DNA from: Actinomycetes bacterium
GTDB lineage: Bacteria; Actinomycetota; Acidimicrobiia; Acidimicrobiales; RAAP-2
DNA length: 64,000 nt
Assembly: GCA_021806045.1 (NCBI GenBank)
Contig: JAJZDI010000009.1
Span: forward strand, 1-64,000
Reading direction: 5' to 3'
Below are positions 1 through 64,000 of this stretch, one piece after another. Every line of letters begins with the position of its first letter. Positions within the stretch are counted from its first letter, which is position 1. The notes below the pieces were generated by a model. The model had not been told where the DNA came from. It worked only from the letters and a program-made list of their open reading frames with translations, and made no database searches. The position numbers were made by a program, and so were the translations under genes.

Positions 1-2
1 CT

Positions 3-173
3 GTCGCCGTGGCGAACCGGATGCGCACGGGGACCGTGGGCGTGAACGGCGGCCTGTGGTACTCCCCGGACGTGCCCTTCGGCGGTTACCGCCAGTCGGG
101 CATCGGGCGGGAGATGGGCGTGGCCGGCTTCGAGGAGTACCTCGAGACCAAGTCGATCGCGGAGCCGGCGTGA
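3..173 (+). CDS. Aldehyde dehydrogenase, C-terminal end (partial)
   Basis: Only the last 56 residues lie in the window; the gene starts upstream. The segment carries the NAD-dependent aldehyde dehydrogenase C-terminal signature PFGGYRQSGIGREMG followed by an EYLETKSI tail, which is the usual family ending. The enzyme oxidises an aldehyde to the carboxylic acid in the cytoplasm; substrate cannot be told from the tail. Its TGA overlaps the GTG of the next gene (GTGA), so it is probably the upstream member of the catabolic operon that runs to 4.2 kb. A different aldehyde dehydrogenase begins at the other end of the window. Confidence 0.9.
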   Translation, partial: VAVANRMRTGTVGVNGGLWYSPDVPFGGYRQSGIGREMGVAGFEEYLETKSIAEPA

Positions 174-679
174 GTCCCCCGGAGGGCGGCGGGCCGGGCG
201 ACCGCCGGGCGGCGGACCGGGCGGCGGGCCGGGCGAAGATGGAGGAGGTCTACGGCTTCTCGGTCGACCCCGACCAGGTACCGGGCGACTACGTGTCGAT
301 GACCGTCGACCACCTCTTCGGTGAGATCTGGACCCGTCCGGGGCTCTCGATCCGTGATCGGCGCCTCGCCACCATCGGGGTGCTGGCGGCACTCGGGCAG
401 GGGCCGCTGGTGGAGATCCAGTTCCAGAGTGCGCTGGCACGGGGGGAGCTCGACGAGGCCCAGATACGCGAGATGGTCGTCCACCTGGCCCACTACGTCG
501 GCTGGCCGCTGTCCACGTCGGTCAACGAGGTGGCCGAGCGGGTGATTGCCCGGCACCAGCGGGACGAGCAGCCGGCGACGCCGCGGGGGACGGTCGCCGC
601 GGGCGGTCCCGACGAGCGCACTGGCGACGAGAGAACCGGCGACGAGACCGGCGACGAGACCGGCGACGAGAGGGCCTGA
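170..679 (+). CDS. Carboxymuconolactone decarboxylase-family protein
   Basis: 169 residues. The core, about residues 24-130, resembles the all-helical CMD/AhpD-like fold (LFGEIWTRPGLSIRDRRL, then a helix-rich segment with HLAHYVGWP), as in gamma-carboxymuconolactone decarboxylases and related small decarboxylases/isomerases. The CxxC of AhpD-type peroxidases is absent, so a decarboxylase/isomerase role is more likely than a redox one. The GTG at 170 overlaps the preceding stop; an ATG at 239 (MEEVYGF) is an equally possible start because the 23 residues before it are low-complexity. The C-terminus is a run of D-E-R/T-T-G-D repeats encoded by 12-15 bp tandem units. Exact substrate unknown. Confidence 0.8.
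   Translation: MSPPEGGGPGDRRAADRAAGRAKMEEVYGFSVDPDQVPGDYVSMTVDHLFGEIWTRPGLSIRDRRLATIGVLAALGQGPLVEIQFQSALARGELDEAQIREMVVHLAHYVGWPLSTSVNEVAERVIARHQRDEQPATPRGTVAAGGPDERTGDERTGDETGDETGDERA
611..676 (+). repeat. 12-15 bp tandem repeat in the CMD protein tail
   Basis: Five successive units beginning GACGAG: two of 15 bp, then two identical GACGAGACCGGC units of 12 bp and a degenerate last unit. All preserve the reading frame and encode the acidic D-E-x-T-G tail that ends the protein. Confidence 0.9.
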
Positions 680-741
680 TGCGGTACGGCAGCGGGACGG
701 CCGGGCGCACGGGTGGCAGCGCTCGGTGGACGGGTGGCGCA

Positions 742-831
742 GGTTGGTCGAGGGGCGCAGGTTGGTCGAGGGGCGCAGGGTGGTCGAGGGGGGCAGGGTG
801 GTCGAGGGGCGCAGGGTGGTCGAGGGGGGAG
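742..831 (+). repeat. Five-copy 18-bp tandem repeat just upstream of an SDR gene
   Basis: Five head-to-tail 18-bp units of the type GGTTGGTCGAGGGGCGCA fill the 154-bp gap between the CMD gene and the SDR gene. Every unit contains GAGGGG, a good Shine-Dalgarno core, and the last unit abuts the GTG start codons at 831/834. The array is open in the SDR reading frame but precedes the conserved domain. Confidence 0.95.
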
Positions 832-833
832 TG

Positions 834-1631
834 GTGACGACGGAAGGGTCCACCAGCGGGGCGACGGCGCCAACGGTCGAGTTCGACTTCACCGGGAAGG
901 TGGCGGTGGTGACCGGGGCCGGGGGCGGGATCGGCCAGGCCTACGCCGAGGCCCTGGCGGCAGCGGGGGCCGCCGTCCTCGTGGCCGACATCGACGACGA
1001 CCGTGCGGCCGCCGTCGCGGCGGGGATTCGGGACGGGGGCGGTAGCGCTGCGTCGTGCCGTGTCGACGTGGCCGATCCGGCATCGGCGGAGGCGATGGCC
1101 GCCGCCGCCCTCGACTCGTTCGGCTCGCTCCACTACCTGGTCAACAACGCCGCCATCTTCGGTGGCATGCAGCTCGACCTGTTGCTCACCGTCGACTGGG
1201 CGTACCTGGAACGGTTCCTGTCGGTGAACCTGCTGGGCGCGCTCACCTGCACCCGTGCGTGTTACCGGGCCATGCGGACCTCGGGTGGCGGCGCCGTCGT
1301 CAACCAGTCATCGACGGCGGCCTACCTGTACGCGGGCTTCTACGGGCTGGCCAAGGCCGGCGTGAACTCCCTGACCCAGCAGCTGGCCCACGAACTGGGT
1401 GGGCAGTCGATCCGGGTCAACGCCATCGCACCCGGGCCCATCGACACGGAGGCGGCCCGGACGGTGGTGCCCGAGGAGTTCATGACGCCGATCATCAATT
1501 CACTGGCCATCAAGCGGCAGGGCTCGCCCGCCGACCTGGTCGGCATGTGCCTGTTCCTCCTGTCGGACCGGGCATCGTGGATCACCGGCCAGATCTTCAA
1601 CGTGGACGGTGGGCAGGTGTTCCGGGCGTGA
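834..1631 (+). CDS. Short-chain dehydrogenase/reductase (SDR)
   Basis: 265 residues. NAD(P)-dependent oxidoreductase of the classical SDR family: TGAGGGIG cofactor loop near residue 23, NNAA motif, catalytic serine in NQSSTAAY and the catalytic YGLAK (Y-x3-K), then the usual IAPGPIDTEA segment. Probably oxidises or reduces a hydroxyl/keto group on an intermediate of the surrounding acyl-CoA/aromatic pathway. GTG codons at 831 and 834 are both possible; 834 is preferred because GAGG lies about 8 bases upstream. The stop overlaps the start of the enoyl-CoA hydratase (GTGA). The upstream gap is an 18-bp tandem repeat that reads open in this frame, so an N-terminal extension cannot be fully excluded. 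Confidence 0.9.
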   Translation: MTTEGSTSGATAPTVEFDFTGKVAVVTGAGGGIGQAYAEALAAAGAAVLVADIDDDRAAAVAAGIRDGGGSAASCRVDVADPASAEAMAAAALDSFGSLHYLVNNAAIFGGMQLDLLLTVDWAYLERFLSVNLLGALTCTRACYRAMRTSGGGAVVNQSSTAAYLYAGFYGLAKAGVNSLTQQLAHELGGQSIRVNAIAPGPIDTEAARTVVPEEFMTPIINSLAIKRQGSPADLVGMCLFLLSDRASWITGQIFNVDGGQVFRA

Positions 1632-2521
1632 CCGGCGGCGTGCGAGGCGAGCCGGTCGGCGGCGTGCGGGGCGAGGCGGTCGCCGGTCGGCCAGGGGGCG
1701 CCGGTATGCGGGATGAGGCTGTCCCCGGTCGGCCAGTGGGCGCTCGCGATGTGCCCCACCGGGTCACGGTGGCGGATCGCGGAGCGGTCCGCGTCATCAC
1801 ACTCGACCGCCCCGAGGCCCGCAACGCGTTCGATGCGGCGATGTACCGTGCCCTCCTCGAGGCCCTCGTGTCCGCCCGCATCGACCCCGGGGTCCGTGTC
1901 GCCGTGCTCACGGGAGCGGCGCCGGCATTCAGTGCCGGCCAGGACCTCCACGAGATGGCGGCGCTGGCCACCGGGACCGGTGCCCCTGGGTTGGTCACCG
2001 GCTTCCCGGCACTCCTGGACGAGCTGGCGACCACCGATCTACCGATCGTCGGTGCCGTGAACGGAGCCGCCGTCGGGCTCGGTCTGACGATGCTTCCCTA
2101 CCTCGACGTTGTCCTCGTGGCTCAGGGGGCGCGTGCCCGGGTCCCCTTCGCCGAGCTCGGTGTCCCTCCTGAGGCGGCCAGCAGCCTGCTGCTCGCACGC
2201 CGGCTGGGCTGGTCCCGGGCGGCCCATGCGTTGCTGTGCTCGGCGTGGATCTCCGCCGAGGAGATGGTGGAGGGCGGCCTGGCTCTGCGGGCGAGCCCCC
2301 CGATGTCGCTGGTGGACGACGCCGTGGAGATCGCATCGGCGATGGCGGGCGCCAGCCGGTCAGCGCTGGGGGGCATCAAGAGGCTGATGCGGGCGGCTGA
2401 GGCGCAGGACATCGCGGCGGCCAGGCGCCGCGAGGACGAGGCGTTCGCGCTGCTGTTCGCCGATCCGGAACGCAATCCCGGCGCGAGCCTCGCCAGCGGG
2501 CTCGGCGGAGGCCCGTCGTGA
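1628..2521 (+). CDS. Enoyl-CoA hydratase/isomerase family protein
   Basis: 297 residues with a crotonase fold. The oxyanion-hole segments are AFSAGQDLH and VNGAAVGLG, and PPEAASS carries a glutamate at the position of the hydratase catalytic Glu144-type residue. Acts on a CoA thioester by hydration or isomerisation in the cytoplasm. The first 40 or so residues are a poorly conserved Gly/Arg/Val stretch coded by 24-bp imperfect repeats (1634-1681), and an ATG at 1706 is an alternative start; the GTG at 1628 is chosen because it overlaps the SDR stop. Downstream it overlaps the LLM gene by four bases. Confidence 0.88.
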   Translation: MTGGVRGEPVGGVRGEAVAGRPGGAGMRDEAVPGRPVGARDVPHRVTVADRGAVRVITLDRPEARNAFDAAMYRALLEALVSARIDPGVRVAVLTGAAPAFSAGQDLHEMAALATGTGAPGLVTGFPALLDELATTDLPIVGAVNGAAVGLGLTMLPYLDVVLVAQGARARVPFAELGVPPEAASSLLLARRLGWSRAAHALLCSAWISAEEMVEGGLALRASPPMSLVDDAVEIASAMAGASRSALGGIKRLMRAAEAQDIAAARRREDEAFALLFADPERNPGASLASGLGGGPS

Positions 2522-3429
2522 AGCTCGGGGTGACGTCGTTCCTCACCGATCGGTCGATGCCGCCGGACCTCCTGGCCGTCGAGGTCGAGGCGCGGGGGTT
2601 CGTGTCGCTGTTCCTTCCCGAGCACACCCACCTGCCCGTGCGGGGAGCCGTCCCGCCCTCTGTGGTCGACGGCGTGTCGCTCGAGGACTACCGGCGTGGG
2701 CTCGATCCCCTCGTCGCCCTGGCCACCGCCGCCCCGGTCACCCGCCGGCTCCGGCTGGGCACCGGCGTGTGCCTGGTGGCCCAGCACGACCCCATCGTGC
2801 TGGCGAAGCAGGTGGCCACCCTCGACCACCTCTCCGGTGGCCGGTTCGATCTGGGCATCGGCTTCGGCTGGAACCGGGCCGAGGCGGAGGACCACGGCGT
2901 GGACTTCGCCGACAGGCATGGTCTGGCCGAGGAGAAGGTCCGCTGCATGCAGGCGCTGTGGGCCGACGACGAGGCGGAGTATCACGGTGACCGTGTCGAT
3001 CTGCCCGCCTCGTTCAGCTGGCCGAAGCCCGTCCAACGCGCCGGCTCAGGCACGGGTGGGACGGGGCGCCCCGGGGTACCCGTGCTGGTGGGCGGGGGCC
3101 CCACCCCGTCGGTGTTCGACGCGGTCGTCGGGTACGGGTGTGGCTGGATGCCGATCGGCGGTTCGGGGATCGGCGGCGCCCTGCCGGAGCTGGAACGTCG
3201 GTGGGCCGGCGCCGGTCGAGCCGGCGCCCGTCCACGGGTGGTGCCCTTCGGCACGGTGCCGACCACGGAGAAGCTCGAGTATTTCGCTGAGATCGGGATC
3301 GACGAGGTCGTTCTCCGCCTGCCGTCAGGTGGACGCGATGCGATGATGGCCGGGTTGGACGAGCTGGCCGCCTTCGTGGAGCGGTTCGACGACGATCGGG
3401 CGCCGCTGGGGGAGGGTGCAGATCGATGA
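2518..3429 (+). CDS. LLM-class F420-dependent oxidoreductase
   Basis: 303 residues of the luciferase-like monooxygenase TIM-barrel family. Seen: a strand-1 start KLGVTSF, the FLPEHTHLPV segment near residue 36, LRLGTGVCLVAQHDP, KQVATLDHLSGGRFDLGIGFGWNR and the VLVGGG phosphate-binding segment. These are typical of the actinobacterial F420-binding subgroup, which oxidises or reduces secondary alcohols, enoyl groups or xenobiotics; substrate unknown. GTG start overlaps the hydratase stop, and its own stop overlaps the thioesterase ATG, so it is translationally coupled on both sides. Confidence 0.88.
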   Translation: MKLGVTSFLTDRSMPPDLLAVEVEARGFVSLFLPEHTHLPVRGAVPPSVVDGVSLEDYRRGLDPLVALATAAPVTRRLRLGTGVCLVAQHDPIVLAKQVATLDHLSGGRFDLGIGFGWNRAEAEDHGVDFADRHGLAEEKVRCMQALWADDEAEYHGDRVDLPASFSWPKPVQRAGSGTGGTGRPGVPVLVGGGPTPSVFDAVVGYGCGWMPIGGSGIGGALPELERRWAGAGRAGARPRVVPFGTVPTTEKLEYFAEIGIDEVVLRLPSGGRDAMMAGLDELAAFVERFDDDRAPLGEGADR

Positions 3430-4211
3430 CCCTGGCCCACGATCCCGTCCCAGCGGCGCAGGAAGGCGCGGCACCACGACCATGGGCGTCGCCGGGCCGT
3501 GTCGCCTATGCCGATGCCGTCCGCCGCCTGGTCGAGGCGTCGGTGACGTCCATGGCCGACGACGTGGAGCTGCGTCGTGTCGCCGAGCTGCTGGCGGGCG
3601 TGGCGAGCGACCTCGAGATTGCCGGTCCCGGGGACGTCCGGTGCACGGGGGACCGTCAGGGTGCCGGGGGAGCCGACCCCGGGGGAACCGGGCCCGTGCC
3701 CCGGTTCGATGCCGATGCCGGCATCACCGATGGAGAGGCGATGACCCGGGCGATGCCTTTCGACGTGGTCGTGGGTGTGTGCAATCCGCTCGCACCGCCC
3801 CTGTCGGTGTGGTTCGAACCCCCGCTGGCCAGGGCGGCCGTCACCTTCGGTCCAGCTCACGAGGGGGCGCCAGGCTGTGTGCACGGCGCCATGATCGCCA
3901 GCGCATTCGACGTGGTGCTCACGGCCGCAAATGTCGTCGCTGGCGCAGCGGGTCCGACGGTGGACCTCACCATCCGCTACCGGCGGCCGACCCTCGTCGG
4001 CGTCGAAGCGCTCTTCGAAGCACGAGCCGTCGAGGTCGACCAACGCCGGATCACGAGCACCGGAACGTTGACGCAGGATGGGGTGGTTCGGGTCGAAGCG
4101 ACGGGCACGTTCGCCGTCTTCGACCGCGACCGCATCCTCGCCCATCATCGGGGTTCGTCGCGCTCATCGCCGCCAGGAACCGGCCCGTCACTGCCAGGAA
4201 TTGGGCGGTAG
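3426..4211 (+). CDS. PaaI-like hotdog-fold thioesterase
   Basis: 261 residues. The C-terminal half has the acyl-CoA thioesterase hotdog pattern: GAPGCVHGAMIASAFDVVL (the HGG-type active-site loop and long helix) followed by LTIRYRRPTLVG and strands ending TGTFAVF. The N-terminal 120 residues are less conserved. Likely hydrolyses or proofreads a CoA thioester made by the upstream hydratase/LLM enzymes. ATGA overlap with the previous gene. This is the last gene of the operon; a 7-bp-stem hairpin lies downstream at 4301-4322. Confidence 0.83.
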   Translation: MTLAHDPVPAAQEGAAPRPWASPGRVAYADAVRRLVEASVTSMADDVELRRVAELLAGVASDLEIAGPGDVRCTGDRQGAGGADPGGTGPVPRFDADAGITDGEAMTRAMPFDVVVGVCNPLAPPLSVWFEPPLARAAVTFGPAHEGAPGCVHGAMIASAFDVVLTAANVVAGAAGPTVDLTIRYRRPTLVGVEALFEARAVEVDQRRITSTGTLTQDGVVRVEATGTFAVFDRDRILAHHRGSSRSSPPGTGPSLPGIGR

Positions 4212-4300
4212 TGGCGTGGACGTGGCGCGGATGTGGCGCGGGTGTAGTCGCAGGGGGCACGCCTGCTGCATAGAGTCATGCGATCACCTGAGGGACATGG

Positions 4301-4322
4301 CCGGCTGCCCCCGGTCAGCCGG
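4301..4322 (+). terminator. Possible hairpin terminator after the catabolic operon
   Basis: CCGGCTG and CAGCCGG form a perfect 7-bp stem around an 8-base loop, 90 bases past the thioesterase stop and 53 bases before the next start. There is no U-tract. It could instead be part of the leader of the binding-protein gene. The rest of the gap (4212-4374) holds only short GTGGCG-type repeats. Confidence 0.4.
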
Positions 4323-4374
4323 ACCAACCGGCAATCGTTCAGGTATGCAAAAGGATAAGGGGAGGGAATTGCAG

Positions 4375-5700
4375 ATGTCCCACATGTCACGTGGTGTCGA
4401 GAGTCGGCCGGAGGAGCGGTGGAGGCGCGGTAAGCGCAGCTCCGTGTTGGCCGCATTGGCAGTGACGGCGTCCGTGCTCGCCGCATGTTCCTCGACGGCG
4501 AGCACGACATCGACGAGCGGGAGCTCGTCGTCGTCCGCCATCCCGGCCGCCGCGTTCAAGGACACCACCGGCCTGACGGCGACGACCGTCCGGATCGGGA
4601 ACGTCTCCACCGACTTCGCCGGCCTCTTCCAAGGCGCCACAGTCGGTACCGAAGCATACGCGGACTATGTGAATTCCACCGGGGGGATCAACGGCCGGAA
4701 GCTCGTGGTCGACGCCGGCGACGACGGCTTCCAGGGTCCGAAGAACCAACAGCTCACGCAGTCGGACATCGCCAACGACTTCGCCCTCGTGGGTGGGTTC
4801 TCGCTGCAGGACAACTTCGGCGGCCAGGTTCTGGCACAGAACCCGTCGGTGCCCAACGTGGCGGTCTCACTCGACCTGAAGACGGCCGAACTGCCGAATT
4901 CGTTCAGCCCCCAACCGACCTTGAACGGATGGCAGACCGGCCCGCTGAATTACTTCAAGACGACATTCCCCGAGGACGTCAAGCATGTGGGGGCCTTGAT
5001 CGCCAACCAGCCCTCGGCCGTCGCCAAGTGGAACGCGGAGAAGGCGACCATGGAGCACCTGGGGTACACCATCTCGTACGTCAGTGAGTTCCCGATCTCG
5101 CAGTCGACGTTCAACGCCAACGTGATCGCCATGAAGAACGCCGGCGTGAAGATCCTCTTCTTGGAGCAGATGCCGGATCTGTACGCGGGACCGGTGATGA
5201 AGGCGCTCGCACAGCAGAACTTCCATCCTCAGGTGGTCTGGGGCGCATCTACCTACAGCTCCAAGCTGATCTCCCTGTCGGGTGGCGCGGCGAACACCAA
5301 CGGCACCTACCTCGAGCAGACAGACTCCCTGTACCTCGGCCAGGACGAGGCGCACATTCCCGCCATCAAGACGTTCCTGGACTGGGTCCAGCAGGCCAAG
5401 CCGGGCTTCACGCCCGACCTCTACACGCTGTACGGGTGGCTGTCCGCCGAGTTGTTCAGCCAGGCGCTGAAGGCCGCAGGGCCCCATCCGACCCGGGGAT
5501 CCGTCCTCCAGCAGCTCCGGAACATCACTTCCTTCACCGGCGGCAACATCGTCGCCCCCGTCAACCCGTCGGCCAAGACGCCCGCCACCTGCTACATCAT
5601 CGCCAAGGTGGTGAACGGCAACTTCGTCAGGGTCGACGACCCGCCGATCTCCGGCTCGACCCACGGCTACCGGTGCGACGGGACGTACTACACCCCGTAG
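4375..5700 (+). CDS. ABC transporter substrate-binding lipoprotein (LivJ/branched-chain amino acid type)
   Basis: 441 residues. Lipoprotein signal: basic RRGKR, hydrophobic VLAALAVTASVLAAC with the lipobox cysteine at residue 38, then a Ser/Thr-rich linker. The mature part is a type I periplasmic-binding fold of the leucine/urea/amide family (VRIGNVSTDFAGLFQGA, ADYVNSTGGINGRKL, NIVAPVNPSAKTP). Anchored outside the membrane, it would deliver a ligand to an ABC permease, but no permease or ATPase genes are nearby, so it is an orphan. Start: ATG 4375 has AGGGGAGGG eight bases upstream; the ATG at 4345 has nothing comparable. Followed by a strong hairpin. Confidence 0.88.
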   Translation: MSHMSRGVESRPEERWRRGKRSSVLAALAVTASVLAACSSTASTTSTSGSSSSSAIPAAAFKDTTGLTATTVRIGNVSTDFAGLFQGATVGTEAYADYVNSTGGINGRKLVVDAGDDGFQGPKNQQLTQSDIANDFALVGGFSLQDNFGGQVLAQNPSVPNVAVSLDLKTAELPNSFSPQPTLNGWQTGPLNYFKTTFPEDVKHVGALIANQPSAVAKWNAEKATMEHLGYTISYVSEFPISQSTFNANVIAMKNAGVKILFLEQMPDLYAGPVMKALAQQNFHPQVVWGASTYSSKLISLSGGAANTNGTYLEQTDSLYLGQDEAHIPAIKTFLDWVQQAKPGFTPDLYTLYGWLSAELFSQALKAAGPHPTRGSVLQQLRNITSFTGGNIVAPVNPSAKTPATCYIIAKVVNGNFVRVDDPPISGSTHGYRCDGTYYTP

Positions 5701-5746
5701 AACGGGTGACCGATCCGGTCGCCGGCACGGCGGGAGCGCCTGTAGT

Positions 5747-5778
5747 GGCCGTCCGGGCTCTGGTGAGCCCGGACGGCC
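5747..5778 (+). terminator. 14-bp perfect hairpin terminator
   Basis: GGCCGTCCGGGCTC pairs perfectly with GAGCCCGGACGGCC around a TGGT tetraloop, 46 bases after the binding-protein stop. There is no U-tract, as is common for GC-rich actinobacterial hairpin terminators. Confidence 0.75.
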
Positions 5779-5783
5779 CCGCG

Positions 5784-5828
5784 GGTGGCGTCCGGTCGGG
5801 TGGCGTCCGGTCGGGTGGCGTCCGGTCG
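5784..5828 (+). repeat. Three identical 15-bp tandem repeats
   Basis: Three perfect head-to-tail copies of GGTGGCGTCCGGTCG between the hairpin terminator and the SRAP start codon. Intergenic. Confidence 0.95.
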
Positions 5829-5853
5829 GGGCTGGGCTTCCGGTGACGTAGCG

Positions 5854-6576
5854 ATGTGCGGTCGGTTCGTTCTCGTCACGCCCCCGGACCAGCTGGCCCG
5901 CCGGTACGGTGCAGCCCTGGCGGCCGGCATCGATCCCGAGCGGCCGCTCGGCTACAACGTCGGTCCGACCCGCGAGGTCTTCGGCGTGGCCGGGAGCGAG
6001 GCTGCGGCCGGGAGCGAGGCTGCGGCCGGGCACCTGGCCCGCACGCTCGATTCCTACCGGTGGGGTCTGATCCCCTCGTGGGCGGATGACCCGGGCATCG
6101 GGGGCCGGATGTTCAACGCCCGATGCGAGACGGTGTCGTCCAAGCCGTCGTTCCGTTCGGCGTTCGCCCACAGACGGCTGATCATCCCCGTCGACGGGTT
6201 CTACGAATGGCGCGGGGAGGGCGGCAGGCGGCAGCCGTACTACTTCCGTTCACCTGATGGTCAGCCACTGGCGCTGGCCGGATTGTGGGAGAAGTGGCGG
6301 CCGAAGACCGGAGACGGGACGAGCTCGATCCGCTCGTGCACGATCATCACGGCTCCGGCGGGACCGGATGTGGCGCCCGTCCACGACCGGATGCCGGTCA
6401 TCCTCGATGGGGGCGCCGTCGATGCCTGGCTCGAAGGCGTCGAGGCTGACCTGTTGCAGGACCTTCTCGTACCGGCATCTGCCGGGAGACTGTCGGGGCA
6501 CCGTGTGGACAGGGCGGTCGGCAACGTCCGCAACGATCGGCCCGATCTGATCGACGAGGTGGCGGGCGACGGGTGA
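5854..6576 (+). CDS. SOS response-associated peptidase (SRAP/YedK/HMCES family)
   Basis: 240 residues. Begins MCGRF, giving the invariant Cys2 that crosslinks to abasic sites in single-stranded DNA once Met1 is removed. Other family residues are visible: the Asn in YNVGPT, RWGLIPSW, MFNARCET, the Glu in GFYEWR and the His in HDRMPV. Protects abasic sites during replication. An 18-bp duplication (5992-6027) encodes two successive GSEAAA units in the loop before RWGLIP, where homologues are usually shorter. Start fixed by the family requirement for Met-Cys. It stands alone, after a terminator and a 15-bp tandem array. Confidence 0.93.
   Translation: MCGRFVLVTPPDQLARRYGAALAAGIDPERPLGYNVGPTREVFGVAGSEAAAGSEAAAGHLARTLDSYRWGLIPSWADDPGIGGRMFNARCETVSSKPSFRSAFAHRRLIIPVDGFYEWRGEGGRRQPYYFRSPDGQPLALAGLWEKWRPKTGDGTSSIRSCTIITAPAGPDVAPVHDRMPVILDGGAVDAWLEGVEADLLQDLLVPASAGRLSGHRVDRAVGNVRNDRPDLIDEVAGDG
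5992..6027 (+). repeat. 18-bp direct duplication inside the SRAP gene
   Basis: Two perfect adjacent copies of GGGAGCGAGGCTGCGGCC, in frame, adding a second GSEAAA block to a surface loop. Confidence 0.93.
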
Positions 6577-6663
6577 CTGGGCCGGAGGCGGTCGACGGCG
6601 GTTGACCGTCCATGTCTTCCGTCGATAGGTGAAGCAACCGCTCGGTGCGGTTGCCCGGGACCG

Positions 6664-6924
6664 CTACTCGGCGGCGGCGGCTGCTCGCTTCATCAGGCGG
6701 GACTTGCGGTTGGCGGCCTGGTTCTTGTGGATGATGCCCTTGGCCGCTGCCTTGTCGATCCGCTTGATGGCCAGGCGGAGGGCCTCTCCGCCCCCGTCAC
6801 CGCTCTCGATGGCCTCGACGGCGCGCTTCGATCGGGTGCGCATCTCGGAGCGGACCGACTTGTTCCTGACGCGACGCTTCTCGTTCTGCCGGTTGCGCTT
6901 GATCTGGCTGCGGATGTTGGCCAC
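6664..6924 (-). CDS. rpsT: 30S ribosomal protein S20
   Basis: 86 residues, the family length, from VANIRSQIKRNRQNE to the Ala-rich end; the conserved basic helices RNKSVRSEMRT and HKNQAANRKSRL are present. Binds 16S rRNA early in 30S assembly. GTG at 6924 is chosen because S20 proteins start MANIxSxxKR; an in-frame ATG at 6963 would add 13 unconserved residues. GAGGA lies roughly a dozen bases before the GTG. A TAGCAT -10-like box on the minus strand (6980-6985) could drive it. Single gene, with the SDR gene divergent to its right. Confidence 0.95.
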   Translation of the reverse strand: MANIRSQIKRNRQNEKRRVRNKSVRSEMRTRSKRAVEAIESGDGGGEALRLAIKRIDKAAAKGIIHKNQAANRKSRLMKRAAAAAE

Positions 6925-7014
6925 TGCTCGACTGGTCCTCGTCTCGACTCGTGCCGCCGACATGGCGGGGGACCCGGAAATGCTAGCAGGCCGCTCCGCC
7001 GGCTGCCGCCCAGG

Positions 7015-7089
7015 CCAGCCGGTCCAAGCCCAGCCGCTCCGAGCCCAGCCGGTCCGAGGCCAGCCGGTCCGAGGCCAGCCGGTCCGAGC
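7015..7089 (+). repeat. Five-copy 15-bp tandem repeat between rpsT and an SDR gene
   Basis: Five near-identical units of the type CCAGCCGGTCCGAGG, plus a diverged sixth half-unit, in the divergent intergenic region. It lies upstream of the putative rpsT -10 box and of the SDR start, so it occupies the shared promoter region. Confidence 0.93.
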
Positions 7090-7155
7090 CCAGCCTGCGC
7101 AGGCCGGGGGGCTGACAACTTAGGCTGACCCGGTCGCCGGAAGACGGAGGTCATG

Positions 7156-7890
7156 ATGGGCGCACGGTTCGATGGCAAGGTTGTGCTGGTGACCGGATCG
7201 TCGAGCGGCATCGGCGAGGCAGCGGCGAGGGCCTTCCATGCGGAGGGCGCCACCGTGGTCGTGAACTCATCCCGGTCCGTGGAGGCGGGTAGAGCGGTCG
7301 CCGCATCGCTCGGGCGGGCGACGTACCTGCAGGCCGACATCGCCGATCCGGATGACTGCCGACGGCTCGTCGACGACGTGCGGACCACCTTCGGGCGGCT
7401 GGACGTCCTGATCAACAATGCCGGGACCACGCGGGTGATCCCCCACCACGACCTCGACGCTGCCACCGACGACGCCTTCCGGGAGATCTTCGAGGTCAAC
7501 GTGTTCGGGACGTTCCGCCTGACCCGACTGGCCATGCCGCTCCTGCGTGACTCGAACGGATCGGTCGTGAACGTGACATCGCTGGCCGGTGTCCGCCCGA
7601 CGGGGAGCTCGATCCCCTACGCGGCGTCCAAGGCGGCCCTCAACCACCTGACCGCGCTCGTCGCCAACGTGACCGGGCCGGCGGTCCGGGTCAACGCGGT
7701 GGCTCCAGGGCTGGTCAGGACGCCGTGGACGTCCGACTGGGGGCCGCTCCACGACGCGATGGCGGACCGGGCACCCATGGGCCGGTCGGCCGAGCCGGAC
7801 GACGTCGCCCGGGTGATCGTCGACGTCGCCGCCGCCGAGTACATGACGGGCCAGGTCGTCGTGGTCGACGGGGGCCTCGGGCTGCGTTGA
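7156..7890 (+). CDS. Short-chain dehydrogenase/reductase (SDR)
   Basis: 244 residues of a classical SDR. Cofactor loop TGSSSGIG near residue 14, NNAGTT, catalytic Ser in VTSLAG, catalytic YAASK, C-terminal VVVDGGLG. Closest in pattern to 3-oxoacyl-ACP reductase/FabG-like enzymes; substrate not inferable. Two adjacent ATGs (7153, 7156); the second sits five bases after GGAGG and is preferred. Its TGA forms part of the -35 element of the lepA promoter. Confidence 0.9.
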   Translation: MGARFDGKVVLVTGSSSGIGEAAARAFHAEGATVVVNSSRSVEAGRAVAASLGRATYLQADIADPDDCRRLVDDVRTTFGRLDVLINNAGTTRVIPHHDLDAATDDAFREIFEVNVFGTFRLTRLAMPLLRDSNGSVVNVTSLAGVRPTGSSIPYAASKAALNHLTALVANVTGPAVRVNAVAPGLVRTPWTSDWGPLHDAMADRAPMGRSAEPDDVARVIVDVAAAEYMTGQVVVVDGGLGLR

Positions 7891-7914
7891 CCCCGTCCCG
7901 GGCTTGGGTACGCT
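7887..7914 (+). promoter_or_regulatory. lepA promoter, nearly leaderless
   Basis: TTGACC (7887-7892), 16-base spacer, TACGCT (7909-7914). Spacing from the -10 puts the transcription start at about 7921, three bases before the GTG start of lepA. Confidence 0.6.
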
Positions 7915-7923
7915 CTGTAGCCC

Positions 7924-9711
7924 GTGCTCGACGTCGCAACCATCCGGAACTTCTCCATCATCAGCCACGTCGACCACGGCAAGTCGACGCTCTCTGATCG
8001 CATTCTGGAGCTGACGGGAGCGGTCGACCCGCGCCTGATGCGGGAGCAGTACCTCGACTCGATGGACATCGAGCGGGAGCGGGGCATCACCATCAAGGCG
8101 CAGAACGTCCGTGTCTCGTGGAAGGGCCACACGCTCCACCTGATCGACACTCCCGGGCACGTCGATTTCGGGTACGAGGTCAGCCGGTCGCTGGCCGCCT
8201 GTGAGGGCGCTGTGCTTCTGGTCGACGCGTCGCAGGGGATCCAGGCCCAGACCCTGGCGAACTGCTATCAGGCCCTCGAGCACGACCTCGAGATCGTCGC
8301 CGTACTCAACAAGATCGATCTCCCGGCCGCCGACCCGGAGCGCTGCGCTGCGGAGATCGAGCAGGTCCTGGGCATCGAGGCTTCGACCATCCTGACGATC
8401 TCGGCGAAGACGGGCGAGGGCGTCCCGGAACTGCTCGATGCCATCGTGGAGCGCATCCCCCATCCCTCGGGCGATCGTGACGCTCCCCTGCGGTCGCTCA
8501 TCTTCGACTCGGCCTACGACCAGTACCGCGGTGTGGTCAGCTCGATCCGCGTGATGGACGGGACGCTGTCGGCCTCGGACCGGTTGCGGTTCATGCAGGC
8601 ACGAGCCGATCACGACGTGGAGGAGATCGGCGTGCGGACGCCGAACCCCGAGCCGGTCAGCGAGCTCGGTCCCGGCGAGGTCGGCTACCTGATCGCCGGG
8701 ATCAAGAACGTGGGGGAGGCCCGGTCGGGTGAGACGGTCACCACCACTGCGCACCCGGCACCCGAGGCGCTGGCCGGCTACCGCGATCCGAAGCCGATGG
8801 TGTTCTGCGGCCTGTTCCCCGTCGAGGGCGACGAGCTGCCCGACCTGCGCGACGCCCTGGAGAAGCTGCGGCTGAACGATGCCAGCTTCACCTACGAGCC
8901 CGAGTCGTCCCAAGCCCTCGGCTTTGGCTTCCGGTGCGGCTTTCTCGGGTTGTTGCACATGGAGATCGTCCGCGAGCGCCTCGAGCGGGAGTTCGACCTC
9001 TCGCTCATCGCCACCGCACCGTCCGTCGCGTACCGGGCGTTCCTCACCGACGGTGCCGAGGTCGAGGTGGACAACCCGAGCGGGCTGCCCGAGGCGAGCA
9101 AGCTGGACCATGTCGACGAGCCGATGCTCCAGGCGACCATCATCACGCCGTCCGAGTACACGGGGACGGTCATGGACCTCTGCCAGAGCAGGCGGGCCGA
9201 GATGACCCGCATGGACTACCTGTCGCCCGAGCGGGTCGAGCTGGTGTACTCGATCCCCCTGGCCGAGGTGGTCGTCGACTTCTTCGACCAGCTGAAGAGC
9301 CGCACCAAGGGATACGCCAGCCTCGACTACGAGCCCGGCGACTACCAGACGGCCAACCTGGTCAAGGTCGACATCCTCATCAACCACGTGCCGGTGGACG
9401 CCTTCTCCACCATCGTCCACCGAGCGCAGGCGGAGTATTACGGGCGACGCATGGCCGAGAAGCTGCGGGAATTGATCCCCCGGCAGCTCTTCGACGTCCC
9501 CATCCAGGCCGCCATCGGGGGCCGGATCATCTCCCGCGAGACGGTCAAGGCGAAGCGCAAGGACGTCCTGGCCAAGTGCTACGGCGGCGACATCACCCGC
9601 AAGCGGAAGCTCCTCGAGAAGCAGAAGGAGGGGAAGAAGCGGATGAAGAACATCGGCCGCGTCGAAGTGCCCCAGGAGGCCTTCGTCTCCGCCCTCCGCC
9701 TCGACGACTGA
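7924..9711 (+). CDS. lepA: Elongation factor 4 (back-translocating GTPase LepA)
   Basis: 595 residues, full family length. G1 motif [17 protein letters not shown] (G3), NKIDLP (G4); the EF-G-like domains and the LepA-specific C-terminal domain ending [17 protein letters not shown] are present. Ribosome-binding GTPase that acts on stalled or mis-translocated ribosomes. GTG start; no Shine-Dalgarno sequence is seen, and the -10 box TACGCT predicts an mRNA start at or within three bases of the GTG. Convergent with the small membrane protein that follows. Confidence 0.97.
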
Positions 9712-9783
9712 CCGGGGCCGCCGGATCGACGGGGCCGCCGGGGCTGAGTTCTGTCAGGTCGGAGCCCGTCCGGTCAGGTCAGG

Positions 9784-10164
9784 TCAGGTCTGCGTCGTGC
9801 CACCGTCGTCGGTCCCGGCCCTCCCGACCGTCCTGTCTCCACCGACCAGCCAGGGACGCACCACCGCGATCGACCCGCTCGGGTCGTCGGGGTCGACGTG
9901 GAGCTCCACCGCCCGCGGCGGTCCGGGCGGTTCGCCCGGCGCCTCGTGGACGATGGCGGGTTCGTTCCTGCGGACGGTGAGCGCCTCCTGGAACCCGAGG
10001 GCGATTCCGGTCATGATCACGCCCGCTGCAGTACCTGATCGGATGCGCTCGAAGCGCGTCGGCGGTTCGGATTGGTTGTCGTCGGTCTCGGGCACCGTCG
10101 TTCCGCCCTCCGGACCAGCCGCCGGACCTGCGGCCAGGCCGTCGGGTCGGGGGAATTCGGCCAT
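9784..10164 (-). CDS. Hypothetical protein with one membrane segment
   Basis: 126 residues, no recognised family. A polar N-terminus (residues 1-40) is followed by TAAGVIMTGIALGFQEAL, a possible single membrane helix, then an acidic/proline-rich segment with DPDDPSGSIAVVRPWLVG. Codon bias fits coding on this strand. Convergent with lepA; the stop lies in a short GGTCA repeat tract (about 9771-9789). Real gene likely, function unknown. Confidence 0.65.
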   Translation of the reverse strand: MAEFPRPDGLAAGPAAGPEGGTTVPETDDNQSEPPTRFERIRSGTAAGVIMTGIALGFQEALTVRRNEPAIVHEAPGEPPGPPRAVELHVDPDDPSGSIAVVRPWLVGGDRTVGRAGTDDGGTTQT

Positions 10165-10335
10165 GACCCCACGGTACCGGGCAGCGGGGCGGGGTTCGCA
10201 GCGCCTCGGGTGCAGCTACTCTCTCCCCGTCACGGAGGCATGTCCGGCAGTCCGCCCGGGTGGCTGCCGTGCGATCGGGGGACCCGGGGGCTCTGGAGCT
10301 CGTGGACGGTCACGCAGTGGCCGTGGGGGGTGGTC

Positions 10336-11784
10336 ATGGAACGAGGAGACGTCACGGCCGACGTGGTCGTCGTGGGCGCCGGGTACTCGGGCCTCAGCGC
10401 GGCGCGCAGCCTGGTGGACGCCGGGCTCGACGTGGTCGTCGTCGAAGCGAGAGATCGGGTCGGCGGCCGGGTCCACACCGTGACGACCCCGACGGGGGCG
10501 GTCGTCGACCACGGCGGGCAGTGGCTCGGCCCCGGCCAGGAGCATCTGGCGTCGCTGGCCGCCGAGATCGGCGTCGAGACCTTCCCGACCTGGACAGAAG
10601 GATCGAACATCGAGCTGCGGGCCGGTGAGCGATACGAGTTCACCGGCCTCGTGCCCACCTCGGATCCCGGCGCGGCGGCCGACGCCATCGCCGCCCTGCT
10701 CGACCTCGACCTCGCAGCGACCGCCGTCGACCCGGCAGAACCGTGGACGCACCCGGACGCGGACGATCTGGACCGGACGACGTTGGCGTCGTGGGTGGAG
10801 CAGAACGTCGAACACCCGGTGGCCCGCGACATGGTGACGACGGCCGTGCTGGGCGTCTTCGGGGTCCAGCCCGCCGAGCTGTCGTTGCTCTACGTGCTGG
10901 CCTACGCCCACGGCGGCGGGTCACTGTCAGCCCTGGTCCGCACGACCGGGGGCGCCCAGGAACGCCGGTTCGTCGGCGGCGCGCAGCAGATGGCCGTCGC
11001 ACTGGCCGAGGGCCTCGGCACCCGCGTCGTCCTCGACGCACCGGTCTCTGCCGTCGGTTGGGGCCTGGCGGGCGTCACGGTGACCGCGCTCCGGCGGGTC
11101 GGCGGGGCGGACCCGGTCCCGTTCCGTGTGGTGGCAAACCGGGCCGTCGTCGCCATGCCACCCGCCGCCCAGGCCCGTATCGCCTTCGACCCGCCTCTCC
11201 CGCCCGCCCGGGCGCAGCTCATCCAGCGGGTGCCCATGGGATCGGTCACGAAGTTCCACGCCGTCTACGAGCGGCCCTTCTGGCGAGAGGCCGGCCTGTC
11301 CGGGCAGGTTCTCGCCGACGCGGGGGCTGCCCGCATCGTCTTCGACGATTCACCGCCGGACGCCTCGCACGGCGTGCTGGTGGGGTTCATCGCCGGAGGG
11401 GACGACCGCCGCCTCTTCCCCGCTGGTCCCGAAGGCCGCCGGGAGGCCGTGCTCGGCGATCTGGCCGCCGCCTTCGGTCCGGAGGCCGGCCGGCCGTCCG
11501 AGTTCGTGGACCTGCCGTGGGCCGCCGAGCCGTACACGGGCGGGGCGCCGGTGGCGTGCCTGGGAACGGGCGTGCTGACGGGCTTCGGGCCGGCACTGCG
11601 CCGGCCCGTCGGGCCGATCCACTGGGCCGGCACCGAGGTGGCGGAGGCATGGTCCGGGTACATCGACGGCGCCATCTCGTCGGGCAAAGCGGCGGCGGCC
11701 GACGTCCTCGCGTCCATCGGCGGAGAGGTGGGCGGGGGTGCCGCCACCCACGAGCCCGGAGGGAGGTCCCGTGGCGACCAGTGA
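10336..11784 (+). CDS. Flavin-containing amine oxidase
   Basis: 482 residues. N-terminal Rossmann FAD site VVVVGAGYSGLSAAR and VVVVEARDRVGGRV (GG doublet), substrate domain in the middle, and the C-terminal flavin segment IHWAGTEVAEAWSGYIDGAISSG. The arrangement matches monoamine/putrescine oxidases, which oxidise an amine to an imine/aldehyde with H2O2. ATG at 10336 follows GGGGGG by five bases. It overlaps the SCP2-like gene by 14 bases, and a permease follows, which supports an amine uptake-and-oxidation unit (inference). The upstream gap (10165-10335) contains a TACTCT box about 110 bases before the start and nothing else recognised. Confidence 0.88.
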   Translation: MERGDVTADVVVVGAGYSGLSAARSLVDAGLDVVVVEARDRVGGRVHTVTTPTGAVVDHGGQWLGPGQEHLASLAAEIGVETFPTWTEGSNIELRAGERYEFTGLVPTSDPGAAADAIAALLDLDLAATAVDPAEPWTHPDADDLDRTTLASWVEQNVEHPVARDMVTTAVLGVFGVQPAELSLLYVLAYAHGGGSLSALVRTTGGAQERRFVGGAQQMAVALAEGLGTRVVLDAPVSAVGWGLAGVTVTALRRVGGADPVPFRVVANRAVVAMPPAAQARIAFDPPLPPARAQLIQRVPMGSVTKFHAVYERPFWREAGLSGQVLADAGAARIVFDDSPPDASHGVLVGFIAGGDDRRLFPAGPEGRREAVLGDLAAAFGPEAGRPSEFVDLPWAAEPYTGGAPVACLGTGVLTGFGPALRRPVGPIHWAGTEVAEAWSGYIDGAISSGKAAAADVLASIGGEVGGGAATHEPGGRSRGDQ

Positions 11785-12130
11785 GGAGATCGTAGAGGCG
11801 TACGGCGAATGGCAGGTCCGCTGCAACGCCAATCCACGCCTGGCCAAGATGCTCCGGGGATGGGACCGCCGGGTGCACCTCGTCACCAGCGATTCGGGGC
11901 TCACGTTCACGATCGCGGTGTCGGGCTCGGTCCTGGCCGACATCGTTCCCGGCAGCGAGGGCGTGCCCGACGTCGTCGTGACCGCATCGAGCGAGGATTT
12001 CGCCGACATGTTCTGGGGTGACCTCAACCCCTCGGAGAAGTACGTCAGCGGCGACATTGTCCTCGCCGGCTCCTCGGAGGACGTCATGCGCCTCGACGCC
12101 ATGTCGATGGTGGCGTTCCTGGACCGGTGA
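11771..12130 (+). CDS. SCP2 sterol-binding-domain-like protein
   Basis: 119 residues: the whole protein is a single SCP2-like fold, with LTFTIAVSGSVLADIVPG, DVVVTASSEDFADMFWGDLNP and a lipid-binding helix at the end. SCP2 domains bind lipids or acyl-CoAs. GTG at 11771 has GGAGG just upstream and lies inside the amine oxidase tail. The stop overlaps the permease start (GTGA). Why a lipid-binding domain is coupled to an amine oxidase and permease is not evident. Confidence 0.78.
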   Translation: MATSEEIVEAYGEWQVRCNANPRLAKMLRGWDRRVHLVTSDSGLTFTIAVSGSVLADIVPGSEGVPDVVVTASSEDFADMFWGDLNPSEKYVSGDIVLAGSSEDVMRLDAMSMVAFLDR

Positions 12131-13545
12131 CGGGGTCGGTGACGGGGTCGGGCTCTCACCAGCTCCGCAGGGCGATGGGGCTCCGGACGGCCACCTCCAC
12201 GTCGACCGGACTGGCGTTCGCTGCGCTCCAGTACCTGGCGGCCGCCGGGCTCGTCACCTATGTCGCGGGCGACTCGGCGTGGATCTCCATCGGTGTGGCC
12301 GGGCTGCTCGCCCTCGTCGCGTGGGGGTTCTTCGGCGAGCTCAACGGCATGTTCCCCACCGCCGCCGCCATTCGGCGCTACATGAGTGGCGCCATGGACG
12401 ACCGGGTGGCGTTGTCGGTCACGTTCACGTACCTGACGACGATCGTGCTGGTCGTGGCGGCCGATGCCTTCATCGTCGGTGCGGCGTTGACACGCGCACT
12501 CGGGGTCCCGTCCGGCCTGACTGCCCTGTGGACGGCCGTGCTGCTGGCGCTGGCGGTCATGTCCAATCTGCGGGGCGTGAAGGTTGCGGGCTGGGTGCAG
12601 GACATCGCGACGGCGCTCGTCCTGGCGGCGACCATCGTGGTCTCCGTGGTCGCGTTGGCCCGTTCCGGCCACCCGCTCGTCACGCCGCTGAACCCGCTGG
12701 GAGGACACGGGACCAACCTGGTCGAGTCGATCGCGTTGGGGGTGTTCCTCTACAGCGCGTTCGAATGGGTGACGACCAACGCGGAGGAGGTGCGCCGCCC
12801 GGAGCACGTCCACCGGGCGATGCTGCTGGCGGTGATCATCCTGTTCGGCGCGTGCGCACTGATGACCACGGCCCTCGGCCATGTGCTGTCACGCGGTCAG
12901 TTGCTGTCCGCGACCCCTCAGCTCTACCTGGGCAGCAAGGCCTTCGGAGGTGCGGGGATCTGGCTCATGGCCGCGGTGACCGCTGTCACAGCGGTGAACA
13001 CGTTCAACGGCGGATTCGTGACCGCCTCCCGCTTCATGTACGCCACGGCCAGGGAGGGGAGTCTCCCCCCGCTGTTCTCCCGCCTCAACGACCGAGCGGT
13101 CCCCTGGGTCCCGGTGCTGGCCCTCGGCATCGCGTCGTTCGTGCTCGCGGTGGTGGTCCAGGTGGTCGGCGGTGCGGGCTGGCAGGTGTTGGTCGCTGTC
13201 GGCGCCACCCTCGAGGCCATGATCTACGCCGTCGCCGCGTTTTGCGTCCTGCGACTGCGAGCCCGGATGCCGGACCACCACCGCCCGTTCCGGGTCCGTG
13301 TGGTCATGCCCCTCGCAGGGGTGGGCATCGCTGTATTCGGGACATTGGCCCTGGTCTCATCGGTCACGGTTGCCAACCGCCTCAATCCGGCGCCGCTGGT
13401 CGTGATCGCCGTGGTCGGCGCGGCATCGGGCTGGTACGTGGTCAGTGTGGTGCCGAAGCTTCGGGCTGCCGAGGAGGCCCGGCGAGCCGCACGGACCCGC
13501 CGCCGACCGTCGCGCCCTGCCGGCGGGACCGCCGGCCCATCGTGA
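12127..13545 (+). CDS. APC-superfamily amino acid/polyamine permease
   Basis: 472 residues with about 12 hydrophobic segments, e.g. LAFAALQYLAAAGLVTYVAG, VLLALAVMSNLRGVKVAGW, ESIALGVFLYSAFEW and SRFMYATAREGSLPPLFSRL, the last being characteristic of the APC family. Proton- or sodium-coupled import of an amino acid or amine at the inner membrane. Coupled to the amine oxidase/SCP2 genes. The N-terminus is two copies of a 12-bp unit (VTGS VTGS), each beginning with GTG, so either GTG could initiate. Its last 104 bases overlap the 3' end of the convergent FTR1 gene. Confidence 0.88.
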   Translation: MTGSVTGSGSHQLRRAMGLRTATSTSTGLAFAALQYLAAAGLVTYVAGDSAWISIGVAGLLALVAWGFFGELNGMFPTAAAIRRYMSGAMDDRVALSVTFTYLTTIVLVVAADAFIVGAALTRALGVPSGLTALWTAVLLALAVMSNLRGVKVAGWVQDIATALVLAATIVVSVVALARSGHPLVTPLNPLGGHGTNLVESIALGVFLYSAFEWVTTNAEEVRRPEHVHRAMLLAVIILFGACALMTTALGHVLSRGQLLSATPQLYLGSKAFGGAGIWLMAAVTAVTAVNTFNGGFVTASRFMYATAREGSLPPLFSRLNDRAVPWVPVLALGIASFVLAVVVQVVGGAGWQVLVAVGATLEAMIYAVAAFCVLRLRARMPDHHRPFRVRVVMPLAGVGIAVFGTLALVSSVTVANRLNPAPLVVIAVVGAASGWYVVSVVPKLRAAEEARRAARTRRRPSRPAGGTAGPS

Positions 13546-14371
13546 CGAAGGCGGTCACGGCGCCGCCGACGTAGGCGATCCACGCCACGCCCTGGAGGAG
13601 GGTCGGCCGCTCCGCGTAGCCGACCATGACGTGGAACAGGTCCCCGATCGAACTGTCCTCGCTCATGAGGCGGCTGGTGTCCCAGAGCGCATGGGTGCCG
13701 AAGGGAAGCCACCCGAGCTGCTGCATGTTCTCGACCGCGTCGGCGAGGAGCCCGGCGGCCACCACCATGAGCGCCACCCCGACGATCCTGAAGAAGAGGG
13801 CCATGTTCAGCCGGCGTCCGAGCCGGTAGATCGCCACCGCGATGGCCAGCGAGACGACAAGTCCGAGGACGGCACCGAGCAGCAGGAGGCCGCCCGGCAG
13901 TCCGTGCACGACCCGGGAACCGACCGGCGCCTGCTTCGCCGAGGCGAACACGATGGCAAGGGTGAAGACGACGGTCTCGAGCCCCTCACGCCCGACGGCC
14001 TGGAACGACAGGGCACCGAGCCCGAACCGCGTGCGACCGGCAAGCGCCTCCTCGGAGCGGGACCGGAGCTCGGTTCCGAGCGTCCGGCCGTGCGACTGCA
14101 TCCAGAAGGTCATGTACGTCAGTACGGCTACTGCGACCAGGTAGGTGATCGTCTCGAACACGGTCTGGACGGTGGAACCCGCGTACTGGCTCACGAGGAG
14201 GTAGGCGGCGATGCCTCCCACCACCATCAGGACGGCGGCGGCCGCCACACCGGCGAAGACGTCCCGGAAGTGCCGCCGCTGGCCCGTCTGGTCCAGGTAG
14301 GCGAGCAGGATGGCGACGATCATGCTCGCCTCGACGCCCTCACGGAGGAAGATGACGAAGGTCGCGATCAC
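13442..14371 (-). CDS. FTR1-family iron permease (EfeU-like)
   Basis: 309 residues. Two REGxE iron-passage motifs, REGVE at 10-14 and REGLE at 128-132, within a seven-helix membrane protein; family length is about 280. Imports ferrous/ferric iron across the membrane, usually with EfeO/EfeB partners, which are absent here. GTG start with GGAGAAG about eight bases upstream. The 5' region contains an 18-bp duplication (14389-14424) and an ATTAGG-N4-CCTAAT palindrome shared with the divergent DtxR-type regulator. Its C-terminal tail is antisense to the permease tail. Confidence 0.92.
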   Translation of the reverse strand: MIATFVIFLREGVEASMIVAILLAYLDQTGQRRHFRDVFAGVAAAAVLMVVGGIAAYLLVSQYAGSTVQTVFETITYLVAVAVLTYMTFWMQSHGRTLGTELRSRSEEALAGRTRFGLGALSFQAVGREGLETVVFTLAIVFASAKQAPVGSRVVHGLPGGLLLLGAVLGLVVSLAIAVAIYRLGRRLNMALFFRIVGVALMVVAAGLLADAVENMQQLGWLPFGTHALWDTSRLMSEDSSIGDLFHVMVGYAERPTLLQGVAWIAYVGGAVTAFVTMGRRSRRQGATVGGGSVRLAGPPRQPEASAPH

Positions 14372-14388
14372 GGACGGCTTCTCCGGTC

Positions 14389-14424
14389 GGGGCCGCAGCG
14401 GGCGACGGGGCCGCAGCGGGCGAC
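14389..14424 (-). repeat. 18-bp duplication in the FTR1 leader
   Basis: Two perfect adjacent copies of GGGGCCGCAGCGGGCGAC between the FTR1 start and the candidate metal box. Confidence 0.92.
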
Positions 14425-14468
14425 CGGGCGCCGGGAGTCATCCGATAGGTACCTCATAAGACAGACAT

Positions 14469-14484
14469 TAGGTAACCCTAATAT
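14469..14484. promoter_or_regulatory. Candidate DtxR/IdeR-family operator
   Basis: ATTAGG-TAAC-CCTAAT is a perfect 6-bp inverted repeat with a 4-base spacer, resembling the TTAGG...CCTAA half-sites of iron boxes. It is in an AT-rich pocket of an otherwise GC-rich region, between the divergent FTR1 gene (start 14371) and the DtxR-family gene (start 14612), so it could control one or both. Confidence 0.65.
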
Positions 14485-14611
14485 CCGGCCCGTGTCAACT
14501 GGCTGCTCGCGATCCCGGCCGCCTCGGGTGCCGCACCTTCATGGCCCCATGCAACGACACCACGGTGGCCCAGGGGATGCCGGAACGCCGCTCAAGCCGT
14601 AGGATCGGCGC

Positions 14612-15274
14612 ATGCTCGACCGCTTCCACCCCCCGGTCGAGGAGTACCTCGAGACCATCTTCTCCCTGGACGAGGAGGGGGTTCCCGTCATCCAGGCCCG
14701 CCTGGCCGAGCGCCTGGACAAGGCGGCTCCTTCGGTGTCCGAGATGCTCGATCGCCTCGCCGCCGACGACCTGATCACCCGAGACGGCCGCCTGATATCG
14801 CTGACGCCGTCGGGGAGAGCGGTGGCGGAGAGCGTCGCCCGCAAGCACCGGCTGGCTGAGCGCCTACTGGTCGACATCATCGGTCTGGACTGGGAGAAGG
14901 CGCACCTCGAGGCAGGTCGGTGGGAGCACGTGATCTCGGACGAGGTCGAAGCTCGGTTGGTCGAGTTGCTCGGCAATCCGTCGACGTGCCCCCACGGCAA
15001 CCCCATTCCCGGAGCCCCGGCGACGGGGGTCCCACAACGTTGCCTGGCGGACGTCGATGTCGGGGATGACGTGGTCCTGGCCCGGATCACCGAGGGCGTC
15101 GAGCACGATGCCGCGTCGCTCAGCTACCTGGGGCAGCACGGACTCACGCCCGGAGCCCGGGCTCTGGTGCGGTCGAGGGCGCCCGACGGGACCCTCACCC
15201 TGCTGGTCGGGGACGAGGCCGTCGCCGTCGGTCCCGACATGACGAGGCGCCTGTTCGTGGCCGCCGCCACGTGA
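14612..15274 (+). CDS. DtxR/IdeR/MntR-family metal-dependent repressor
   Basis: 220 residues, the three-domain architecture: winged helix (1-70), dimerisation/metal domain (71-140) and a C-terminal SH3-like domain. RKHRLAERLLVDIIGLD and RWEHVISDEVEARL align without gaps to DtxR, giving His79, Glu83, His98, Glu105 and His106. Two DtxR ligands are changed: the position of Cys102 is Gly, and that of Met10 is Glu. MntR has an acidic residue at the Met10-equivalent position, so metal selectivity may not be classical iron. Divergent from the FTR1 permease across a palindromic box, which suggests control of iron or manganese uptake. Confidence 0.9.
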   Translation: MLDRFHPPVEEYLETIFSLDEEGVPVIQARLAERLDKAAPSVSEMLDRLAADDLITRDGRLISLTPSGRAVAESVARKHRLAERLLVDIIGLDWEKAHLEAGRWEHVISDEVEARLVELLGNPSTCPHGNPIPGAPATGVPQRCLADVDVGDDVVLARITEGVEHDAASLSYLGQHGLTPGARALVRSRAPDGTLTLLVGDEAVAVGPDMTRRLFVAAAT

Positions 15275-15301
15275 ACCTGATACGGATCGGCACCCACGAG
15301 T

Positions 15302-15328
15302 TCAGCACTCGATAGAGTGGAGTGCCAG
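15302..15328 (+). promoter_or_regulatory. CIRCE-like HrcA operator
   Basis: TCAGCACTC-N9-GAGTGCCAG matches the CIRCE consensus TTAGCACTC-N9-GAGTGCTAA at 15 of 18 arm positions with the exact 9-base spacer. The spacer contains TAGAGT (15313-15318), a possible -10 box, so HrcA binding would block this promoter. It lies 162 bases before hrcA; the stretch in between (15329-15490) shows nothing else. Confidence 0.8.
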
Positions 15329-15490
15329 CCACGTCGGACGGTCGTCGGGTGTGGCCGGGGTCCGGAGCGGTCGGGTCGGGATCCCCGGCATCCCCGGAGG
15401 AGCGGTCCGACGGATGGTCCGACCTGCGGCGCAGCCGCGCGTCGCACACCGGAGGCACGACATGGGTCACGGAATTGGTGAGGCGTCCCG

Positions 15491-16576
15491 ATGGCAGTGA
15501 AGAAGAAGGGCGAGACGAGGGCAGAGGACGCGCCCCGACGATCGTCCGGTGACATGCCGGACCTCGACGGGCGAAAGGCCGCGATCCTGAACGCGATCGT
15601 CACGGAGTACATCGGCACGGCCCAGCCCGTCGGATCCCAGCACATCGTCGACGCACCCGGCGTCCACGTCTCGTCCGCCACCGTCCGGTCGGAGATGGCG
15701 TCGCTCGAACGCGAGGGCTACCTGACCCAGCCGCACACCAGCGCCGGTCGGATCCCGACGGACAAGGGCTACCGGTTCTTCGTCGACAGCCTCGAGGGCC
15801 CCGGTCCCCTCGACCCGGCCCGCCGGCAGCAGGTGCGGACGTTCTTCGACGCCGCCCATGGCGAGATCGAGTCGATGCTCGAGCAGACCTCCGGCCTTCT
15901 CGCCGATCTGACCGATTGCGCAGCCATGGTCGTCGCCCCACCTCACGATGCCCAGGGGATCCGGTCGGTCCAACTGGTGGGGATGTCGGCCCGCACCGCG
16001 CTCGTCGTGGTCGTGCTGGCCGACGGCGTGGTCGAGAAGGCGACCCTGGACCTGCGCGACGACACCGACGACGCCGTCCTGGCTGCGGCCGGGTCCCACG
16101 TTGCCGCCCACGTCCAGGGGCGCACCCTGACCGAACTGCCGGCGGAGCTGGCACCGACGGGTGACCGGAGCGCCGATGCAGTTGTCGCTGACACGTTGGC
16201 GATCCTGTCGCAGATGTCCGGCGGCGAGGCAAGGGACCAACTGTTCGTCGGCGGGTCGTCGCGCATGGCGGCGGCCTTCGACGCGGTGGAGACCGTCAGG
16301 TCGGTGCTCAGCATCCTCGAACAACAATTGGTCGTGGTCTCCCTCCTACGGGACGTCCTCGACCGCGGCTTGTCGGTCGCCATCGGCACGGAGCACGGCT
16401 ATGAACCGCTGGCATCGTGCGCGCTGGTGGTCATGCCGGTGTCGGTCGACGGCGAGGAGGCGGGGACGATCGGCCTCCTCGGTCCTACCCGCATGAACTA
16501 TCCACAAGCCCTGGCGGCGGCCAGGGTGGTCGGCGAGACGCTCGGGCAGCGACTGGCCGAGTCCGGGCGACGGTGA
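15491..16576 (+). CDS. hrcA: Heat-inducible transcription repressor HrcA
   Basis: 361 residues. N-terminal winged helix (RKAAILNAIVTEYIGTAQPVGSQ, with SSATVRSEMASLEREGYL as recognition region and QPHTSAGRIPTDKGYRFFVD), then the GAF-like domain with LDRGLSVAIGTEHG. Represses chaperone genes by binding CIRCE; a CIRCE-like site lies upstream, so the gene is probably autoregulated. Start ATG has GAGG seven bases upstream; about 15 extra basic residues precede the winged helix. First gene of hrcA-dnaJ-rsmE. Confidence 0.96.
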   Translation: MAVKKKGETRAEDAPRRSSGDMPDLDGRKAAILNAIVTEYIGTAQPVGSQHIVDAPGVHVSSATVRSEMASLEREGYLTQPHTSAGRIPTDKGYRFFVDSLEGPGPLDPARRQQVRTFFDAAHGEIESMLEQTSGLLADLTDCAAMVVAPPHDAQGIRSVQLVGMSARTALVVVVLADGVVEKATLDLRDDTDDAVLAAAGSHVAAHVQGRTLTELPAELAPTGDRSADAVVADTLAILSQMSGGEARDQLFVGGSSRMAAAFDAVETVRSVLSILEQQLVVVSLLRDVLDRGLSVAIGTEHGYEPLASCALVVMPVSVDGEEAGTIGLLGPTRMNYPQALAAARVVGETLGQRLAESGRR

Positions 16577-16607
16577 GGCGCAGGTGACGGAGAGGCGCAG
16601 GTGACGG
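16575..16607 (+). repeat. Duplicated ribosome-binding site and start at the hrcA-dnaJ joint
   Basis: Two copies of GAGGCGCAGGTGACGG, 17 bases apart, each containing GAGG and a GTG. The second copy provides the dnaJ Shine-Dalgarno and GTG start; the first opens a five-codon frame that ends at a TGA at once. Confidence 0.85.
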
Positions 16608-17737
16608 TCGCCGATTTCTACGAACTGCTCGGCGTCGATCGGAGTGCCACCGACGACGAGATCAAGCGCGCCTACCGCAAGCGCGCCCGTGAGCTACATC
16701 CCGACGCCAACGGCGGTGACGCCGAAGCCGAGGAGCGCTTCAAGGAGGTCAGCCTGGCCTACGAGGTCCTCCGCGACCCCGAACGACGTGCCCAGTACGA
16801 CCGCTACGGAGCGGAGGGCGTGTTCGGTTCCGGAGGCTTCGGCGGCGCCGGGGACATCTTCGGGGGCGGCCTGGGTGACCTCTTCGACGCCTTCTTCGGC
16901 GGCATGGGTGGCGGCATGGGCGGTATGGGCCACCGGCGGGGCGGGCCGGCACCCGGACCCGATGCCGAGCTCGCGCTGCGGCTCTCCTTCCGCGAGGCGG
17001 TGTTCGGCGCCCACCGGGAGGTGACTGTCGACACCCCGGTCCACTGCGACACCTGCGAAGGAACGGGAGCACGCCCGGGGACGTCGCCCACACGCTGCCC
17101 GGACTGCGGCGGCGCTGGAGAGATCCGCAGGGTCCGGCAGTCGATCCTGGGGCAGGTAGTGACCGCGGTGCCGTGCCCGCGGTGCCAGGGGACGGGCGAG
17201 GAGATCGCCACGCCCTGCGAGGAGTGCGGTGGTGCCGGGCGCAAGGCGGCTCGCCGGACCCTCACCGTCGACGTTCCCGCCGGCGTCGGGCACGGTGCCA
17301 CCCTTCGACTTGCCGGCCACGGCCCGGCCGGCTTCCGGGGCGGCCCGAACGGTGCGCTCTTCGTGCACCTGGCCGTCGACGACGACCCCGTGTTCGACCG
17401 CGACGGTGACGACCTCCATGCGAGCATCCACGTGGCCATGACCCAGGCGGCACTGGGTGCCACCGTCCTCTTCGAGACCCTGGACGATCCGGTGGAGCTG
17501 GTGGTCCCTCCGGGGACCCAGTCCGGTCACGTGATCCGGCTGAAGGCACTCGGCGTCCCCCACGTTCGGGGTCGCGGGCGCGGCGACCTGTTCGTCCACG
17601 TCGTCGTGGACACACCCGACGAGCTCGACGACGAGCAACGGCGGCTGCTGGCCGAACTGGCCGAGCTGCGCGGCGAGCAGGTCACGCCACCGGGGCACGA
17701 CGGGATCTTCTCCCGGATCCGCTCAGCCCTGTCGTGA
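16601..17737 (+). CDS. dnaJ: Chaperone protein DnaJ
   Basis: 378 residues, full type I DnaJ. J-domain 1-70 with HPD at 33-35, Gly/Phe-rich region with GGMGGGMGGMG, four zinc motifs (CDTCEGTG, CPDCGGAG, CPRCQGTG, CEECGGAG), then the two beta-barrel substrate domains and C-terminus. Stimulates DnaK ATPase and delivers unfolded proteins. GTG start five bases after AGAGG. This is the dnaJ2-type copy linked to hrcA; dnaK/grpE are not in the window. The stop overlaps rsmE (GTGA). Confidence 0.97.
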   Translation: MTVADFYELLGVDRSATDDEIKRAYRKRARELHPDANGGDAEAEERFKEVSLAYEVLRDPERRAQYDRYGAEGVFGSGGFGGAGDIFGGGLGDLFDAFFGGMGGGMGGMGHRRGGPAPGPDAELALRLSFREAVFGAHREVTVDTPVHCDTCEGTGARPGTSPTRCPDCGGAGEIRRVRQSILGQVVTAVPCPRCQGTGEEIATPCEECGGAGRKAARRTLTVDVPAGVGHGATLRLAGHGPAGFRGGPNGALFVHLAVDDDPVFDRDGDDLHASIHVAMTQAALGATVLFETLDDPVELVVPPGTQSGHVIRLKALGVPHVRGRGRGDLFVHVVVDTPDELDDEQRRLLAELAELRGEQVTPPGHDGIFSRIRSALS

Positions 17738-18459
17738 CGGGGTCGCTCCCGTCGACCGCACCGTCCTCGGTCGATGCCGCCGCTCAGGTGTTCGTGGACG
17801 ACCTGGCAGCCCCGATGGTCGGTGATGACGACGCCCACCATTTGGTCGATGTCCTCCGCCTACGTCCGGGTGAACCGGTGATCGCAGCTGATGGCCACGG
17901 AGCGTGGTGCCGGTGCCGTATCGCTGCGCGGGACCGGCGGGCTTCGGGTCTGCTCGAGGTCGACGGGCCCGTCGTCGTCTCGCCGCGGCCTGACCCTCCG
18001 GTCACCGTCGCCTTCGCCCCCGTGAAGGGCGATCGGCCCGAGTGGGTCGTCCAGAAGCTCACCGAGCTCGGGGTCGACACGATCCAGCCGTTGCGCACGC
18101 TGCGCTCCGTCGTCCGCTGGGACGGTGAGCGGCAGGCTCGCTCCATCGAGCGACTCCGCCGCGTCGCCCGTGAGGCGGCGTCGCAGTCGCGGCGGGCCTG
18201 GCTCCCGGTCGTGGCCGACGTCGTCGCCGTGCCGGAGCTCGGCGGTGCTGCTCTCGCCGAGCCGGGCGGGGGAGCGCTCACCCTGGCGCATCCGGTGGTC
18301 GCCATCGGCCCCGAGGGCGGTTGGGACCCGTCGGAGCTGGAGCAGGCCGCCGCCACGGTCGGACTGGGCGACACGGTCCTCCGGGCCGAGACGGCGGCGG
18401 TCACGGCCGGCGCTCTACTCTGCGGGCTGCGGGCCGGCACGGTTCGACCCGCGATCTGA
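17734..18459 (+). CDS. rsmE: 16S rRNA (uracil-1498-N3)-methyltransferase RsmE
   Basis: 241 residues of the SPOUT family. N-terminal PUA-like part (HHLVDVLRLRPGEPV), then FAPVKGDRPEWVVQKLTELG, REAASQSRR and the knotted SAM site with AIGPEGGWDPSELEQAA and LGDTVLRAETA. Methylates U1498 of 16S rRNA. GTG start overlaps the dnaJ stop, matching the common hrcA-dnaJ-rsmE order. Confidence 0.95.
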   Translation: MTGSLPSTAPSSVDAAAQVFVDDLAAPMVGDDDAHHLVDVLRLRPGEPVIAADGHGAWCRCRIAARDRRASGLLEVDGPVVVSPRPDPPVTVAFAPVKGDRPEWVVQKLTELGVDTIQPLRTLRSVVRWDGERQARSIERLRRVAREAASQSRRAWLPVVADVVAVPELGGAALAEPGGGALTLAHPVVAIGPEGGWDPSELEQAAATVGLGDTVLRAETAAVTAGALLCGLRAGTVRPAI

Positions 18460-18484
18460 ACGAGCCCGGGCGGGCGCAGGCATC

Positions 18485-18529
18485 GGCCAGCGCGAGGCGT
18501 GGTCGGGCGGCCAGCGCGAGGCGTGGTCG
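18485..18529 (+). repeat. Two-copy 24-bp-period repeat after rsmE
   Basis: GGCCAGCGCGAGGCGTGGTCG occurs twice with a 24-bp period, 25 bases past the rsmE stop. Confidence 0.88.
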
Positions 18530-18566
18530 CCACCTCCGCCCGTACTGATCCCTGTCGCGGAATGCC

Positions 18567-18644
18567 CTTGCACTACCACGCTCCGTGGGCAAGACTCTGT
18601 TGCAGAGGGATGGTCCACGTCGAGCGGAAGGGCCGGTACGGCCC
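18567..18644 (+). promoter_or_regulatory. Structured region before the BldD-like gene
   Basis: Three successive hairpins: a two-part stem CTTGC/CCACG...CGTGG/GCAAG (18567-18593), CTCTG-TTG-CAGAG (18595-18607) and GGGCC-GGTAC-GGCCC (18630-18644). They could form the rsmE terminator or a structured 5' leader of the downstream regulator gene. No riboswitch class is recognised. Confidence 0.35.
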
Positions 18645-18721
18645 GGACGTAAGCGACATGGACGATTGTCCCTATGGACGTCCCGGGATCCGGGGCGATG
18701 GCAGGTGACTCAGGGGTGAAC

Positions 18722-19324
18722 ATGTCGGTGGTGGAGAAGCGCGCCGAATATGTCGATTCGGCGGAAGACGACGAACGAGAAGAGGCGGCGCGCATCGCCT
18801 ACGCACGCGCCGTCGGCAGTCGGCTCCGGGCGATGCGCAAGCAGATGCGCCTGTCGCTGCAGGCGGTCGAAGCCATGTCCGACCAGGAGTTCAAGGCGTC
18901 GGTGCTCGGTGCATACGAGCGTGGTGAGCGGGCCATCTCGGTGCCGCGCCTCCAGCGCCTGGCCAAGCTCTACGACGTGCCGGTGGATCAACTGCTGCCA
19001 CCCGACGGCGACACCGACACCCGATGGGGCAATTCGTCTCGACAGGCGGAAACGGCCCCGCTGGCAGCCCGGCGGAGCCCGCAGAGCCGGGACGGCAACG
19101 AGAAGGTCACCATCGACCTCACCAAGCTGCACACCGTGAGCGGACCGGAGCGTGACCTGCTGCGCCGGTTCCTCAGCATGATCCAGGTGCACCGGCAGGA
19201 TTTCAACGGCCGGATGATCACCATCCGGTCCGAGGACGTCCGGGCCATCGCCTGCCTGTTCGGGGTCACCCCCGACACCATGGGCAAGCGGCTCGATGAG
19301 CTCGGCCTGTTGGTCAATCCCTGA
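18722..19324 (+). CDS. BldD-like HTH regulator with c-di-GMP signature
   Basis: 200 residues. N-terminal HTH_3 domain about 31-93 (GSRLRAMRKQMRLSLQAVE, YERGERAISVPRLQRLAKLY). After a polar linker, the C-terminal domain (about 127-200) carries R158-Q-D160, eight residues, R169-S-E-D172, matching the RxD-X8-RxxD c-di-GMP-binding signature of Streptomyces BldD (RGD-X8-RQDD). BldD is a master repressor of development whose dimerisation is driven by tetrameric c-di-GMP. ATG 18722 is preferred because AGGGGTGA precedes it; ATG 18674 is possible. A BldC-like gene follows. Conservation of function is inference. Confidence 0.82.
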   Translation: MSVVEKRAEYVDSAEDDEREEAARIAYARAVGSRLRAMRKQMRLSLQAVEAMSDQEFKASVLGAYERGERAISVPRLQRLAKLYDVPVDQLLPPDGDTDTRWGNSSRQAETAPLAARRSPQSRDGNEKVTIDLTKLHTVSGPERDLLRRFLSMIQVHRQDFNGRMITIRSEDVRAIACLFGVTPDTMGKRLDELGLLVNP

Positions 19325-19444
19325 TCAGGCTGCATCCAGGGCGGGCACTATCGAGGGCACGCCCGGTCGGGGAGCCGGACGCCGGCCTCCCAGCGTCGCC
19401 CCCGGCAGCCGCGATTGGGCCGGTCAGGAGGCGGGGAGCCCGTG

Positions 19445-19477
19445 TTGACACGTGTTCGCATTGTTTGGCTGTATAAC
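19445..19477 (+). promoter_or_regulatory. Promoter of the BldC-like gene, leaderless
   Basis: TATAAC (19472-19477) is the best -10 box in the area and puts the transcription start at 19484-19485, directly at the GTG/ATG start of the next gene. TTGACA lies 21 bases upstream, longer than a normal spacer, and merges into the palindrome ACACGTGT (19448-19455), a candidate operator. Confidence 0.55.
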
Positions 19478-19487
19478 AGTGTCCGTG

Positions 19488-19769
19488 ATGACTGAGCCGA
19501 TCGAATGGCTGAGCACGAAGGAGGCGTCCGAGCGCCTGGGCGTCACGCTGCGCAGCCTCTACCGGTTCATCGACGAGGGCGACCTGGTCGCCTACCGGTT
19601 CGGGCGGGTGATCCGACTGCAGCGGACCGACGTCGATCGCTTCATCGAATCGAGCCGGATCGCCCCCGGCACCCTCGAGCACCTCTATCCCGACATGCGC
19701 CGCTCACGGGGCGAGGCCCGACAGACCGGTCAGGCCGCGGGCGCGTCCGACGACGCGTCGGGGACGTGA
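19488..19769 (+). CDS. Small BldC/excisionase-type MerR-like DNA-binding protein
   Basis: 93 residues. One winged-helix domain of the excisionase/BldC type: WLSTKEASERLGVTLRSLYRFIDEG, then LVAYRFGRVIRLQRTDVDRFIES. The C-terminus is polar. Such proteins bind direct repeats in promoters; in streptomycetes BldC controls entry into development. The gene sits after a BldD-like regulator and before HIT/phoH. No Shine-Dalgarno sequence is visible. The -10 box TATAAC indicates a leaderless mRNA starting at the in-frame GTG (19485) or ATG (19488). The stop overlaps the HIT gene. Confidence 0.8.
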   Translation: MTEPIEWLSTKEASERLGVTLRSLYRFIDEGDLVAYRFGRVIRLQRTDVDRFIESSRIAPGTLEHLYPDMRRSRGEARQTGQAAGASDDASGT

Positions 19770-20125
19770 CGGGCGTGGCCGACTGCCTCTTCTGCGGGAT
19801 CGTCGCCGGCGACGTGCCCGCTGACCTCGTCTTCGAGTCCGAACGGGTGATCGGGTTCCGCGACATCAATCCGATGGCCCCGGTCCACGTGCTCGTCGTG
19901 CCCCGCCGTCACATCGTGAACGCCTCCGAGGTGACCGCCGAGCACGCCGACGACGTCGCCGCCCTCTTCGAGGCCGCTCGGGCCGTCGCCGAGGCCGAGG
20001 GTATCGCCGCACCCGAGCGGGGCTACCGGCTCGTGATGAACGTCGGGGCGGATGCCACCAATACCGTTCCGCACCTGCACGTCCACGTGATCGGCGGGCG
20101 TTCGATGACGTGGCCACCCGGATGA
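19766..20125 (+). CDS. HIT-family nucleotide hydrolase
   Basis: 119 residues. Zn-type N-terminus DCLFCGIVAGDVPADLVFES, PMAPVHVLVVPRRHI, and the histidine triad HLHVHVIGG near the C-terminus. Hydrolyses adenosine phosphoramidate-type or dinucleoside substrates (HINT branch). GTG start overlaps the BldC-like stop. Precedes phoH, a common neighbourhood. Confidence 0.93.
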   Translation: MTGVADCLFCGIVAGDVPADLVFESERVIGFRDINPMAPVHVLVVPRRHIVNASEVTAEHADDVAALFEAARAVAEAEGIAAPERGYRLVMNVGADATNTVPHLHVHVIGGRSMTWPPG

Positions 20126-20156
20126 CGGCGCCACGGCGTCCGGTGGTCGAGGTCCG

Positions 20157-21173
20157 GTGACCGGGAGCGTCACGGGCAGCGCTGACGTGTCATCCGTCAA
20201 GATCCTCGTACCCGGGAACCACCTCATGGCCAGCCTGCTCGGGCATCGGGACGAGCTCCTGCGCATCATCGAGAGCGCCTTCGGTGGCGCCCGCATCGTC
20301 GTCCGAGGCAACGAGATCTCGATCGACGGCGACGAGGCCGAACGCGTCGGGCAGCTCTTCGAGGAGCTCGTACTCCTGCTCGAGTCTGGCCAGGGACTCG
20401 ACTCGACCCAGGTGGGACGGACCATCGACATGGTCAAGGAGGATGTGCGCCCGTCCGAAGTCCTCACCACCGAGGTGGTGCGGTCGGCCCGGGGCAAGAC
20501 CATCCGGCCGAAGACGGCGGGCCAGAAGCGCTACACGGACGCCATCGCCGGCAACATCATCACGTTCGGCGTGGGGCCCGCCGGCACGGGAAAGTCGTAC
20601 CTGGCCGTCGCTCTCGCCGTCCAGGCCCTGCAGGCCCACGAGGTCAACCGGATCATCCTCACCAGGCCGGCGGTCGAGGCCGGGGAGCGCCTGGGGTTCC
20701 TTCCCGGCGATCTGATGGCGAAGGTCGATCCCTACCTGCGCCCGCTCTACGACGCCCTGTACGACATCCTCGAGCCGGAGGGAGCCCAGCGTCTGCTCGA
20801 CCGGGGGGCGGTGGAGGTGGCGCCGCTCGCCTTCATGCGTGGGCGGACCCTGAACTCGAGCTTCATCATCCTGGACGAGGCCCAGAACACCACGCCCGAG
20901 CAGATGAAGATGTTTCTGACGCGGATCGGCTTCGGTTCCAAGGCGGTGGTCACGGGCGATGTGACCCAGGTCGACGTACCCGGTGGGCGTTCCGGCCTCA
21001 CCGGGCTCGAGGACCTGCTCGCCGGCATCGAGGGACTGGAATTCGTGCACCTCGACCGCCGGGACGTCGTGCGCCACCGGATCGTCGCCGACATCGTCGA
21101 CGCCTACCAGCGAGGGCCCGGGAGCGGTGGCCAGCCCAGCGGACAGCCCAGCGGATCGGGGGCCGGCCATTGA
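20157..21173 (+). CDS. phoH: PhoH-like ATPase
   Basis: 338 residues. Walker A GPAGTGKS at 140-147, [19 protein letters not shown], Walker [18 protein letters not shown] and VTGDVTQVD. PhoH proteins are RNA-associated ATPases; next to ybeY they are linked to rRNA maturation and RNA turnover. The GTG start is one of two 12-bp units encoding VTGS-VTGS. C-terminus has [10 protein letters not shown] from a 12-bp repeat. A TTGA overlap couples it to ybeY. Confidence 0.95.
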
Positions 21174-21679
21174 CGATCGACGTGCACGTGGCCGACGAGC
21201 AGTCCGACCACCCCGTGGACCTCGAGCGGTGGTCCGAGCTCACCAGGTCCGTCTTCATCGCGGAGGGTGTGACCGGTGACGCAGAGGTGTCGCTGCTCTT
21301 CGTCGACGAGCCCACCATCGCTTCGCTGAACGAACGCTTCCTGGGTAAGGAGGGACCCACCGACGTGCTGTCCTTCCCCATCGAGGACGAGGTACCCGTG
21401 TCGGGGCGCGCTCCCGACGTCGGCGGGACCGGGCCCGGGTCGATGGAGGGGACGGGTGAACCCGTCTTCCTCCTCGGCGATCTGGTGATCTGCCCGGCGG
21501 TCGCCGCTCGTCACGCGGTGGAGCGCCACGTCGTTTTCGACGACGAGATCGCCCTACTCATCGTGCACGGCGCCCTGCACCTGCTGGGGATGGACCACGA
21601 GATCGATGCGGAAGCGGAGCAGATGGAGCGGCGGGAGCGGGAGCTGCTCGAGCGGTTCCATCGACGCCGGGTCGGGTGA
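21170..21679 (+). CDS. ybeY: Endoribonuclease YbeY
   Basis: 169 residues. Zinc/metal site HGALHLLGMDH (H-x3-H-x5-H type), LGKEGPTDVLSFP in the N-terminal half and the LGDLVICP strand. Processes 16S rRNA 3' end and takes part in ribosome quality control. Starts at TTG overlapping the phoH stop; the preceding bases offer no ATG. A Gly-rich insertion (GRAPDVGGTGPGSMEGTGEP) makes it a little longer than usual. Confidence 0.94.
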   Translation: MTIDVHVADEQSDHPVDLERWSELTRSVFIAEGVTGDAEVSLLFVDEPTIASLNERFLGKEGPTDVLSFPIEDEVPVSGRAPDVGGTGPGSMEGTGEPVFLLGDLVICPAVAARHAVERHVVFDDEIALLIVHGALHLLGMDHEIDAEAEQMERRERELLERFHRRRVG

Positions 21680-21700
21680 TCCACTCGATGGCGACCTCCG

Positions 21701-23155
21701 ATGCCTGACGGCCTCCTCCCCGGTTGGATCGGTCCCCTGGTGGGGGCAACCTTCGCCGGAGTGGACTGGGCGCTGATCGCTGCGATCGTCGTGCTGCTGG
21801 GCGCATCCGCACTGCTGGCGGTGGCGGAGACCGGCCTCGTGCGCATGACGAAGGCCAAGGCCCTCGCCCTCAGCGACGATGGGCGACGGGGGGCGCGCAT
21901 CCTGCTGCGCCTGGTCGAGCACCCCCAGCAGTTCCTCAATCCGGTGATCCTCCTCGTCCTGGTGTGCCAACTGGTCGTGGCCACGTTGGTGGGCATCTTG
22001 GCGGCACACTGGTTCGGCGCATGGGGCGTGACCGTGGCGACGATCGCCGAGATCATCGTCATCTTCGTCCTCGGCGAGGCCGTTCCGAAGAACTGGGCCG
22101 TGAGGAACCCGGAGCGTGCAGCGCTCTTCACCGCTCCGTTCGTGTCGGCCATCGTCGGCTTCTGGCCCGTCCGGCTGGTGTCGGGCGCCCTGATCGGCCT
22201 GGCCAACACCATGCTCGGCACGCGGGGCATGGCCCGCGGGCCGGACGTCTCCGAGTCGGAGCTCCTCGCTCTGGCCGATGTCGCGATGGAGGAGGAGGTG
22301 ATCGAGACGGAGGAGCGAGCCCTCATCCACTCGATCATCGAATTCGGCGACACCATCGTGCGGGAGGTGATGGTCCCGAGAACGGGGATGGTGACCGTCG
22401 ACGCGAACGAGACGGTCTCGTCGGCGCTCGACGAGGCCATGACGGCGGGCTTCAGCCGGATCCCCGTGGTCGACAACCACATCGACGACGTCGTCGGGAT
22501 CGCCTACGCAAAGGACCTCATCCAGATGGTGCGATCGGGCGGCGGCGGCCAGCCGGTGGGCGAGCACGCCCGGCGCGCCCACTTCGTTCCCGAGACGAAG
22601 CGGGTCTCGGCGCTGATGCGTGAGATGCAGGCCGAGACGTTCCACCTCGCCATCGTGATCGACGAGTATGGGGGAACAGCGGGGCTGGTCACGCTGGAGG
22701 ACCTGATCGAGGAACTGGTGGGCGAAATCGTCGACGAGTTCGACGTGGAAGAGCCGCCCGTCGTCCGCATGCCGTCGGGCGAGGCCAGGGTGAGCGGTCG
22801 GATGGTCGTCTCCGAGGTCAACGAGCGCCTGGGAACGGACCTACCGACGGGGGCGTGGGACACCGTCGGCGGTCTGATGTTCGATGTGCTCGGCAGGATC
22901 CCCGAGGCGGGTGAGGCGGTCGACGTCGCAGGGAGCCGCCTGGTCGCCGACCGGGTGCGAGGGCGACGGATCGAACGGGTGCGGGTCCGCCCACAGGCTG
23001 CGAGCACCGGCAGTGCACCCGGCAGTGCACCCGGCAGTGCACCCGGCAGTGCATCCGGCAGTGCATCCGGCAGTGCATCCGGCAGCGTCGATGCGTCACG
23101 CAGTGCCGAGAACGGACGCACGGCTCGACCGCCGCAAGGACAGGGCGGCACGTGA
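21701..23155 (+). CDS. CNNM/CorC (hemolysin)-family membrane protein
   Basis: 484 residues. N-terminal DUF21 membrane domain (about 20-190: four hydrophobic segments, LLAVAETGLVRMTKAKA), then two CBS domains (REVMVPRTGMVTVDANETV; FHLAIVIDEYGGTAGLVTLEDLIEELVGEI) and a CorC_HlyC domain (about 350-430). Family members affect Mg2+/Co2+ efflux. The last 40 residues are GSAP/GSAS repeats from a 12-bp tandem array. Sits between ybeY and era as in many actinobacteria; GTGA overlap with era. Confidence 0.93.
   Translation: MPDGLLPGWIGPLVGATFAGVDWALIAAIVVLLGASALLAVAETGLVRMTKAKALALSDDGRRGARILLRLVEHPQQFLNPVILLVLVCQLVVATLVGILAAHWFGAWGVTVATIAEIIVIFVLGEAVPKNWAVRNPERAALFTAPFVSAIVGFWPVRLVSGALIGLANTMLGTRGMARGPDVSESELLALADVAMEEEVIETEERALIHSIIEFGDTIVREVMVPRTGMVTVDANETVSSALDEAMTAGFSRIPVVDNHIDDVVGIAYAKDLIQMVRSGGGGQPVGEHARRAHFVPETKRVSALMREMQAETFHLAIVIDEYGGTAGLVTLEDLIEELVGEIVDEFDVEEPPVVRMPSGEARVSGRMVVSEVNERLGTDLPTGAWDTVGGLMFDVLGRIPEAGEAVDVAGSRLVADRVRGRRIERVRVRPQAASTGSAPGSAPGSAPGSASGSASGSASGSVDASRSAENGRTARPPQGQGGT
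23007..23078 (+). repeat. Six-copy 12-bp tandem repeat in the CNNM tail
   Basis: Three copies of CCGGCAGTGCAC followed by three of CCGGCAGTGCAT and one diverged unit. The first three encode GSAP and the last three GSAS; the two sub-families differ by one base, as expected from stepwise slippage. Confidence 0.96.
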
Positions 23156-24030
23156 ACGAGCTCCGTTCGGGATTCGTCTCGGTCATCGGTCGTCCCAACG
23201 TCGGCAAGTCGACGCTGGTGAACCGGATCATCGGCACGAAGGTGTCGATCGCCTCCCCCCGCCCAAATACCACCCGGTCCCAGGTGCGTGGTGTGCTCAA
23301 CCGGCCCGACGCACAGGTGGTGTTCGTCGACACGCCGGGGCTGCACCGCCCCCGGACCCCGCTCGGCGAGCGCTTGAACGACGCCGCCCAGTCGTCGCTC
23401 GAGGACGTCGACGTCATCGTGGTGGTGGTCGACGCGACGGCGCCGGTGGGGAAGGGCGACCGGATGGTGGTCGAGAACGCCCTGTCCCGGCGTGCTGGGC
23501 CGGCGATCCTCGTCGCCGTGAACAAGGTCGACCTGGCGCCACGCCGTGACGTGCTCGAGCGCCTGGCCGAGGTGTCGGCGGTGGCGGGAGCGACCCCGGG
23601 GGTCGAGGTGGAGTACTTCCCCGTGTCCTCGACGACGGGGGAAGGGGTGGACGCCCTGGTCGCTGCGGTGGTCGCCGCGCTGCCGCCCGGCCCCCGCTAC
23701 TACCCGGAAGACATGGTCTCCGACGTGCCGGAGGCGTTCTGGGTGGCGGACCTCGTGCGTGAGCAGCTACTGGCAAGGGTCAAGGACGAGGTCCCACACA
23801 GCATCGCCTGCAGGGTGACCGAGTGGGAGTGGCCGCGGGTCCGGTGCGAGATCCTGGTCGAGCGAGACTCGCAGAAGGGCATCGTCATCGGGCGAGGCGG
23901 CGAGACGCTGAAGCAGGTCGGTTCCGCCGTGCGAGCCCAGATGGCGCCCGGCGCCTACCTCGAGCTCTTTGTGCGGGTCGAGAAGCGGTGGCAGTACCGC
24001 GACGACGCCCTCGATCGCCTGGGGCTCTAG
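23152..24030 (+). CDS. era: GTPase Era
   Basis: 292 residues. G1 GRPNVGKST, G2 region with NTTRSQVRG, G3 DTPGLH, G4 NKVD, and the C-terminal KH domain with GIVIGRGGETLKQVGSAVR. Binds 16S rRNA near its 3' end, in functional agreement with neighbouring ybeY. GTG start overlaps the CNNM stop. Its end overlaps the stop of the convergent DUF222-HNH gene by four bases. Confidence 0.97.
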   Translation: MNELRSGFVSVIGRPNVGKSTLVNRIIGTKVSIASPRPNTTRSQVRGVLNRPDAQVVFVDTPGLHRPRTPLGERLNDAAQSSLEDVDVIVVVVDATAPVGKGDRMVVENALSRRAGPAILVAVNKVDLAPRRDVLERLAEVSAVAGATPGVEVEYFPVSSTTGEGVDALVAAVVAALPPGPRYYPEDMVSDVPEAFWVADLVREQLLARVKDEVPHSIACRVTEWEWPRVRCEILVERDSQKGIVIGRGGETLKQVGSAVRAQMAPGAYLELFVRVEKRWQYRDDALDRLGL

Positions 24031-25634
24031 GCGGAACGGAACGTCCCGAGGGGGACCGGTTCGGTCGCACCAGGTGTGGAGCGTCGCGGGCGGTCCATGG
24101 GGATGTGCTGTTCGGGCCGGAGGGTCCGGCGTGCGTTCTGGTCCATCACGGCCCGCCGGCGTGCCACCGCTTCGCGGGTGAGGGGCCGATCCGGCGGCGT
24201 GAAGTGCCACCCGGCAGCGTCTGACCACAGGTTCCAGCCGTCGTACGTCTTTTTGCGGTGGTGGTGGCGGCAGATCCGAGCCAAGTTCTCCAGCGTGGTC
24301 GGGCCGCCTCGGGCGAACGGGACGAGATGGTCGATCTCGAGGTTGAAGGTCGAGTTGCAGCCCGGAACGACGCAGCACCGATCGCGAGCCTCCAGCGCGG
24401 TGCGCAGCTGGGCATTGATCGTCCTGCCGAAGTGGAACACGCTCCGGATGTCGCCACCGGCCGCGAAGCAGAGCTTCAGGGTGGCATCTGATGCGAGGTC
24501 CCGGGCCATGGCAGCTGGGATCGGCACCGGTAATGCGCCGGCGATTTCGCACAGACCGCCCCGAGGCGTGCTCCCGTCACCGAAGAGGATGTCGAGATCG
24601 ACATGGATGACGACGGTCGTCTCGACGCCCCGTGCGGGGGTGACGGTGCCGGCCGGCTCCCCGCCCGCCGGCTCCCCGCCCGCCGGCTCCCCGCCTACTG
24701 GCTCCCCGCACGCCGGCGTGCTGGTCGTGCTCGGATCGCTCCCGGGCCTTGCCGTGGCACCTCGCTCGATCAGTGTGGCCAGCGCGTCAGCGGCGTAGGC
24801 GAGGGGACCCTCCTCCCGACCGGCCTCGCGAGCCGACTGGAAGTGCCGGTCCGCTTCGGCCGACAGGAGGGCCATGATCCGGGCGCCGCGGTCGGCAGTA
24901 TCGCTGCCCTCGTAGCGGAAGGCACCGGTCTCGTCTGTCCACGAGCGGAAGTGGCGGTGGTCGTGGTGCCGCCGCTGGACGGCGTGGTGATCGGTGGTCG
25001 GCGATGATGCCTTGACCCGGCGGCATGCGTTCTTCAGCCCGGTCAACGTGTCGGTCCGGGCGACGTCGAGCAATTCACCCTCGACGGACGGGTCCTCGCC
25101 ACGTGCCGCCCTGGCGATCTCGCTCGCCTGGTCGAGCGACACCTCGCCCGACCGGAGAGCTTCCGCGGTGGCCGGCAGGTCCTGGAGGTTGTCCGCCAGT
25201 GCCATCGACCGCTTCGCCTTGCCCACCGGGACCTGCTCCACGCCAGCGAGGTAGGTCGCTGCGTCCCGCGCGCCTGCCTGGTCTGCCACATCGGACGCGG
25301 CGATGACCCTCGTCAGAGCGAGCTTCGCCGCAGCGAGCCGCCGCTCCGTCGCCACGCACCGCCCGAACAGCACCCGTGCTGCGTCCGCTGGCACCTCGCC
25401 GGCGTCGGTGGCTGAGCACAGTGCCGCGAGCGTGCGGTCGCATTCGCCCAGAGCCCGGCCGGCCCGTTCGACATCGAACCGGTGTGACGGCGGGGGCACC
25501 GGAGAGGTCGCACCGTGCCCGCGTGCGGTGCGAACGGGGGCGCTCCACTCGGCGCGGAGCTCCGCCACACCCCCTTCCTGTCCGATGCCTCCTGCCGTCA
25601 CGGATGCACCATCGCAAACGGGTGTGACACTCAT
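24027..25634 (-). CDS. DUF222-HNH endonuclease family protein
   Basis: 535 residues. N-terminal DUF222 helices (about 60-340, e.g. CDRTLAALCSATDAGEVP, ATYLAGVEQVPVGKAKR) and a C-terminal HNH nuclease site: CCVVPGCNSTFNLEIDHLVP then NLARICRHHHRKKTYDGW. The family is abundant in actinobacteria; its role (nuclease, sometimes 13E12-repeat-like elements) is unclear. ATG 25634 lacks a clear Shine-Dalgarno; GTG 25568 (VAELRAEW) follows AGGAAGG and may be the true start. A 15-bp tandem array (24652-24711) encodes GGEPA units in the linker. A G-rich (GGGGTC)n tract lies just upstream. Confidence 0.85.
   Translation of the reverse strand: MSVTPVCDGASVTAGGIGQEGGVAELRAEWSAPVRTARGHGATSPVPPPSHRFDVERAGRALGECDRTLAALCSATDAGEVPADAARVLFGRCVATERRLAAAKLALTRVIAASDVADQAGARDAATYLAGVEQVPVGKAKRSMALADNLQDLPATAEALRSGEVSLDQASEIARAARGEDPSVEGELLDVARTDTLTGLKNACRRVKASSPTTDHHAVQRRHHDHRHFRSWTDETGAFRYEGSDTADRGARIMALLSAEADRHFQSAREAGREEGPLAYAADALATLIERGATARPGSDPSTTSTPACGEPVGGEPAGGEPAGGEPAGTVTPARGVETTVVIHVDLDILFGDGSTPRGGLCEIAGALPVPIPAAMARDLASDATLKLCFAAGGDIRSVFHFGRTINAQLRTALEARDRCCVVPGCNSTFNLEIDHLVPFARGGPTTLENLARICRHHHRKKTYDGWNLWSDAAGWHFTPPDRPLTREAVARRRAVMDQNARRTLRPEQHIPMDRPRRSTPGATEPVPLGTFRSA
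24652..24711 (-). repeat. Four-copy 15-bp tandem repeat in the DUF222-HNH linker
   Basis: Units of the type GCCGGCTCCCCGCCC on the plus strand, two identical and two slightly diverged, encoding GGEPA blocks between the DUF222 and HNH domains. Confidence 0.93.
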
Positions 25635-25685
25635 GTCCCGCGGTTGGAATCGCCGGGCATCGTTCCTGGTCGGACGTACATTGTC

Positions 25686-25729
25686 GGACCCCGGTCCCGA
25701 CCCCGACCCCGACCCCGACCCCGGTCCCG
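25686..25729 (-). repeat. (GGGGTC)n hexamer tract, possible G-quadruplex
   Basis: On the minus strand four successive GGGGTC hexamers are flanked by GGGACC and further GGGG tracts: at least five G3-4 tracts separated by two-base spacers. This fits the G-quadruplex consensus. It lies between dinG and the DUF222-HNH start, so it would be in the sense strand of the latter's leader. Confidence 0.85.
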
Positions 25730-25747
25730 ACAGCCGACTCCGGACCA

Positions 25748-27946
25748 TCAGTCGAGACCGGCGAGGAACGACGTCGCGTCGGCCAGGCTGGTGGTCCGTC
25801 GCATCGGCGGCAAGATGCCGAGGAGCTCCTTCCGGTACCCAGCCTTCGCCAAGCGGCTGTCGAGCACGGCGACGACACCCCGGTCCGACGACGTACGGAC
25901 CAGCCGGCCGACACCCTGGGCGAGGAGGGTGGCGGCCCGGGGGAGGTCGACGGTACGAAACGCGCTGGGACCGGCTCGATCGCGCCGGGCCTGGAGGACG
26001 GGATCGTCGGGGCGGGGGAAGGGGATCCGGTCGATCGTGACCAGGCTCAGGCTGCGCCCCGGGACGTCGACGCCCTGCCAGAAGCCCATGGTGGCGAACA
26101 GGCAGGTCTCGGGATCGGAGCGGAACGCCTCGGTCAGTGCCGGCTTCGGGAGGTCGCCCTGGACCAGCAGTGTGAAGGGGATCCGTTCCCGCACCGCCTC
26201 GGCCGCCGCGTGCATGGCCCGCCAGCTGGTGAACAGGGCGAGCGTCCTGCCCCCGGCCGCCTCGATCAGTGCGGCCATGGTGTCGGCAATGGCGCCCTCG
26301 GCCTGGGGCGAGCGCCGGTCCGGAAGGTCGGCGGCGACGTAGAGGAGGGCGTGATGCTCGTAGTCGAACGGGCTCCCCACGTCGATCTCGTCCGTATCGT
26401 CGGGCGGGAGCCCCAGCCGGTGGGCGAGCCCCGGCGGGACGGTGGCGGACGTCAGGATGGCGGTCCGTTCCGGCCACAGGCTCTCGGCCAGGATGGGCCC
26501 GACCTCGATGGGGGAGACCCGGAGGGTGGGGGAGCGGCCGGCGTCGTCGACCCACGCCACCTCGTCGTCGCCGATGGCGGTGAGGTGGTTGAGGTCGTCG
26601 ACGAGGTGGCCGCCGGCCAGCACGGTCCGGTCCCGGCGGGCACGGGCATCGCCATCGGGGTCGTCCCGGCCGCTGCCGTCCCGGTCGCCCGAGGCCCGGA
26701 GCGCGTCGACCAGCCGCTCGACCCGGCGCAGCGCCCGCTGAACGGCGACGGCAAGTGCATCCTGGTTGTCGGGGGCGAGGTCGCCGGGAGGGACCCGTCG
26801 CCCCGCCCACGGACCGAGCGCGGCGTCGAGGGCGGTCGCCGCTTCGAGCACGGCGTCGGCGTCCCGGTCGGCCGACGAGGGCAGCAGGGAGCGGGCCTGG
26901 GTGGCCAGGGCCCGGATGCGGCCACTGCCGACCTCCGAGCCGAGGCTGTCGGTCATGACGGCCTCGACCTCGTGGGCCTCGTCGAACACGACCACGTCGT
27001 GGGGTGGGAGGACGGCGCCGCCACTGGCCAGGTGGGCGCCGTAGAGGTGGGTGTTGACGACGATGATGTCGGACTCGGCCGCCCGAGCCCGGGCCCGCTC
27101 GGCGAAGCACTGGTTGCCCGAAGGGCACCGGAAGGCCCCCGGGCAGTCACGAGCCGAGATCGAGACGGCCGCCCATGCCGTGGGGGTCGGCTCGAAGCTG
27201 AGCTCGGCCCGGTCGCCCGTCTCCGTCGTCCTGGCCCAGTCGAGGATCCGCCTCACCTGGCCGCCGATCCCCTGGCCGCCGATCCCCTGGCCGCCGATCC
27301 CGAAGGCATCGGAGGAGGTAGCGGTCCTGCCGAGCCCGGATGATGGGAGGGACCGGGTGCCGCCGTCGTCGGCTCCCGGCATGCGTCGGTCCGCCGTCGC
27401 TCCGGCACCAGCACCAGCCCGCCCAGCACCAGCCCGCCCTGCACCAGCCCGGCCAGCGCCCGGATCGGGTTCGCCGATGCCCAGCAGTTCCAACTGCTCG
27501 TGCCCGGGAAGGACCTCGTTGCCGGGAGCACCGGCCCCGGCTTCGATGCCGTCAGGGGGCGCAAGCTCCGGCTGGCGCCCACCGGGGCCCACCTCCGCTG
27601 CACGCTGGAGGCACAGGTAGTTGCTGCGCCCCTTCAGGACGGCGAACGTGGGAGCCTCGCCCGGAGGCATGCTGTCGACGATGCGGGGCAGGTCCTTGTC
27701 CGCCAGCTGGTCCTGGAGGGCCTTGGTCGCCGTGGCCACGACGACCGTCCGCCCCGAGAGGGCGGCGGGCACGAGATAGCCGAGGGACTTGCCGGTGCCG
27801 GTACCGGCCTGGACGACGAGGTTGCGGCCACGGCGGATGGCGCGGTCGACGGCGCGGGCCATCTCCTCCTGCCCCGGTCGTCGCTCGCCGCCGGACGGCA
27901 GGGTCGAGGTGATCCCGTCCAGTACATCGGTGACGTCGCCGGCCAT
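25748..27946 (-). CDS. DinG/XPD-type ATP-dependent DNA helicase
   Basis: 732 residues, superfamily 2 Rad3/XPD group. Walker A AGTGTGKS at 47-54, DEAH box in VVVFDEAHEVEA, and motif VI QGVGRLVRTSSDRG. Four cysteines fit an iron-sulphur cluster: C112 (YLCLQ), C268, C274 and C280 (DCPGAFRCPSGNQC). The interval between C112 and C268 is about twice that in E. coli DinG and contains two 15-bp tandem arrays encoding GAGRA and GIGGQ units. Unwinds DNA 5'-3'; DinG enzymes also resolve R-loops and G-quadruplexes. ATG start at 27946. Confidence 0.92.
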   Translation of the reverse strand: MAGDVTDVLDGITSTLPSGGERRPGQEEMARAVDRAIRRGRNLVVQAGTGTGKSLGYLVPAALSGRTVVVATATKALQDQLADKDLPRIVDSMPPGEAPTFAVLKGRSNYLCLQRAAEVGPGGRQPELAPPDGIEAGAGAPGNEVLPGHEQLELLGIGEPDPGAGRAGAGRAGAGRAGAGAGATADRRMPGADDGGTRSLPSSGLGRTATSSDAFGIGGQGIGGQGIGGQVRRILDWARTTETGDRAELSFEPTPTAWAAVSISARDCPGAFRCPSGNQCFAERARARAAESDIIVVNTHLYGAHLASGGAVLPPHDVVVFDEAHEVEAVMTDSLGSEVGSGRIRALATQARSLLPSSADRDADAVLEAATALDAALGPWAGRRVPPGDLAPDNQDALAVAVQRALRRVERLVDALRASGDRDGSGRDDPDGDARARRDRTVLAGGHLVDDLNHLTAIGDDEVAWVDDAGRSPTLRVSPIEVGPILAESLWPERTAILTSATVPPGLAHRLGLPPDDTDEIDVGSPFDYEHHALLYVAADLPDRRSPQAEGAIADTMAALIEAAGGRTLALFTSWRAMHAAAEAVRERIPFTLLVQGDLPKPALTEAFRSDPETCLFATMGFWQGVDVPGRSLSLVTIDRIPFPRPDDPVLQARRDRAGPSAFRTVDLPRAATLLAQGVGRLVRTSSDRGVVAVLDSRLAKAGYRKELLGILPPMRRTTSLADATSFLAGLD
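27256..27300 (-). repeat. Three identical 15-bp repeats in the helicase gene
   Basis: Three perfect copies of CCTGGCCGCCGATCC (plus strand) encode GIGGQ-GIGGQ-GIGGQ at residues 216-230, inside the iron-sulphur region. Confidence 0.96.
27411..27455 (-). repeat. Three-copy 15-bp repeat in the helicase gene
   Basis: GCACCAGCCCGCCCA-type units (plus strand) encode G-R-A-G-A blocks at about residues 164-179, also between the first and second iron-sulphur cysteines. Confidence 0.94.
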
Positions 27947-27991
27947 CGCCCGACACTAACGGCGGGGTCTGACCCGGGGGGCGGGTTCTCC

Positions 27992-28753
27992 TCACCACCA
28001 CTGGATGGCCAGGACGACGGCGACGGCCCCGCCCCCGGCGACCACCACTGCCCGCAGCACGGCCGGGGCGAGGCGCCGGCCCACCGTGGCTCCCAGCTGG
28101 CCCCCGACGACCGATCCGGCTGCGATGAGCCCGGCCAGGACCCAGTCGACGTGCCCCACGACGACGAAGAGGAGACCGGAGACCAGGTTGGCCACCGTGG
28201 CCAGGACGTTCTTCGCCGCGTTCAAGCGCTGGAGGCCGTCGGCGACGAAGGTGGCCAGCAGGGTCAGGAGGATCACGCCCTGGGCTGCGCCGAAGTAGCC
28301 GCCATAGACACCGGTGAGGAAGACGCCGGCGTAGAGCAGGGGACCGCCGTGGTCGTGGTCGGTCCGGCCGCGGCGGGCCAGCAGTCGCGAGACCCGGGGC
28401 TGGAGGGCCATGAGGGCGGCCGAAGCGCCGATGAGGCCCGGTACGACGGCTCGGAACACCCCGGGGGGGAGCACGAGGAGGAGCGCCCCACCGGTGATGC
28501 CGCCGGCCAGCGTGGCCACGGAGAGCCGGGCGGTGCGGCGGCCCTGGCCAGCCAGCTCGCGGCGGTAGGCGACGGTCCCGCTCAACGAACCGGGAACGAG
28601 GCCGACGGTGTTGGACATGTTGGCGAGGACGGGCGCGTAGCCCAGTCCCACCAGCGTCGGGAAGGTGATCAGCGATCCGGCGCCGACGATGACGTTGGCG
28701 AACCCGGCGCCGAGGCCGGCCGCGATGACGGCGACGATCGCCCAGGTCGACAT
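27992..28753 (-). CDS. TSUP-family (TauE/SafE) membrane permease
   Basis: 253 residues, about eight hydrophobic segments. GAGFANVIVGAGSLITFPTL and the repeat-related GVYGGYFGAAQGVILLTLLA are the paired TSUP signatures. Likely exports or imports a sulphur-containing or organic anion; substrate unknown. ATG start. Divergent from uppS with 126 bp between starts. Confidence 0.9.
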   Translation of the reverse strand: MSTWAIVAVIAAGLGAGFANVIVGAGSLITFPTLVGLGYAPVLANMSNTVGLVPGSLSGTVAYRRELAGQGRRTARLSVATLAGGITGGALLLVLPPGVFRAVVPGLIGASAALMALQPRVSRLLARRGRTDHDHGGPLLYAGVFLTGVYGGYFGAAQGVILLTLLATFVADGLQRLNAAKNVLATVANLVSGLLFVVVGHVDWVLAGLIAAGSVVGGQLGATVGRRLAPAVLRAVVVAGGGAVAVVLAIQWW

Positions 28754-28867
28754 GGGGACGGTCTAGTGGTCCCGCCGCGGGGCGACAAGGCGGGACCGGG
28801 CCGGTCCGACCCGGGAGACGGCCAGCTCGCGCCGGAGGATGCGTGCCGCCGGCGGTGTTCGAGGCGG

Positions 28868-28880
28868 TAGGTTCGGTGTG
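28868..28880 (+). promoter_or_regulatory. uppS -10 box giving a leaderless start
   Basis: TAGGTT (28868-28873) positions transcription start exactly at 28880, the G of the GTG start codon. No Shine-Dalgarno is present upstream. Confidence 0.6.
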
Positions 28881-29659
28881 TGAGCACCACCGATCGCGTC
28901 CAGGACCACGGCGGGGAGACGCGCCACCACGAGGCTCCGTTGCGGGCCTCGGACGTGCTCGCCAGCGGCTCGGTGCCGGTCCACGTCGCGTGCGTGATGG
29001 ACGGGAACGGCCGGTGGGCCAGCGCCCGCGGCCTGCCCCGCACCGAGGGCCACGCCGCCGGCGAGGCCGCCCTGCTCGACGCGGTGGAGGGCGGGCTCGA
29101 GCTCGGGATCCGGTGGATGACGATGTTCGCGTTCTCCACCGAGAACTGGCGCCGGCCGGCGGACGAGGTCCGGTACCTGATGGGCTTCAACGAGAGCCTC
29201 CTGGCCAGGCGGCGGGACGAGCTGAACGAGAAGGGGGTCCGCATCCGCTTCGCCGGCAGGCGGGACTGGCGGGTGCCCCGCCGGGTACTGCGGCGGATGG
29301 ACGAGTCGATCGCCCTGACCCAGCACAACCGCCGGATGACGCTGACGATGGCGTTCAACTACGGAGGCAGGGCCGAGATCGTCGATGCCGTGCGCCGGCT
29401 GGTGGAGGACGGGGTGCCCGCCTCGAAGGTGGACGAGAAGGCCATCCGGTCCCGCCTCTACTTCCCCGACCAGCCGGACCCGGACCTCGTGGTGCGGACG
29501 TCGGGGGAGTACCGGATCTCGAACTTCCTGCTGTGGGAGCTGGCCTACAGCGAGCTGTTCTTCGCCGACGTGCTGTGGCCCGACTTCCGCCGGGAGCACC
29601 TCTTCGCCGCCGTGCGGGAGTACCAACGGCGCCAGCGTCGCTACGGCGGGGTGACATGA
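28880..29659 (+). CDS. uppS: Isoprenyl transferase (undecaprenyl/decaprenyl diphosphate synthase)
   Basis: 259 residues, cis-prenyltransferase. HVACVMDGNGRWA (catalytic Asp), TMFAFSTENWRRP, LTMAFNYGGRAEI and VVRTSGEYRISNFLLWE are all present. Makes the polyprenyl diphosphate carrier for cell-wall synthesis. GTG start with a -10 box seven bases upstream, indicating a leaderless transcript. ATGA overlap with the small membrane protein; with recO it forms the usual actinobacterial uppS-recO pair. Confidence 0.96.
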   Translation: MSTTDRVQDHGGETRHHEAPLRASDVLASGSVPVHVACVMDGNGRWASARGLPRTEGHAAGEAALLDAVEGGLELGIRWMTMFAFSTENWRRPADEVRYLMGFNESLLARRRDELNEKGVRIRFAGRRDWRVPRRVLRRMDESIALTQHNRRMTLTMAFNYGGRAEIVDAVRRLVEDGVPASKVDEKAIRSRLYFPDQPDPDLVVRTSGEYRISNFLLWELAYSELFFADVLWPDFRREHLFAAVREYQRRQRRYGGVT

Positions 29660-30000
29660 AGGCGGTCCACATCGGCATCGCCGGAGGCGTCGCGCTCTAC
29701 GCGGGGGCGGTGATCCTCGCCGTCGCCGGCTTCCGGCCGATCCTCCCCTTCGTGGTCGTGCCTCCCGTCCTCGTCCTCCTCATCGCGGGCGGAAGCGCCC
29801 TCGGCGGGCGTGACCACGGTCGGGGGCGGGGAGCGGTGCGTACCGGCGGGGTTCCCCTGTCGTCCTCGGGCCCGAACCCTCCCCGGCCCGGAGACGACAC
29901 CCCTGATCCCGGCCCGGTCGGACCATCGGGTGCAGCCGGCACGTCGGGTGCAGCCGGCACGTCGGAGGCAGCCGGCAGGGGGGGAGCGGGCCCGGGGTGA
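29656..30000 (+). CDS. Small two-helix membrane protein, unknown function
   Basis: 114 residues. Two hydrophobic segments near the N-terminus (IGIAGGVALYAGAVILAVAG and LPFVVVPPVLVLLIAGGSAL), then a Gly/Pro-rich hydrophilic tail ending in GAAGTS units from an 18-bp tandem repeat (29931-29984). No family recognised. ATGA overlap with uppS and GTGA overlap with recO mean it is translated as part of the operon. Confidence 0.78.
   Translation: MKAVHIGIAGGVALYAGAVILAVAGFRPILPFVVVPPVLVLLIAGGSALGGRDHGRGRGAVRTGGVPLSSSGPNPPRPGDDTPDPGPVGPSGAAGTSGAAGTSEAAGRGGAGPG
29931..29984 (+). repeat. 18-bp tandem repeat in the small membrane protein tail
   Basis: Two near-identical units TGCAGCCGGCACGTCGGG and a diverged third; in frame, encoding GAAGTS. 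Confidence 0.9.
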
Positions 30001-30719
30001 GCCTCTTCCGCGACCGGGGCATCGTCCTTCGGGGGATCCGGCTGGGAGAGACCGACCGGATCGTGACGATCCTGACCGAGGAGCACGGCAAGGTGCGGGC
30101 CGTGGCCCGGGGGGTGCGGCGCCCCGGATCGCGGTTCGGCGCCCGCCTCGAACCGCTGACCCACGTGACGTTCCTCGGCTGGCAGGGACGTGGGGACCTC
30201 GACACCCTGAACCAGGCCGAGGTGGTGGACACCTTCCGGGCGGTCCGGGAGGACCTGGACCGCATGGCCGCGGCGCTGACCATGCTGGAGGTGGCCGACC
30301 AGATCGCCCAGGAGCGCCATGCCATCCCCGCCCTCTACCGGATGCTGGCCGGCGCGCTCGGGGCGCTCAACGAGCGCCCCTCACCCATGGTCGCCCCCGC
30401 CTTCCACCTGAAGGTCCTCGCCCTCGACGGCTCAGCCCCGGTCCTCGACGGTTGCGTCTCCTGCGGCAGGGAGGACGTCGAGCTGGTCGCGTTCGACCTG
30501 ACGGAGGGGGGTGCGCTCTGCCGGGGCTGCCGTCGGGGCCGCCCCATCACCCCGGCTGCCCTGGACATCATGCGCCGCACCCTCCAGGGGGGCCTGGCCG
30601 GGGTGCTGTCGGAACCCCCGTCGGCCGTCGCCGACGAGGTGGCGACGCTGGCCACCGAGGCCATGGAGGTCCACCTCGACCGCCGGCTGCGTTCCGCCCG
30701 CTCCGGCATGCTGCCATGA
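29997..30719 (+). CDS. recO: DNA repair protein RecO
   Basis: 240 residues. OB-fold N-terminus (FRDRGIVLRGIRLGETDRIVTILTEEHGK), helical middle, and a four-cysteine zinc site CVSCGR...CRGCRRG. Loads RecA on SSB-coated DNA in the RecFOR pathway. GTG start overlaps the preceding gene; its TGA overlaps the ATG of a 30-codon micro-ORF that leads to phr. Confidence 0.94.
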   Translation: MSLFRDRGIVLRGIRLGETDRIVTILTEEHGKVRAVARGVRRPGSRFGARLEPLTHVTFLGWQGRGDLDTLNQAEVVDTFRAVREDLDRMAAALTMLEVADQIAQERHAIPALYRMLAGALGALNERPSPMVAPAFHLKVLALDGSAPVLDGCVSCGREDVELVAFDLTEGGALCRGCRRGRPITPAALDIMRRTLQGGLAGVLSEPPSAVADEVATLATEAMEVHLDRRLRSARSGMLP

Positions 30720-30808
30720 CGACTCCGGCCACCGATTCGAGCCCGGCCGCCGACCCGACTCCGGCCACCGACCCGCACCGGGTCCCACCGCCCGCTGACC
30801 ACCGATGA
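30716..30808 (+). CDS. 30-residue relay micro-ORF between recO and phr
   Basis: ATG at 30716 overlaps the recO stop (ATGA) and its own TGA (30806-30808) overlaps the phr ATG (ATGA). The 30-residue product is Thr/Pro/Ala/Asp-rich, with TPATD units repeated (codons from a repeat of ACTCCGGCCACCGA type). No conserved domain. The double overlap suggests a translational relay keeping ribosomes moving from recO to phr; whether the peptide has a role is unknown. Confidence 0.5.
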   Translation: MTTPATDSSPAADPTPATDPHRVPPPADHR

Positions 30809-32187
30809 CGACCACCATCGTCTGGTTCCGGCGCGACCTGCGCGTCGCCGATCACCCGGCGCTCCAGGCGGCCGCCGCCGAGGCTGGCGCCCACGGCGAG
30901 GTGGTGGCCCTCTTCGTCGTCGATCCCCGGCTGGCGGCCACCGGCGCCAATCGGCGCCACTTCCTGGCCGGCTGCCTGGGGGAGCTGGACGGTGCTCTGG
31001 GCGGGAACCTGACGCTCCGGTCCGGCCGGCCCGAGGTGGTGGTGCCCGAGGTGGCGCGCCAGGTGGGGGCGAACCGGGTGTTCGTCACCGGCGACTGCAC
31101 CGGCTTCGGCCGCCGCCGGGACGAGGCCGTGGCCTCGGCACTGGCGGCGGCTGACGCTGAGCTGGTCCCCGTCTCGTCCCCCTACGCGGTGGCGCCCGGC
31201 ACCGTACGCAACCAGGCCGGTGCCCCCTACCGGGTCTTCACGCCGTTCTCCCGGGCGTGGCGGGCGCACGGGTGGCGCCCGCCGCTGCCGGCGATCGGTC
31301 CCGCCCGCTGGCTGTCGCCCGGCGCCGCCGGGAACGCCGACGCCGCCGGGACCGCCGACGCCGACGCCGCCGGCCTGCTCACCCGGCCCGACGACGCGCC
31401 CGCTGCCGGGCTCCCCGTCCCCGGCGAGGCGGCGGCCTTGCGTCTGCTCGACACGTTCGTCGGTGGCCCCCTCGACGCCTATGCGGCCACCCGGGACCTC
31501 CCCGGCACTCCGGGAACGTCGCACCTGTCGCCGTACCTCCGCTTCGGTGCCCTCCACCCCCGCCAGGTCCTGGCCGGGGTGGGCTCGGGCGAGGGGCCGG
31601 ACGTGTTCCGGAGCGAGCTGGCGTGGCGGGAGTTCTACGCCGACGTGGTCTGGCACCAGCCCGGTTCGGTGTGGCGGTCGATGTCGCCCATCGGCGATCG
31701 GCTCCGGTGGGACGAGGGCGACGAGGCCGACCGGCGCTTCGCCCGCTGGTGCGCGGGGACGACCGGCTACCCGCTCGTCGACGCGGGCATGCGCCAGCTG
31801 CTGGCCGAGGGGTGGATGCACAACCGGGTGCGCATGGTGACGGCGTCGTTCCTGGTGAAGGACCTCCACATCGACTGGCGCCGCGGGGCCCGGTGGTTCC
31901 TCGACCACCTGGTCGACGGGGACGTGGCCTCCAACAACCACGGCTGGCAGTGGGTGGCGGGCACCGGGACGGACGCCGCCCCCTTCCATCGCATCTTCAA
32001 TCCGGAGGCGCAGCGTGAGCGCTTCGATCCCGACGGGTCCTACGTGCGCCGCTACGTCCCAGAAGAAGGGACAGCCGACTATCCGGCGCCCCTCGTGGAC
32101 CACCGGGCCGAGCGTGCCGAGGCCCTGGCCCGCCTGGCCGACGCCCGCCTCGACGTGCGGGCGGACCGGGGTGACCGCCGTGGGTGA
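30805..32187 (+). CDS. phr: Deoxyribodipyrimidine photolyase (class I cryptochrome/photolyase family)
   Basis: 460 residues. N-terminal antenna domain (TIVWFRRDLRVADHPAL), FAD domain with LSPYLRFGALHPRQV, RSELAWREFYADV, TGYPLVDAGMRQL, MHNRVRMVTASFLVKDL, and ASNNHGWQWVAGTGTDAAP. Repairs pyrimidine dimers with light, FADH and an antenna cofactor. ATG start overlaps the micro-ORF stop. A Ala/Asp-rich loop (GNADAAGTADADAAG) is another repeat-like insertion. Overlaps the hemW start. Confidence 0.94.
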   Translation: MTTTIVWFRRDLRVADHPALQAAAAEAGAHGEVVALFVVDPRLAATGANRRHFLAGCLGELDGALGGNLTLRSGRPEVVVPEVARQVGANRVFVTGDCTGFGRRRDEAVASALAAADAELVPVSSPYAVAPGTVRNQAGAPYRVFTPFSRAWRAHGWRPPLPAIGPARWLSPGAAGNADAAGTADADAAGLLTRPDDAPAAGLPVPGEAAALRLLDTFVGGPLDAYAATRDLPGTPGTSHLSPYLRFGALHPRQVLAGVGSGEGPDVFRSELAWREFYADVVWHQPGSVWRSMSPIGDRLRWDEGDEADRRFARWCAGTTGYPLVDAGMRQLLAEGWMHNRVRMVTASFLVKDLHIDWRRGARWFLDHLVDGDVASNNHGWQWVAGTGTDAAPFHRIFNPEAQRERFDPDGSYVRRYVPEEGTADYPAPLVDHRAERAEALARLADARLDVRADRGDRRG

Positions 32188-33301
32188 GTTCGGCGTCTAC
32201 GTCCACGTGCCCTTCTGCCGGTCGAGGTGCGACTACTGCGCGTTCGCCACCTACGACGACCGCCACCACCTGACCGACGCCTACGTCGAGGCGTGTCTGT
32301 CCGAGATGGCGGCAGCGGCCGGCGAGGGCATGCCCCCGGCCACGTCGATCTTCTTCGGCGGCGGCACCCCGTCGCTGCTGCCGGTCGAACTGCTGGCCGC
32401 GCTGGTGGCTGCCGTCGAGCGCGCCCCGGGTGCCGAGGTGACCGTCGAGTGCAACCCGGAGGACGTCACCGCAGCCCGGGTGGCCGCCTACGTCGACGCC
32501 GGCGTGACCCGGATCTCGGTGGGTGTGCAGTCGACCGATCCTGCCGTCCTGGCCGGTCTCGGGAGGCGGCACACGCCGGGAGCGGTCGACCAGGCCCTCG
32601 ACGTGCTGGGGACGTCGGGGCTGACCAGTTGGAACGTCGACCTCATCTTCGGCGGACCCGGGGAGGGACCCGGCGAACAACCCGGCGGGGGAGCCGGCGA
32701 GGGTGGGTCGTGGGACTCGGTGCTGGCATCCATCGTCTCCCGCGATCGCCCGCCCCCCCACGTGAGCGCCTACGCGCTCACCGTCGAACCGGGGACGCCG
32801 CTGGCCGCCGATCCACGGCGGCATCCCGACCCCGACGTGCTCGCCGCCCGCTACGAGGCCACCGAGCGGATCCTCACCGCCGCCGGGTACCGGTGGGAGG
32901 AGATCTCCAACTGGGCCAGACCCGGGCACGGCTGCCGCCACAACCGCCTCTACTGGCGCCAGGGCGACTACCGGGGCTTCGGGTCGGCGGCCCACTCGCA
33001 CCTCGACGGCCGACGGTGGTGGAACGTGCGCACCCCCGACCGCTACATCCGGTCGATGGCCGCCGGGCAGTCGCCCGTCGGGGGCGAGGAGGTCCTCGAC
33101 GGGGAGCAGCGCCGCTTCGAGCGGTGGGCCCTGGCCCTGCGCACCCCGGCCGGCGTCCCCGAGGAGGTCCTGCCTCCGGCGCCGGAGCTCGAGGGACTGG
33201 TCGAATGGCGCGACGGGCTGGCCGTCCTGACGGTGGCGGGCCGGCTGGTGGCCGACGACATCACGTGCCGGATCCGCGCCGAGGCGGCGCCGGGCAGCTG
33301 A
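32180..33301 (+). CDS. hemW: Radical SAM heme chaperone HemW
   Basis: 373 residues. Radical-SAM cluster motif CRSRCDYC (C-x3-C-x2-C) close to the N-terminus (VYVHVPFC), FFGGGTPSLLP, VECNPEDVT, ISVGVQS, NVDLIFG, EISNWARPGHGCRHN. HemW binds heme and hands it to membrane proteins; it lacks the residues of the true coproporphyrinogen dehydrogenase HemN. GTG at 32180 (GGGGTGA upstream) or 32171; both overlap the phr end. A Gly/Glu-rich insertion follows LIFGGPG. Confidence 0.93.
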   Translation: MGEFGVYVHVPFCRSRCDYCAFATYDDRHHLTDAYVEACLSEMAAAAGEGMPPATSIFFGGGTPSLLPVELLAALVAAVERAPGAEVTVECNPEDVTAARVAAYVDAGVTRISVGVQSTDPAVLAGLGRRHTPGAVDQALDVLGTSGLTSWNVDLIFGGPGEGPGEQPGGGAGEGGSWDSVLASIVSRDRPPPHVSAYALTVEPGTPLAADPRRHPDPDVLAARYEATERILTAAGYRWEEISNWARPGHGCRHNRLYWRQGDYRGFGSAAHSHLDGRRWWNVRTPDRYIRSMAAGQSPVGGEEVLDGEQRRFERWALALRTPAGVPEEVLPPAPELEGLVEWRDGLAVLTVAGRLVADDITCRIRAEAAPGS

Positions 33302-33318
33302 TCCCGCTCCGCCGCCGG

Positions 33319-33333
33319 TACCATTGCCGACCA
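33319..33333 (+). promoter_or_regulatory. glyS -10 box, leaderless start
   Basis: TACCAT (33319-33324) predicts a transcription start at 33331, two bases before the ATG of glyS. No Shine-Dalgarno sequence. Confidence 0.55.
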
Positions 33334-34700
33334 TGCCCGACGCCGAAACCGCTGGAGCCGCACCCGACCGACCGGACGACCTGATGGAGAAGGTCGTGGG
33401 CCTGTGCAAGCGGCGCGGCTTCATCTTCCAGTCGGCCGAGATCTACGGCGGGTTCCGCTCCACCTACGACTACGGGCCGCTCGGCGTGAACCTCCTGCGA
33501 AACGTGAAGAACGCCTGGTGGCGCTCGATGGTCCAGCTGCGGGACGACGTGGTCGGGATCGACGCCGCCATCCTGGGGCCGCCGGCGGTGTGGCAGGCGT
33601 CCGGGCACCTGGCCAACTTCACCGATCCCCTGGTCGACTGCCTGTCGTGCCACCAGCGGTGGCGGGAGGACAAGATCGACGGCGTCTGCCCGGCCTGCGG
33701 TGGCACGACCTTCACCGAGCCGCGGGCCTTCAACCTGATGTTCAAGACCCACGCCGGGCCGGTGGAGGACGAGGGGGCGGTGGCCTACCTCCGTCCCGAG
33801 ACGGCCCAGGGCATGTTCGTGAACTTCGCCAACGTGCTCCAGACCACTAGGAAGAAGCCGCCCTTCGGCATCGCACAGGTGGGCAAGTCGTTCCGCAACG
33901 AGATCACCCCGCAGAACTTCGTGTTCCGGACCCGTGAGTTCGAGCAGATGGAGATGGAGTTCTTCGTCCCGCCCGACGAGGGGACCCGGTGGTTCGAGTA
34001 CTGGCTGGGGGAGCGGTTCCGGTGGTACACCGACCTCGGCATCCCCGAGGCCCAGCTGCGGCTGCGCCACCACGATCCCGACGAGCTGTCCCACTACTCG
34101 GCCGGTACGGCGGACGTGGAGTTCCTCTTCCCGTGGGGGTGGGACGAGCTGGAGGGGATCGCCAACCGGACCGACTTCGACCTGAAGGCGCACGCGGCGG
34201 CGTCGGGCGAGCGCCTCGAGTACTTCGACCAGGCGTCGGGCGAGCGCTACGTGCCCCACGTGATCGAGCCGGCGGCCGGTGCCACCCGGACCATGATGGC
34301 GTTCCTGCTGGCCGCCTACGCCGAGGACGAGGTGGGCGGTGAGGCCCGCACCGTCCTGCGGCTCCACCCCCGCCTGGCCCCCTACCAGGTGGCCGTGCTC
34401 CCGCTGTCGAAGAAGGACACCCTCGAACCGGTGGCCCGCGAGGTGCTCGGCATGCTCCAGCCCTGGCTCATGTGCGACTACGACGTCACCCAGTCGATCG
34501 GGCGCCGCTACCGCCGCCAGGACGAGGTGGGGACGCCCTGGTGCGTCACGGTTGACTTCGACACCCTGGAGGACCGGGCCGTGACGGTGCGGGACCGCGA
34601 CACGACGGACCAGGTTCGGGTGCCCATCGCCGACCTGGTCGGCCACCTCCAGGCCCGCTTCGCCGCCTCGGAGGGCGCCGAGCCGGCGCCCGGCTCGTGA
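33333..34700 (+). CDS. glyS: Glycyl-tRNA synthetase (class II, homodimeric)
   Basis: 455 residues of the alpha2-type GlyRS. Start region VVGLCKRRGFIFQSAEIYGG, YDYGPLGVNLLRN, a CxxC-x-CxxC zinc insertion (CLSCHQRW...CPACGG), motif 2 IAQVGKSFRNEITP, motif 3 EPAAGATRTMMAFL, and a C-terminal anticodon-binding domain. Charges tRNA-Gly. ATG 33333 is chosen over the TTG at 33324 because it matches a -10 box giving a leaderless mRNA. Convergent with the DUF3089 gene. Confidence 0.96.
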   Translation: MPDAETAGAAPDRPDDLMEKVVGLCKRRGFIFQSAEIYGGFRSTYDYGPLGVNLLRNVKNAWWRSMVQLRDDVVGIDAAILGPPAVWQASGHLANFTDPLVDCLSCHQRWREDKIDGVCPACGGTTFTEPRAFNLMFKTHAGPVEDEGAVAYLRPETAQGMFVNFANVLQTTRKKPPFGIAQVGKSFRNEITPQNFVFRTREFEQMEMEFFVPPDEGTRWFEYWLGERFRWYTDLGIPEAQLRLRHHDPDELSHYSAGTADVEFLFPWGWDELEGIANRTDFDLKAHAAASGERLEYFDQASGERYVPHVIEPAAGATRTMMAFLLAAYAEDEVGGEARTVLRLHPRLAPYQVAVLPLSKKDTLEPVAREVLGMLQPWLMCDYDVTQSIGRRYRRQDEVGTPWCVTVDFDTLEDRAVTVRDRDTTDQVRVPIADLVGHLQARFAASEGAEPAPGS

Positions 34701-34744
34701 CCGGCGGCCGGCGCCAACCCGGTAGACGTCAGCCCCGGTAATCC

Positions 34745-36040
34745 TCAGCCCCGGTAGGAGGCGGCCTCGGCGCGGACCAGGTCGACCAGGTTGCCGAGGG
34801 CGATGTTGACGTCGACCAGGTGGAGCCCCCAGGTGGGGCCGAGCGTCTCCTTCACCACGGTCCGGGGATCGCCCGGGACGGTGGGCGCGCTGACCTGGAG
34901 CCAGGTGGCGCCCCCCTGCGACATGCACGTGCCCGTGTAGAGCCCGGGCTCGGTGAACCACGGGGTGGGGAGGGCGGGGAGCTGCCCGGCGGCGGCGACG
35001 ATCCCCGACGCGGCGGTCCGGGAGGGGAAGTAGGGGATGAGCGGCCCGGTGCCGCCCCCCGGCGCGGCCGGGTTCACGCACAGGACCTGGAGGCCGGCGG
35101 AGGCGCCCTGGCCGGCGAGCAGGCTGACCCCGGCGCCCGGCCGGCCGAACAGGCTGTTCGCCGGGGGCGTGGTGTCGAAGCTGGAGTAGGCGATCACGCA
35201 GCCTGTCTCCGTGGTGGACGTGCAGGCGGGGACGTGGTCGAAGCTTCCCCCCACCACCTTGCCGACCGGGACGGTGACGTTGCCCCCCAGGACGATGGCG
35301 GAGACGAGGTGGGAGCGGACGGACGGGTCGTTGTCGATCTGGGTCTTGATCAGGCGGATGAGCATGGCCGCGCCCTGGGAGTGGCCGATCAGCACGAACC
35401 CCCTGCCGTGGTTGTCGTTGGCCAGGTAGTCCTTCCAGGCGGCGACCACGTCGGCGTAGGCGGTGGCCAGCCCGCTGACGGTGGAGGCGCCGGGAGCACT
35501 GATGGCGTGCAGGGTGAGCTGCCGGTACATCGGTGCGTAGACCTTGCAGGCCTGGGAGAAGCGCGACGCCTGGGCCCGGGCCACACCCGTCTCGGCCGGG
35601 TCGATGGCCAGGTTGGCGTTGGTGGTGGGCTGGGGGCTGACCGTCGGGTAGACGTAGAAGCAGTCGATGGGTGGGTCGGCGGCAGGCGAGGCCGGCTGGC
35701 GGGTGTCGGGACCCGTTCGGGGGATGACGGTGGCGTCGAGGTTGTCAGTGCACGGGTCGGGGGCGTGCCCGGGCCGGCACAGCCACTCCACGCCGGCCGC
35801 GTCGGTGGCGGCCGGGTCCGCCCCCTCGGCGATGGCCGCCCTGGCCGCGGCAGACGGGCCGCTGGTCGTCGTGCTCGACCCCGCCGTGCCCGCCGCCGAT
35901 CGGCCCGTCGCCGACCCGCACGCCACCAGCGAGGCGGCGATGAGGAAGGTGACCGCCACCGCGCCCACCCGGCCGAGCCGGACGCGCTCTGGCCGGCTGC
36001 CTCCGCTGCCGCCTCCACCTGCCACCCTGCTGCCGGTCAT
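34745..36040 (-). CDS. DUF3089 alpha/beta-hydrolase-like lipoprotein
   Basis: 431 residues. Lipoprotein signal with basic N-region, AVAVTFLIAASLVAC lipobox at about residue 41, Ser/Thr linker. Then the DUF3089 pattern: DCFYVYPTVSPQPTTNANL, KVYAPMYRQLTL and a nucleophile elbow GHSQGA (G-x-S-x-G). Probably an extracytoplasmic serine hydrolase/esterase; substrate unknown. ATG 36040 follows GGGGG by about five bases. Convergent with glyS (44-bp gap with two CAGCCCCGGTA repeats) and divergent from ppdK. Confidence 0.87.
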   Translation of the reverse strand: MTGSRVAGGGGSGGSRPERVRLGRVGAVAVTFLIAASLVACGSATGRSAAGTAGSSTTTSGPSAAARAAIAEGADPAATDAAGVEWLCRPGHAPDPCTDNLDATVIPRTGPDTRQPASPAADPPIDCFYVYPTVSPQPTTNANLAIDPAETGVARAQASRFSQACKVYAPMYRQLTLHAISAPGASTVSGLATAYADVVAAWKDYLANDNHGRGFVLIGHSQGAAMLIRLIKTQIDNDPSVRSHLVSAIVLGGNVTVPVGKVVGGSFDHVPACTSTTETGCVIAYSSFDTTPPANSLFGRPGAGVSLLAGQGASAGLQVLCVNPAAPGGGTGPLIPYFPSRTAASGIVAAAGQLPALPTPWFTEPGLYTGTCMSQGGATWLQVSAPTVPGDPRTVVKETLGPTWGLHLVDVNIALGNLVDLVRAEAASYRG

Positions 36041-36177
36041 GGATCCCCCTTCGTCGCCGGCGCCGTCCGGATCGACTGCCGGGCGGTGCCGCCGGCGCCG
36101 GCCCGATCGGCCACCGTCCGGTGCGACCGTAGCCTCACCTGGGCAGAGGCGACTCCCAGGGGGGCGCGCGCGGCGGG

Positions 36178-36269
36178 GTAGGCTCGATGTTCCGCGCCCT
36201 CGGGTCTCCGGCTCAGCCGGTGTCCCGCGGGCGTCCGCGTGGCACCGGCTCGACAAAGGACCCGACCTC
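36178..36269 (+). promoter_or_regulatory. Probable ppdK promoter and leader
   Basis: TAGGCT (36178-36183) is a good -10 box and would start transcription near 36190, giving an 80-base leader to the ATG at 36270. The leader ends with AAAGGA nine bases before the start. No -35 match worth naming. Confidence 0.4.
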
Positions 36270-39065
36270 ATGCCGTACGTCTTCGACTTCGACCACTCCC
36301 ACCGCAGGCCACCGATGGAGATGAAGGACCTCCTCGGCGGCAAGGGCGCCAACCTGGCCGAGATGACCTCGGTCCTCGGGCTCCCGGTACCGCCGGGCTT
36401 CACGATCTCGACCGACGCATGCCGTGCCTACATGGCCGACGGGTGGCCCGAGGGCCTCACGGCCGAGGTCAGCCGGGCACGGGCCCGCCTGGAGAAGCGG
36501 ATGGGCAAGCGGATCGGCGACGCCGCCGACCCCCTCCTCGTCTCGGTGCGGTCAGGTGCCAAGTTCTCCATGCCGGGGATGATGGACACCGTCCTCAACC
36601 TGGGCCTGAACGACAAATCGGTGGAGGGCCTGGCCGCCCAGACCGACGACGAGCGGTTCGCCTACGACTCCTACCGCCGGTTCGTGGCGATGTACGGGCG
36701 CATCGTCCTCGGGATCCCCGGCGAGGAGTTCGACAGCCTCCTCGAGGCGGCGAAGGAGCTGGCCAACACCACCTCCGACGCCGGGATCCCGGTCGAGCTC
36801 CTCCGCTACCTGGTCGACGCCTACCAGCAGATCGTCGAGCGTCACACGGGCGTGCCCTTCCCCCAGGATCCGGACGACCAGCTCCGGGGGGCCATCGAGG
36901 CCGTGTTCGCCTCGTGGAACGGGCCCCGGGCCATCGCCTACCGGGTCCGTGAGCGCATCGCCCACGACCTGGGCACGGCCGTGAACGTGCAGGCCATGGT
37001 GTTCGGCAACCGGGACGACAACTCCGGCACCGGGGTGGGCTTCACCCGCGACCCGGCGACGGGCGCCAAGGGCGAGTACGGGGACTTCCTGGTGAACGCC
37101 CAGGGCGAGGACGTGGTGGCCGGCATCCGCAACACCGAGCCCCTCTCCGCCCTGAAGGACCGGTTCCCGAAGATCCACCGGGAGCTGCTCGACATCTTCG
37201 CCCGCCTGGAGTCCCACTACCGGGACATGTGCGACACCGAATTCACCATCGAGCAGGGCAAGTTGTGGATGCTGCAGACCCGGGTGGGCAAGCGCACCGG
37301 CCGGGCCGCCCTGAAGATGGCGGTCGACATGACCTCCGAGCCGAAGATCAAGCTGACCAGGGCGGAGGCCATCAACCGCATCACCGGTGACCACCTCGAC
37401 CAGGTCCTCCATCCCCAGTTCGCCGGGTCGGGCCACAAGGTGCTGACGAAGGGCCTGGGCGCGTCGCCGGGGGCGGCCGTCGGGCGCGTCTACCTGACGG
37501 CCGACGACGCCGAGGCCGCCGCCAACCGGGGCGAGCAGGTCGTCCTGGTGCGGAGCGAGACGTCACCCGAGGACGTCCACGGCATGCTGGCCGCGCAGGG
37601 GATCCTCACCGCCCGCGGCGGGCTGGTCAGCCACGCCGCCGTGGTCGCCCGGGGCTGGGGCAAGCCGGCCGTCGTCGGGGCCGAGGCCGTCCGGATCCAG
37701 GGGAGCGCCTTCACCGTCGGTGACGTGGTCGTGAAGGAAGGCGACTGGATCTCCCTCGACGGCACCAGCGGCACCGTGGTGCTCGGCCAGGTCCCCCTCA
37801 GCCAGGGTGAGACCCCGCCCGAGTTCGACACCGTGCTCGAGTGGGCCGACGCCATCCGCGCCGGCCACCTGGGCGTGCGGGCCAACGCCGACAACGGTCC
37901 CGACGCGGCCAACGCGCGCCACCACGGCGCCGAGGGGATCGGGCTGTGCCGGACGGAGCACATGTTCCTGGCCGAGGACCGGCTGCCGATCGTGCGCCGC
38001 ATGATCCTGGCGGCGACGCCCGACGAGGAGGAGTCGGCCCTGGAGGAGCTCCGCATCGCCCAGAAGGCGGACTTCCTGTCGATCCTCGAGGCGATGGACG
38101 GCCTGCCCGTCACCATCCGCCTCCTCGACCCGCCCCTCCACGAGTTCCTGCCCTCCACCGCCGAGCTGGCCATCAAGGAGGCGACCGTCGGGTTGTCGGC
38201 CGACGAGCAGCGCCTCTACGACGCGGCCCGGGCGTGGCACGAGTTCAACCCCATGCTGGGCACCCGGGGCGTCCGCCTCGGGGTGATCAAGCCCGGCCTC
38301 TACGCCATGCAGGTCCGCGCCCTGATGGAAGCGGCCCTCGAGCGCTCCGCTGCCGGTGGCAGCCCGATCGTCGAGATCATGATCCCGCTCACCGTCACCC
38401 GCGAGGAGCTGGCGCTGGCCCGCTCCTGGGTCGAGGACGCCGTGGCCGCCGTCCAGGCGGGGGCGTCCACGACGAGGCGTCGGGGGTCGAAGGCGGGCGG
38501 CCGGGCCGGCGCGGGGAGCCTCGAGGTCCGCATCGGCACCATGATCGAAACGCCCCGGGCCGCGCTGCGGGCCGGCGAGATCGCCGAGTTCGCCGACTTC
38601 TTCTCGTTCGGCACCAACGACCTCACCCAGATGACCTTCGGGTTCAGTCGCGACGACGTCGAGGGTCGGATGATGTCCGCCTACCTCGAGGCCGGGCTGC
38701 TGAAGCGCAACCCGTTCGAGGTGGTGGATGCCGACGGCGTCGGCGAGCTGGTCCGCCTGGGCGTGACCAGGGGTCGGGCGACCAACCCGGACCTGAAGGT
38801 GGGGGTGTGCGGCGAGCACGGCGGTGACCCCGACTCCATCCAGACCTTCGCCGCCGCCGGCCTCGACTACGTCAGCTGCTCCCCCTTCCGGGTGCCCATC
38901 GCCCGGTTGGCCGCGGCCCAGTCCGTGCTGGCCCAGGGCGGCGGGGCGCCGGCCGCGGCCGGTCGGGCCCGCAAGGCGGCCCCGGCCCGCAAGGCCAGTC
39001 CAGCTCGCAAGGCTGCCCCCGCCCGCAAGGCCAGTCCAGCCCGCAAGGCAACCAGGGGCCGCTAG
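36270..39065 (+). CDS. ppdK: Pyruvate, phosphate dikinase
   Basis: 931 residues. ATP-grasp domain (KDLLGGKGANLAEMTSVLGLPVPPGFTI), phosphohistidine domain with GGLVSHAAVVARGWGKPAVVG (catalytic His; the residue before Ser is Val rather than the regulatory Thr of plant enzymes), and PEP/pyruvate barrel with GLCRTEHMF, FGTNDLTQMTFGFSRDD and the catalytic CGEHGGDP. Interconverts pyruvate + ATP + Pi and PEP. Longer than the usual about 880 because of a basic insertion (about residues 730-745) and a histone-like ARKAAP/ARKASP tail. AAAGGA precedes the ATG. Confidence 0.96.
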   Translation: MPYVFDFDHSHRRPPMEMKDLLGGKGANLAEMTSVLGLPVPPGFTISTDACRAYMADGWPEGLTAEVSRARARLEKRMGKRIGDAADPLLVSVRSGAKFSMPGMMDTVLNLGLNDKSVEGLAAQTDDERFAYDSYRRFVAMYGRIVLGIPGEEFDSLLEAAKELANTTSDAGIPVELLRYLVDAYQQIVERHTGVPFPQDPDDQLRGAIEAVFASWNGPRAIAYRVRERIAHDLGTAVNVQAMVFGNRDDNSGTGVGFTRDPATGAKGEYGDFLVNAQGEDVVAGIRNTEPLSALKDRFPKIHRELLDIFARLESHYRDMCDTEFTIEQGKLWMLQTRVGKRTGRAALKMAVDMTSEPKIKLTRAEAINRITGDHLDQVLHPQFAGSGHKVLTKGLGASPGAAVGRVYLTADDAEAAANRGEQVVLVRSETSPEDVHGMLAAQGILTARGGLVSHAAVVARGWGKPAVVGAEAVRIQGSAFTVGDVVVKEGDWISLDGTSGTVVLGQVPLSQGETPPEFDTVLEWADAIRAGHLGVRANADNGPDAANARHHGAEGIGLCRTEHMFLAEDRLPIVRRMILAATPDEEESALEELRIAQKADFLSILEAMDGLPVTIRLLDPPLHEFLPSTAELAIKEATVGLSADEQRLYDAARAWHEFNPMLGTRGVRLGVIKPGLYAMQVRALMEAALERSAAGGSPIVEIMIPLTVTREELALARSWVEDAVAAVQAGASTTRRRGSKAGGRAGAGSLEVRIGTMIETPRAALRAGEIAEFADFFSFGTNDLTQMTFGFSRDDVEGRMMSAYLEAGLLKRNPFEVVDADGVGELVRLGVTRGRATNPDLKVGVCGEHGGDPDSIQTFAAAGLDYVSCSPFRVPIARLAAAQSVLAQGGGAPAAAGRARKAAPARKASPARKAAPARKASPARKATRGR
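38967..39056 (+). repeat. Five-copy 18-bp repeat encoding a lysine-rich tail
   Basis: Five 18-bp units of the type GCCCGCAAGGCCAGTCCA encode ARKAAP, ARKASP, ARKAAP, ARKASP, ARKATR at the very end of PPDK. Units alternate, suggesting a 36-bp duplication of a dimer. Confidence 0.95.
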
Positions 39066-39148
39066 GCGTCGAGCCCCACCGACCCGGTCTCGGGCCTGGC
39101 CGCAGGCCTGCCCCGGCAGTCGCCGTCCTGGCCGGCGGCTGGGCGCGG

Positions 39149-39162
39149 TACCGTCGGTGCGA
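39149..39162 (+). promoter_or_regulatory. dnaG -10 box, leaderless start
   Basis: TACCGT (39149-39154) predicts a start at 39161, one base before the ATG of dnaG. No Shine-Dalgarno sequence. Confidence 0.55.
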
Positions 39163-41210
39163 TGGGGATCCCCGACGAGGACATCGCCCGCGTCAGGGCG
39201 GCGACCGACATCGTGGCCCTGATCGGCGAGCACGCCGCCCTCAAGCGCCAGGGGCGGCGCTGGGTGGGGCTGTGCCCGTTCCACGGCGAGAAGACCCCCT
39301 CGTTCAGCGTCAACGCCGAGGAGGGCTTCTACTACTGCTTCGGCTGCCAGGCCAAGGGCGACGCCATCACGTTCGTGCGTGAGGTCGAGCACCTCGACTT
39401 CGCCGAGGCCGTGCGCCGTCTGGCCGATCGGGCCGGGATCGCCATCCGGGAGGATGCGGCGGCCGGCCGGGACAGCCGCCAGCGGGCCGAGCTGCTCGAG
39501 GTGATGGAGCGGGCCACCGAGTGGTACCACCAGCGCCTGGTCGGCTCGGCGGACGCCGGCCGGGCCCGGGACTACCTGCGGTCGCGTGGCTACGACGGCG
39601 AGGTGGTGCGCCGCTACCGGCTGGGGTGGGCGCCCGACGAGTGGGACACGCTGTGCCGGGCCCTCGGGCTCGACGACGACCTGGCCGACCGGTCGGGGCT
39701 CGGGTTCGTCAACCGCCGGGGCCGCCTGCAGGACGCCTTCCGGGGGCGGATCCTCTTCCCCATCTGCGATCCGGGAGGGCGACCGGTGGCCCTCGGGGGC
39801 CGCATCCTGCCGGGGTCGACGGACCCGGCGAAGTACAAGAACTCGAAGGAGACGGCCATCTACGCCAAGCGCCGCGTCCTCTACGGGCTCAATTGGGCCA
39901 AGGAGGACGTCGTCCGGTCGGGCGAGGTGGTGGTGTGCGAGGGGTACACGGACGTGATCGGCTTCGCCGAGGCGGGCGTGCCCCGGGCCGTCGCCACCTG
40001 CGGCACCGCGCTGGCCGACGAGCACGTCCGGCTCCTCCGCAACTTCGCGTCGAGGATCGTGCTGGCCTTCGACGCCGACGGCGCCGGCCAGGCGGCCGCC
40101 GGTCGCTTCTACGAGTGGGAACGGCGCTTCGACCTCGACGTCGCCGTGGCCAGCCTGCCCGACGGCGCCGATCCGGCCGACCTGGCCCGCCGGGACCCCG
40201 ACGCCCTGCGGGCCGCCGTCGAGGGTGCCCGGCCGTTCCTCCGGTTCCGGGTGGACCGGGTCCTCGCCGCCGCCGACCTGTCGTCGCCCGAGGGTCGTGC
40301 CCGGGCCGCCGAGCGTGCCCTCGAGGCCGTGGCCGAGCACCCCGACGACCTGGTCCGGGACCAGTACGTGATGCAGGTGGCCGAGCGGTGCCACCTCGAG
40401 CCGGCCGCCCTCCGTGACCGGCTCGAGCGCATCCGCCGAGGCGAGGGGCGCCCCCGGCCCGACGACGGTCGAGGCGATCCGCAGCGGCCGGCCGGCCAGC
40501 GGCAACGGTCGAGCTCGGGCGGCGAAGGTGGCCCACCCCGTACCGACCGGTCCGGTGGCGGGGGGGATGGCGACGAGTCGTGGGTCCGGGAGCCCGACGA
40601 CGGCGAGGCCTGGCCCACCTCCGGTGCCTCCTCTGACCGGAGCGGCCGTGGAGGGCGCGGCGGGTATGGCGGGAATGGCAGCGGCGGCGAACGGGGTGTG
40701 CTGCCCTACGGTGGCGCGGCCGGAGGGTCCCGTGGGCGTGGTCTGGTTGCATCGGTCGACCTCCGTCCGGGGCTCGAGGCGCTGCGACTGGCCATCCACC
40801 GCCCGGGGGAGATGGCCGACCTGCTCGAGGCCGAGCTCTTCCCCGAGGGCCTCCAGCGTGCCGCCTTCCTGGCTCTGGTCGAGGCGGACGACCTCCACCA
40901 GGCCATCGACGTCGCACCCGCCCCCGTGGCCGAGCTGCTGGTGCGCCTGGCCGTCGAGGAGCCCGTCGGCGACCCCGAAGGCGTCAGGATCCAGCTGATC
41001 CGCGAGGCGGCCAGGAGGGAGCTCGCAGAGCTCGTCCGGCAGGTCAGGGCCGACCCGGCCACGGCGGAGGCGGGGGCCCACACGGTGGCCGAGGTGCGCA
41101 CCGTCCTGGAGGAGCTGGATGATCCCAGCGCCGCGGTCACGGCGGCGGATCGATTGGTAGCCTGGCTGTTGGGCAGGAACGGCGTGGTGTTGCCCGGAGA
41201 CGCGGTGTGA
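39162..41210 (+). CDS. dnaG: DNA primase
   Basis: 682 residues. Zinc-binding domain [14 protein letters not shown]...[16 protein letters not shown]-polymerase core with [15 protein letters not shown] with [15 protein letters not shown] and [12 protein letters not shown], a long Gly/Ser/Arg-rich linker (about 425-530) and a C-terminal helical domain for DnaB interaction. Makes RNA primers for replication. Start ATG coincides with a -10-derived transcription start. Directly upstream of, and overlapping, the principal sigma factor, a classic macromolecular-synthesis operon. Confidence 0.96.
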
Positions 41211-42745
41211 GCATGGAGGACGTGATGCAGCCGGTTCCCGCGGCAGTCGAGAGTGATGAAGGGGACGCGGCCACCGACCGGGCGGCCGGCGAGCCAGCAG
41301 GCGCGGTGGCTCGGCCGGGCGATGGCGAGGGGACGATGACGCCCGTCGAGAGCGACGCAGGGGCCGCCCGCAGCGGTGTCGCCGAGCCGGCACCGGCGAC
41401 CAACGGTGTGGCCGGTGCCGTGCCGGACGACGAGTTCGAGGTGCTCCTGGCACTTGGCCGCTCCCGGGGGTCTCTCAACCAGGACGATCTCATGGCCGTG
41501 CTGGAGCCCGTCGAGCTCTCGCCCGAGCTGATCTCGGGCGTCGTCGACCGGATCCGTTCCGAGGGGATCGAGTTCGCCGACGACACGGGGGAGCTCACCG
41601 GGTCGGGCGAGGCGGACGGCCCGGCGGCGCCGGAACCGACGATCGACGTGGACGTGGTCGTGGCCGACGAGGACGTGGCCGACGAGGACGCGGCCGAGGC
41701 GCCCGGCGACATGGCCGACGGCGGCCTGCCCGTTGACGGGGGGCCCAAGGCCGCCAGGGCCCGTTCCACCAGGGAGCGCCCGGCCCGGCCGCCGGCGGCG
41801 CCCTACACGGGATCGGACCGCTTCTCCGCGTCGTCAGCCGATCCGGTGCACACGTACCTGAAGGAGATCGGCAAGGTCAAGCTCCTCGACGCCGCCCTCG
41901 AGGTGGACCTGGCCCAGCGGATCGTGGACGGGAACGAGGCGGCCGAGCGGGTGGCGGAGGCCGAGGCGGAGGGGAAGCCGCCACGCTCGAGGGACCTCGC
42001 GCTGGTGCGCCGGGGCCAGGCGGCGAAAGAGGCGCTGATCGAGGCGAACCTGCGGCTGGTGGTGTCGATCGCCAAGCGCTACCGAAACCGCGGCCTCGCC
42101 TTCCTCGACCTCATCCAGGAGGGGAACCTCGGGCTCATGCGGGCGGTCGACAAGTTCGACCACACCAAGGGGTTCAAGTTCTCGACCTATGCGACCTGGT
42201 GGATCCGCCAGGCCATCACCCGGGCCATCGCCGACCAGGCCCGCACCATCCGGATCCCCGTCCACATGGTCGAGACCATCAACAAGGTCGTCTGGGCCCA
42301 GCGCCAGCTCCTCCAGGAGCTCGGCCGGGAGCCGACGGCCGAGGAGATCGCCCGGCGCGTCGACTTCACCATCGAGCGGGTGCGGGAGATCCAGCGGATC
42401 AACCAGGACACGGTGTCGCTCGAGCAGCCGATGGGCGACGAGGACGACTTCAGCCTGTCCGATCTCATCGAGGACCGTGGTGCCGTCGTCCCGGACGACG
42501 CCGCCGCCCGGATCATGCTCGACGAGGCGGTGCGTGAGGCCCTCGGCCACCTGTCGCCCCGGGAGCAGGACGTCGTCCGGCTGCGGTTCGGCCTGACGGA
42601 TGGCAAGATCCGCACCCTCGAAGAGGTGGGCAAGGAGTTCGGCGTGACCCGGGAGCGGATCCGGCAGATCGAGGCGAAGACGTTGGCGAAGCTGCGCCGG
42701 CCCGACTCGGCCCTGCTGCTGCGGGACTACCTGGACGAGGCCTGA
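41207..42745 (+). CDS. rpoD: Principal RNA polymerase sigma factor (RpoD/SigA/HrdB type)
   Basis: 512 residues. Acidic N-terminal region (about 1-190, [14 protein letters not shown]-like), region 1.2 ([17 protein letters not shown]), region 2 ([43 protein letters not shown]), region 3, and region 4.2 [20 protein letters not shown]. Directs transcription of housekeeping genes. GTG 41207 overlaps the dnaG stop with GGAGA six bases upstream; a TAGCCT box at 41158-41163 may add an internal promoter. Its last 19 bases overlap the convergent hypothetical gene. Confidence 0.96.
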
Positions 42746-43128
42746 GGCACGAGCCTGCGGGCCGGCCCACTGCCGCCCGCCGCCGGCTCTCCGAGCACCC
42801 GCTCCCCGTAGGTGGCGAGGATCTGGGCGAGCTCGTTGGCCACGTCCTTGGCGATGGCGTCCTCGGCCTCGTCGCCGTTGCGCCAGCCGAACAATCGGGC
42901 TGCCGCGTCTCGGGCCCACTCGTTGGCCAGGGTGGCGACGGCGGCGGCCTTGCCAGGGAGGGTCCCAGGCGTGTCGGGCGAGGTGCCGGACCCCGCCGCG
43001 GCGACTGATGCACCATCCAGCCGCAGGGCACGCCTGCCTGACCGGCGGCGGGCGAGCGCCACCCCGGCTCCCGCGCCGACGGCAGCCAGCGTGGCGGCGG
43101 CGGCCACGTGGGGGGTCCGGGTCGTCAC
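42727..43128 (-). CDS. Hypothetical protein with N-terminal membrane segment
   Basis: 133 residues. An N-terminal hydrophobic stretch ([22 protein letters not shown]) looks like a membrane anchor, followed by a Gly/Pro-rich linker and a helical segment with [33 protein letters not shown]. No family recognised. Convergent with, and slightly overlapping, rpoD. GTG start likely. Confidence 0.6.
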
Positions 43129-43251
43129 ACGGTCATTGTGCCCCGGCTCCGACCTGACTGCACATCCGCTGGGAGGGACCGGGCCGATCCGACCACCCGT
43201 GTCTACGGGCTAAGGTCTCTGCGCACACCCGGACGGGCCTCCGGGGGTTGA

Positions 43252-43327
43252 TCCGGGGTAGCTCAATCGGCAGAGCAAGCGGCTGTTAACCGCTAGGTTG
43301 AGAGTTCGAGTCTCTCCCCCGGAGCCA
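43252..43327 (+). tRNA. tRNA-Asn (GTT)
   Basis: 76 nt. Acceptor TCCGGGG/CCCCGGA, D-arm GCTC...GAGC, anticodon stem AGCGG/CCGCT with loop CTGTTAA giving anticodon GTT, T-arm GAGAG-TTCGAGT-CTCTC, discriminator G and encoded CCA. TAAGGT at about 43211-43216 may be its -10 box. Confidence 0.97.
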
Positions 43328-43406
43328 GGTCGCCACCCACGAGCCGTCGGGCTTCGGGGCCGGGCTCCGGCCCGTCCTGCCGATCCTGCTGCCGGACCCG
43401 GCCGCG

Positions 43407-43436
43407 ACAGAGGGCACGGTTTCCCGTGCCCTCTGT
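43407..43436. terminator. 13-bp perfect hairpin terminator, probably bidirectional
   Basis: ACAGAGGGCACGG pairs perfectly with CCGTGCCCTCTGT around a TTTC loop, 80 bases after tRNA-Asn and 38 bases past the stop of the convergent surface protein. It could stop both transcripts. No U-tract. Confidence 0.75.
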
Positions 43437-43473
43437 ACCTGCCCAGGGGGATGGCCGGGCCATCCCCGATCGT

Positions 43474-45579
43474 TCAGATGGCGATCCCGATGATCGGCTT
43501 GTTCAGCGTCACGGCGCCGAGGGAGCCCTGGTAGGCGGCATCACCGAAGGCGAACACGCCGCCGTCGGAGGCGGCCAGCCAGTATCCCATGCCGTCCGGG
43601 GATGCAACCATGCCCACGATCGGCTTGTTGAGGGTCAGTGCGACGGTCGAGCCGTGGAAGGCGGCATCGCCGAACGAGAACACCCCGCCGTCGGAGGCAA
43701 CTAGCCAGTAGCCGTTGCCGTCAAGCGTCGGCGCCATGCCGACGACCGGCTTGTTCAGGGTCATGGCACCGGTCGAGCCGCGGAAGACGGCGTCGCCGTA
43801 GGAGAAGACGCCGCCGTCGGAGGCGACCAGCCAGTACCCTTTGCCGTCGGGCGTGGTTGCCATGCCGACGACCGGCCTGTTCAGGTGCAGCGCGTCGGCG
43901 GACCCGTAGAAGTGGGCGTCGCCGAAGGAGAACACGCCGCCGTCGGAGGCAACCAGCCAGTACCCCTTGCCGTCGGGCGTGGCGGCCATGCCGACGATGG
44001 GCGCCTTCAGCGCGACGTTCGCCATCGAGCCGTAGTCGGAGGCTCCGCCGAACGCATCGACGGCCCCGGAGGATGACACGAGCCAGTACCCGTCCGCGGA
44101 GGTATCCGCTGCCAGCCCGACGATCGGGCTGATGAGCGCCTGGCCACCTGCAGAACCCTGGTAGGACGCCTGCCCGAACGAGAACACGCCTCCGTCCGAG
44201 GCGGCCATCACGTAGCCGTTGAACTTCGCGCCGGCTTCGGCCGGTAGCACGGCCATGCCGTTGACATCGGGTGCAGGGCCGGACAGCGCCAGGTCCTGAC
44301 TCGCTGTGTAGGCGGGTGTGGCCGTCTCGGTACCGGTCACCACGGCGAGTTTGCCGGTGGACGTGCCGTAGTTGACGATGAGGTTCCCGCCCTTCGCGTA
44401 TGCGATCGACGCGATCGGTCCGGCGAAGGTGATCGGAGACGCGCTGGACGTCAGGGGCGTGCCAACCGTGTCTTTTGCGAGTCCCGAGTAGAAGTAGAGG
44501 GAGCTGCCTGCAGCGACCGCCACGTGGTTGCCGTCAGGAGCGACCGCGGTCGAGACGACGGAACCGGAGCTCGCGCCAGCGATCGCCGTGGACGACAGGA
44601 CGGACGGGCTCATCGGGTTCGAGAGGTCGAGGACGGCGAATCCCGTACGGGTGACGGTGACGGCCCTCGTCGTGGTGGTCGGGCTGAAGGCCATGCCGCC
44701 GGTTCCGTAGTCGCTGCTCCCGTTGTAGCCGTAGGCGAACATCGGGTCGGACACCGTGCCGGCCACCTTCACATACGGCGACCCGACGCCGGTGACGACG
44801 GCGATCGTGTTGTCGCTGGCGTCCATGAGCAAGCCGACGTAGTTGCCGCTCGCCACTTCCGACTGGCTGATCACGACGCCGTCGTAGGTGGTGGCGTTGC
44901 CCGGTGCTTCGATCCAACCGGGCTGATGAGGCTGGCCGGCCTGGTTGAGGCCTGGGGATTGCACGGCAGTGTTGACGACGTAGGTACTCCCGCTGCGGAC
45001 GAGCGCGATCGCACCCTGGGAGTCAGCGGTTGCCAGTCCGGCCTTGCCGTCGGGCGTGATGGCCACACCGTCGTTGTACGAGTGGTAGCCAGAGCCACCC
45101 TCGGCAGTGAAGTTGCTGACGTCGATCGGGGTGCCGGCCGTCGGTGAAGTGAGGGGCGACGTGATGACGTCGATCGTTCCCGATTTCGTCGCTTCGAGGG
45201 CAACTGAACCATCGGGAGCGATGGCCGAACCAACGGCTCCGTCGGGCACCGACACGGTGGTGGCGCCGGTCGGAACCCCACCTGAGACGGGTCCGGCGAC
45301 GTCGACCGAAGTCTTGGAGGTCGGCACGACGGCGATCGAGGCCACTCCTGCCGGGAGGGCGTGCAGGTCGATGCGCGGGGCAGACGTAGCGTCGTGGCTG
45401 CTCAGGCGGTGCACCTGCTGGCCGTTCGAGACCCCTGCGGCTCCGGCGGTCGCTGCCGTGCCGAGCGCGAGCGCACCGGCGGCGAGCACCGCCGTGGTGG
45501 TCGACAACAGCCTCCGAGGGAGCTGCGAGCGGCGGCCTGGCGGGTGGTTGGTATACACGGGATCGTCCGTTCCTCTCAT
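43474..45579 (-). CDS. Large secreted repeat protein (beta-propeller-like)
   Basis: 701 residues. Signal peptide after a basic PGRRSQLPRRLL (hydrophobic VLAAGALALGTAATAGAAG). Residues about 60-420 resemble YVTN/lactonase-type propeller blades (AIAPDGSVALEAT, GVAITPDGKAGLATAD). The C-terminal 250 residues are six repeats of about 42 residues with YWLVASDGGVFSFGDA and VVGMATTPDGKG, which occur in secreted actinobacterial, especially acidimicrobial, proteins. Function unknown; probably cell-surface. The same repeat module ends the 50-54 kb protein. ATG 45579 is chosen as it gives a clean signal peptide. Confidence 0.8.
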   Translation of the reverse strand: MRGTDDPVYTNHPPGRRSQLPRRLLSTTTAVLAAGALALGTAATAGAAGVSNGQQVHRLSSHDATSAPRIDLHALPAGVASIAVVPTSKTSVDVAGPVSGGVPTGATTVSVPDGAVGSAIAPDGSVALEATKSGTIDVITSPLTSPTAGTPIDVSNFTAEGGSGYHSYNDGVAITPDGKAGLATADSQGAIALVRSGSTYVVNTAVQSPGLNQAGQPHQPGWIEAPGNATTYDGVVISQSEVASGNYVGLLMDASDNTIAVVTGVGSPYVKVAGTVSDPMFAYGYNGSSDYGTGGMAFSPTTTTRAVTVTRTGFAVLDLSNPMSPSVLSSTAIAGASSGSVVSTAVAPDGNHVAVAAGSSLYFYSGLAKDTVGTPLTSSASPITFAGPIASIAYAKGGNLIVNYGTSTGKLAVVTGTETATPAYTASQDLALSGPAPDVNGMAVLPAEAGAKFNGYVMAASDGGVFSFGQASYQGSAGGQALISPIVGLAADTSADGYWLVSSSGAVDAFGGASDYGSMANVALKAPIVGMAATPDGKGYWLVASDGGVFSFGDAHFYGSADALHLNRPVVGMATTPDGKGYWLVASDGGVFSYGDAVFRGSTGAMTLNKPVVGMAPTLDGNGYWLVASDGGVFSFGDAAFHGSTVALTLNKPIVGMVASPDGMGYWLAASDGGVFAFGDAAYQGSLGAVTLNKPIIGIAI

Positions 45580-45900
45580 CGTTGTCGAGGTCCTGAACAG
45601 CTTCAGGTGAGCGAAGGCACTGTCGAGGTCCGTCACCTGACGCGTGGATCCCGGCGGCCGGTCCTGCGGCCCCGGGATGTGGGCGACCCTACCCGAATGG
45701 TGTCGCAAGATGTATGTCACTCCGTTGGAGGCGGGTGGTGGAGTTTGGGTTGAGTTACGTGGGGTCAGTTGCGCCTGGTTGCCGTGGCGACGCTGTGCGG
45801 TGCCGTATGCCTTCACCGTTCCGATCGGATGTCCGTCGCGCGCTGGGCGTCTGCGGGGACGTGTTGTTCGGGGAGCCGACCGAAGCAGGGAGGTGAAGGC

Positions 45901-45918
45901 CGGAGCGCCGGCGCTCCG
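45901..45918. promoter_or_regulatory. Perfect 18-bp palindrome before tRNA-Met
   Basis: CGGAGCGCC followed at once by its complement GGCGCTCCG, 40 bases before tRNA-Met. TACCGT (45927-45932), a likely tRNA -10 box, follows. Could be an operator or the terminator of something upstream. The rest of the 45580-45957 gap holds nothing recognised beyond the presumed promoter of the surface protein. Confidence 0.35.
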
Positions 45919-45957
45919 CAGGCCGCTACCGTTGGCAGGCCGGGCGTGCCAGGCGAA

Positions 45958-46033
45958 GGGGCAGTAGCTCAGTGGTCAGAGCAGGGGACTCATAATCCCT
46001 CGGTCGCAGGTTCGATCCCTGCCTGCCCCACCA
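45958..46033 (+). tRNA. tRNA-Met (CAT), elongator type
   Basis: 76 nt. Acceptor GGGGCAG/CTGCCCC, anticodon loop CTCATAA giving CAT, T-arm GCAGG-TTCGATC-CCTGC, discriminator A and encoded CCA. The first acceptor pair is matched and the anticodon stem lacks three G:C pairs, so it is not the initiator. A tRNA-Ile2 with lysidine is a less likely alternative. Confidence 0.93.
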
Positions 46034-46184
46034 ACGTGACGTCGCTCGACATCGGAACCGAGAACTGCCGGTCATCGATGACTGTTTGAGGTCCTCCGAG
46101 AGGTCGAGGGACATGTGGCCGAGAGGGAGCGCGCTGCCGGCTTTCAGCGGGGGCGACCGAACGATCCAGGGGTAGCCTGAGGCC

Positions 46185-46783
46185 ATGCGGCGGAATCTGG
46201 TGGGCCTTCTCGTGATCGTGTGCGGCGCGGTCGCCCTCGCGGCTTGCACCGCCTCTGCCCCGACAGCGACCGGCTCGCCCGGGTTGGCCTCGACGGCCCA
46301 CGCCACCACCACTACCACTACCTCGGCGCCACCGGCGCCAGGCGCCGCGCCGTGCACGGCAAACGAGCTCCGTGCCCTCGGCGGGGGCCGCGAAGGCGGG
46401 GGGCTCCAGACGGCCGCTGGCACGGTGGAGATCGAGAACATCGGATCGGCTCCGTGTGTTCTCGACGGGTCCCCGAGCGCCATCTCGCTCGTCGGCACCA
46501 GCGGGACGGTTCCGGCCTTGCCATCACCTACCAGCCCGCGACCGCCCGGACGGCCCTGACTCTCCACCCGGGTGACGTGGCCGACGCCGACCTGAACTGG
46601 GCCAACTGGTGCCACCGCGACCCGGGGCCCCTGCGGGTCCGCCTGACCCTTCCGGGCGGCGCGGGCACGGTTGAGAGCCCGTTCGACGGACCGCCGAACT
46701 ACGACTACGTGCCCGGTTGCATCGCCCCGGGGCGGCCCTCGACCGTCATGTTCACCGGTTGGCTCGCCGGCGCGCCCGGCTAG
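46185..46783 (+). pseudogene. DUF4232 lipoprotein with a one-base frameshift
   Basis: Frame 1 (46185-46559) gives a lipoprotein signal VGLLVIVCGAVALAAC, Thr/Pro linker and the start of a DUF4232 domain (CTANELRAL, IENIGSAPCVLDGSP). The rest of the domain (ITYQPATARTALTLHPGDVADADLNWANW... to APG) continues in another frame to 46783. Comparison with the copy at 48452-48715 shows one base missing between 46513 and 46520; restoring it gives a 199-residue protein. Either a recent pseudogene or a sequencing error. DUF4232 proteins are exported actinobacterial proteins of unknown function. Confidence 0.8.
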
Positions 46784-47073
46784 CGGCGAGCTCGGGTACG
46801 AGGGCACGGGCTCACCCCCTGTGGATCGAGGCCAAGCTCTTACGTAGGTAGATCCGTTCTGGTGGACCATGTCGGGTGGATCGATTACTGGGGCCTGGGG
46901 ACGGCGGCTGACACCACCGTCCGCCGGTGCGCCGACGATGCAAGCTCACGTGCAGCAATTCGGCGCGGTTGGGCGTGTGGATAGCTCGAAGGTCGTGATC
47001 GAGACTCAGAACGAGACCGATCAGTACCCACTTCCCAATCGCCGCACGAGCCTGCCAGAGGGGGCGAGAACAG

Positions 47074-47577
47074 ATGGGCGCAGCTGACGAGGCGAGCTTC
47101 GATGAGTTCTTCCGGAAGTCGAGCCGACGCCTCCTGGGTCAGGCATACCTGCTCACTGCAGACGTGGCACGGTCCCAGGACCTGACGCAGGAAGCATTCG
47201 AGCGGGCATGGCGCCGTTGGGACACCGTGTCCACCTATGACGACCCTGAGGCATGGGTGCGGCGCATCCTCCACAACCTGTGCATCAGCGACTGGCGGAA
47301 GCGGGTCAGGCGTTCCGACCGAAGAAGTGCCCCGGCCCGGGTAGTCCCGCCACCGGGAGAGGATCACCTCGTACTTCTCGAGGCATTGCGCTCCCTGACT
47401 CCGGACCACGCGAAGGCACTCGTCCTCCACGACGGACTCGGCTTCACCGCCGCTCAAATAGCGGTCGACATGTCCGTTCCGGAGGGGACCGTGAGGTCGT
47501 GGATCGCCCGGGCCCGAGCGCATGCAGCCTCTGCACTCATCGACCTTGGACACAGCTATTCAGGAGACGTCCGATGA
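47074..47577 (+). CDS. ECF sigma factor (SigE-family type)
   Basis: 167 residues. Region 2: LLGQAYLLTADVARSQDLTQEAFERAWRRW; region 4: LRSLTPDHAKALVLHDGLGFTAAQIAVDMSVPEGTVRSWIARAR. Resembles the actinobacterial SigE-family ECF group. AGAGGGGG lies nine bases before the ATG. The next gene, overlapping by ATGA, is a membrane protein with an external DUF4232 domain, in the place where an anti-sigma factor normally sits. The 290-bp gap upstream holds no gene; no promoter stands out. Confidence 0.92.
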   Translation: MGAADEASFDEFFRKSSRRLLGQAYLLTADVARSQDLTQEAFERAWRRWDTVSTYDDPEAWVRRILHNLCISDWRKRVRRSDRRSAPARVVPPPGEDHLVLLEALRSLTPDHAKALVLHDGLGFTAAQIAVDMSVPEGTVRSWIARARAHAASALIDLGHSYSGDVR

Positions 47578-48359
47578 CGAGCGAACACGATCATGACATC
47601 GTCGGCTTGACGATGCGAGGAGTCATGAACCAAGGGGAAAGCGTGAGCTGGGACATGACGCCGGAAGCCGTCCGGCGGAACGCACGAGGTGGATGGATGC
47701 GAGTGCTACCGAAGACCTCGCACCTCGCAGTTGGCGCCGGCGTGGCCGCGGCGCTCATCGCCGGCCTGTTGGTCGGACAGGCCGGCACCGCTCCTTCCCA
47801 ACGCCAGCCGGCCACGAAGCCGACAGTGGCGGTACGACCCTCGGCAACTCCATCCACCAGCTCGACCTCGACCGCTCCCACGACGTCTCCGTCCGGCGCT
47901 CCGGCCCGCTGCACTGCAGCGCACCTCACCGTCTCGCTCGGTCCCGGGCAGGGTGCTACCCAGAACTGGGTGTATCCGTTGCTCTTCGTCAACTCTGGGC
48001 CGTCGCCATGCTCGCTCCAGGGATTTCCCGGGGTCTCCTTCGTCGACGCGTCGGGCGCCCAGATCGGATCCCCTGCCGCCGAGGGCCGTGCAGGCGAAGT
48101 GCCGAGCCCCGGGAACGGTCCCGTCGTCATCGGGCCGGGGAAGTCCGCACAGGCGGTCGTCGTGGAGGGGATCGTCAAGGATCTCGTCAGCGCCGGTCAA
48201 CCGTGTTCTCCCGTCACCGCAGCAGCGCTGAAGGTGTACCCGCCCGATTCGACCACGGCCTTCATCGTCCGACCCACGGGTCCCCGGGCCAGCTTCGTGC
48301 TCCAGGTGTGCACCGTCGGGAGTGGGAGGGCGCAGGTATCGCAGGTGCTGTCCCGCTGA
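47574..48359 (+). CDS. Membrane-anchored DUF4232 protein, candidate regulator of the sigma factor
   Basis: 261 residues. Cytoplasmic N-terminus of about 50 residues without the zinc anti-sigma HxxxCxxC motif; one membrane helix (LAVGAGVAAALIAGLLVGQAG); a Thr/Ser/Pro linker; and an outer DUF4232 domain starting CTAAHLTVSLGPGQGATQNW, with a second conserved cysteine in PSPCSLQGFPG. Overlaps the sigma factor by ATGA, so co-translated. By position it may act as an anti-sigma or sensor, but the N-terminus is not a recognised anti-sigma domain; this is inference. Confidence 0.85.
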   Translation: MTSEHDHDIVGLTMRGVMNQGESVSWDMTPEAVRRNARGGWMRVLPKTSHLAVGAGVAAALIAGLLVGQAGTAPSQRQPATKPTVAVRPSATPSTSSTSTAPTTSPSGAPARCTAAHLTVSLGPGQGATQNWVYPLLFVNSGPSPCSLQGFPGVSFVDASGAQIGSPAAEGRAGEVPSPGNGPVVIGPGKSAQAVVVEGIVKDLVSAGQPCSPVTAAALKVYPPDSTTAFIVRPTGPRASFVLQVCTVGSGRAQVSQVLSR

Positions 48360-48451
48360 CGGTGGAATAGCCGGCGGACGAATCGCATGTCCGGCGGTGC
48401 GACCGCGTCGCGTCCGTTGCGTGGGGGGACAGAGCATGCGGGGTACACGGC

Positions 48452-48715
48452 GACGGGTCCCCGCGTGCCCTCTCGCTCGTCGGGTCCGGCGGGACGGCTC
48501 CGACCCATGCCGTCACCTACCAGCCCTCGGCCGCCCGGACGGTCCTGACGCTCCACCCGGGTGCTGTGGCCGACGCCGATCTGAACTGGGTCAACTGGTA
48601 CCACGGCGACCTGGGGCCCCAGCGGGTCCGTCTGACCCTGCCGGGCGGCGCGGGCACGGTAGAGAGCCCGTTCGACGGACCGCCAACAACGTGCCCGGGT
48701 GCACCGCCCCGGTGA
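48452..48715 (+). pseudogene. Truncated DUF4232 gene remnant
   Basis: An open stretch, closely similar in DNA to the 3' half of the 46.2-46.8 kb gene, reads DGSPRALSLVGSGG, HAVTYQPSAARTVLTLHPG, ADADLNWVNW and RVRLTLPGGAGTVESPFDGPP. The signal peptide and first half of the domain are missing. A small deletion after FDGPP shifts the frame, so the conserved ending (PGCIAPGRPSTVMFTGW in the other copy) is lost. The 370 bases to the next gene hold nothing recognised. Confidence 0.82.
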
Positions 48716-49087
48716 GGGGGCCCCGATCTGCTGGTCCATACCCGAGACCGAGACGGACGTTCCTCGGCGGTATGCCATCGGTGGGACCCACCGGCAAGGA
48801 GCCGGGATTCCCGTGCATTCGGTCGCCACCACGAGACGTTCGGCACCCATCCGAGGAGCCAGAAGGCCCGGCGTTCCGCCCGGCCAGGACTCCCTGGCCA
48901 CCTGAAACCCCACCACCTAAGGTGTCATCCGCCAATGCTGCGGGAGATCCGGTGCTGCTGGAGACCCGGTCGGTCGGGCTGGTACGGCGGCGTCGACGCC
49001 GCCGATGACCACACGACGCCGAGATTGTCATCGCACCAGCTGCTCGCTCCCGGGAATGCCGGGCACCCGGAACGGGTTGCTGCAGGC

Positions 49088-49375
49088 ATGGTGAGAGCAA
49101 CGTGGAACGGCGCCGTGATCGCCGAGAGCGATGAGACCGTGATCGTCGAAGGGAACCACTACTTCCCGGCCTCGTCCGTCAGGAGCGAGTACCTGTCAGG
49201 GAGCGAGACGCACTCGGTCTGCCCGTGGAAGGGGACGGCCAGCTACTACAGCCTGGTCGTCGACGGCAAGGAGAACCCCGACGCCGCCTGGTACTACCCG
49301 GAGCCCAAGGACGCGGCGAAGGAGATCACCGGGCACATCGCCTTCTGGCGGGGGGTCACCGTCTCGGAGGCCTAG
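49088..49375 (+). CDS. DUF427 domain protein
   Basis: 95 residues: the entire DUF427 fold, MVRATWNGAVIAESDETVIVEGNHYFP, then HSVCPWKGTASYYSLVVDGK and WYYPEPKDAAKEITGHIAFWRGV. Small cytoplasmic beta-tent protein, function unknown; widespread in actinobacteria and cyanobacteria. ATG 49088 fits the family start; only AGG precedes it. Upstream in-frame codons extend to 48935 but are not conserved. Confidence 0.9.
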   Translation: MVRATWNGAVIAESDETVIVEGNHYFPASSVRSEYLSGSETHSVCPWKGTASYYSLVVDGKENPDAAWYYPEPKDAAKEITGHIAFWRGVTVSEA

Positions 49376-49379
49376 CCTC

Positions 49380-50148
49380 CGGTAGGTAGGGGCCTGGCCT
49401 GGTCGACCAACCACAGCGATCGGTCGACAGTCGACGGGTCCTCCTGGCTGTGGATCATCGAAGCACGGAAGCCGATCGGTGCGCGGGCCGTACCGCTACG
49501 TCCACCAGCACGCCGGGCGACGGCCGGCAGAGCGATCCGGTGCTCACCATCTCGCCACGGGCGCCGGACGCCGTGCGGATCGGCACGACGATCTCCCAGG
49601 CGTAGGCAGCGGCCGGGATCACGTTCGACGTGACCGGCGACGGATTGTACGACCGCGAGTCGATCCTCCCGGGCTTCGAGCTGCACATCGGGGCGATAAC
49701 CCCGTCAGCTGTGTCGGCGCTGCGATGGGGCTTCGCCCGGGATCGGTCAAGCAGGCGGTCGAGACGCGTGACGGGTTCGAGCTCGGCCTGCGGGTGCGCT
49801 GAGGTGCCACCGCGCCGGTCTGCTCACTGGTTGTCGATCGGCTCCCAGACGGGGAGCGCCCACGCGCTCGTGGGCGGGTCCGATCCGTTCCCCACCGACT
49901 GATACTGCCGACTCCGGCGGACGGGTGACGCACGTAGGCAGACGGGTGATGCGCGTACTTGTCCGTCTCGTTGGTCATCGTTGGCCATCGCATGGGTGCG
50001 TGTGAAGGAGGCGGCTCGAAGTTGTCCGGCCGCCCATGGGATCGCGCCAACCTCGTCGTTACCGTTCATCGAAGGCCCCTCGCCCGCGTGCACATGCGCA
50101 CCGAGACCGGCGGGAGGTGTCCATGGAGGCGAACGGAAGGTGGCAGCC
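49380..50148 (+). other. Gene-poor stretch with degenerate coding signal
   Basis: No intact gene recognised in about 770 bases. One plus-strand reading looks coding over about 49605-49700 (ITFDVTGDGLYDRESILPGF), but has an in-frame TAG just upstream, and the G/C-rich third-position signal moves to another frame near 49725-49802. This suggests a decayed gene. The family is not recognised. Confidence 0.3.
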
Positions 50149-53100
50149 ATGAGCCGACACAGCGGCATCGACGGTGCAGGCGCGATCGGGAGCAGGCGGC
50201 GGCGCCGATCCCGCATGCTGGCCGGAATGCTGCTGGGCCTGCCGAGCCTGGCCGCCTTGGCCGCCGGTGGGACCCCGGCGCAGGCGGCGACGGAGACGTT
50301 CACCTTCACCACGCCGGGGGAGACGGCGTGGACCGTTCCCGCCGGCGCGACCTCACTGCAGGTGACAGTGGTGGGTGCGGCCGGTTCGCCGTTCAACGGC
50401 GGTGGAAGTCCTTCGGCACCATCGGGTTCCGGCGCGGATGTGCAGGCCGTCGTGCCGGTGCCGTCCCAGCCCACGTTGTACATCGAGGTGGGCGGCACGA
50501 ACGGGGTCAATGGCGGCGGAATCTCGGCAGCCGCGGCCAACGGCGGCGGTGCATCCGACATCCAGACGTGCTCGGTGGCGGTACCGACCTGTGCCGACAC
50601 GGCTGTCCCCGGTACCGACCCTCGGCTGGTGGTGGCGGGTGGAGGCGGTGGCGGCGGTGAGGACCCGAACGGTGTCGCCACCGGTGGTGGTCCTGGCGGC
50701 AATGCGGGCACTGCCGGCTCGGTCGTGACCTCGGGCAGCGGCGGAGCCGGCGTCGACGTGCCGCCTGGTGGGACAGGGGGGCCCTCGGGTTACACGCAGA
50801 CCACCGGTACCGCAGGCGCAGTCGGGCCGGGCAGTCCCGACTGCACGACGGGAGCCGGCGGCGCGGGCCTGCCGGGTGCCGGCGGCGCCGGCGGGGATGA
50901 GAACGGTGCCAACAGCGGCGGCGGTGGTGGTGGCGGCTGGGTCGGTGGTTCAGGAGGTGGGACCGGCAGCGGGGTCACCGGGTGTGGCTACTCAACGGGC
51001 GCCGGCGGCGGTGGCGGCGCTGGCCTGAGCTACATCGAGAGCGCTGCCACTGCGTTCTCGGCAGGGCCGGCCATCGGCATCCCCGCCGAAGTGACGATCA
51101 CGGTGACGTTCCCGCCGGCCATCACGTCGGCCGCGTCGACGACGTTCACCACCGGTGCGGCGGGCTCGTTCACGGTGACGACCACCGGTTCGCCGACGCC
51201 TGCCATCGGCGAGAGCGGACCGCTCCCCACAGGCGTCACGTTCGTCGACAACGGAAACGGAACGGCCACCCTGTCCGGCACCCCGGCAACGGGGACCGAG
51301 GGGACGTACCCCATCACCATCACGGCTGCCAACGGTGTCGGCCCGTCGGTCAGCCAGAACTTCGTCCTCACCGTCGACCAGGCGCCGGCCATCACGTCGG
51401 CGGCGTCGACGACGTTCACCACCGGGTCGGCAGGCACGTTCACGGTGACGGCGACCGGCTCGCCGACGCCGTCGTTCGCTGAATCGGGCACCCTGCCCTC
51501 GGGCGTCACGTTCACCGACAACGGCGACGGGACGGCCACCCTGGCCGGTACCCCGGCGGCGGGCACGGGGGGCTCCTACACGATCACCATCGTCGCCAGC
51601 AACGGGGCTGGCTCGTCGGCCACCCAGACGTTCACGTTGACCGTCGACGAGCCACCGGCCATCACGTCGGCCTCGTCGACGACGTTCACCGCGGGGTCGG
51701 CAGGCACCTTCACAGTGACGGCCACCGGGTTCCCGACCCCGTCGTTGGGTGAATCGGGAACGCTCCCCACCGGTGTCAACTTCACCGACAACGGCAACGG
51801 GACGGCCACCCTGGCCGGCACGCCGGCAACGGGGACCGAGGGAACGTACCCCATCACCATTACGGCGACCAACGGCATCGGCCCGTCGGCCGGCCAGAGC
51901 TTCACCCTCACCGTCGACCAGGCACCGGCCATCACGTCGGCGGCGTCGACGACGTTCACCGCGGGGACGGCAGGCACCTTCACGGTGACGGCGACGGGCA
52001 ACCCGACACCTTCCCTGGCCGAGAGCGGAGCCCTGCCCTCGGGCGTCACCTTCATCGACAACGGCAACGGGACGGCCACCCTGGCCGGTACGCCAGCAAC
52101 GGGGACGGAGGGTGCCCACGTGCTCACCATCGTCGCCAGCAACGGGGCGGGCTCGTCGGCCACCCAGACGTTCACGTTGACCATCGACCAGGCACCGACC
52201 ATCACGTCGGCTGCCTCGAGGACGTTCACCACCGGGTCGGCGGGTACCTTCACGGTGACGGCTACCGGGTTCCCGGCGCCGTCGCTGGGTGAATCGGGTG
52301 CGCTCCCAACCGGCGTCACCTTCACCGACAACGGCAACGGGACGGCCACCCTGGCCGGCACCCCGGCGGCGGGTACGGGCGGCACCTACACGGTCACCAT
52401 CGTCGCCAGCAACGGGGCGGGCTCGTCGGCCACCCAGACGTTCACGTTGGCTATCGACCAGGCGCCGGCCGTATCGTCGGCTGCCTCGACGACGTTCACC
52501 ACCGGGTCGGCGGGCACCTTCACGGTGACGGCAACCGGGTTCCCGGCGGCGTCGCTGGGTGAATCGGGAACGCTCCCAACCGGCGTCACCTTCACCGACA
52601 ACGGCAACGGGACGGCCACCCTGGCCGGCACCCCGGCGAGCGGGACCGGGGGGACATACCCCATCACCATCACGGCGACCAACGGCGTCGGCTCCCCGGC
52701 CAACCAGAGCTTCACCCTCACCGTCGACCAGCCACCGGCCATCACGTCGGCTCCCTCGACGACCTTCACCGCGGGGACGGCGGGCACCTTCACGTTGAGG
52801 GCAACCGGGTTCCCAACGCCTGCGCTGGGTGAATCGGGAACGCTCCCCACCGGCGTCACCTTCACCGACAACGGCAACGGGACGGCCACCCTGGCCGGCA
52901 CCCCGGCGACCGGGACCGGGGGGACACACGTGCTCACCTTCATCGCCGGCAACGGGTCGGGCTCGTCGGCCACCCAGACGTTCACGTTGACCATCGACGC
53001 GGCGCCAGCCATCACCAGCGCCCCATCGGTGGTGTTCACGATCGGCATGTCCGGCTCGTTCACGGTGACGACCACCGGGTTCCCGGCACCGACATCGAGC

Positions 53101-54033
53101 GAATCAGGTGCCCTCCCCTCGGGTGTCACCTTCACCGACAACGGCAACGGGACAGCCACACTGGCCGGCACGCCGGCGGTCGGCGCCAGCGGAACCTACC
53201 CACTGTCCCTCACCGCAACGAACGGTGCCGGTACCGCGGCGACGCAGGCGTTCACCTTGACGGTGGATCCGAAGGGCGGCTTCGTGGTCGCAAGTTCGGA
53301 TGGCGAGGCCGCCGCGTTCGGTGGCGCCAGCAGCCACGGATCGTTCGCACCGGGCGCCGGCGTGCACGACGTGGTCGGCGTCGCGTCCACGCCCGACGGT
53401 GGCGGCTACTGGTTGGCCGGTGCTGACGGTGGTGTGTTCTCTTTCGGTGACGCGCCCTTCCGGGGTTCGCTGCCCGGCGCCGGGATCACCCCCGCGGCCC
53501 CGATCGTCGGCATCGCGTCGACGGCCGACGGTGGTGGCTACTGGTTGGTCGGGGCGGACGGCGGCATCTTCGCCTTCGGCGATGCCCGGTACTTCGGATC
53601 ACTGCCGGGAGCCGGGATCACCCCCGCTGCCCCGGTCGTGGGCATGGCCGTCACCCCCGACGGTGGCGGCTACTGGCTGGTCGGCGCCGACGGTGGCGTG
53701 TTCTCCTTCGGCGACGCCACGTTCCACGGGGCGGCGAGCACGTACCACCTGCAGAAGCCCATCGTCTCGATCACCACCGACTGGCAGACCGGCGGTTACT
53801 GGCTGGCAGCTGCGGACGGCGGCGTGTTCTCGTTCCATGCGCCGTTCGAGGGATCGGTGGCCGGTCTGGCCTCCTCCGATGTGGTGGGCATGGCGTCGAC
53901 CCCCGACGCGCACGGCTACTGGCTGGTGACAGCGGACGGCGAGGTGTTCCCCCTCGGCGATGCCGGGACGAGCGCAGGCCTGCGATCCGATGGCCTCGCC
54001 AACACGGTCGGCATCTCCTCGAGCGCACCATGA
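50149..54033 (+). CDS. Giant secreted protein: Gly-rich domain, eight Ig-like repeats, propeller-like repeats
   Basis: 1294 residues. Signal peptide RRRRRSRMLAGMLLGLPSLAALAAG...AQA; a Gly-rich surface domain (about 45-320, TFTTPGETAWTVPAGATSLQV then GGGGGG blocks); eight 90-residue putative Ig-like repeats (PAITSAASTTFTTGSAGTFTV ... SATQTFTLTVD), each exactly 270 bp from 51116 to about 53275; then six repeats of 40-44 residues (YWLVGADGGVFSFGDA). Probably extracellular adhesin or wall-associated. ATG with GGAAGG eight bases upstream. No LPxTG-type anchor seen. Confidence 0.87.
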   Translation: MSRHSGIDGAGAIGSRRRRRSRMLAGMLLGLPSLAALAAGGTPAQAATETFTFTTPGETAWTVPAGATSLQVTVVGAAGSPFNGGGSPSAPSGSGADVQAVVPVPSQPTLYIEVGGTNGVNGGGISAAAANGGGASDIQTCSVAVPTCADTAVPGTDPRLVVAGGGGGGGEDPNGVATGGGPGGNAGTAGSVVTSGSGGAGVDVPPGGTGGPSGYTQTTGTAGAVGPGSPDCTTGAGGAGLPGAGGAGGDENGANSGGGGGGGWVGGSGGGTGSGVTGCGYSTGAGGGGGAGLSYIESAATAFSAGPAIGIPAEVTITVTFPPAITSAASTTFTTGAAGSFTVTTTGSPTPAIGESGPLPTGVTFVDNGNGTATLSGTPATGTEGTYPITITAANGVGPSVSQNFVLTVDQAPAITSAASTTFTTGSAGTFTVTATGSPTPSFAESGTLPSGVTFTDNGDGTATLAGTPAAGTGGSYTITIVASNGAGSSATQTFTLTVDEPPAITSASSTTFTAGSAGTFTVTATGFPTPSLGESGTLPTGVNFTDNGNGTATLAGTPATGTEGTYPITITATNGIGPSAGQSFTLTVDQAPAITSAASTTFTAGTAGTFTVTATGNPTPSLAESGALPSGVTFIDNGNGTATLAGTPATGTEGAHVLTIVASNGAGSSATQTFTLTIDQAPTITSAASRTFTTGSAGTFTVTATGFPAPSLGESGALPTGVTFTDNGNGTATLAGTPAAGTGGTYTVTIVASNGAGSSATQTFTLAIDQAPAVSSAASTTFTTGSAGTFTVTATGFPAASLGESGTLPTGVTFTDNGNGTATLAGTPASGTGGTYPITITATNGVGSPANQSFTLTVDQPPAITSAPSTTFTAGTAGTFTLRATGFPTPALGESGTLPTGVTFTDNGNGTATLAGTPATGTGGTHVLTFIAGNGSGSSATQTFTLTIDAAPAITSAPSVVFTIGMSGSFTVTTTGFPAPTSSESGALPSGVTFTDNGNGTATLAGTPAVGASGTYPLSLTATNGAGTAATQAFTLTVDPKGGFVVASSDGEAAAFGGASSHGSFAPGAGVHDVVGVASTPDGGGYWLAGADGGVFSFGDAPFRGSLPGAGITPAAPIVGIASTADGGGYWLVGADGGIFAFGDARYFGSLPGAGITPAAPVVGMAVTPDGGGYWLVGADGGVFSFGDATFHGAASTYHLQKPIVSITTDWQTGGYWLAAADGGVFSFHAPFEGSVAGLASSDVVGMASTPDAHGYWLVTADGEVFPLGDAGTSAGLRSDGLANTVGISSSAP
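51116..53275 (+). repeat. Eight tandem 270-bp Ig-like repeats without indels
   Basis: The unit start (CATCACGTCGG or a variant) recurs at 51120, 51390, 51660, 51930, 52200, 52470, 52740 and 53010, exactly 270 bp apart. Long stretches such as GACAACGGCAACGGGACGGC are identical between units. Confidence 0.97.
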
Positions 54034-54092
54034 CACGGCATCGCCCGGTGCGCTGACGGGACCCGACCGGCTCGTCCGCCGCCGCACCGGGC

Positions 54093-54350
54093 TCAGGCGG
54101 CCTCGCCGACGCACCAGTCCGCTTCGCCCCTCGTGTGGTGGTCCCCGGGGTCGTCGGTGCCGTCGCTGGTCCCGCTCTCGGCCGGGTTGGCCGACTCGGC
54201 CGTGCGCGCCGACGCCGCAGACGGGTTGCCCCTGCCCCGCCGGCAGACGGCGCACTGGTTGTTCCACTCGTGGGTGGTCATGGTCGGGGTCCTTCCTCGG
54301 TTGCTCGGGTTGCTGGTCGTTGGTCTTGTCGTGCTGCTGGTCGTGGGCAT
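54093..54350 (-). CDS. Small Cys-containing protein, unknown function
   Basis: 85 residues. A Thr/Ser/Pro-rich start, then MTTHEWNNQCAVCRRGRGNP with C-x2-C, a Ser/Ala/Asp-rich region and a final Cys (ADWCVGEAA). No family recognised. ATG 54350 follows GGGAGGAG by five bases; a second in-frame ATG (54281) also follows GAGGAAGGA, giving a 62-residue form. It lies downstream of a U-tailed terminator that ends the 55-residue ORF, an attenuator-like layout. Confidence 0.5.
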   Translation of the reverse strand: MPTTSSTTRPTTSNPSNRGRTPTMTTHEWNNQCAVCRRGRGNPSAASARTAESANPAESGTSDGTDDPGDHHTRGEADWCVGEAA

Positions 54351-54391
54351 GGGTGCTCCTCCCTTCGTTGAATTGGTCCCGGAAAACACAA

Positions 54392-54414
54392 GAGCCGCTC
54401 CGGAGGAGCGGCTC
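54392..54414 (-). terminator. Rho-independent terminator with U-tract (minus strand)
   Basis: GAGCCGCTCC/GGAGCGGCTC forms a perfect 10-bp stem with a 3-base loop. Read on the minus strand it is followed by TTGTGTTTT, the only U-rich tailed hairpin seen in the window. It ends the 55-residue ORF and lies 42 bases before the 85-residue gene. Confidence 0.8.
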
Positions 54415-54445
54415 GGTGAGATCAGGATCCAGGTTGTCTGGTCGA

Positions 54446-54613
54446 TCAGGTCACCGGGCCGGCTCCCTTGAGGGATGCGGTCGAAATGACGGCTACGGCG
54501 CCCGATGCGGACACCGCAGCGTCTGCTGCTACGTCGGCGGCTGCGATGGCCGCCAGGGCGCGCGCCGACGATGCACGGAGGTGCATCATGTGGTCGGCGG
54601 GCCGCATCGACAT
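54446..54613 (-). CDS. 55-residue leaderless Ala-rich peptide
   Basis: ATG at 54613, stop at 54446. Begins MSMRPADHMMHLR, then an Ala/Val-rich helix-prone stretch (ALAAIAAADVAADAAVSA) and ends LKGAGPVT. No family recognised. Supported as a real gene by its setting: TTGCAT-16-TACACT promoter whose start falls one base before the ATG, and a U-tailed terminator 31 bases after the stop. Could be a leader peptide for the downstream gene or an independent small protein. Confidence 0.5.
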   Translation of the reverse strand: MSMRPADHMMHLRASSARALAAIAAADVAADAAVSASGAVAVISTASLKGAGPVT

Positions 54614-54620
54614 GGGGTCA

Positions 54621-54648
54621 AGTGTAGTACCTACCCGGCGGCATGCAA
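54621..54648 (-). promoter_or_regulatory. Promoter of the 55-residue ORF
   Basis: On the minus strand: TTGCAT (54648-54643), 16-base spacer, TACACT (54626-54621). Predicted start at 54614, one base before the ATG. Confidence 0.6.
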
Positions 54649-54666
54649 CAGGGGCTGGCGTGGCCC

Positions 54667-57435
54667 TCACGCCGGACCGGACCCGGCCACGGCCCGGTCG
54701 GGAGACACCTTCCGGACGTCGACGCGGATCATGCGGTCGAACTGGACCGGCTGCCACTGGTTGGGCGTGAAGCGCAGGTGGCCCCAGCCGTCCGCCAGGT
54801 GCAGCCACTTCACCATCCCGGGCTCGATCACGGTGCCGTCGTCCCAGCGCTCGAACCCGTAGGGCTCCCATGCGGCGTAGAGGATGACCTGTCCGGGACG
54901 CGGCCCGGTGGCCACACGGGCGTGCACGGTGAAGGTTCCGAGGTCGTTCGTCACCTCCACCTCGTCGTCGTCGGCGATGCCGATCGCGGCGGCGTCACGG
55001 GGGTTCATCACCAGCGTCGGATGGCCCCGGGTCGTCTCCAGCATGAGGGGGTTGGTGGCGTTGCAGGCATGGATGGACCAGCGGGGGTGCCCCCCGGTGA
55101 GGACATAGGGGTGGTGGCCCCCCATGGCGGGGGCGTCCTTGTGGACGGGCAGTTCCTCGCCCGCCTCGAGGAACCACGGGTGGTCGACGTAGAACGTCGC
55201 CCGGCCGGTGGTGGTGGCGTAGGGCACCCCGCCCTCCACGTGCCACCGGAAGGCGCTGAAGGTCTCGTCGGAGCGGATCTCCGAGCCGACGAGCCGACCG
55301 GTGGGGAACACACCGTTGCCCCGGGCCGGTGCGAAACCCCGCTCCCGCAGGGTGGTGAGCGACAGGTCCTCGTCGAACACGCCGGCCAGAGCGCTGTCGC
55401 GCACCAGCACGTCGAGGAGGGCCTCGTCCGATCGCAGCCGGCCGTCCCGGTGCATGACCTTGCCCGCGTCGCCCAGGGGGTGGGGGGTGGCCCGACCCAC
55501 CATGCTGTCCGCCAGGCCCCGGACCCGGGCCCGCTCGGCAACCGCGTCGGCGATGTCGCAGAAGATGCGCCAGTCCGAACGGGCCTCGCCCGCCGGCTCG
55601 TTCACCTGGTCCGAGAAGGCGAGGTCGAGCGAGTGGGCGATGGGGTACTGGAGGTTGACCCGTTCGGTGTCGTAGGCGGCGGGCAGGAGGATGTCGGCGT
55701 GCATGCCCGCCCCGTTCATGCGCTGGTCGATGGAGACGACGAGCGAGAGCTCGGGCCACAGGTGGCGGAGCAGCATGCGCCGGCCCCCACGGGTACGCCG
55801 CAGGGTGCTCGTCCCGGGCTGGAAGAGGACCCGCGGCGTGACGTCGGGAGCGGGCCGCATGTAGGGCGCCCACGTGGTGCGGGCCTCGGCGATGTAGTCG
55901 GCCATGGGGCGGGGCGAGTCGCCCCAGTCCTGCCTGCTCCAGATGTCGCCGTAGCCGCAGTGGTCGAGCCAGTAGAAGAAGGGCGGGGCGGTGGTGGACG
56001 TGGCCGCCACCGAGGACATGAAGTCCCAGAAGTCCGGCCGGGCCAGTGGGGGAGGGACGCCCGTGTCGGGGTCGGGCTCACCGAAGAGGGCGCGCGCCAT
56101 CGAGAACACCGCCTCGGCACCCTCGATCCCGCCGGTGCTCATCTGCTGGGCCAGTGACCCGTCGAACGGCATCACCGCATAGGTGTCGTGACCGCGGCCC
56201 TGGCCACCCCAGTTGCCGGTCAGGGCGAGGAGCAGGTTCATCGACCGCTCCATGAGGTCGCCGTGGTAGTGCTTCGGCGTGTCGAAGCCCTCCACGATCT
56301 TCGTGCGCTTCGACGCCACCTTGCGGGCCAGCGTGCGGATGGTGTCGGGGTGTACCCCGCAGGCGGCCGAGGCCGCCTCCGGGTCGTAGGGGGCGAGGCG
56401 CTTGACCATCAGCTCGAACGCCGGCACCAACTCCACTCGGGTGCCGTCTCCCACCTCCACCGTGTACCGGCCCCGGAGCGCCGGTTGGTACGCCAATCGC
56501 AGCGTGTCCTGGCTGGCCTCGACGGGGCCCGACGCCGGGTCCCAGTGGAAGAACCCGTACTCGCTCCCCCCTTCGACCAGGTCCGACCGGCGGAGCAGGC
56601 GGCGGGTGTCGGTGCGGACGAGCAGCGACAGGTCGGTCTGGGTCGACACGAACGCCTCGTCCACCAGCCCCTCGTCGACGATGACCCGGCACATGGCCAG
56701 GGCCAGGGCGGCATCGGTGCCGGGGACGACGGGCACGAAGGTGTCGCAGTGGGGCGCGGACGGGCTGTAGTCGGGGGCGATGAGGGCCACCTCGGCCCCG
56801 GCGTACCGGGCCTCGGTCAGGTAGTGGAAGTAGGGGATGCGGCTGTAGGCCGGGTTGCAGTGCCACACCAGGACCAGCTCGGCGTGGAAGGTGTCGTCGG
56901 AGGACGAGCCGCCGGCGATGTGGCCGAAGGTGAGGTAGTGGCCGAGGGGGACGTCGTTGACGGTCGAGATGCTGTCGAGCGACACGGCGCCCAGGGCCGA
57001 GGCCAGGCCCATGTGGCCGGCGATGGACAGCATGCCGCCCTCGGCGCTCTCGTCGATCACCACCGCGTCCGGCCCGGACTCCTCGATGGCGTCGAGCACG
57101 GCGTCGGCGATCTCGGTCAGGGCGTCGTCCCAGGTGATCCGCTCCCACTGTCCCGATCCGCGTTCCCCCACCCGGCGCATGGGGTGGAGGAGGCGGTCGT
57201 CGCCGGTGAGCTGGCGGCTCCAGGCCGCACCCTTCTGGCACCCCATGGGATTGCGGTCGGGAACGCCGGGCTCGGTGGCCGGGTACGTGCCGGACTGCTC
57301 CTCCCAGCGCACCGACGAGTCGCCGGCGAACACCCGGTAGGTGCAACTGGAGAGGCAGTTGGCGCAGTGCGTTCCCCAGGCGACGCGTTTCCACGAGAAG
57401 CGCTGGCGGTAGCGGTCCTCGCTGGGCGTGGTCAT
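54667..57435 (-). CDS. Molybdopterin oxidoreductase, type II DMSO-reductase family (NarG-like), orphan
   Basis: 922 residues. N-terminal 4Fe-4S site H23-x3-C27-x3-C31-x34-C66 has exactly the spacing of nitrate reductase NarG, so it is type II rather than formate-dehydrogenase type. The Mo-bis-MGD domains follow, then a C-terminal molydopterin-binding domain (GGHPRWSIHACNATNP). The NarG segment with the molybdenum-ligand Asp (TPDAHFFTE) reads IPYFHYLTEARY, so that Asp is Tyr. No Tat signal and no electron-transfer partner genes: probably cytoplasmic with unknown partner. ATG 57435 follows GAGGAG by five bases. Confidence 0.9.
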   Translation of the reverse strand: MTTPSEDRYRQRFSWKRVAWGTHCANCLSSCTYRVFAGDSSVRWEEQSGTYPATEPGVPDRNPMGCQKGAAWSRQLTGDDRLLHPMRRVGERGSGQWERITWDDALTEIADAVLDAIEESGPDAVVIDESAEGGMLSIAGHMGLASALGAVSLDSISTVNDVPLGHYLTFGHIAGGSSSDDTFHAELVLVWHCNPAYSRIPYFHYLTEARYAGAEVALIAPDYSPSAPHCDTFVPVVPGTDAALALAMCRVIVDEGLVDEAFVSTQTDLSLLVRTDTRRLLRRSDLVEGGSEYGFFHWDPASGPVEASQDTLRLAYQPALRGRYTVEVGDGTRVELVPAFELMVKRLAPYDPEAASAACGVHPDTIRTLARKVASKRTKIVEGFDTPKHYHGDLMERSMNLLLALTGNWGGQGRGHDTYAVMPFDGSLAQQMSTGGIEGAEAVFSMARALFGEPDPDTGVPPPLARPDFWDFMSSVAATSTTAPPFFYWLDHCGYGDIWSRQDWGDSPRPMADYIAEARTTWAPYMRPAPDVTPRVLFQPGTSTLRRTRGGRRMLLRHLWPELSLVVSIDQRMNGAGMHADILLPAAYDTERVNLQYPIAHSLDLAFSDQVNEPAGEARSDWRIFCDIADAVAERARVRGLADSMVGRATPHPLGDAGKVMHRDGRLRSDEALLDVLVRDSALAGVFDEDLSLTTLRERGFAPARGNGVFPTGRLVGSEIRSDETFSAFRWHVEGGVPYATTTGRATFYVDHPWFLEAGEELPVHKDAPAMGGHHPYVLTGGHPRWSIHACNATNPLMLETTRGHPTLVMNPRDAAAIGIADDDEVEVTNDLGTFTVHARVATGPRPGQVILYAAWEPYGFERWDDGTVIEPGMVKWLHLADGWGHLRFTPNQWQPVQFDRMIRVDVRKVSPDRAVAGSGPA

Positions 57436-57599
57436 GTGGGCTCCTCGGCCGGTTCGCCCCATGTTGACACGGGGACAGCCGCGCCGTCCTGATGACGGTC
57501 GGGTCACGGGTCGCGCCAGACGTCTCGGTCCGGTCCCGCCGGAATACCGACGGGCGTTCGGCCCTGGCCGGGCCGGCGAAGACGACGTTCAATGCAGCC

Positions 57600-59024
57600 A
57601 TGGCGATGTCGGCGCGGACGCTGGCCGCAGTGCTCGACGTCCTGTGGATGGACAGGGCGGGCGCCGGCCGCATCGCCCGCCGTCAACAGGCCCGCCTTGA
57701 GCGGATGGTCGCCCATGCCCGGTCCGCCTCGCCCTTCTACCGCGAGCTGTACCGGGGCCTTCCCGGAGGCGCCCCGGACCTGTCCGCGCTGCCGGTCGTC
57801 ACCAAGCCCCAGCTCATGGAGCACTTCGACGATGTGGTCACCGACCGGTCCGTGACCCGTGCCGAGGTGGACGCCTTCCTGGCCGAACTGGGCAACATCG
57901 GCCGCCCGTTCCACGGGAGCTACCTGGTGGCGAAGAGCTCGGGGACGAGCGGGCACCCCGGGGTGTTCCTCCTCGACGAGCGGGCCCGGGTGCTCGCCAC
58001 CGCCATCCCCCGTGCGCGGGGCAGCCTCACCAGTTGGTTCGGGCCAGTGGCGGCGCTCCGCTTCGTCGCCACCGGGCGGCGCTATGCGCTGGTGGCGGTG
58101 GGCGGTGGGCCGTACGCCGCCTTCACCATGTTCGAGTGGACCAGGCGCGAGCACCCGAAGGTCACCGGTTCGATGCGGTTCGTGTCGGTGATGGACCCGA
58201 TCGAGGCGCAGGTCGGCCAGTTGAACGAGTTCCGGCCCCGGGCCCTCGGCGGCTACCCGTCCGCTATCCGCCTTCTCGCCCGGGAGCAGGCCGCCGGTCG
58301 CCTCCGCATCCGTCCCATGTTCGTCGTCCTCGCCGGGGAGACCGTCGTGCCGTCGGCCCGCCGTGCCATCGAGTCGGCGTTCGGCTGCCCCGCCTACGAG
58401 GAGTTCGGGTCCACCGAGAACGGCGTCCTCGCCGTCCAGTGCCGCGAGGGGTGGCTGCACGCCATGACGGACTGGTACGCACTCGAGGCCGTCGATGCCC
58501 GCTACCGGCCCGTCCCGGACGGCACCCGCTCGCACACCCTCCTCGTCACCAACCTTGCCAACCGGCTCATGCCCCTCATCCGCTACGACCAGGGCGACAG
58601 CGTCCTCTTCCGGCCGGGTCCGTGCCCGTGCGGGAGCCGGTTCCCGGCGATGACGGTGATCGGCCGGACGGACGACGTGCTCGTGCTGCCCGGTCCCGGT
58701 GGCCACGGGACGGTCTCCTTAGAGCCGGCCGGCATCGTGGCGGCGGTCGAGGACACGCCCGGCATCTCCCGGGTCCAGCTGGTGCAGCGGTCCGCTGCCG
58801 ACATCGAGATCCGGCTGCAGGTCGACCGGGGAGCCGATCGCCGGGAGGTCCAGGCGGCGGCGCGATCGCGCCTGGCATCGTTCCTCGCCGCCCACGGCGC
58901 CGGGTCGGTCACCCTGCACGCCTCCGACGATCCCCCGGCACTCCACCCGGTCAGCGGGAAGTTCGCCCAGGTGGTCAGGAGCGATGCCCTGGCCCGCCCC
59001 CGTGCCTCCCCTGCGAGACGGTGA
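57600..59024 (+). CDS. Phenylacetate-CoA-ligase-like (PaaK/CapK) adenylate-forming enzyme
   Basis: 474 residues. ATP-binding loop SSGTSGHPG, LGGYPSAIRLLAREQAAG, YEEFGSTENG and RYDQGDSVLFRPGPCPCG, features of the PaaK/CapK branch of ANL enzymes. Activates a carboxylate to an acyl-adenylate and probably an acyl-CoA. Start uncertain: ATG 57600 or 57606, no clear Shine-Dalgarno; the frame is open to 57492. Divergent from the molybdenum enzyme. Confidence 0.83.
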   Translation: MAMSARTLAAVLDVLWMDRAGAGRIARRQQARLERMVAHARSASPFYRELYRGLPGGAPDLSALPVVTKPQLMEHFDDVVTDRSVTRAEVDAFLAELGNIGRPFHGSYLVAKSSGTSGHPGVFLLDERARVLATAIPRARGSLTSWFGPVAALRFVATGRRYALVAVGGGPYAAFTMFEWTRREHPKVTGSMRFVSVMDPIEAQVGQLNEFRPRALGGYPSAIRLLAREQAAGRLRIRPMFVVLAGETVVPSARRAIESAFGCPAYEEFGSTENGVLAVQCREGWLHAMTDWYALEAVDARYRPVPDGTRSHTLLVTNLANRLMPLIRYDQGDSVLFRPGPCPCGSRFPAMTVIGRTDDVLVLPGPGGHGTVSLEPAGIVAAVEDTPGISRVQLVQRSAADIEIRLQVDRGADRREVQAAARSRLASFLAAHGAGSVTLHASDDPPALHPVSGKFAQVVRSDALARPRASPARR

Positions 59025-59192
59025 AGCGGCGCGGGCTCCGCACCACGCGCCGCGGTGGCCGGGACGGCAGCCGGGCCAGCGGGCGGCGCCCGTACCGGAG
59101 TCGAGGTGGCGGTAGCCTTCCAACGTTCCGGGCCACTGGCCCGGACGGCAGGCCCGGTACGGACCGGGCGCCGAGGAGTCGACGGGAGCCCG

Positions 59193-59567
59193 ATGGACAT
59201 CGAGCAGTTCTACGACCAGGACAACCGCCGCCGGAACTCGGCCGAGGTCGAGTTCGGCACCCAGTGGTTCGACGCCAGGGGCAGCCGCTACGAGCTGAGC
59301 TGGGTGGAGGACACCGGTGAGCTCTACGTGATGCTCGAGCTGGCTCCCGAGGCCGGGTCGTGGACCCCGTTCGGCGACGTCGAGGTCGACCGGCTGCCGG
59401 CGTCCGCCCTGGTCGTGTCGGTGGTGGGGGTAGTGCCCGACCGCGCCACCGTCGAGCAGGTCCTCGACGGCTGGCAGGACGAGATGGACAAGCCCGACGG
59501 GATCCACTGGGTGGCCGAGCGCCTCCGGTCCTCGGGGTTCGCCACGTCACCCGGCGCACCTGACTGA
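59193..59567 (+). CDS. Hypothetical protein, 124 residues
   Basis: Starts MDIEQFYDQDNRRRNSAEVEFG and contains aromatic/acidic strands (WFDARGSRYELSWVEDTGELYVMLEL), then a helical end with VEQVLDGWQDEMDKP. No family named with confidence; resembles conserved actinobacterial hypotheticals. GGGAG lies four bases before the ATG. Followed by a TTCCCC-free gap with ACACCCCACA repeats before the convergent kinase gene. Confidence 0.7.
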   Translation: MDIEQFYDQDNRRRNSAEVEFGTQWFDARGSRYELSWVEDTGELYVMLELAPEAGSWTPFGDVEVDRLPASALVVSVVGVVPDRATVEQVLDGWQDEMDKPDGIHWVAERLRSSGFATSPGAPD

Positions 59568-59645
59568 CCGGAGCCTGGCGAGGCTGACACCCCACAACAC
59601 CCCACAACACCCCGCCTCGCCCCGCCCGGTAGGGGGCGGGCTCGC

Positions 59646-60728
59646 TCAGCCCCGGGGCAGGTCCAGCATCTCGGCCAGCAGCTGGGTGGCGATGTTGTCC
59701 CGGCCCATGTCCGAGTCCATGGGGAGGATGTCGGTCTCCTGCAGGAGCTCGGCCAGGCGGGCCATGATGACGGCGAACCGGAACCCGGCGAAGACCTCGT
59801 AGAACTCGACCCCCACCATGGGCCTGCCCAGGAGCTCCTCGTAGCGGCGGATCGTCTCCTCCCGGGTGGGGAACCCGCCCGGACGCGCCATGCCCAGCGC
59901 GGTGGTGAACTGCCGGTCGAAGTACAGCCACCAGCCGAGGTCCATCTCCGGCTGCCCCAGGCAGGTCATCTCCCAGTCGAGGACGGCGACGCAGCGGAAG
60001 TCGTCGAAGATCAGGTTGCCCAGCCGGCTGTCGCCCCACAGGAGGGCGAGGGGCCCCGCCTCGGCCGGGCGGTTGTCCTCGAGCCACGACAGGGTGGCGG
60101 CCACCACGGGCGGTACGTCGTCACCGCACACCCAGTCGAGGAAGGCCCGGTAGTAGCCGAGCTCACGGTCGACGCCGGCCCGCCCCCACCGGCTGTCGTC
60201 GAGGAACTGGAGTCCCAGCTCCCCCCAGTGGAGGCGGTGGACGGCGGCCATGGCCTCGATCCCGCTCCACCACATCCGTTCCTGCTCCTCCGGTGCGGCG
60301 TCCACCACCCACCCGCCGGCGGCGAACGGCGGGTTGTCGGTGGGGATCCGGCCGTCGACCCGTTCCATGACCAGGAACGGGGCACCCAGCAGTGACGGGT
60401 CTTCCTCCGTCCCCACCAGGCGGGGGAGGGGGACGGCACCGGACCGGGCCACAGCGTCGACCACCCGGCACTGGGCGGCGAAGTCGGGCTCCAGGAAGAC
60501 GGTGTGTCCGGTGGGGGCGACCCGGGCGACGAGCCGGCGAGCGACCTCGGCACCACCGGCGGCGTGCCACGACGCCTCGAACATGATCGTCTCGCTGGAG
60601 AAGCCGTTGGTGGGTGGTGCCTCGATCCCCCCGACGGTGACACCGGACGCGCCCGGCAGGTGGTCCTCCAGCCAGGCGGCGAGGGCCGAAGCGGTCTCGT
60701 CCTGGTCCCGGTGCGTCGTTTCGGGCAT
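59646..60728 (-). CDS. Aminoglycoside-phosphotransferase-fold (ACAD10-like) kinase
   Basis: 360 residues. APH kinase fold: hinge PFLVMERVDGR, catalytic loop LLWGDSRLGNLIF (Asp and Asn) and metal site VAVLDWEM. In actinobacteria and in human ACAD10/11 this family phosphorylates hydroxyacyl-CoAs, fitting the surrounding acyl-metabolism genes, so antibiotic resistance is unlikely. ATG 60728; GCCATACTTGCCC precedes it without a Shine-Dalgarno. Confidence 0.87.
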   Translation of the reverse strand: MPETTHRDQDETASALAAWLEDHLPGASGVTVGGIEAPPTNGFSSETIMFEASWHAAGGAEVARRLVARVAPTGHTVFLEPDFAAQCRVVDAVARSGAVPLPRLVGTEEDPSLLGAPFLVMERVDGRIPTDNPPFAAGGWVVDAAPEEQERMWWSGIEAMAAVHRLHWGELGLQFLDDSRWGRAGVDRELGYYRAFLDWVCGDDVPPVVAATLSWLEDNRPAEAGPLALLWGDSRLGNLIFDDFRCVAVLDWEMTCLGQPEMDLGWWLYFDRQFTTALGMARPGGFPTREETIRRYEELLGRPMVGVEFYEVFAGFRFAVIMARLAELLQETDILPMDSDMGRDNIATQLLAEMLDLPRG

Positions 60729-60815
60729 GGGCAAGTATGGCCGCTGACGGCCTGCTCCGGTAGGGTCCGGGCCACGGTGAAGCGCGTCCGGGGCTGTGAC
60801 GAGCAAGGGGGACCG

Positions 60816-61193
60816 ATGGAACTGGTGGTCGATCTGGCCGACGCGACGGTGTCGGTGTGGCTGCCGGACGAGTTCGAGCGGCTGTCGGTCCGGGTCCTGC
60901 CCGGTGCGCCCGCTGGCGGAGGCGGACCCGGAGGCGGCGCCGCCCCGGAAGGTGACGCCGGCGGTGGTGCCCTCGGTGCCCTGGCCGCGGCCCTCAGCGT
61001 GCACGACCTGGGCACGGTCGACCCCGGCGGTGAGGCCCACCTGGAGCCGGCGTCGCTCCGGTCGTTGGCCGGCGGGGACGACCCCGACGACGCGTGGGTG
61101 GCAGGGTTCGACGCCATGGTGGCCGGCGCCGTCGAGCACGGCTGGGTGGACGAGGACGGCTGCCTGCGGGCGCATGTCGACTGGGCCGGCTGA
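60816..61193 (+). CDS. Hypothetical protein, 125 residues
   Basis: MELVVDLADATVSVWLPDEFERLSV, then a Gly/Pro-rich insertion and a C-terminal part with DDAWVAGFDAMVAGAVEHGWVDEDG. No family recognised. AAGGGGGA lies just before the ATG. TGATG overlap with the LLM gene indicates a two- or three-gene operon. Confidence 0.7.
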   Translation: MELVVDLADATVSVWLPDEFERLSVRVLPGAPAGGGGPGGGAAPEGDAGGGALGALAAALSVHDLGTVDPGGEAHLEPASLRSLAGGDDPDDAWVAGFDAMVAGAVEHGWVDEDGCLRAHVDWAG

Positions 61194-62068
61194 TGCGCTT
61201 CAGCTACGCGGAGTCGATGGTCGACCCCTCGTACTACCTGCCCCTGGCACGGGCGGTGGAGGACGCCGGCTACGACGCCATGGTGGTGCCGGAGAGCCTC
61301 TGCTACCCGAGGGAGTCCGACTCCGTCTACCCGTTCTCGCCCGACGGGTCCCGGGCGTTCCTGGAGGACAAGCCCTTCCTCGATCCCTTCGCCCTCACCG
61401 CCGCCATGGGGGCGGTCACCGAGCGGATCCGGTTCGTGACCTTCGTGGTCAAGCTGCCCATGCACCACCCGGTGGTGATGGCCAAGCAGGCCACCTCGAC
61501 GGCCGTCCTCACCGGCAACCGGTTCGCCCTCGGGGTGGGATCGAGCCCGTGGCCCGACGACTACCAGCTCGTCGGTGTGCCGTGGGAGGGCCGGGGCAGG
61601 CGGATGGACGAGTCGATCGACGTGGTGCGGGGGCTGGCGGCCGGCGGCTGGTTCGAGTACCACGGGTCGGTGTTCGACGTGCCGGCGGTCAAGATGTGCC
61701 CGGTGCCGACCGAGCCCCTGCCCATCCTGGTCGGGGGGCACGCGGACGCCGCCCTCCGGCGTGCCGCCCGGTGCGACGGCTGGCTCCACGGGGGCGGCGA
61801 CCCCGAGGCGCTCCCCGGCCTGCTCGAGCGCCTCGCCCGGTTCCGCGACGAGGAGGGGACGGCGGACCGACCCTTCGAGGTCCACGTGATCTCGGCGGAC
61901 GGCTTCAGCATCGACGGGGTACGGCGGCTCGAAGAGCGGGGGGTGACGGACGTGATCGTGGGATTCCGCTGGCCGTACGTGGTGGAACAGGACGCCGAAC
62001 CGCTGCAGGTGAAGGTGGACAACCTGTGCAGGTTCGCCGACGACGTGATCGCGAAGGTGCGGTCGTGA
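61193..62068 (+). CDS. LLM-class F420-dependent oxidoreductase
   Basis: 291 residues of the luciferase-like TIM barrel: YLPLARAVEDAGYDAMVVPE, RIRFVTFVVKLPMHHPVVMAKQ, NRFALGVGSSPWPDDY, LPILVGGHADAALRRAARCDGW. F420-linked redox step on an unknown substrate; distinct from the enzyme at 2.5 kb. ATG start from a TGATG overlap; stop overlaps the NTF2-like gene. Confidence 0.88.
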   Translation: MRFSYAESMVDPSYYLPLARAVEDAGYDAMVVPESLCYPRESDSVYPFSPDGSRAFLEDKPFLDPFALTAAMGAVTERIRFVTFVVKLPMHHPVVMAKQATSTAVLTGNRFALGVGSSPWPDDYQLVGVPWEGRGRRMDESIDVVRGLAAGGWFEYHGSVFDVPAVKMCPVPTEPLPILVGGHADAALRRAARCDGWLHGGGDPEALPGLLERLARFRDEEGTADRPFEVHVISADGFSIDGVRRLEERGVTDVIVGFRWPYVVEQDAEPLQVKVDNLCRFADDVIAKVRS

Positions 62069-62517
62069 CCGGGGCCGCGGCGCCCGGCGCGGGGGAGGGC
62101 GGCGCCCCGGCGCCCACCGCACGCGACCTGGGAGCGGCCTCCATGGCCGCGGTGGAGGCGAAGGACCGCGACGGGTGGCTGGCCCTGTTCGAGGAGGACG
62201 GGATCGTCGAGGACCCGATCGGGCCGTCCCCCTTCGACCCGGAGGGCAGGGGCCACCGGGGGAGGGAGGCCATCGCCGCCTTCTACGACTCGGTCATCGC
62301 CACCAGCGAGTCCATCCGCTTCACCATCCGCCAGTCGTTCCTGTGCGGCGACGAGGTGGCGAACGTGGGCGTGATCCGCATCACCTTCCCCGGGGGATCG
62401 GCCATCGACGTCGACGTCGTCTCCACCTACCGCCGGGGCCCATCGAGCAAGCTGGCCGCCCTGCGCGCCTACTGGGAGATGGACGCCGTCCGCCCGGTCG
62501 CACCCGACGCCGGCTGA
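62065..62517 (+). CDS. NTF2/SnoaL-like protein
   Basis: 150 residues. After a Gly/Ala/Pro-rich start, the cone-shaped NTF2 fold: VEAKDRDGWLALFEEDGIVEDPIGPSPFD, GREAIAAFYDSVIA, then strands VANVGVIRITF and VDVVSTYRR. Family members include ketosteroid isomerase and polyketide cyclases as well as non-catalytic proteins. GTGA overlap with the LLM gene suggests a shared pathway. Confidence 0.83.
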   Translation: MTGAAAPGAGEGGAPAPTARDLGAASMAAVEAKDRDGWLALFEEDGIVEDPIGPSPFDPEGRGHRGREAIAAFYDSVIATSESIRFTIRQSFLCGDEVANVGVIRITFPGGSAIDVDVVSTYRRGPSSKLAALRAYWEMDAVRPVAPDAG

Positions 62518-62532
62518 GCCCGGGCCGGTGGC

Positions 62533-63681
62533 CTACCAGCCCTCGAAGCCGTAGCGGCGGTGGGGGCCGAGGACGGCGAACTCGAACATGCCGTAGCCGA
62601 CCTTGCCGACGTGGCCCTCGCCGGCCGTGTAGGTGAAGCGGGCCGCGTGCTCGATGAGGCCGAAGGGCGCGTAGGCGGGGTCGGTGGTGTCCATCACCTG
62701 ACCCTGGGTGACCAGGTCCCCCTGGTACATGCCGTGGCGCCAGTCCGGCTCCAGCCCGTAGCCGGTGCCCATCATGAGGGGGAAGGGCAGGAGGATCTCG
62801 ACCTCGAGCTCGGCCGTCTTCTCGCCGTAGGGACCGAAGTAGGAGAGGGTGGCGCCGGTCACCTCGCGCGTCCCGGGCCGGAAGCGCACCTCGTGCTCGG
62901 GGCGACCCAGCCACTCGGGCGGACGTCCTGAGCCGGCCGGGAAGGCCCGGTCGGCGTCCTGCATGATGCGCCGGCCGTCGGGCTCCTCCTGGACGATCGT
63001 CACCAGGGTGTGGTCGTCGAACTGGACGGGCGCGTAGATCCAGAAGAACCCGCTGCCGGTGTCGGTGGAGCGGATGCCGGGAGGCTCGGCCTCGCCGACC
63101 GGCCGCACCCCCCAGGAGCGGTCACGCGTGCCCCACCACCGGTCGGGGGTGAGGGCGACCTCGGCGTCGCCGATGACCAGGGTGCCCGTCCAGGCGCCGG
63201 TCTGGGCGAACCGGGTCGAGTCGAAGGTGACCCGGGAGAACTGCCGGTCGAAGTGGCGGGACTCGAGGAGGGCCTCGGAGAAGGCGTCGAAGGTGGCGTC
63301 GAGCGCCAGGCCCCATTCGTTGGGCTCGAGGACCACCCGGACCTGGCGGAGGCCGGAGCGGACCTCGACGCGGATGGGCCCCACCGCGGTGTCCATCCGG
63401 TCGGCGCCGAGCACCCGCGAGGAGCGGACCACCCGGTGGTCGGTGCCCCGCAGCACGGCCACGAACGCGTCGGCGGTGGACAGGTTCGGGTACTGCCCGA
63501 GGCCGATGACGGCGAACAGCTCGTCGGAGCAGCCGTGGATGTTGAAGTAGTAGCGGTCGTAGAAGTTCCGGTCCGAGGTGCCGACATGGCGCACCGGTTC
63601 CGAGATCTGGTGGACGGGGAAGTCGTCGATGGGGGAGAGGGGCTCGGGATGGCGGTCGGGGGGGAGGGGGAGGCCGGTCAC
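62533..63681 (-). CDS. Conserved hypothetical protein, possibly lipocalin/CrtC-like
   Basis: 382 residues, beta-rich: FYDRYYFNIHGCSDELFAVIGLGQYPN, VRVVLEPNEWGLALDATFDA, VALTPDRWWGTRDRSWGVRPVG, SGFFWIYAPVQFDDHTL. The pattern W-G-T-R-D-x-SWG and two related halves recall the hydroxyneurosporene-synthase-like/lipocalin-type fold, but I do not recognise a specific function. GTG start likely. Convergent with the NTF2-like gene and divergent from the aldehyde dehydrogenase. Confidence 0.7.
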   Translation of the reverse strand: MTGLPLPPDRHPEPLSPIDDFPVHQISEPVRHVGTSDRNFYDRYYFNIHGCSDELFAVIGLGQYPNLSTADAFVAVLRGTDHRVVRSSRVLGADRMDTAVGPIRVEVRSGLRQVRVVLEPNEWGLALDATFDAFSEALLESRHFDRQFSRVTFDSTRFAQTGAWTGTLVIGDAEVALTPDRWWGTRDRSWGVRPVGEAEPPGIRSTDTGSGFFWIYAPVQFDDHTLVTIVQEEPDGRRIMQDADRAFPAGSGRPPEWLGRPEHEVRFRPGTREVTGATLSYFGPYGEKTAELEVEILLPFPLMMGTGYGLEPDWRHGMYQGDLVTQGQVMDTTDPAYAPFGLIEHAARFTYTAGEGHVGKVGYGMFEFAVLGPHRRYGFEGW

Positions 63682-63767
63682 GACGCGGAGCGTAGACGGG
63701 CTTGCCGCACCGCTGCCGGGGTGGGACGATCGCGGGGCTACGTGGCGTACACCAGGGAGGGACCACT

Positions 63768-64000
63768 GTGAAGTCGTACGACCGTCTGTTCATCGGGGGG
63801 GAGTGGGTCGAACCGTCGTCCACCAACGTCATCGAGGTGGTGTCGCCGATGACGGAGGAGGTCGTCGCCACCGTCCCCGAGGCGATGGAGGCCGACGTCG
63901 ACCGGGCGGTGGAGGCGGCCAAGCGCGCCTTCGACGAGGGGCCGTGGCCCCGGATGACGCCGGCCGAGCGGGGGGCGGTGCTGGCCAAGGTGTCCGACGC
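63768..64000 (+). CDS. Aldehyde dehydrogenase, N-terminal part (partial)
   Basis: 77 residues before the window ends. MKSYDRLFIGGEWVEPSS, then NVIEVVSPMTEEVVATVPEAMEADVDRAVEAAKRAFDEGPWPRMTPAERG, the classical aldehyde dehydrogenase N-terminus. GTG at 63768 has AGGGAGG seven bases upstream. Catalytic Cys and Glu lie outside the window. Probably oxidises an aldehyde in the catabolic cluster that starts at 57.6 kb. Confidence 0.93.
   Translation, partial: MKSYDRLFIGGEWVEPSSTNVIEVVSPMTEEVVATVPEAMEADVDRAVEAAKRAFDEGPWPRMTPAERGAVLAKVSD

Follow-up and report, generated by a model that had tools for sequence, protein, structure and literature searches.

Anti-sigma factors that sit in the membrane and vary in their outer domain are already known, RsgI being the example. 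Clostridium thermocellum carries several SigI/RsgI pairs in which a short cytoplasmic N-terminus is joined by one helix to a divergent outer sensor, and a construct of residues 1-54 has been used for RsgI6 (PMC12203970). In Mycobacteriales the ECF sigma factor SigD is paired with RsdA, a membrane-anchored anti-sigma factor that is released by intramembrane proteolysis and whose role has been shown by experiment (PMC11175481). Membrane-anchored anti-sigma factors outside class I also include CnrY (class II), whose two helices wrap round the sigma factor (PMC7406223, PMC8103513), and RsbN (class III). The locus described here lies in the window, meaning the whole 64,000-nucleotide stretch of actinobacterial DNA that was analysed, and comprises the following features, all on the forward strand.

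46185..46783, forward strand: DUF4232 lipoprotein gene with a 1-nt frameshift near 46517, its first frame ending at 46559
46951..46978, forward strand: predicted autoregulatory ECF promoter TGCAGCA-N15-GCGTGT, matching 11/13, 95 nt before the sigma start codon
47074..47577, forward strand: ECF sigma factor of 167 aa with regions 2 and 4 (Pfam/NCBIfam; tree with genome G022)
47574-48359, forward strand: one-helix membrane protein of 261 aa with a C-terminal DUF4232 domain (ORF and Pfam)
47574..47723, forward strand: its cytoplasmic N-terminus, residues 1-50, a putative short anti-sigma segment (profile of sister partners)
47724..47789, forward strand: its single transmembrane helix, approximately residues 51-72 (hydropathy 2.0)
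47790..47909, forward strand: its Pro/Thr/Ser-rich extracytoplasmic linker (sequence)
47910..48287, forward strand: its DUF4232 ectodomain, a putative sensor, residues 113-238 (PF14016, 79.1 bits against a gathering cut-off of 27 bits), the gene ending at 48359
About 48422-48717, forward strand: truncated DUF4232 copy, a pseudogene fragment with no signal peptide

Around the module, a tRNA-Met (CAT) at 45958-46033 stands just upstream of the broken lipoprotein gene and is overlain by a long, likely spurious reverse-strand ORF (45926-46870). A DUF427 (NTP_transf_9) gene follows downstream (48935-49375), and then a large exported-looking protein (49981-54033) that contains eight Ig-like repeats of the He_PIG type and ends in a block of GYWLVGADGGVFSFGDA repeats. 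A second large protein, on the reverse strand at 43474-45816, has the same GYWLVASDGGVFSFGDA-type repeats and no confident Pfam family.

ORFs, Pfam and hydropathy bear out the description in the earlier note of an ECF sigma gene overlapping, by ATGA, the gene of a one-helix DUF4232 membrane protein. The sigma ORF scores above the Pfam cut-offs for Sigma70_r2 (45.1 bits) and Sigma70_r4_2 (50.7 bits) and meets the ECF model TIGR02937 (57.2 bits against a cut-off of 42.9); its top NCBIfam model is SigE-fam_strep (TIGR02983), yet the score of 116 bits lies below the cut-off of 141.55. The partner starts at 47574, across the sigma stop codon, and has one hydrophobic stretch only, with its core at residues 50-68. 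It resembles RsgI in its short cytoplasmic N-terminus, single helix and divergent outer domain. SigI, however, is not an ECF factor of the window's family and belongs to another phylum, the outer domains of RsgI are mostly sugar-related, and no RsgI-type model in Pfam or NCBIfam matches the partner. SigD/RsdA is similar in pairing an actinobacterial ECF sigma factor with a membrane-anchored protein, but RsdA has a long disordered outer region, and the likeness is one of layout rather than demonstrated homology.

Residues 1-50 of the partner contain no Cys and match no anti-sigma model in Pfam or NCBIfam, as had been claimed of the cytoplasmic part. We rejected a class I anti-sigma factor (ASDI/ZAS), which is recognised by a cytoplasmic domain of about 100 residues with a recognisable model, and by Hx3Cx2C in zinc types, since this 50-residue N-terminus lacks Cys and has no model match. 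The length and single helix of the partner fit the class II pattern of CnrY, with no PDB profile match, and the size of the CnrY helices would fit a 50-residue N-terminus (PMC7406223, PMC8103513). The proposed role of the partner would resemble that of CnrY and RsbN, while its N-terminal profile matches neither an anti-sigma profile from the PDB nor the RsbN-BldN structure. Weak matches to the CU044_5270 and SCO2400 families of NCBIfam extend over the N-terminus and helix of several related partners, all of them far below the curated cut-offs, and the window's partner matches neither. Structure prediction of the partner as a single chain gave a pLDDT of 43, and a sequence search of the PDB with DUF4232 found no solved relative.

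The sigma/partner layout is conserved. The best relative of the partner elsewhere is encoded in a genome of another genus of the same family (G022), where it also stands directly 3' of a sigma gene; the two sigma factors share 69% identity and the two partners 41%, and the sigma factors pair in the sigma tree with 97% support. The search for relatives in genome contigs gave only one further relative. For a wider comparison, the order and phylum were searched by sigma similarity alone, yielding 62 test loci with the window's own locus counted. As a caveat, the five sigma factors that seeded the search profile were taken from loci where partners had been seen beforehand, although selection itself was by sigma similarity only. 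A one-helix protein with a short cytoplasmic N-terminus, starting at the sigma stop, directly follows the sigma gene in 59 of these 62 loci; the same strict rule is passed by 1 of 55 control genes (Fisher p about 2e-28), and contig ends account for two of the three loci that fail. Sigma followed by a one-helix partner is therefore a layout that is general across the phylum, and the lack of conserved adjacency that the earlier note named as grounds for refutation did not occur. The window's particular pair is absent from a same-genus genome that is 88% complete (G001), and a search of viral contigs found no relatives of the sigma factor.

Within this layout, the inner part of the partner is kept. 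Most partners (48 of 61) start at an offset of -4, -8 or -11 nt, and the N-termini measure 35-58 aa except for one misplaced call. Besides this length, the partners retain the single helix, an amphipathic stretch at the beginning and an Arg-rich one ahead of the membrane. Against a profile built from sister partners that carry different outer domains, the window's N-terminus outscores each of 200 shuffles, and only 1 of 1761 decoys matches or beats it; a wide-set profile of distant partners rates it poorly, 132 of 1761 decoys being as good. The N-terminal profile carries over among partners whose outer domains are unrelated. When all pairs are taken, N-terminal similarity is correlated with sigma distance (r 0.20, 0/2000 permutations), but the correlation is only weak over pairs with different outer domains (r 0.07, 137/2000 permutations).

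The outer part, by comparison, changes completely. The outer domains of the 59 partners include 27 Pfam families and form 31 similarity clusters, with DUF4232 in four, Kelch and BNR in three each, serpin and PASTA in two each and the others in one each; SecDF head, PQQ propeller and YkuD also occur. Sigma homologues in the same bacterial family adjoin one-helix proteins bearing PASTA, serpin, a SecDF P1 head or a beta-propeller. The window and G022 sigma factors lie inside a 96%-supported clade whose partners carry DUF4232, PASTA, SecDF-head and unknown outer types, so that a single sigma clade has seen its outer domains exchanged. As relatives keep the two-gene layout and differ in outer domain, DUF4232 is one interchangeable outer domain of many. 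It recurs on sigma partners in four other genomes (G022, G219, G521 and G591), extending to other families, and on contig C31 of the window's genome, and the DUF4232 partners of G521 and G591 fall at separate places on the sigma tree.

The same genome holds further pairs. On C31 (78035-79451; L097, 1036-2452) a second sigma/one-helix pair has an outer part of PASTA plus DUF4232 and a distant sigma factor, at 60.9 bits to profile A1. A pair with a serpin outer domain lies on C29 (about 1100-3100; L042/L165), has a perfect TGCAACC-N15-GCGTGT promoter and is present in G001 as well. Most DUF4232 proteins are free lipoproteins with no sigma gene nearby. At four loci of family f73 (L133, L134, L138 and L139), an ECF sigma gene has DUF4232 genes no more than about 1 kb away, some of them tandem, but the arrangement differs from that of the window's pair.

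A bipartite motif, TGCAACC-N15-GCGTGT, is common to the regions upstream of the sigma genes. It is perfect (13/13) in 11 of the 62 loci and reaches at least 11/13 in 23, where 2.0 are expected; 19 of those 23 have the identical 15-nt spacer. The window's site scores 11/13, which none of 60 shuffles equals, and is the sole exact match to TGCARC-N17-CGTGT within the 64 kb. In seven relatives' genomes that carry this sigma type, eight of nine exact TGCAAC-N16-GCGTGT sites stand directly before such sigma genes and the ninth before a non-sigma ORF. The window's genome has four exact TGCARC sites, two before sigma operons (C4 and C29) and two inside other open frames. This placement before sigma operons supports autoregulation. 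A one-mismatch scan of the same genome returned fewer sites than the reversed control (26 vs 115) and gives no basis for deducing a wider regulon, and an order-wide scan for exact sites gave 36 matches, mostly chance, with 4 of 30 examined standing before sigma genes. A sister sigma clade (L051-L054 and L062; families f27 and f18) seemingly shares the -10 (CGTGT) but has another -35 (TGTCCCCC), at a spacer of 17; its partners share one outer-domain cluster.

The best explanation of these observations, and a probable one, is in our view an ECF/anti-sigma pair that regulates its own expression and whose sensor domain is interchangeable. Sigma would be co-translated with its one-helix membrane partner, whose short cytoplasmic N-terminus most likely binds sigma and keeps it inactive at the membrane, while the outer domain, here DUF4232, would sense something in the envelope. 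A signal would then inactivate the partner, probably by intramembrane proteolysis, and the freed sigma factor would transcribe its own operon from TGCARC-N16-GCGTGT in a positive autoregulatory loop. That the N-terminus may hold sigma and proteolysis may release it is suggested by analogy with RsgI (PMC12203970) and RsdA (PMC11175481). Intramembrane (M50) proteases are present in the window's genome and likewise in 14 of 14 control genomes. The data themselves show the gene layout with its overlap, its conservation, the exchange of outer domains and the enrichment of the motif before these operons. Counting against the explanation are the lack of any recognised anti-sigma domain in Pfam, NCBIfam or PDB profiles, the weak correlation among pairs with different outer domains, the poor score under the wide-set profile and the absence of the pair from G001.

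The main rival takes the membrane protein as the product rather than the inhibitor, with sigma controlled otherwise, for instance at transcription, and serving to express its own surface protein. In its favour, the best promoter sites in carrier genomes stand almost only before these operons, with no wider regulon visible, several outer domains are effector-like (serpin, L,D-transpeptidase) rather than sensor-like, and some ECF39 sigma factors such as S. coelicolor SigE are listed in a review as transcription-controlled (PMC8999054). That the N-terminus and one-helix topology persist through complete changes of the outer part nevertheless points to a cytoplasmic task beside sigma, and an autoregulated sigma factor with nothing to inhibit it should become locked in the on state. 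On balance we regard this account as unlikely, and note that an output role and an anti-sigma pair can both hold.

The DUF4232 lipoprotein gene and its copy, which flank the pair, led the earlier note to propose that exported DUF4232 proteins act as ligands or decoys in an envelope-sensing module; intact free DUF4232 lipoproteins elsewhere in the genome, on C11 and C9, could be cited for the same idea. The sigma/membrane-protein module itself is upheld by its conserved layout, but the ligand or decoy role is not. In the upstream gene, the frame that stops at 46559 holds a lipobox signal (LAAC) together with one half of the DUF4232 domain, the remainder lying in another frame to 46783; a 1-nt frameshift is placed near 46517 because the spacing between the copies shifts by one base there. 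The downstream copy, as had been described, is truncated and closely similar in DNA, with 91% identity over 180 nt and 88% over 266 nt, a match far beyond chance (E 7e-87). Homologues in two other genomes are also disrupted: that of G003 (71% identity) likewise has frameshifted, split reading frames, and that of G021 (89% identity over 196 nt) is internally deleted. Every clear copy of this lipoprotein found is thus broken, and the breaks are of different kinds and at different places, which makes a shared assembly error unlikely. The G003 and G021 copies have no sigma gene nearby, the flanking lipoprotein gene is not preceded by the shared sigma promoter, and other sigma partners have no DUF4232 at all. 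A ligand or decoy function is accordingly very improbable; the flanking copies are relics in decay that play no working part in the switch. Of a locus said to be still duplicating and decaying, the decay is evident but ongoing duplication is not: the window copies differ from each other by 12%, much as the window copy differs from that of G021 (11%), and the duplication accordingly looks old.

That the two genes are unrelated chance neighbours, for which only the absence of a recognised anti-sigma domain could be adduced, can practically be dismissed given an overlapping gene order kept so much more often than among control genes.

Three features of this system seem new: a short segment, matched by none of the models, in an ECF family; outer domains exchanged over a very wide range; and a promoter concentrated on its own operon. 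Part of this may be already described. Among the papers searched, none names DUF4232. These results define a family of sigma/partner pairs that swap the sensor but retain the cytoplasmic segment and the promoter. For DUF4232, to which sequence searches find no solved relative, they suggest that it serves in some proteins as a sensor domain, a role that can be tested. The promoter motif allows regulon prediction, and the 50-residue segment is a candidate minimal anti-sigma domain. It is possible, though on the doubtful side, that the system is a closed loop, in which a short anti-sigma segment of an unrecognised type serves a large actinobacterial ECF family and the operon itself is the main or only target. 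If so, the membrane protein would be inhibitor, sensor and main output in one, a means of amplifying one surface protein on demand, with an outer domain that is exchangeable among serpin, PASTA, DUF4232 and propeller.

Follow-up and report, generated by a model that had tools for sequence, protein, structure and literature searches.

A unit on the minus strand of the window, the whole 64,000-nt stretch of DNA analysed here, probably acts as a translation-coupled transcription attenuator of a small protein of 52–62 amino acids, a reading to which we give a probability of roughly 83% from sequence comparison. Start spacing, reading frame, stop position, terminator and antiterminator are conserved by comparison, and since the arrangement recurs in related bacteria, the unit seems to be a genuine switch rather than a product of chance. 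From these sequences we infer termination, read-through and stalling, as well as the direction in which they would act. The unit provides a testable candidate attenuator in an actinobacterial lineage, and its switch and C-terminal tail jointly define an orphan small-protein family. Knowing the stall signal would reveal the role of the downstream protein.

Organization of the unit

The window, with a GC content of about 71%, belongs to a genome of 3.1 Mb in 43 contigs. From 54648 to 54093 of the minus strand, a promoter, a leader open reading frame (ORF1), a terminator and a small cysteine-containing protein (ORF2) follow one another. A preliminary description of this DNA had placed a TTGCAT-16-TACACT promoter, a leaderless 55-codon ORF, a terminator and a Shine-Dalgarno in series, and all of them are found in the sequence. 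The same description called the terminator the only U-tailed hairpin of the window; it is by far the strongest, but it is one of two matches (stem of at least 8, at least 5 T in 8). The features are listed below; G001 denotes the genus-mate of the window genome (G000) and g1 their genus.

54621-54648, minus strand: promoter, TTGCAT (54648-54643), 16-nt spacer, TACACT (54626-54621); from the sequence, with hexamers and spacing kept in G001
54446-54613, minus strand: ORF1, leaderless frame for a putative leader peptide, 55 codons and a TGA stop; ATG at 54613, 7 nt after the -10, stop at 54448-54446
54570-54587, minus strand: hairpin GATGCAC-loop-GTGCATC in early ORF1, also present in G001
54464-54475, minus strand: hairpin TCCC/GGGA, which may serve as an anti-antiterminator and reaches 10 bp in G001
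54451-54467, minus strand: predicted antiterminator 5′ strand, formed by the final ORF1 codons (folding and comparison)
54404-54419, minus strand: predicted antiterminator 3′ strand, overlapping the terminator 5′ arm (folding and comparison)
54415-54455, minus strand: hairpin GGTGA...TCACC from the ORF1 end to the terminator, spanning the ORF1 stop and forming the inner portion of the antiterminator
54383-54414, minus strand: intrinsic terminator, 10-bp stem (54414-54392) and U-rich tail TTGTGTTTT
54356-54363, minus strand: Shine-Dalgarno GGGAGGAG of the upstream ATG (54350), from the sequence
54291-54298, minus strand: Shine-Dalgarno GAGGAAGG of the second ATG (54281), from the sequence and relatives
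54093-54281, minus strand: ORF2, 62 aa ending in WCVGEAA, with its most likely true start at ATG 54281 (profile searches and alignment)
54093-54350, minus strand: ORF2 as first described, 85 aa from the upstream ATG (54350); its 23 additional codons show little conservation and have no match outside g1

In the mechanism that we propose, RNA polymerase would start at about 54614, and translation of ORF1 would begin right at the 5′ terminus of the transcript. The 3′-terminal 18–19 nt of ORF1 would form the antiterminator with the terminator 5′ arm and the sequence immediately ahead of it, giving read-through and production of ORF2. A ribosome at the ORF1 stop would cover the antiterminator strand, so that the terminator folds and transcription stops near 54383, while a ribosome stalled roughly 10 codons or more before the stop would leave that strand free, allowing the antiterminator to form and ORF2 to be transcribed.

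GCTCCTCC, in the terminator arm and loop (54409-54402), and GGAGGAGC, at the upstream Shine-Dalgarno (54362-54355), are complementary and may give g1 an additional level of control.

A small-protein family with a conserved C-terminal tail

A two-sequence profile of the ORF2 core, searched over 172 genomes of the family, matched 15 genomes, of which nine were kept; a nine-sequence ORF2 profile over 159 relatives matched 21 and 15 were kept. G066, among the six dropped from the two-sequence search, was regained with the nine-sequence profile, at a neighbouring position. The resulting members span six genera of one family: g1 (2 genomes), g16 (6), g5 (3), g3 (2), g2 (1) and g17 (1). DNA searches and single- and two-sequence searches had suggested an element confined to one genus, a view overturned by the family-wide profile. 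The search for the pair in related genomes that the preliminary description had proposed recovered ORF2 in 15 genomes and the leader with ORF1 in 13 of these, with both frames conserved beyond the genus. Profile matches in G018, G034, G065, G096, G132 and G202 were dropped as weak and lacking the CVG tail.

The C-terminus [LW]CVG[ED]AA-stop is shared by 14 of the 15 members, the exception being G066 (L112 1500-3171), where the ORF2 frame continues past SLCV into a long ORF without the CVGEAA end; this long frame is a fusion, a rearrangement or an assembly error. The protein measures 52–62 aa in the nine aligned members. The 85 residues first attributed to the window's ORF2 do not stand: relatives align at the second ATG (54281), which is therefore preferred as the start, and the product is probably 62 aa long. 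Its earlier presentation as a C-x2-C protein is accurate for g1, to which CxxC is limited, but the emphasis is unsupported, as the cysteine conserved in the alignment is the C-terminal one.

Comparison of the window genome with its genus-mate shows that ORF2 is coding. With numbering from the second ATG, residues 1-25 carry five synonymous and no non-synonymous codon changes, and residues 40-62 carry six and four; the linker that separates these two parts is variable (1 synonymous, 12 non-synonymous).

Neither product had been assigned to a recognised family, and the subsets searched here agree. No match was found in NCBIfam for ORF1 and ORF2 of G000, G001, G063 and G082, in PHROGs for those of G000 and G001, in PADLOC or Pfam for the nine ORF2 members, or in Pfam for ORF1 of G000 and G001. 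Viral and plasmid searches gave no match, and the string CVGEAA occurs in no paper of the literature searched. Predicted ORF2 structures had mean pLDDT values of 46.7 and 55.0, too poor for a structure search. Among selected neighbouring genes (transporters, SDR, acetyltransferase, thioesterase, peroxidase) no RiPP maturase was seen. We tentatively raise the possibility that the leader peptide is a dedicated sensor, stalling on a specific nascent-chain or translation-stress signal and not on amino-acid starvation, and that the 52–62-aa GDxH...G...CVGEAA-tail protein is a new secreted or modified peptide, or a metal- or thiol-binding regulator, made by members of this bacterial family only on that signal.

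A leaderless reading frame with constant geometry

The pattern TTGnnn-16..18-TAnnnT-4..9-ATG has a single match in the window on both strands (mean of 0.1 in 10 shuffles). In G001 the promoter keeps 11 of 12 hexamer letters and the 16-nt spacing, with 8 of the 16 spacer letters differing, and a -10 of the form TAnnnT was likewise found in the remaining units. A 55-codon ORF alone has little meaning, because such frames are common in the window (335 of 626 minus-strand ATGs reach that length). The position and sequence of ORF1 are, however, conserved in other genomes. In all 13 units with a clear terminator, ORF1 is 51–67 codons long and ends in a stop 33–35 nt ahead of the terminator stem. The start codon, which is ATG or GTG, lies 7 nt after TAnnnT in 11 of them, 8 nt in G071 and 6 or 8 nt in G002.

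In g16, ORF1 is coding, as judged from its substitutions. The last 31 codons (MAVSIAG...) contain 29 variable columns, distributed 4, 3 and 22 over the three codon positions, a bias reached by none of 20,000 permutations, and 17 codon columns vary only synonymously against 8 with an amino-acid change. Within g1, substitutions between the window genome and its genus-mate (9, 12 and 14 by codon position) carry no coding signature, and ORF1 GC3 is 0.78 and 0.72 in G000 and G001 versus 0.91–0.94 in two neighbouring genes. The g1 pair had suggested that ORF1 was non-coding, which the third-position bias overturned for g16. G001 nonetheless retains the leaderless ATG, the frame (with one 6-nt gap) and the stop, and Gly-Ala-Val at codons -18 to -16 is common to g1 and g5. 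No run or cluster of codons for one amino acid was found in ORF1, so classical amino-acid control is not indicated. In g16 and g5, ORF1 has a single Cys codon, 20 codons ahead of its stop; G000 has none.

Predicted mutually exclusive terminator and antiterminator

A clear leader and intrinsic terminator precede ORF2 in 13 of the 15 members. The two g3 members keep ORF2 (L114, L115), with a weak or absent terminator and, in G022, a leader ORF upstream; they were left out of the leader counts because they lack a clear terminator, and regulation may have changed in them.

The final 18–19 nt of ORF1 form two helices with the nucleotides that precede the terminator stem and with its 5′ arm. The 5′ strand of this antiterminator begins 18 nt before the ORF1 stop in 11 of the 13 units; in G071 it differs, starting 38 nt before the stop. 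When each unit's own ORF1 end was compared with 300 native 22-mers for energy and arm pairing, none of the 300 matched it in 12 of the 13 units, and G071 was not better than chance (55/300). ORF1 ends swapped between genera often pair as well as the unit's own, so this control is not discriminating. RNA cut before the terminator 3′ arm adopts the antiterminator fold in all nine aligned units, and of the antiterminator cells in the nine-sequence alignment 92.9% are paired, versus at most 63.5% in slid controls and 100% for the terminator.

Alignment columns 26, 87 and 94 change together from G-C-G to A-U-A. Column 87 is an arm base, with column 94 as its terminator partner and column 26 as its antiterminator partner, so that the arm base keeps both alternative partners. 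The upper helix holds a further compensatory change, CUCGACGG:CCGUCGAG in g16 versus CCUCAACGG:CCGUUGAGG in g2. Formal covariation is small, since the units fall into few lineages: one pair changed on both sides, which 195/500 and 221/500 shuffles reached, and the antiterminator covariation score was reached by 123/500. Within g1 the antiterminator is modest by a stricter measure (194 of 3000 native segments show at least the same gain), and for G001 101 of 300 shuffles were as good.

If a ribosome is placed at the ORF1 stop and only the RNA beyond it is left to fold, all 13 units form the terminator (structures read by eye). For G001 RNA extending to 6 nt past the U tail, blocking the 5′ side of the upstream hairpin favours the antiterminator (-44.9 vs -41.5 kcal/mol for the terminator), while with the same hairpin free the terminator wins (-55.0 vs -46.1 kcal/mol); when the RNA stops at the U tail, the terminator is favoured whether the hairpin is blocked or free. 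In G000 the two folds usually lie within a few kcal/mol, and the third, anti-antiterminator hairpin is clear only in G001. The preliminary description had offered a leader-peptide attenuator or a small-protein pair, an idea that the conservation of both frames and the antiterminator, and of the stop position in 13 of 13 units, supports.

The leader is also structured. It folds far better than shuffles in both G000 and G001 (z of about -5), and none of 120 random segments of the window has a z of -4 or below. Between the two genomes, a 140-nt block that starts in late ORF1 and extends across the terminator averages 96% column identity, and the first half of ORF1 is about 69% identical. A comparison of substitutions in paired and unpaired positions was not significant (p 0.15). 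This structure and the conserved block would suit a leader in which a metabolite, tRNA or protein acting on the structured 5′ part drives the terminator/antiterminator switch, with ORF1 translation incidental. We consider this improbable, because g16 shows coding selection on ORF1, the leader's upstream portion lacks conservation from one genus to another, the start and stop geometry is constant relative to the antiterminator, and no Rfam family or riboswitch scored above the gathering score for the leader RNA.

It is very unlikely that ORF1 belongs to an independent small RNA or small-peptide gene with ORF2 as a separate gene. The unit does have its own promoter and terminator, and in some g16 members ORF2 starts about 270–330 nt after the terminator start, leaving room for a promoter; yet neither G000 nor G001 has a TAnnnT -10 between terminator and ORF2, where ORF2 thus seems to need read-through. 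An independent gene, moreover, would not need pairing between the ORF1 end and the terminator arm, and the ORF1-terminator leader and ORF2 occur together in 13 of 15 members.

Several RNA-model matches were set aside: G220 and G408 for poor pairing in the alignments, G149 on its sequence alone, and G074 as coding sequence, which we take to be CysN-like. In G013 (L011 807-841) a near-identical terminator hairpin stands in a different setting, with a weak leader match.

Relation to known leader systems

The whiB7/wblC leader is reportedly the subject of Lee et al. 2022, and the cysteine-rich leaderless small ORFs of mycobacteria that of Canestrari 2020. The present unit has the elements of a uORF-dependent attenuator: a leader ORF translated in g16, an intrinsic terminator in 13 of 15 members and a putatively ribosome-masked antiterminator (doubtful in G071). 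ORF1 contains no control-codon cluster of the trp/ilv type and no Cys codon cluster like that of polycysteine leaderless uORFs, and ORF2 belongs to no known biosynthetic family.

In the excerpt of PMC13236596 used here, the ilvB1 leader of M. tuberculosis has a uORF with the branched-chain amino-acid codons LVVI and a biosynthetic operon downstream. As described in that excerpt, it shares with our unit a uORF, a mutually exclusive antiterminator and terminator, and masking of the antiterminator strand by a ribosome at the stop codon; it differs in that here no control codon is repeated and a small protein without known family follows. The same excerpt presents the whiB7/wblC leader, induced by ribosome stalling, as uORF-dependent transcription control in actinobacteria, which our unit resembles; its downstream gene is a WhiB regulator, whereas ORF2 is not WhiB by family search. 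Cysteine gene control by mycobacterial uORFs is termed translation attenuation there. The C. glutamicum ilvBNC attenuator, as covered by an excerpt of PMC11857589, likewise combines terminator, antiterminator and anti-antiterminator hairpins; it precedes an amino-acid biosynthesis operon, and here the third hairpin is clear only in G001. Like the mycobacterial uORFs in the portion of PMC4633059 consulted, ORF1 is a leaderless small ORF before a putatively regulated gene, but those are cysteine-rich, unlike ORF1 with its single Cys codon (g16, g5) or none (G000).

Genomic neighbourhood

In the window and in G001 the unit follows a molybdopterin oxidoreductase gene (window 54667-57507), whose best match is a DMSO-reductase type II model, below the curated cut-off. 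The genome contains three more paralogues of this gene that satisfy an E threshold of 1e-40. An ordinary terminator of the oxidoreductase gene accompanied by spurious ORFs might be imagined here, since long open frames are common in DNA of 71% GC. We regard this as next to negligible, and conservation refutes it: oxidoreductase orthologues in g3 (84–87% identical) have no similar unit downstream, and the unit adjoins other genes in g16, g5, g2 and g17.

The units of g16 and g5 commonly lie between a divergent gene of about 432 aa and a convergent gene of about 640 aa, G066 being different. In G063 (g16) the flanking genes encode an MFS transporter and an MsbA-like ABC transporter, and the ABC gene also adjoins ORF2 in g3 (family from G022, size from G003); g2 and g17 have different neighbours. 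A link of the unit to exporters is only a lead. In the window, the convergent gene at 49981-54033 ends in a repeat (GYWLVGADGGVFSFGDA-like; window 53410-53718) with 146 genome-wide matches at dozens of loci.
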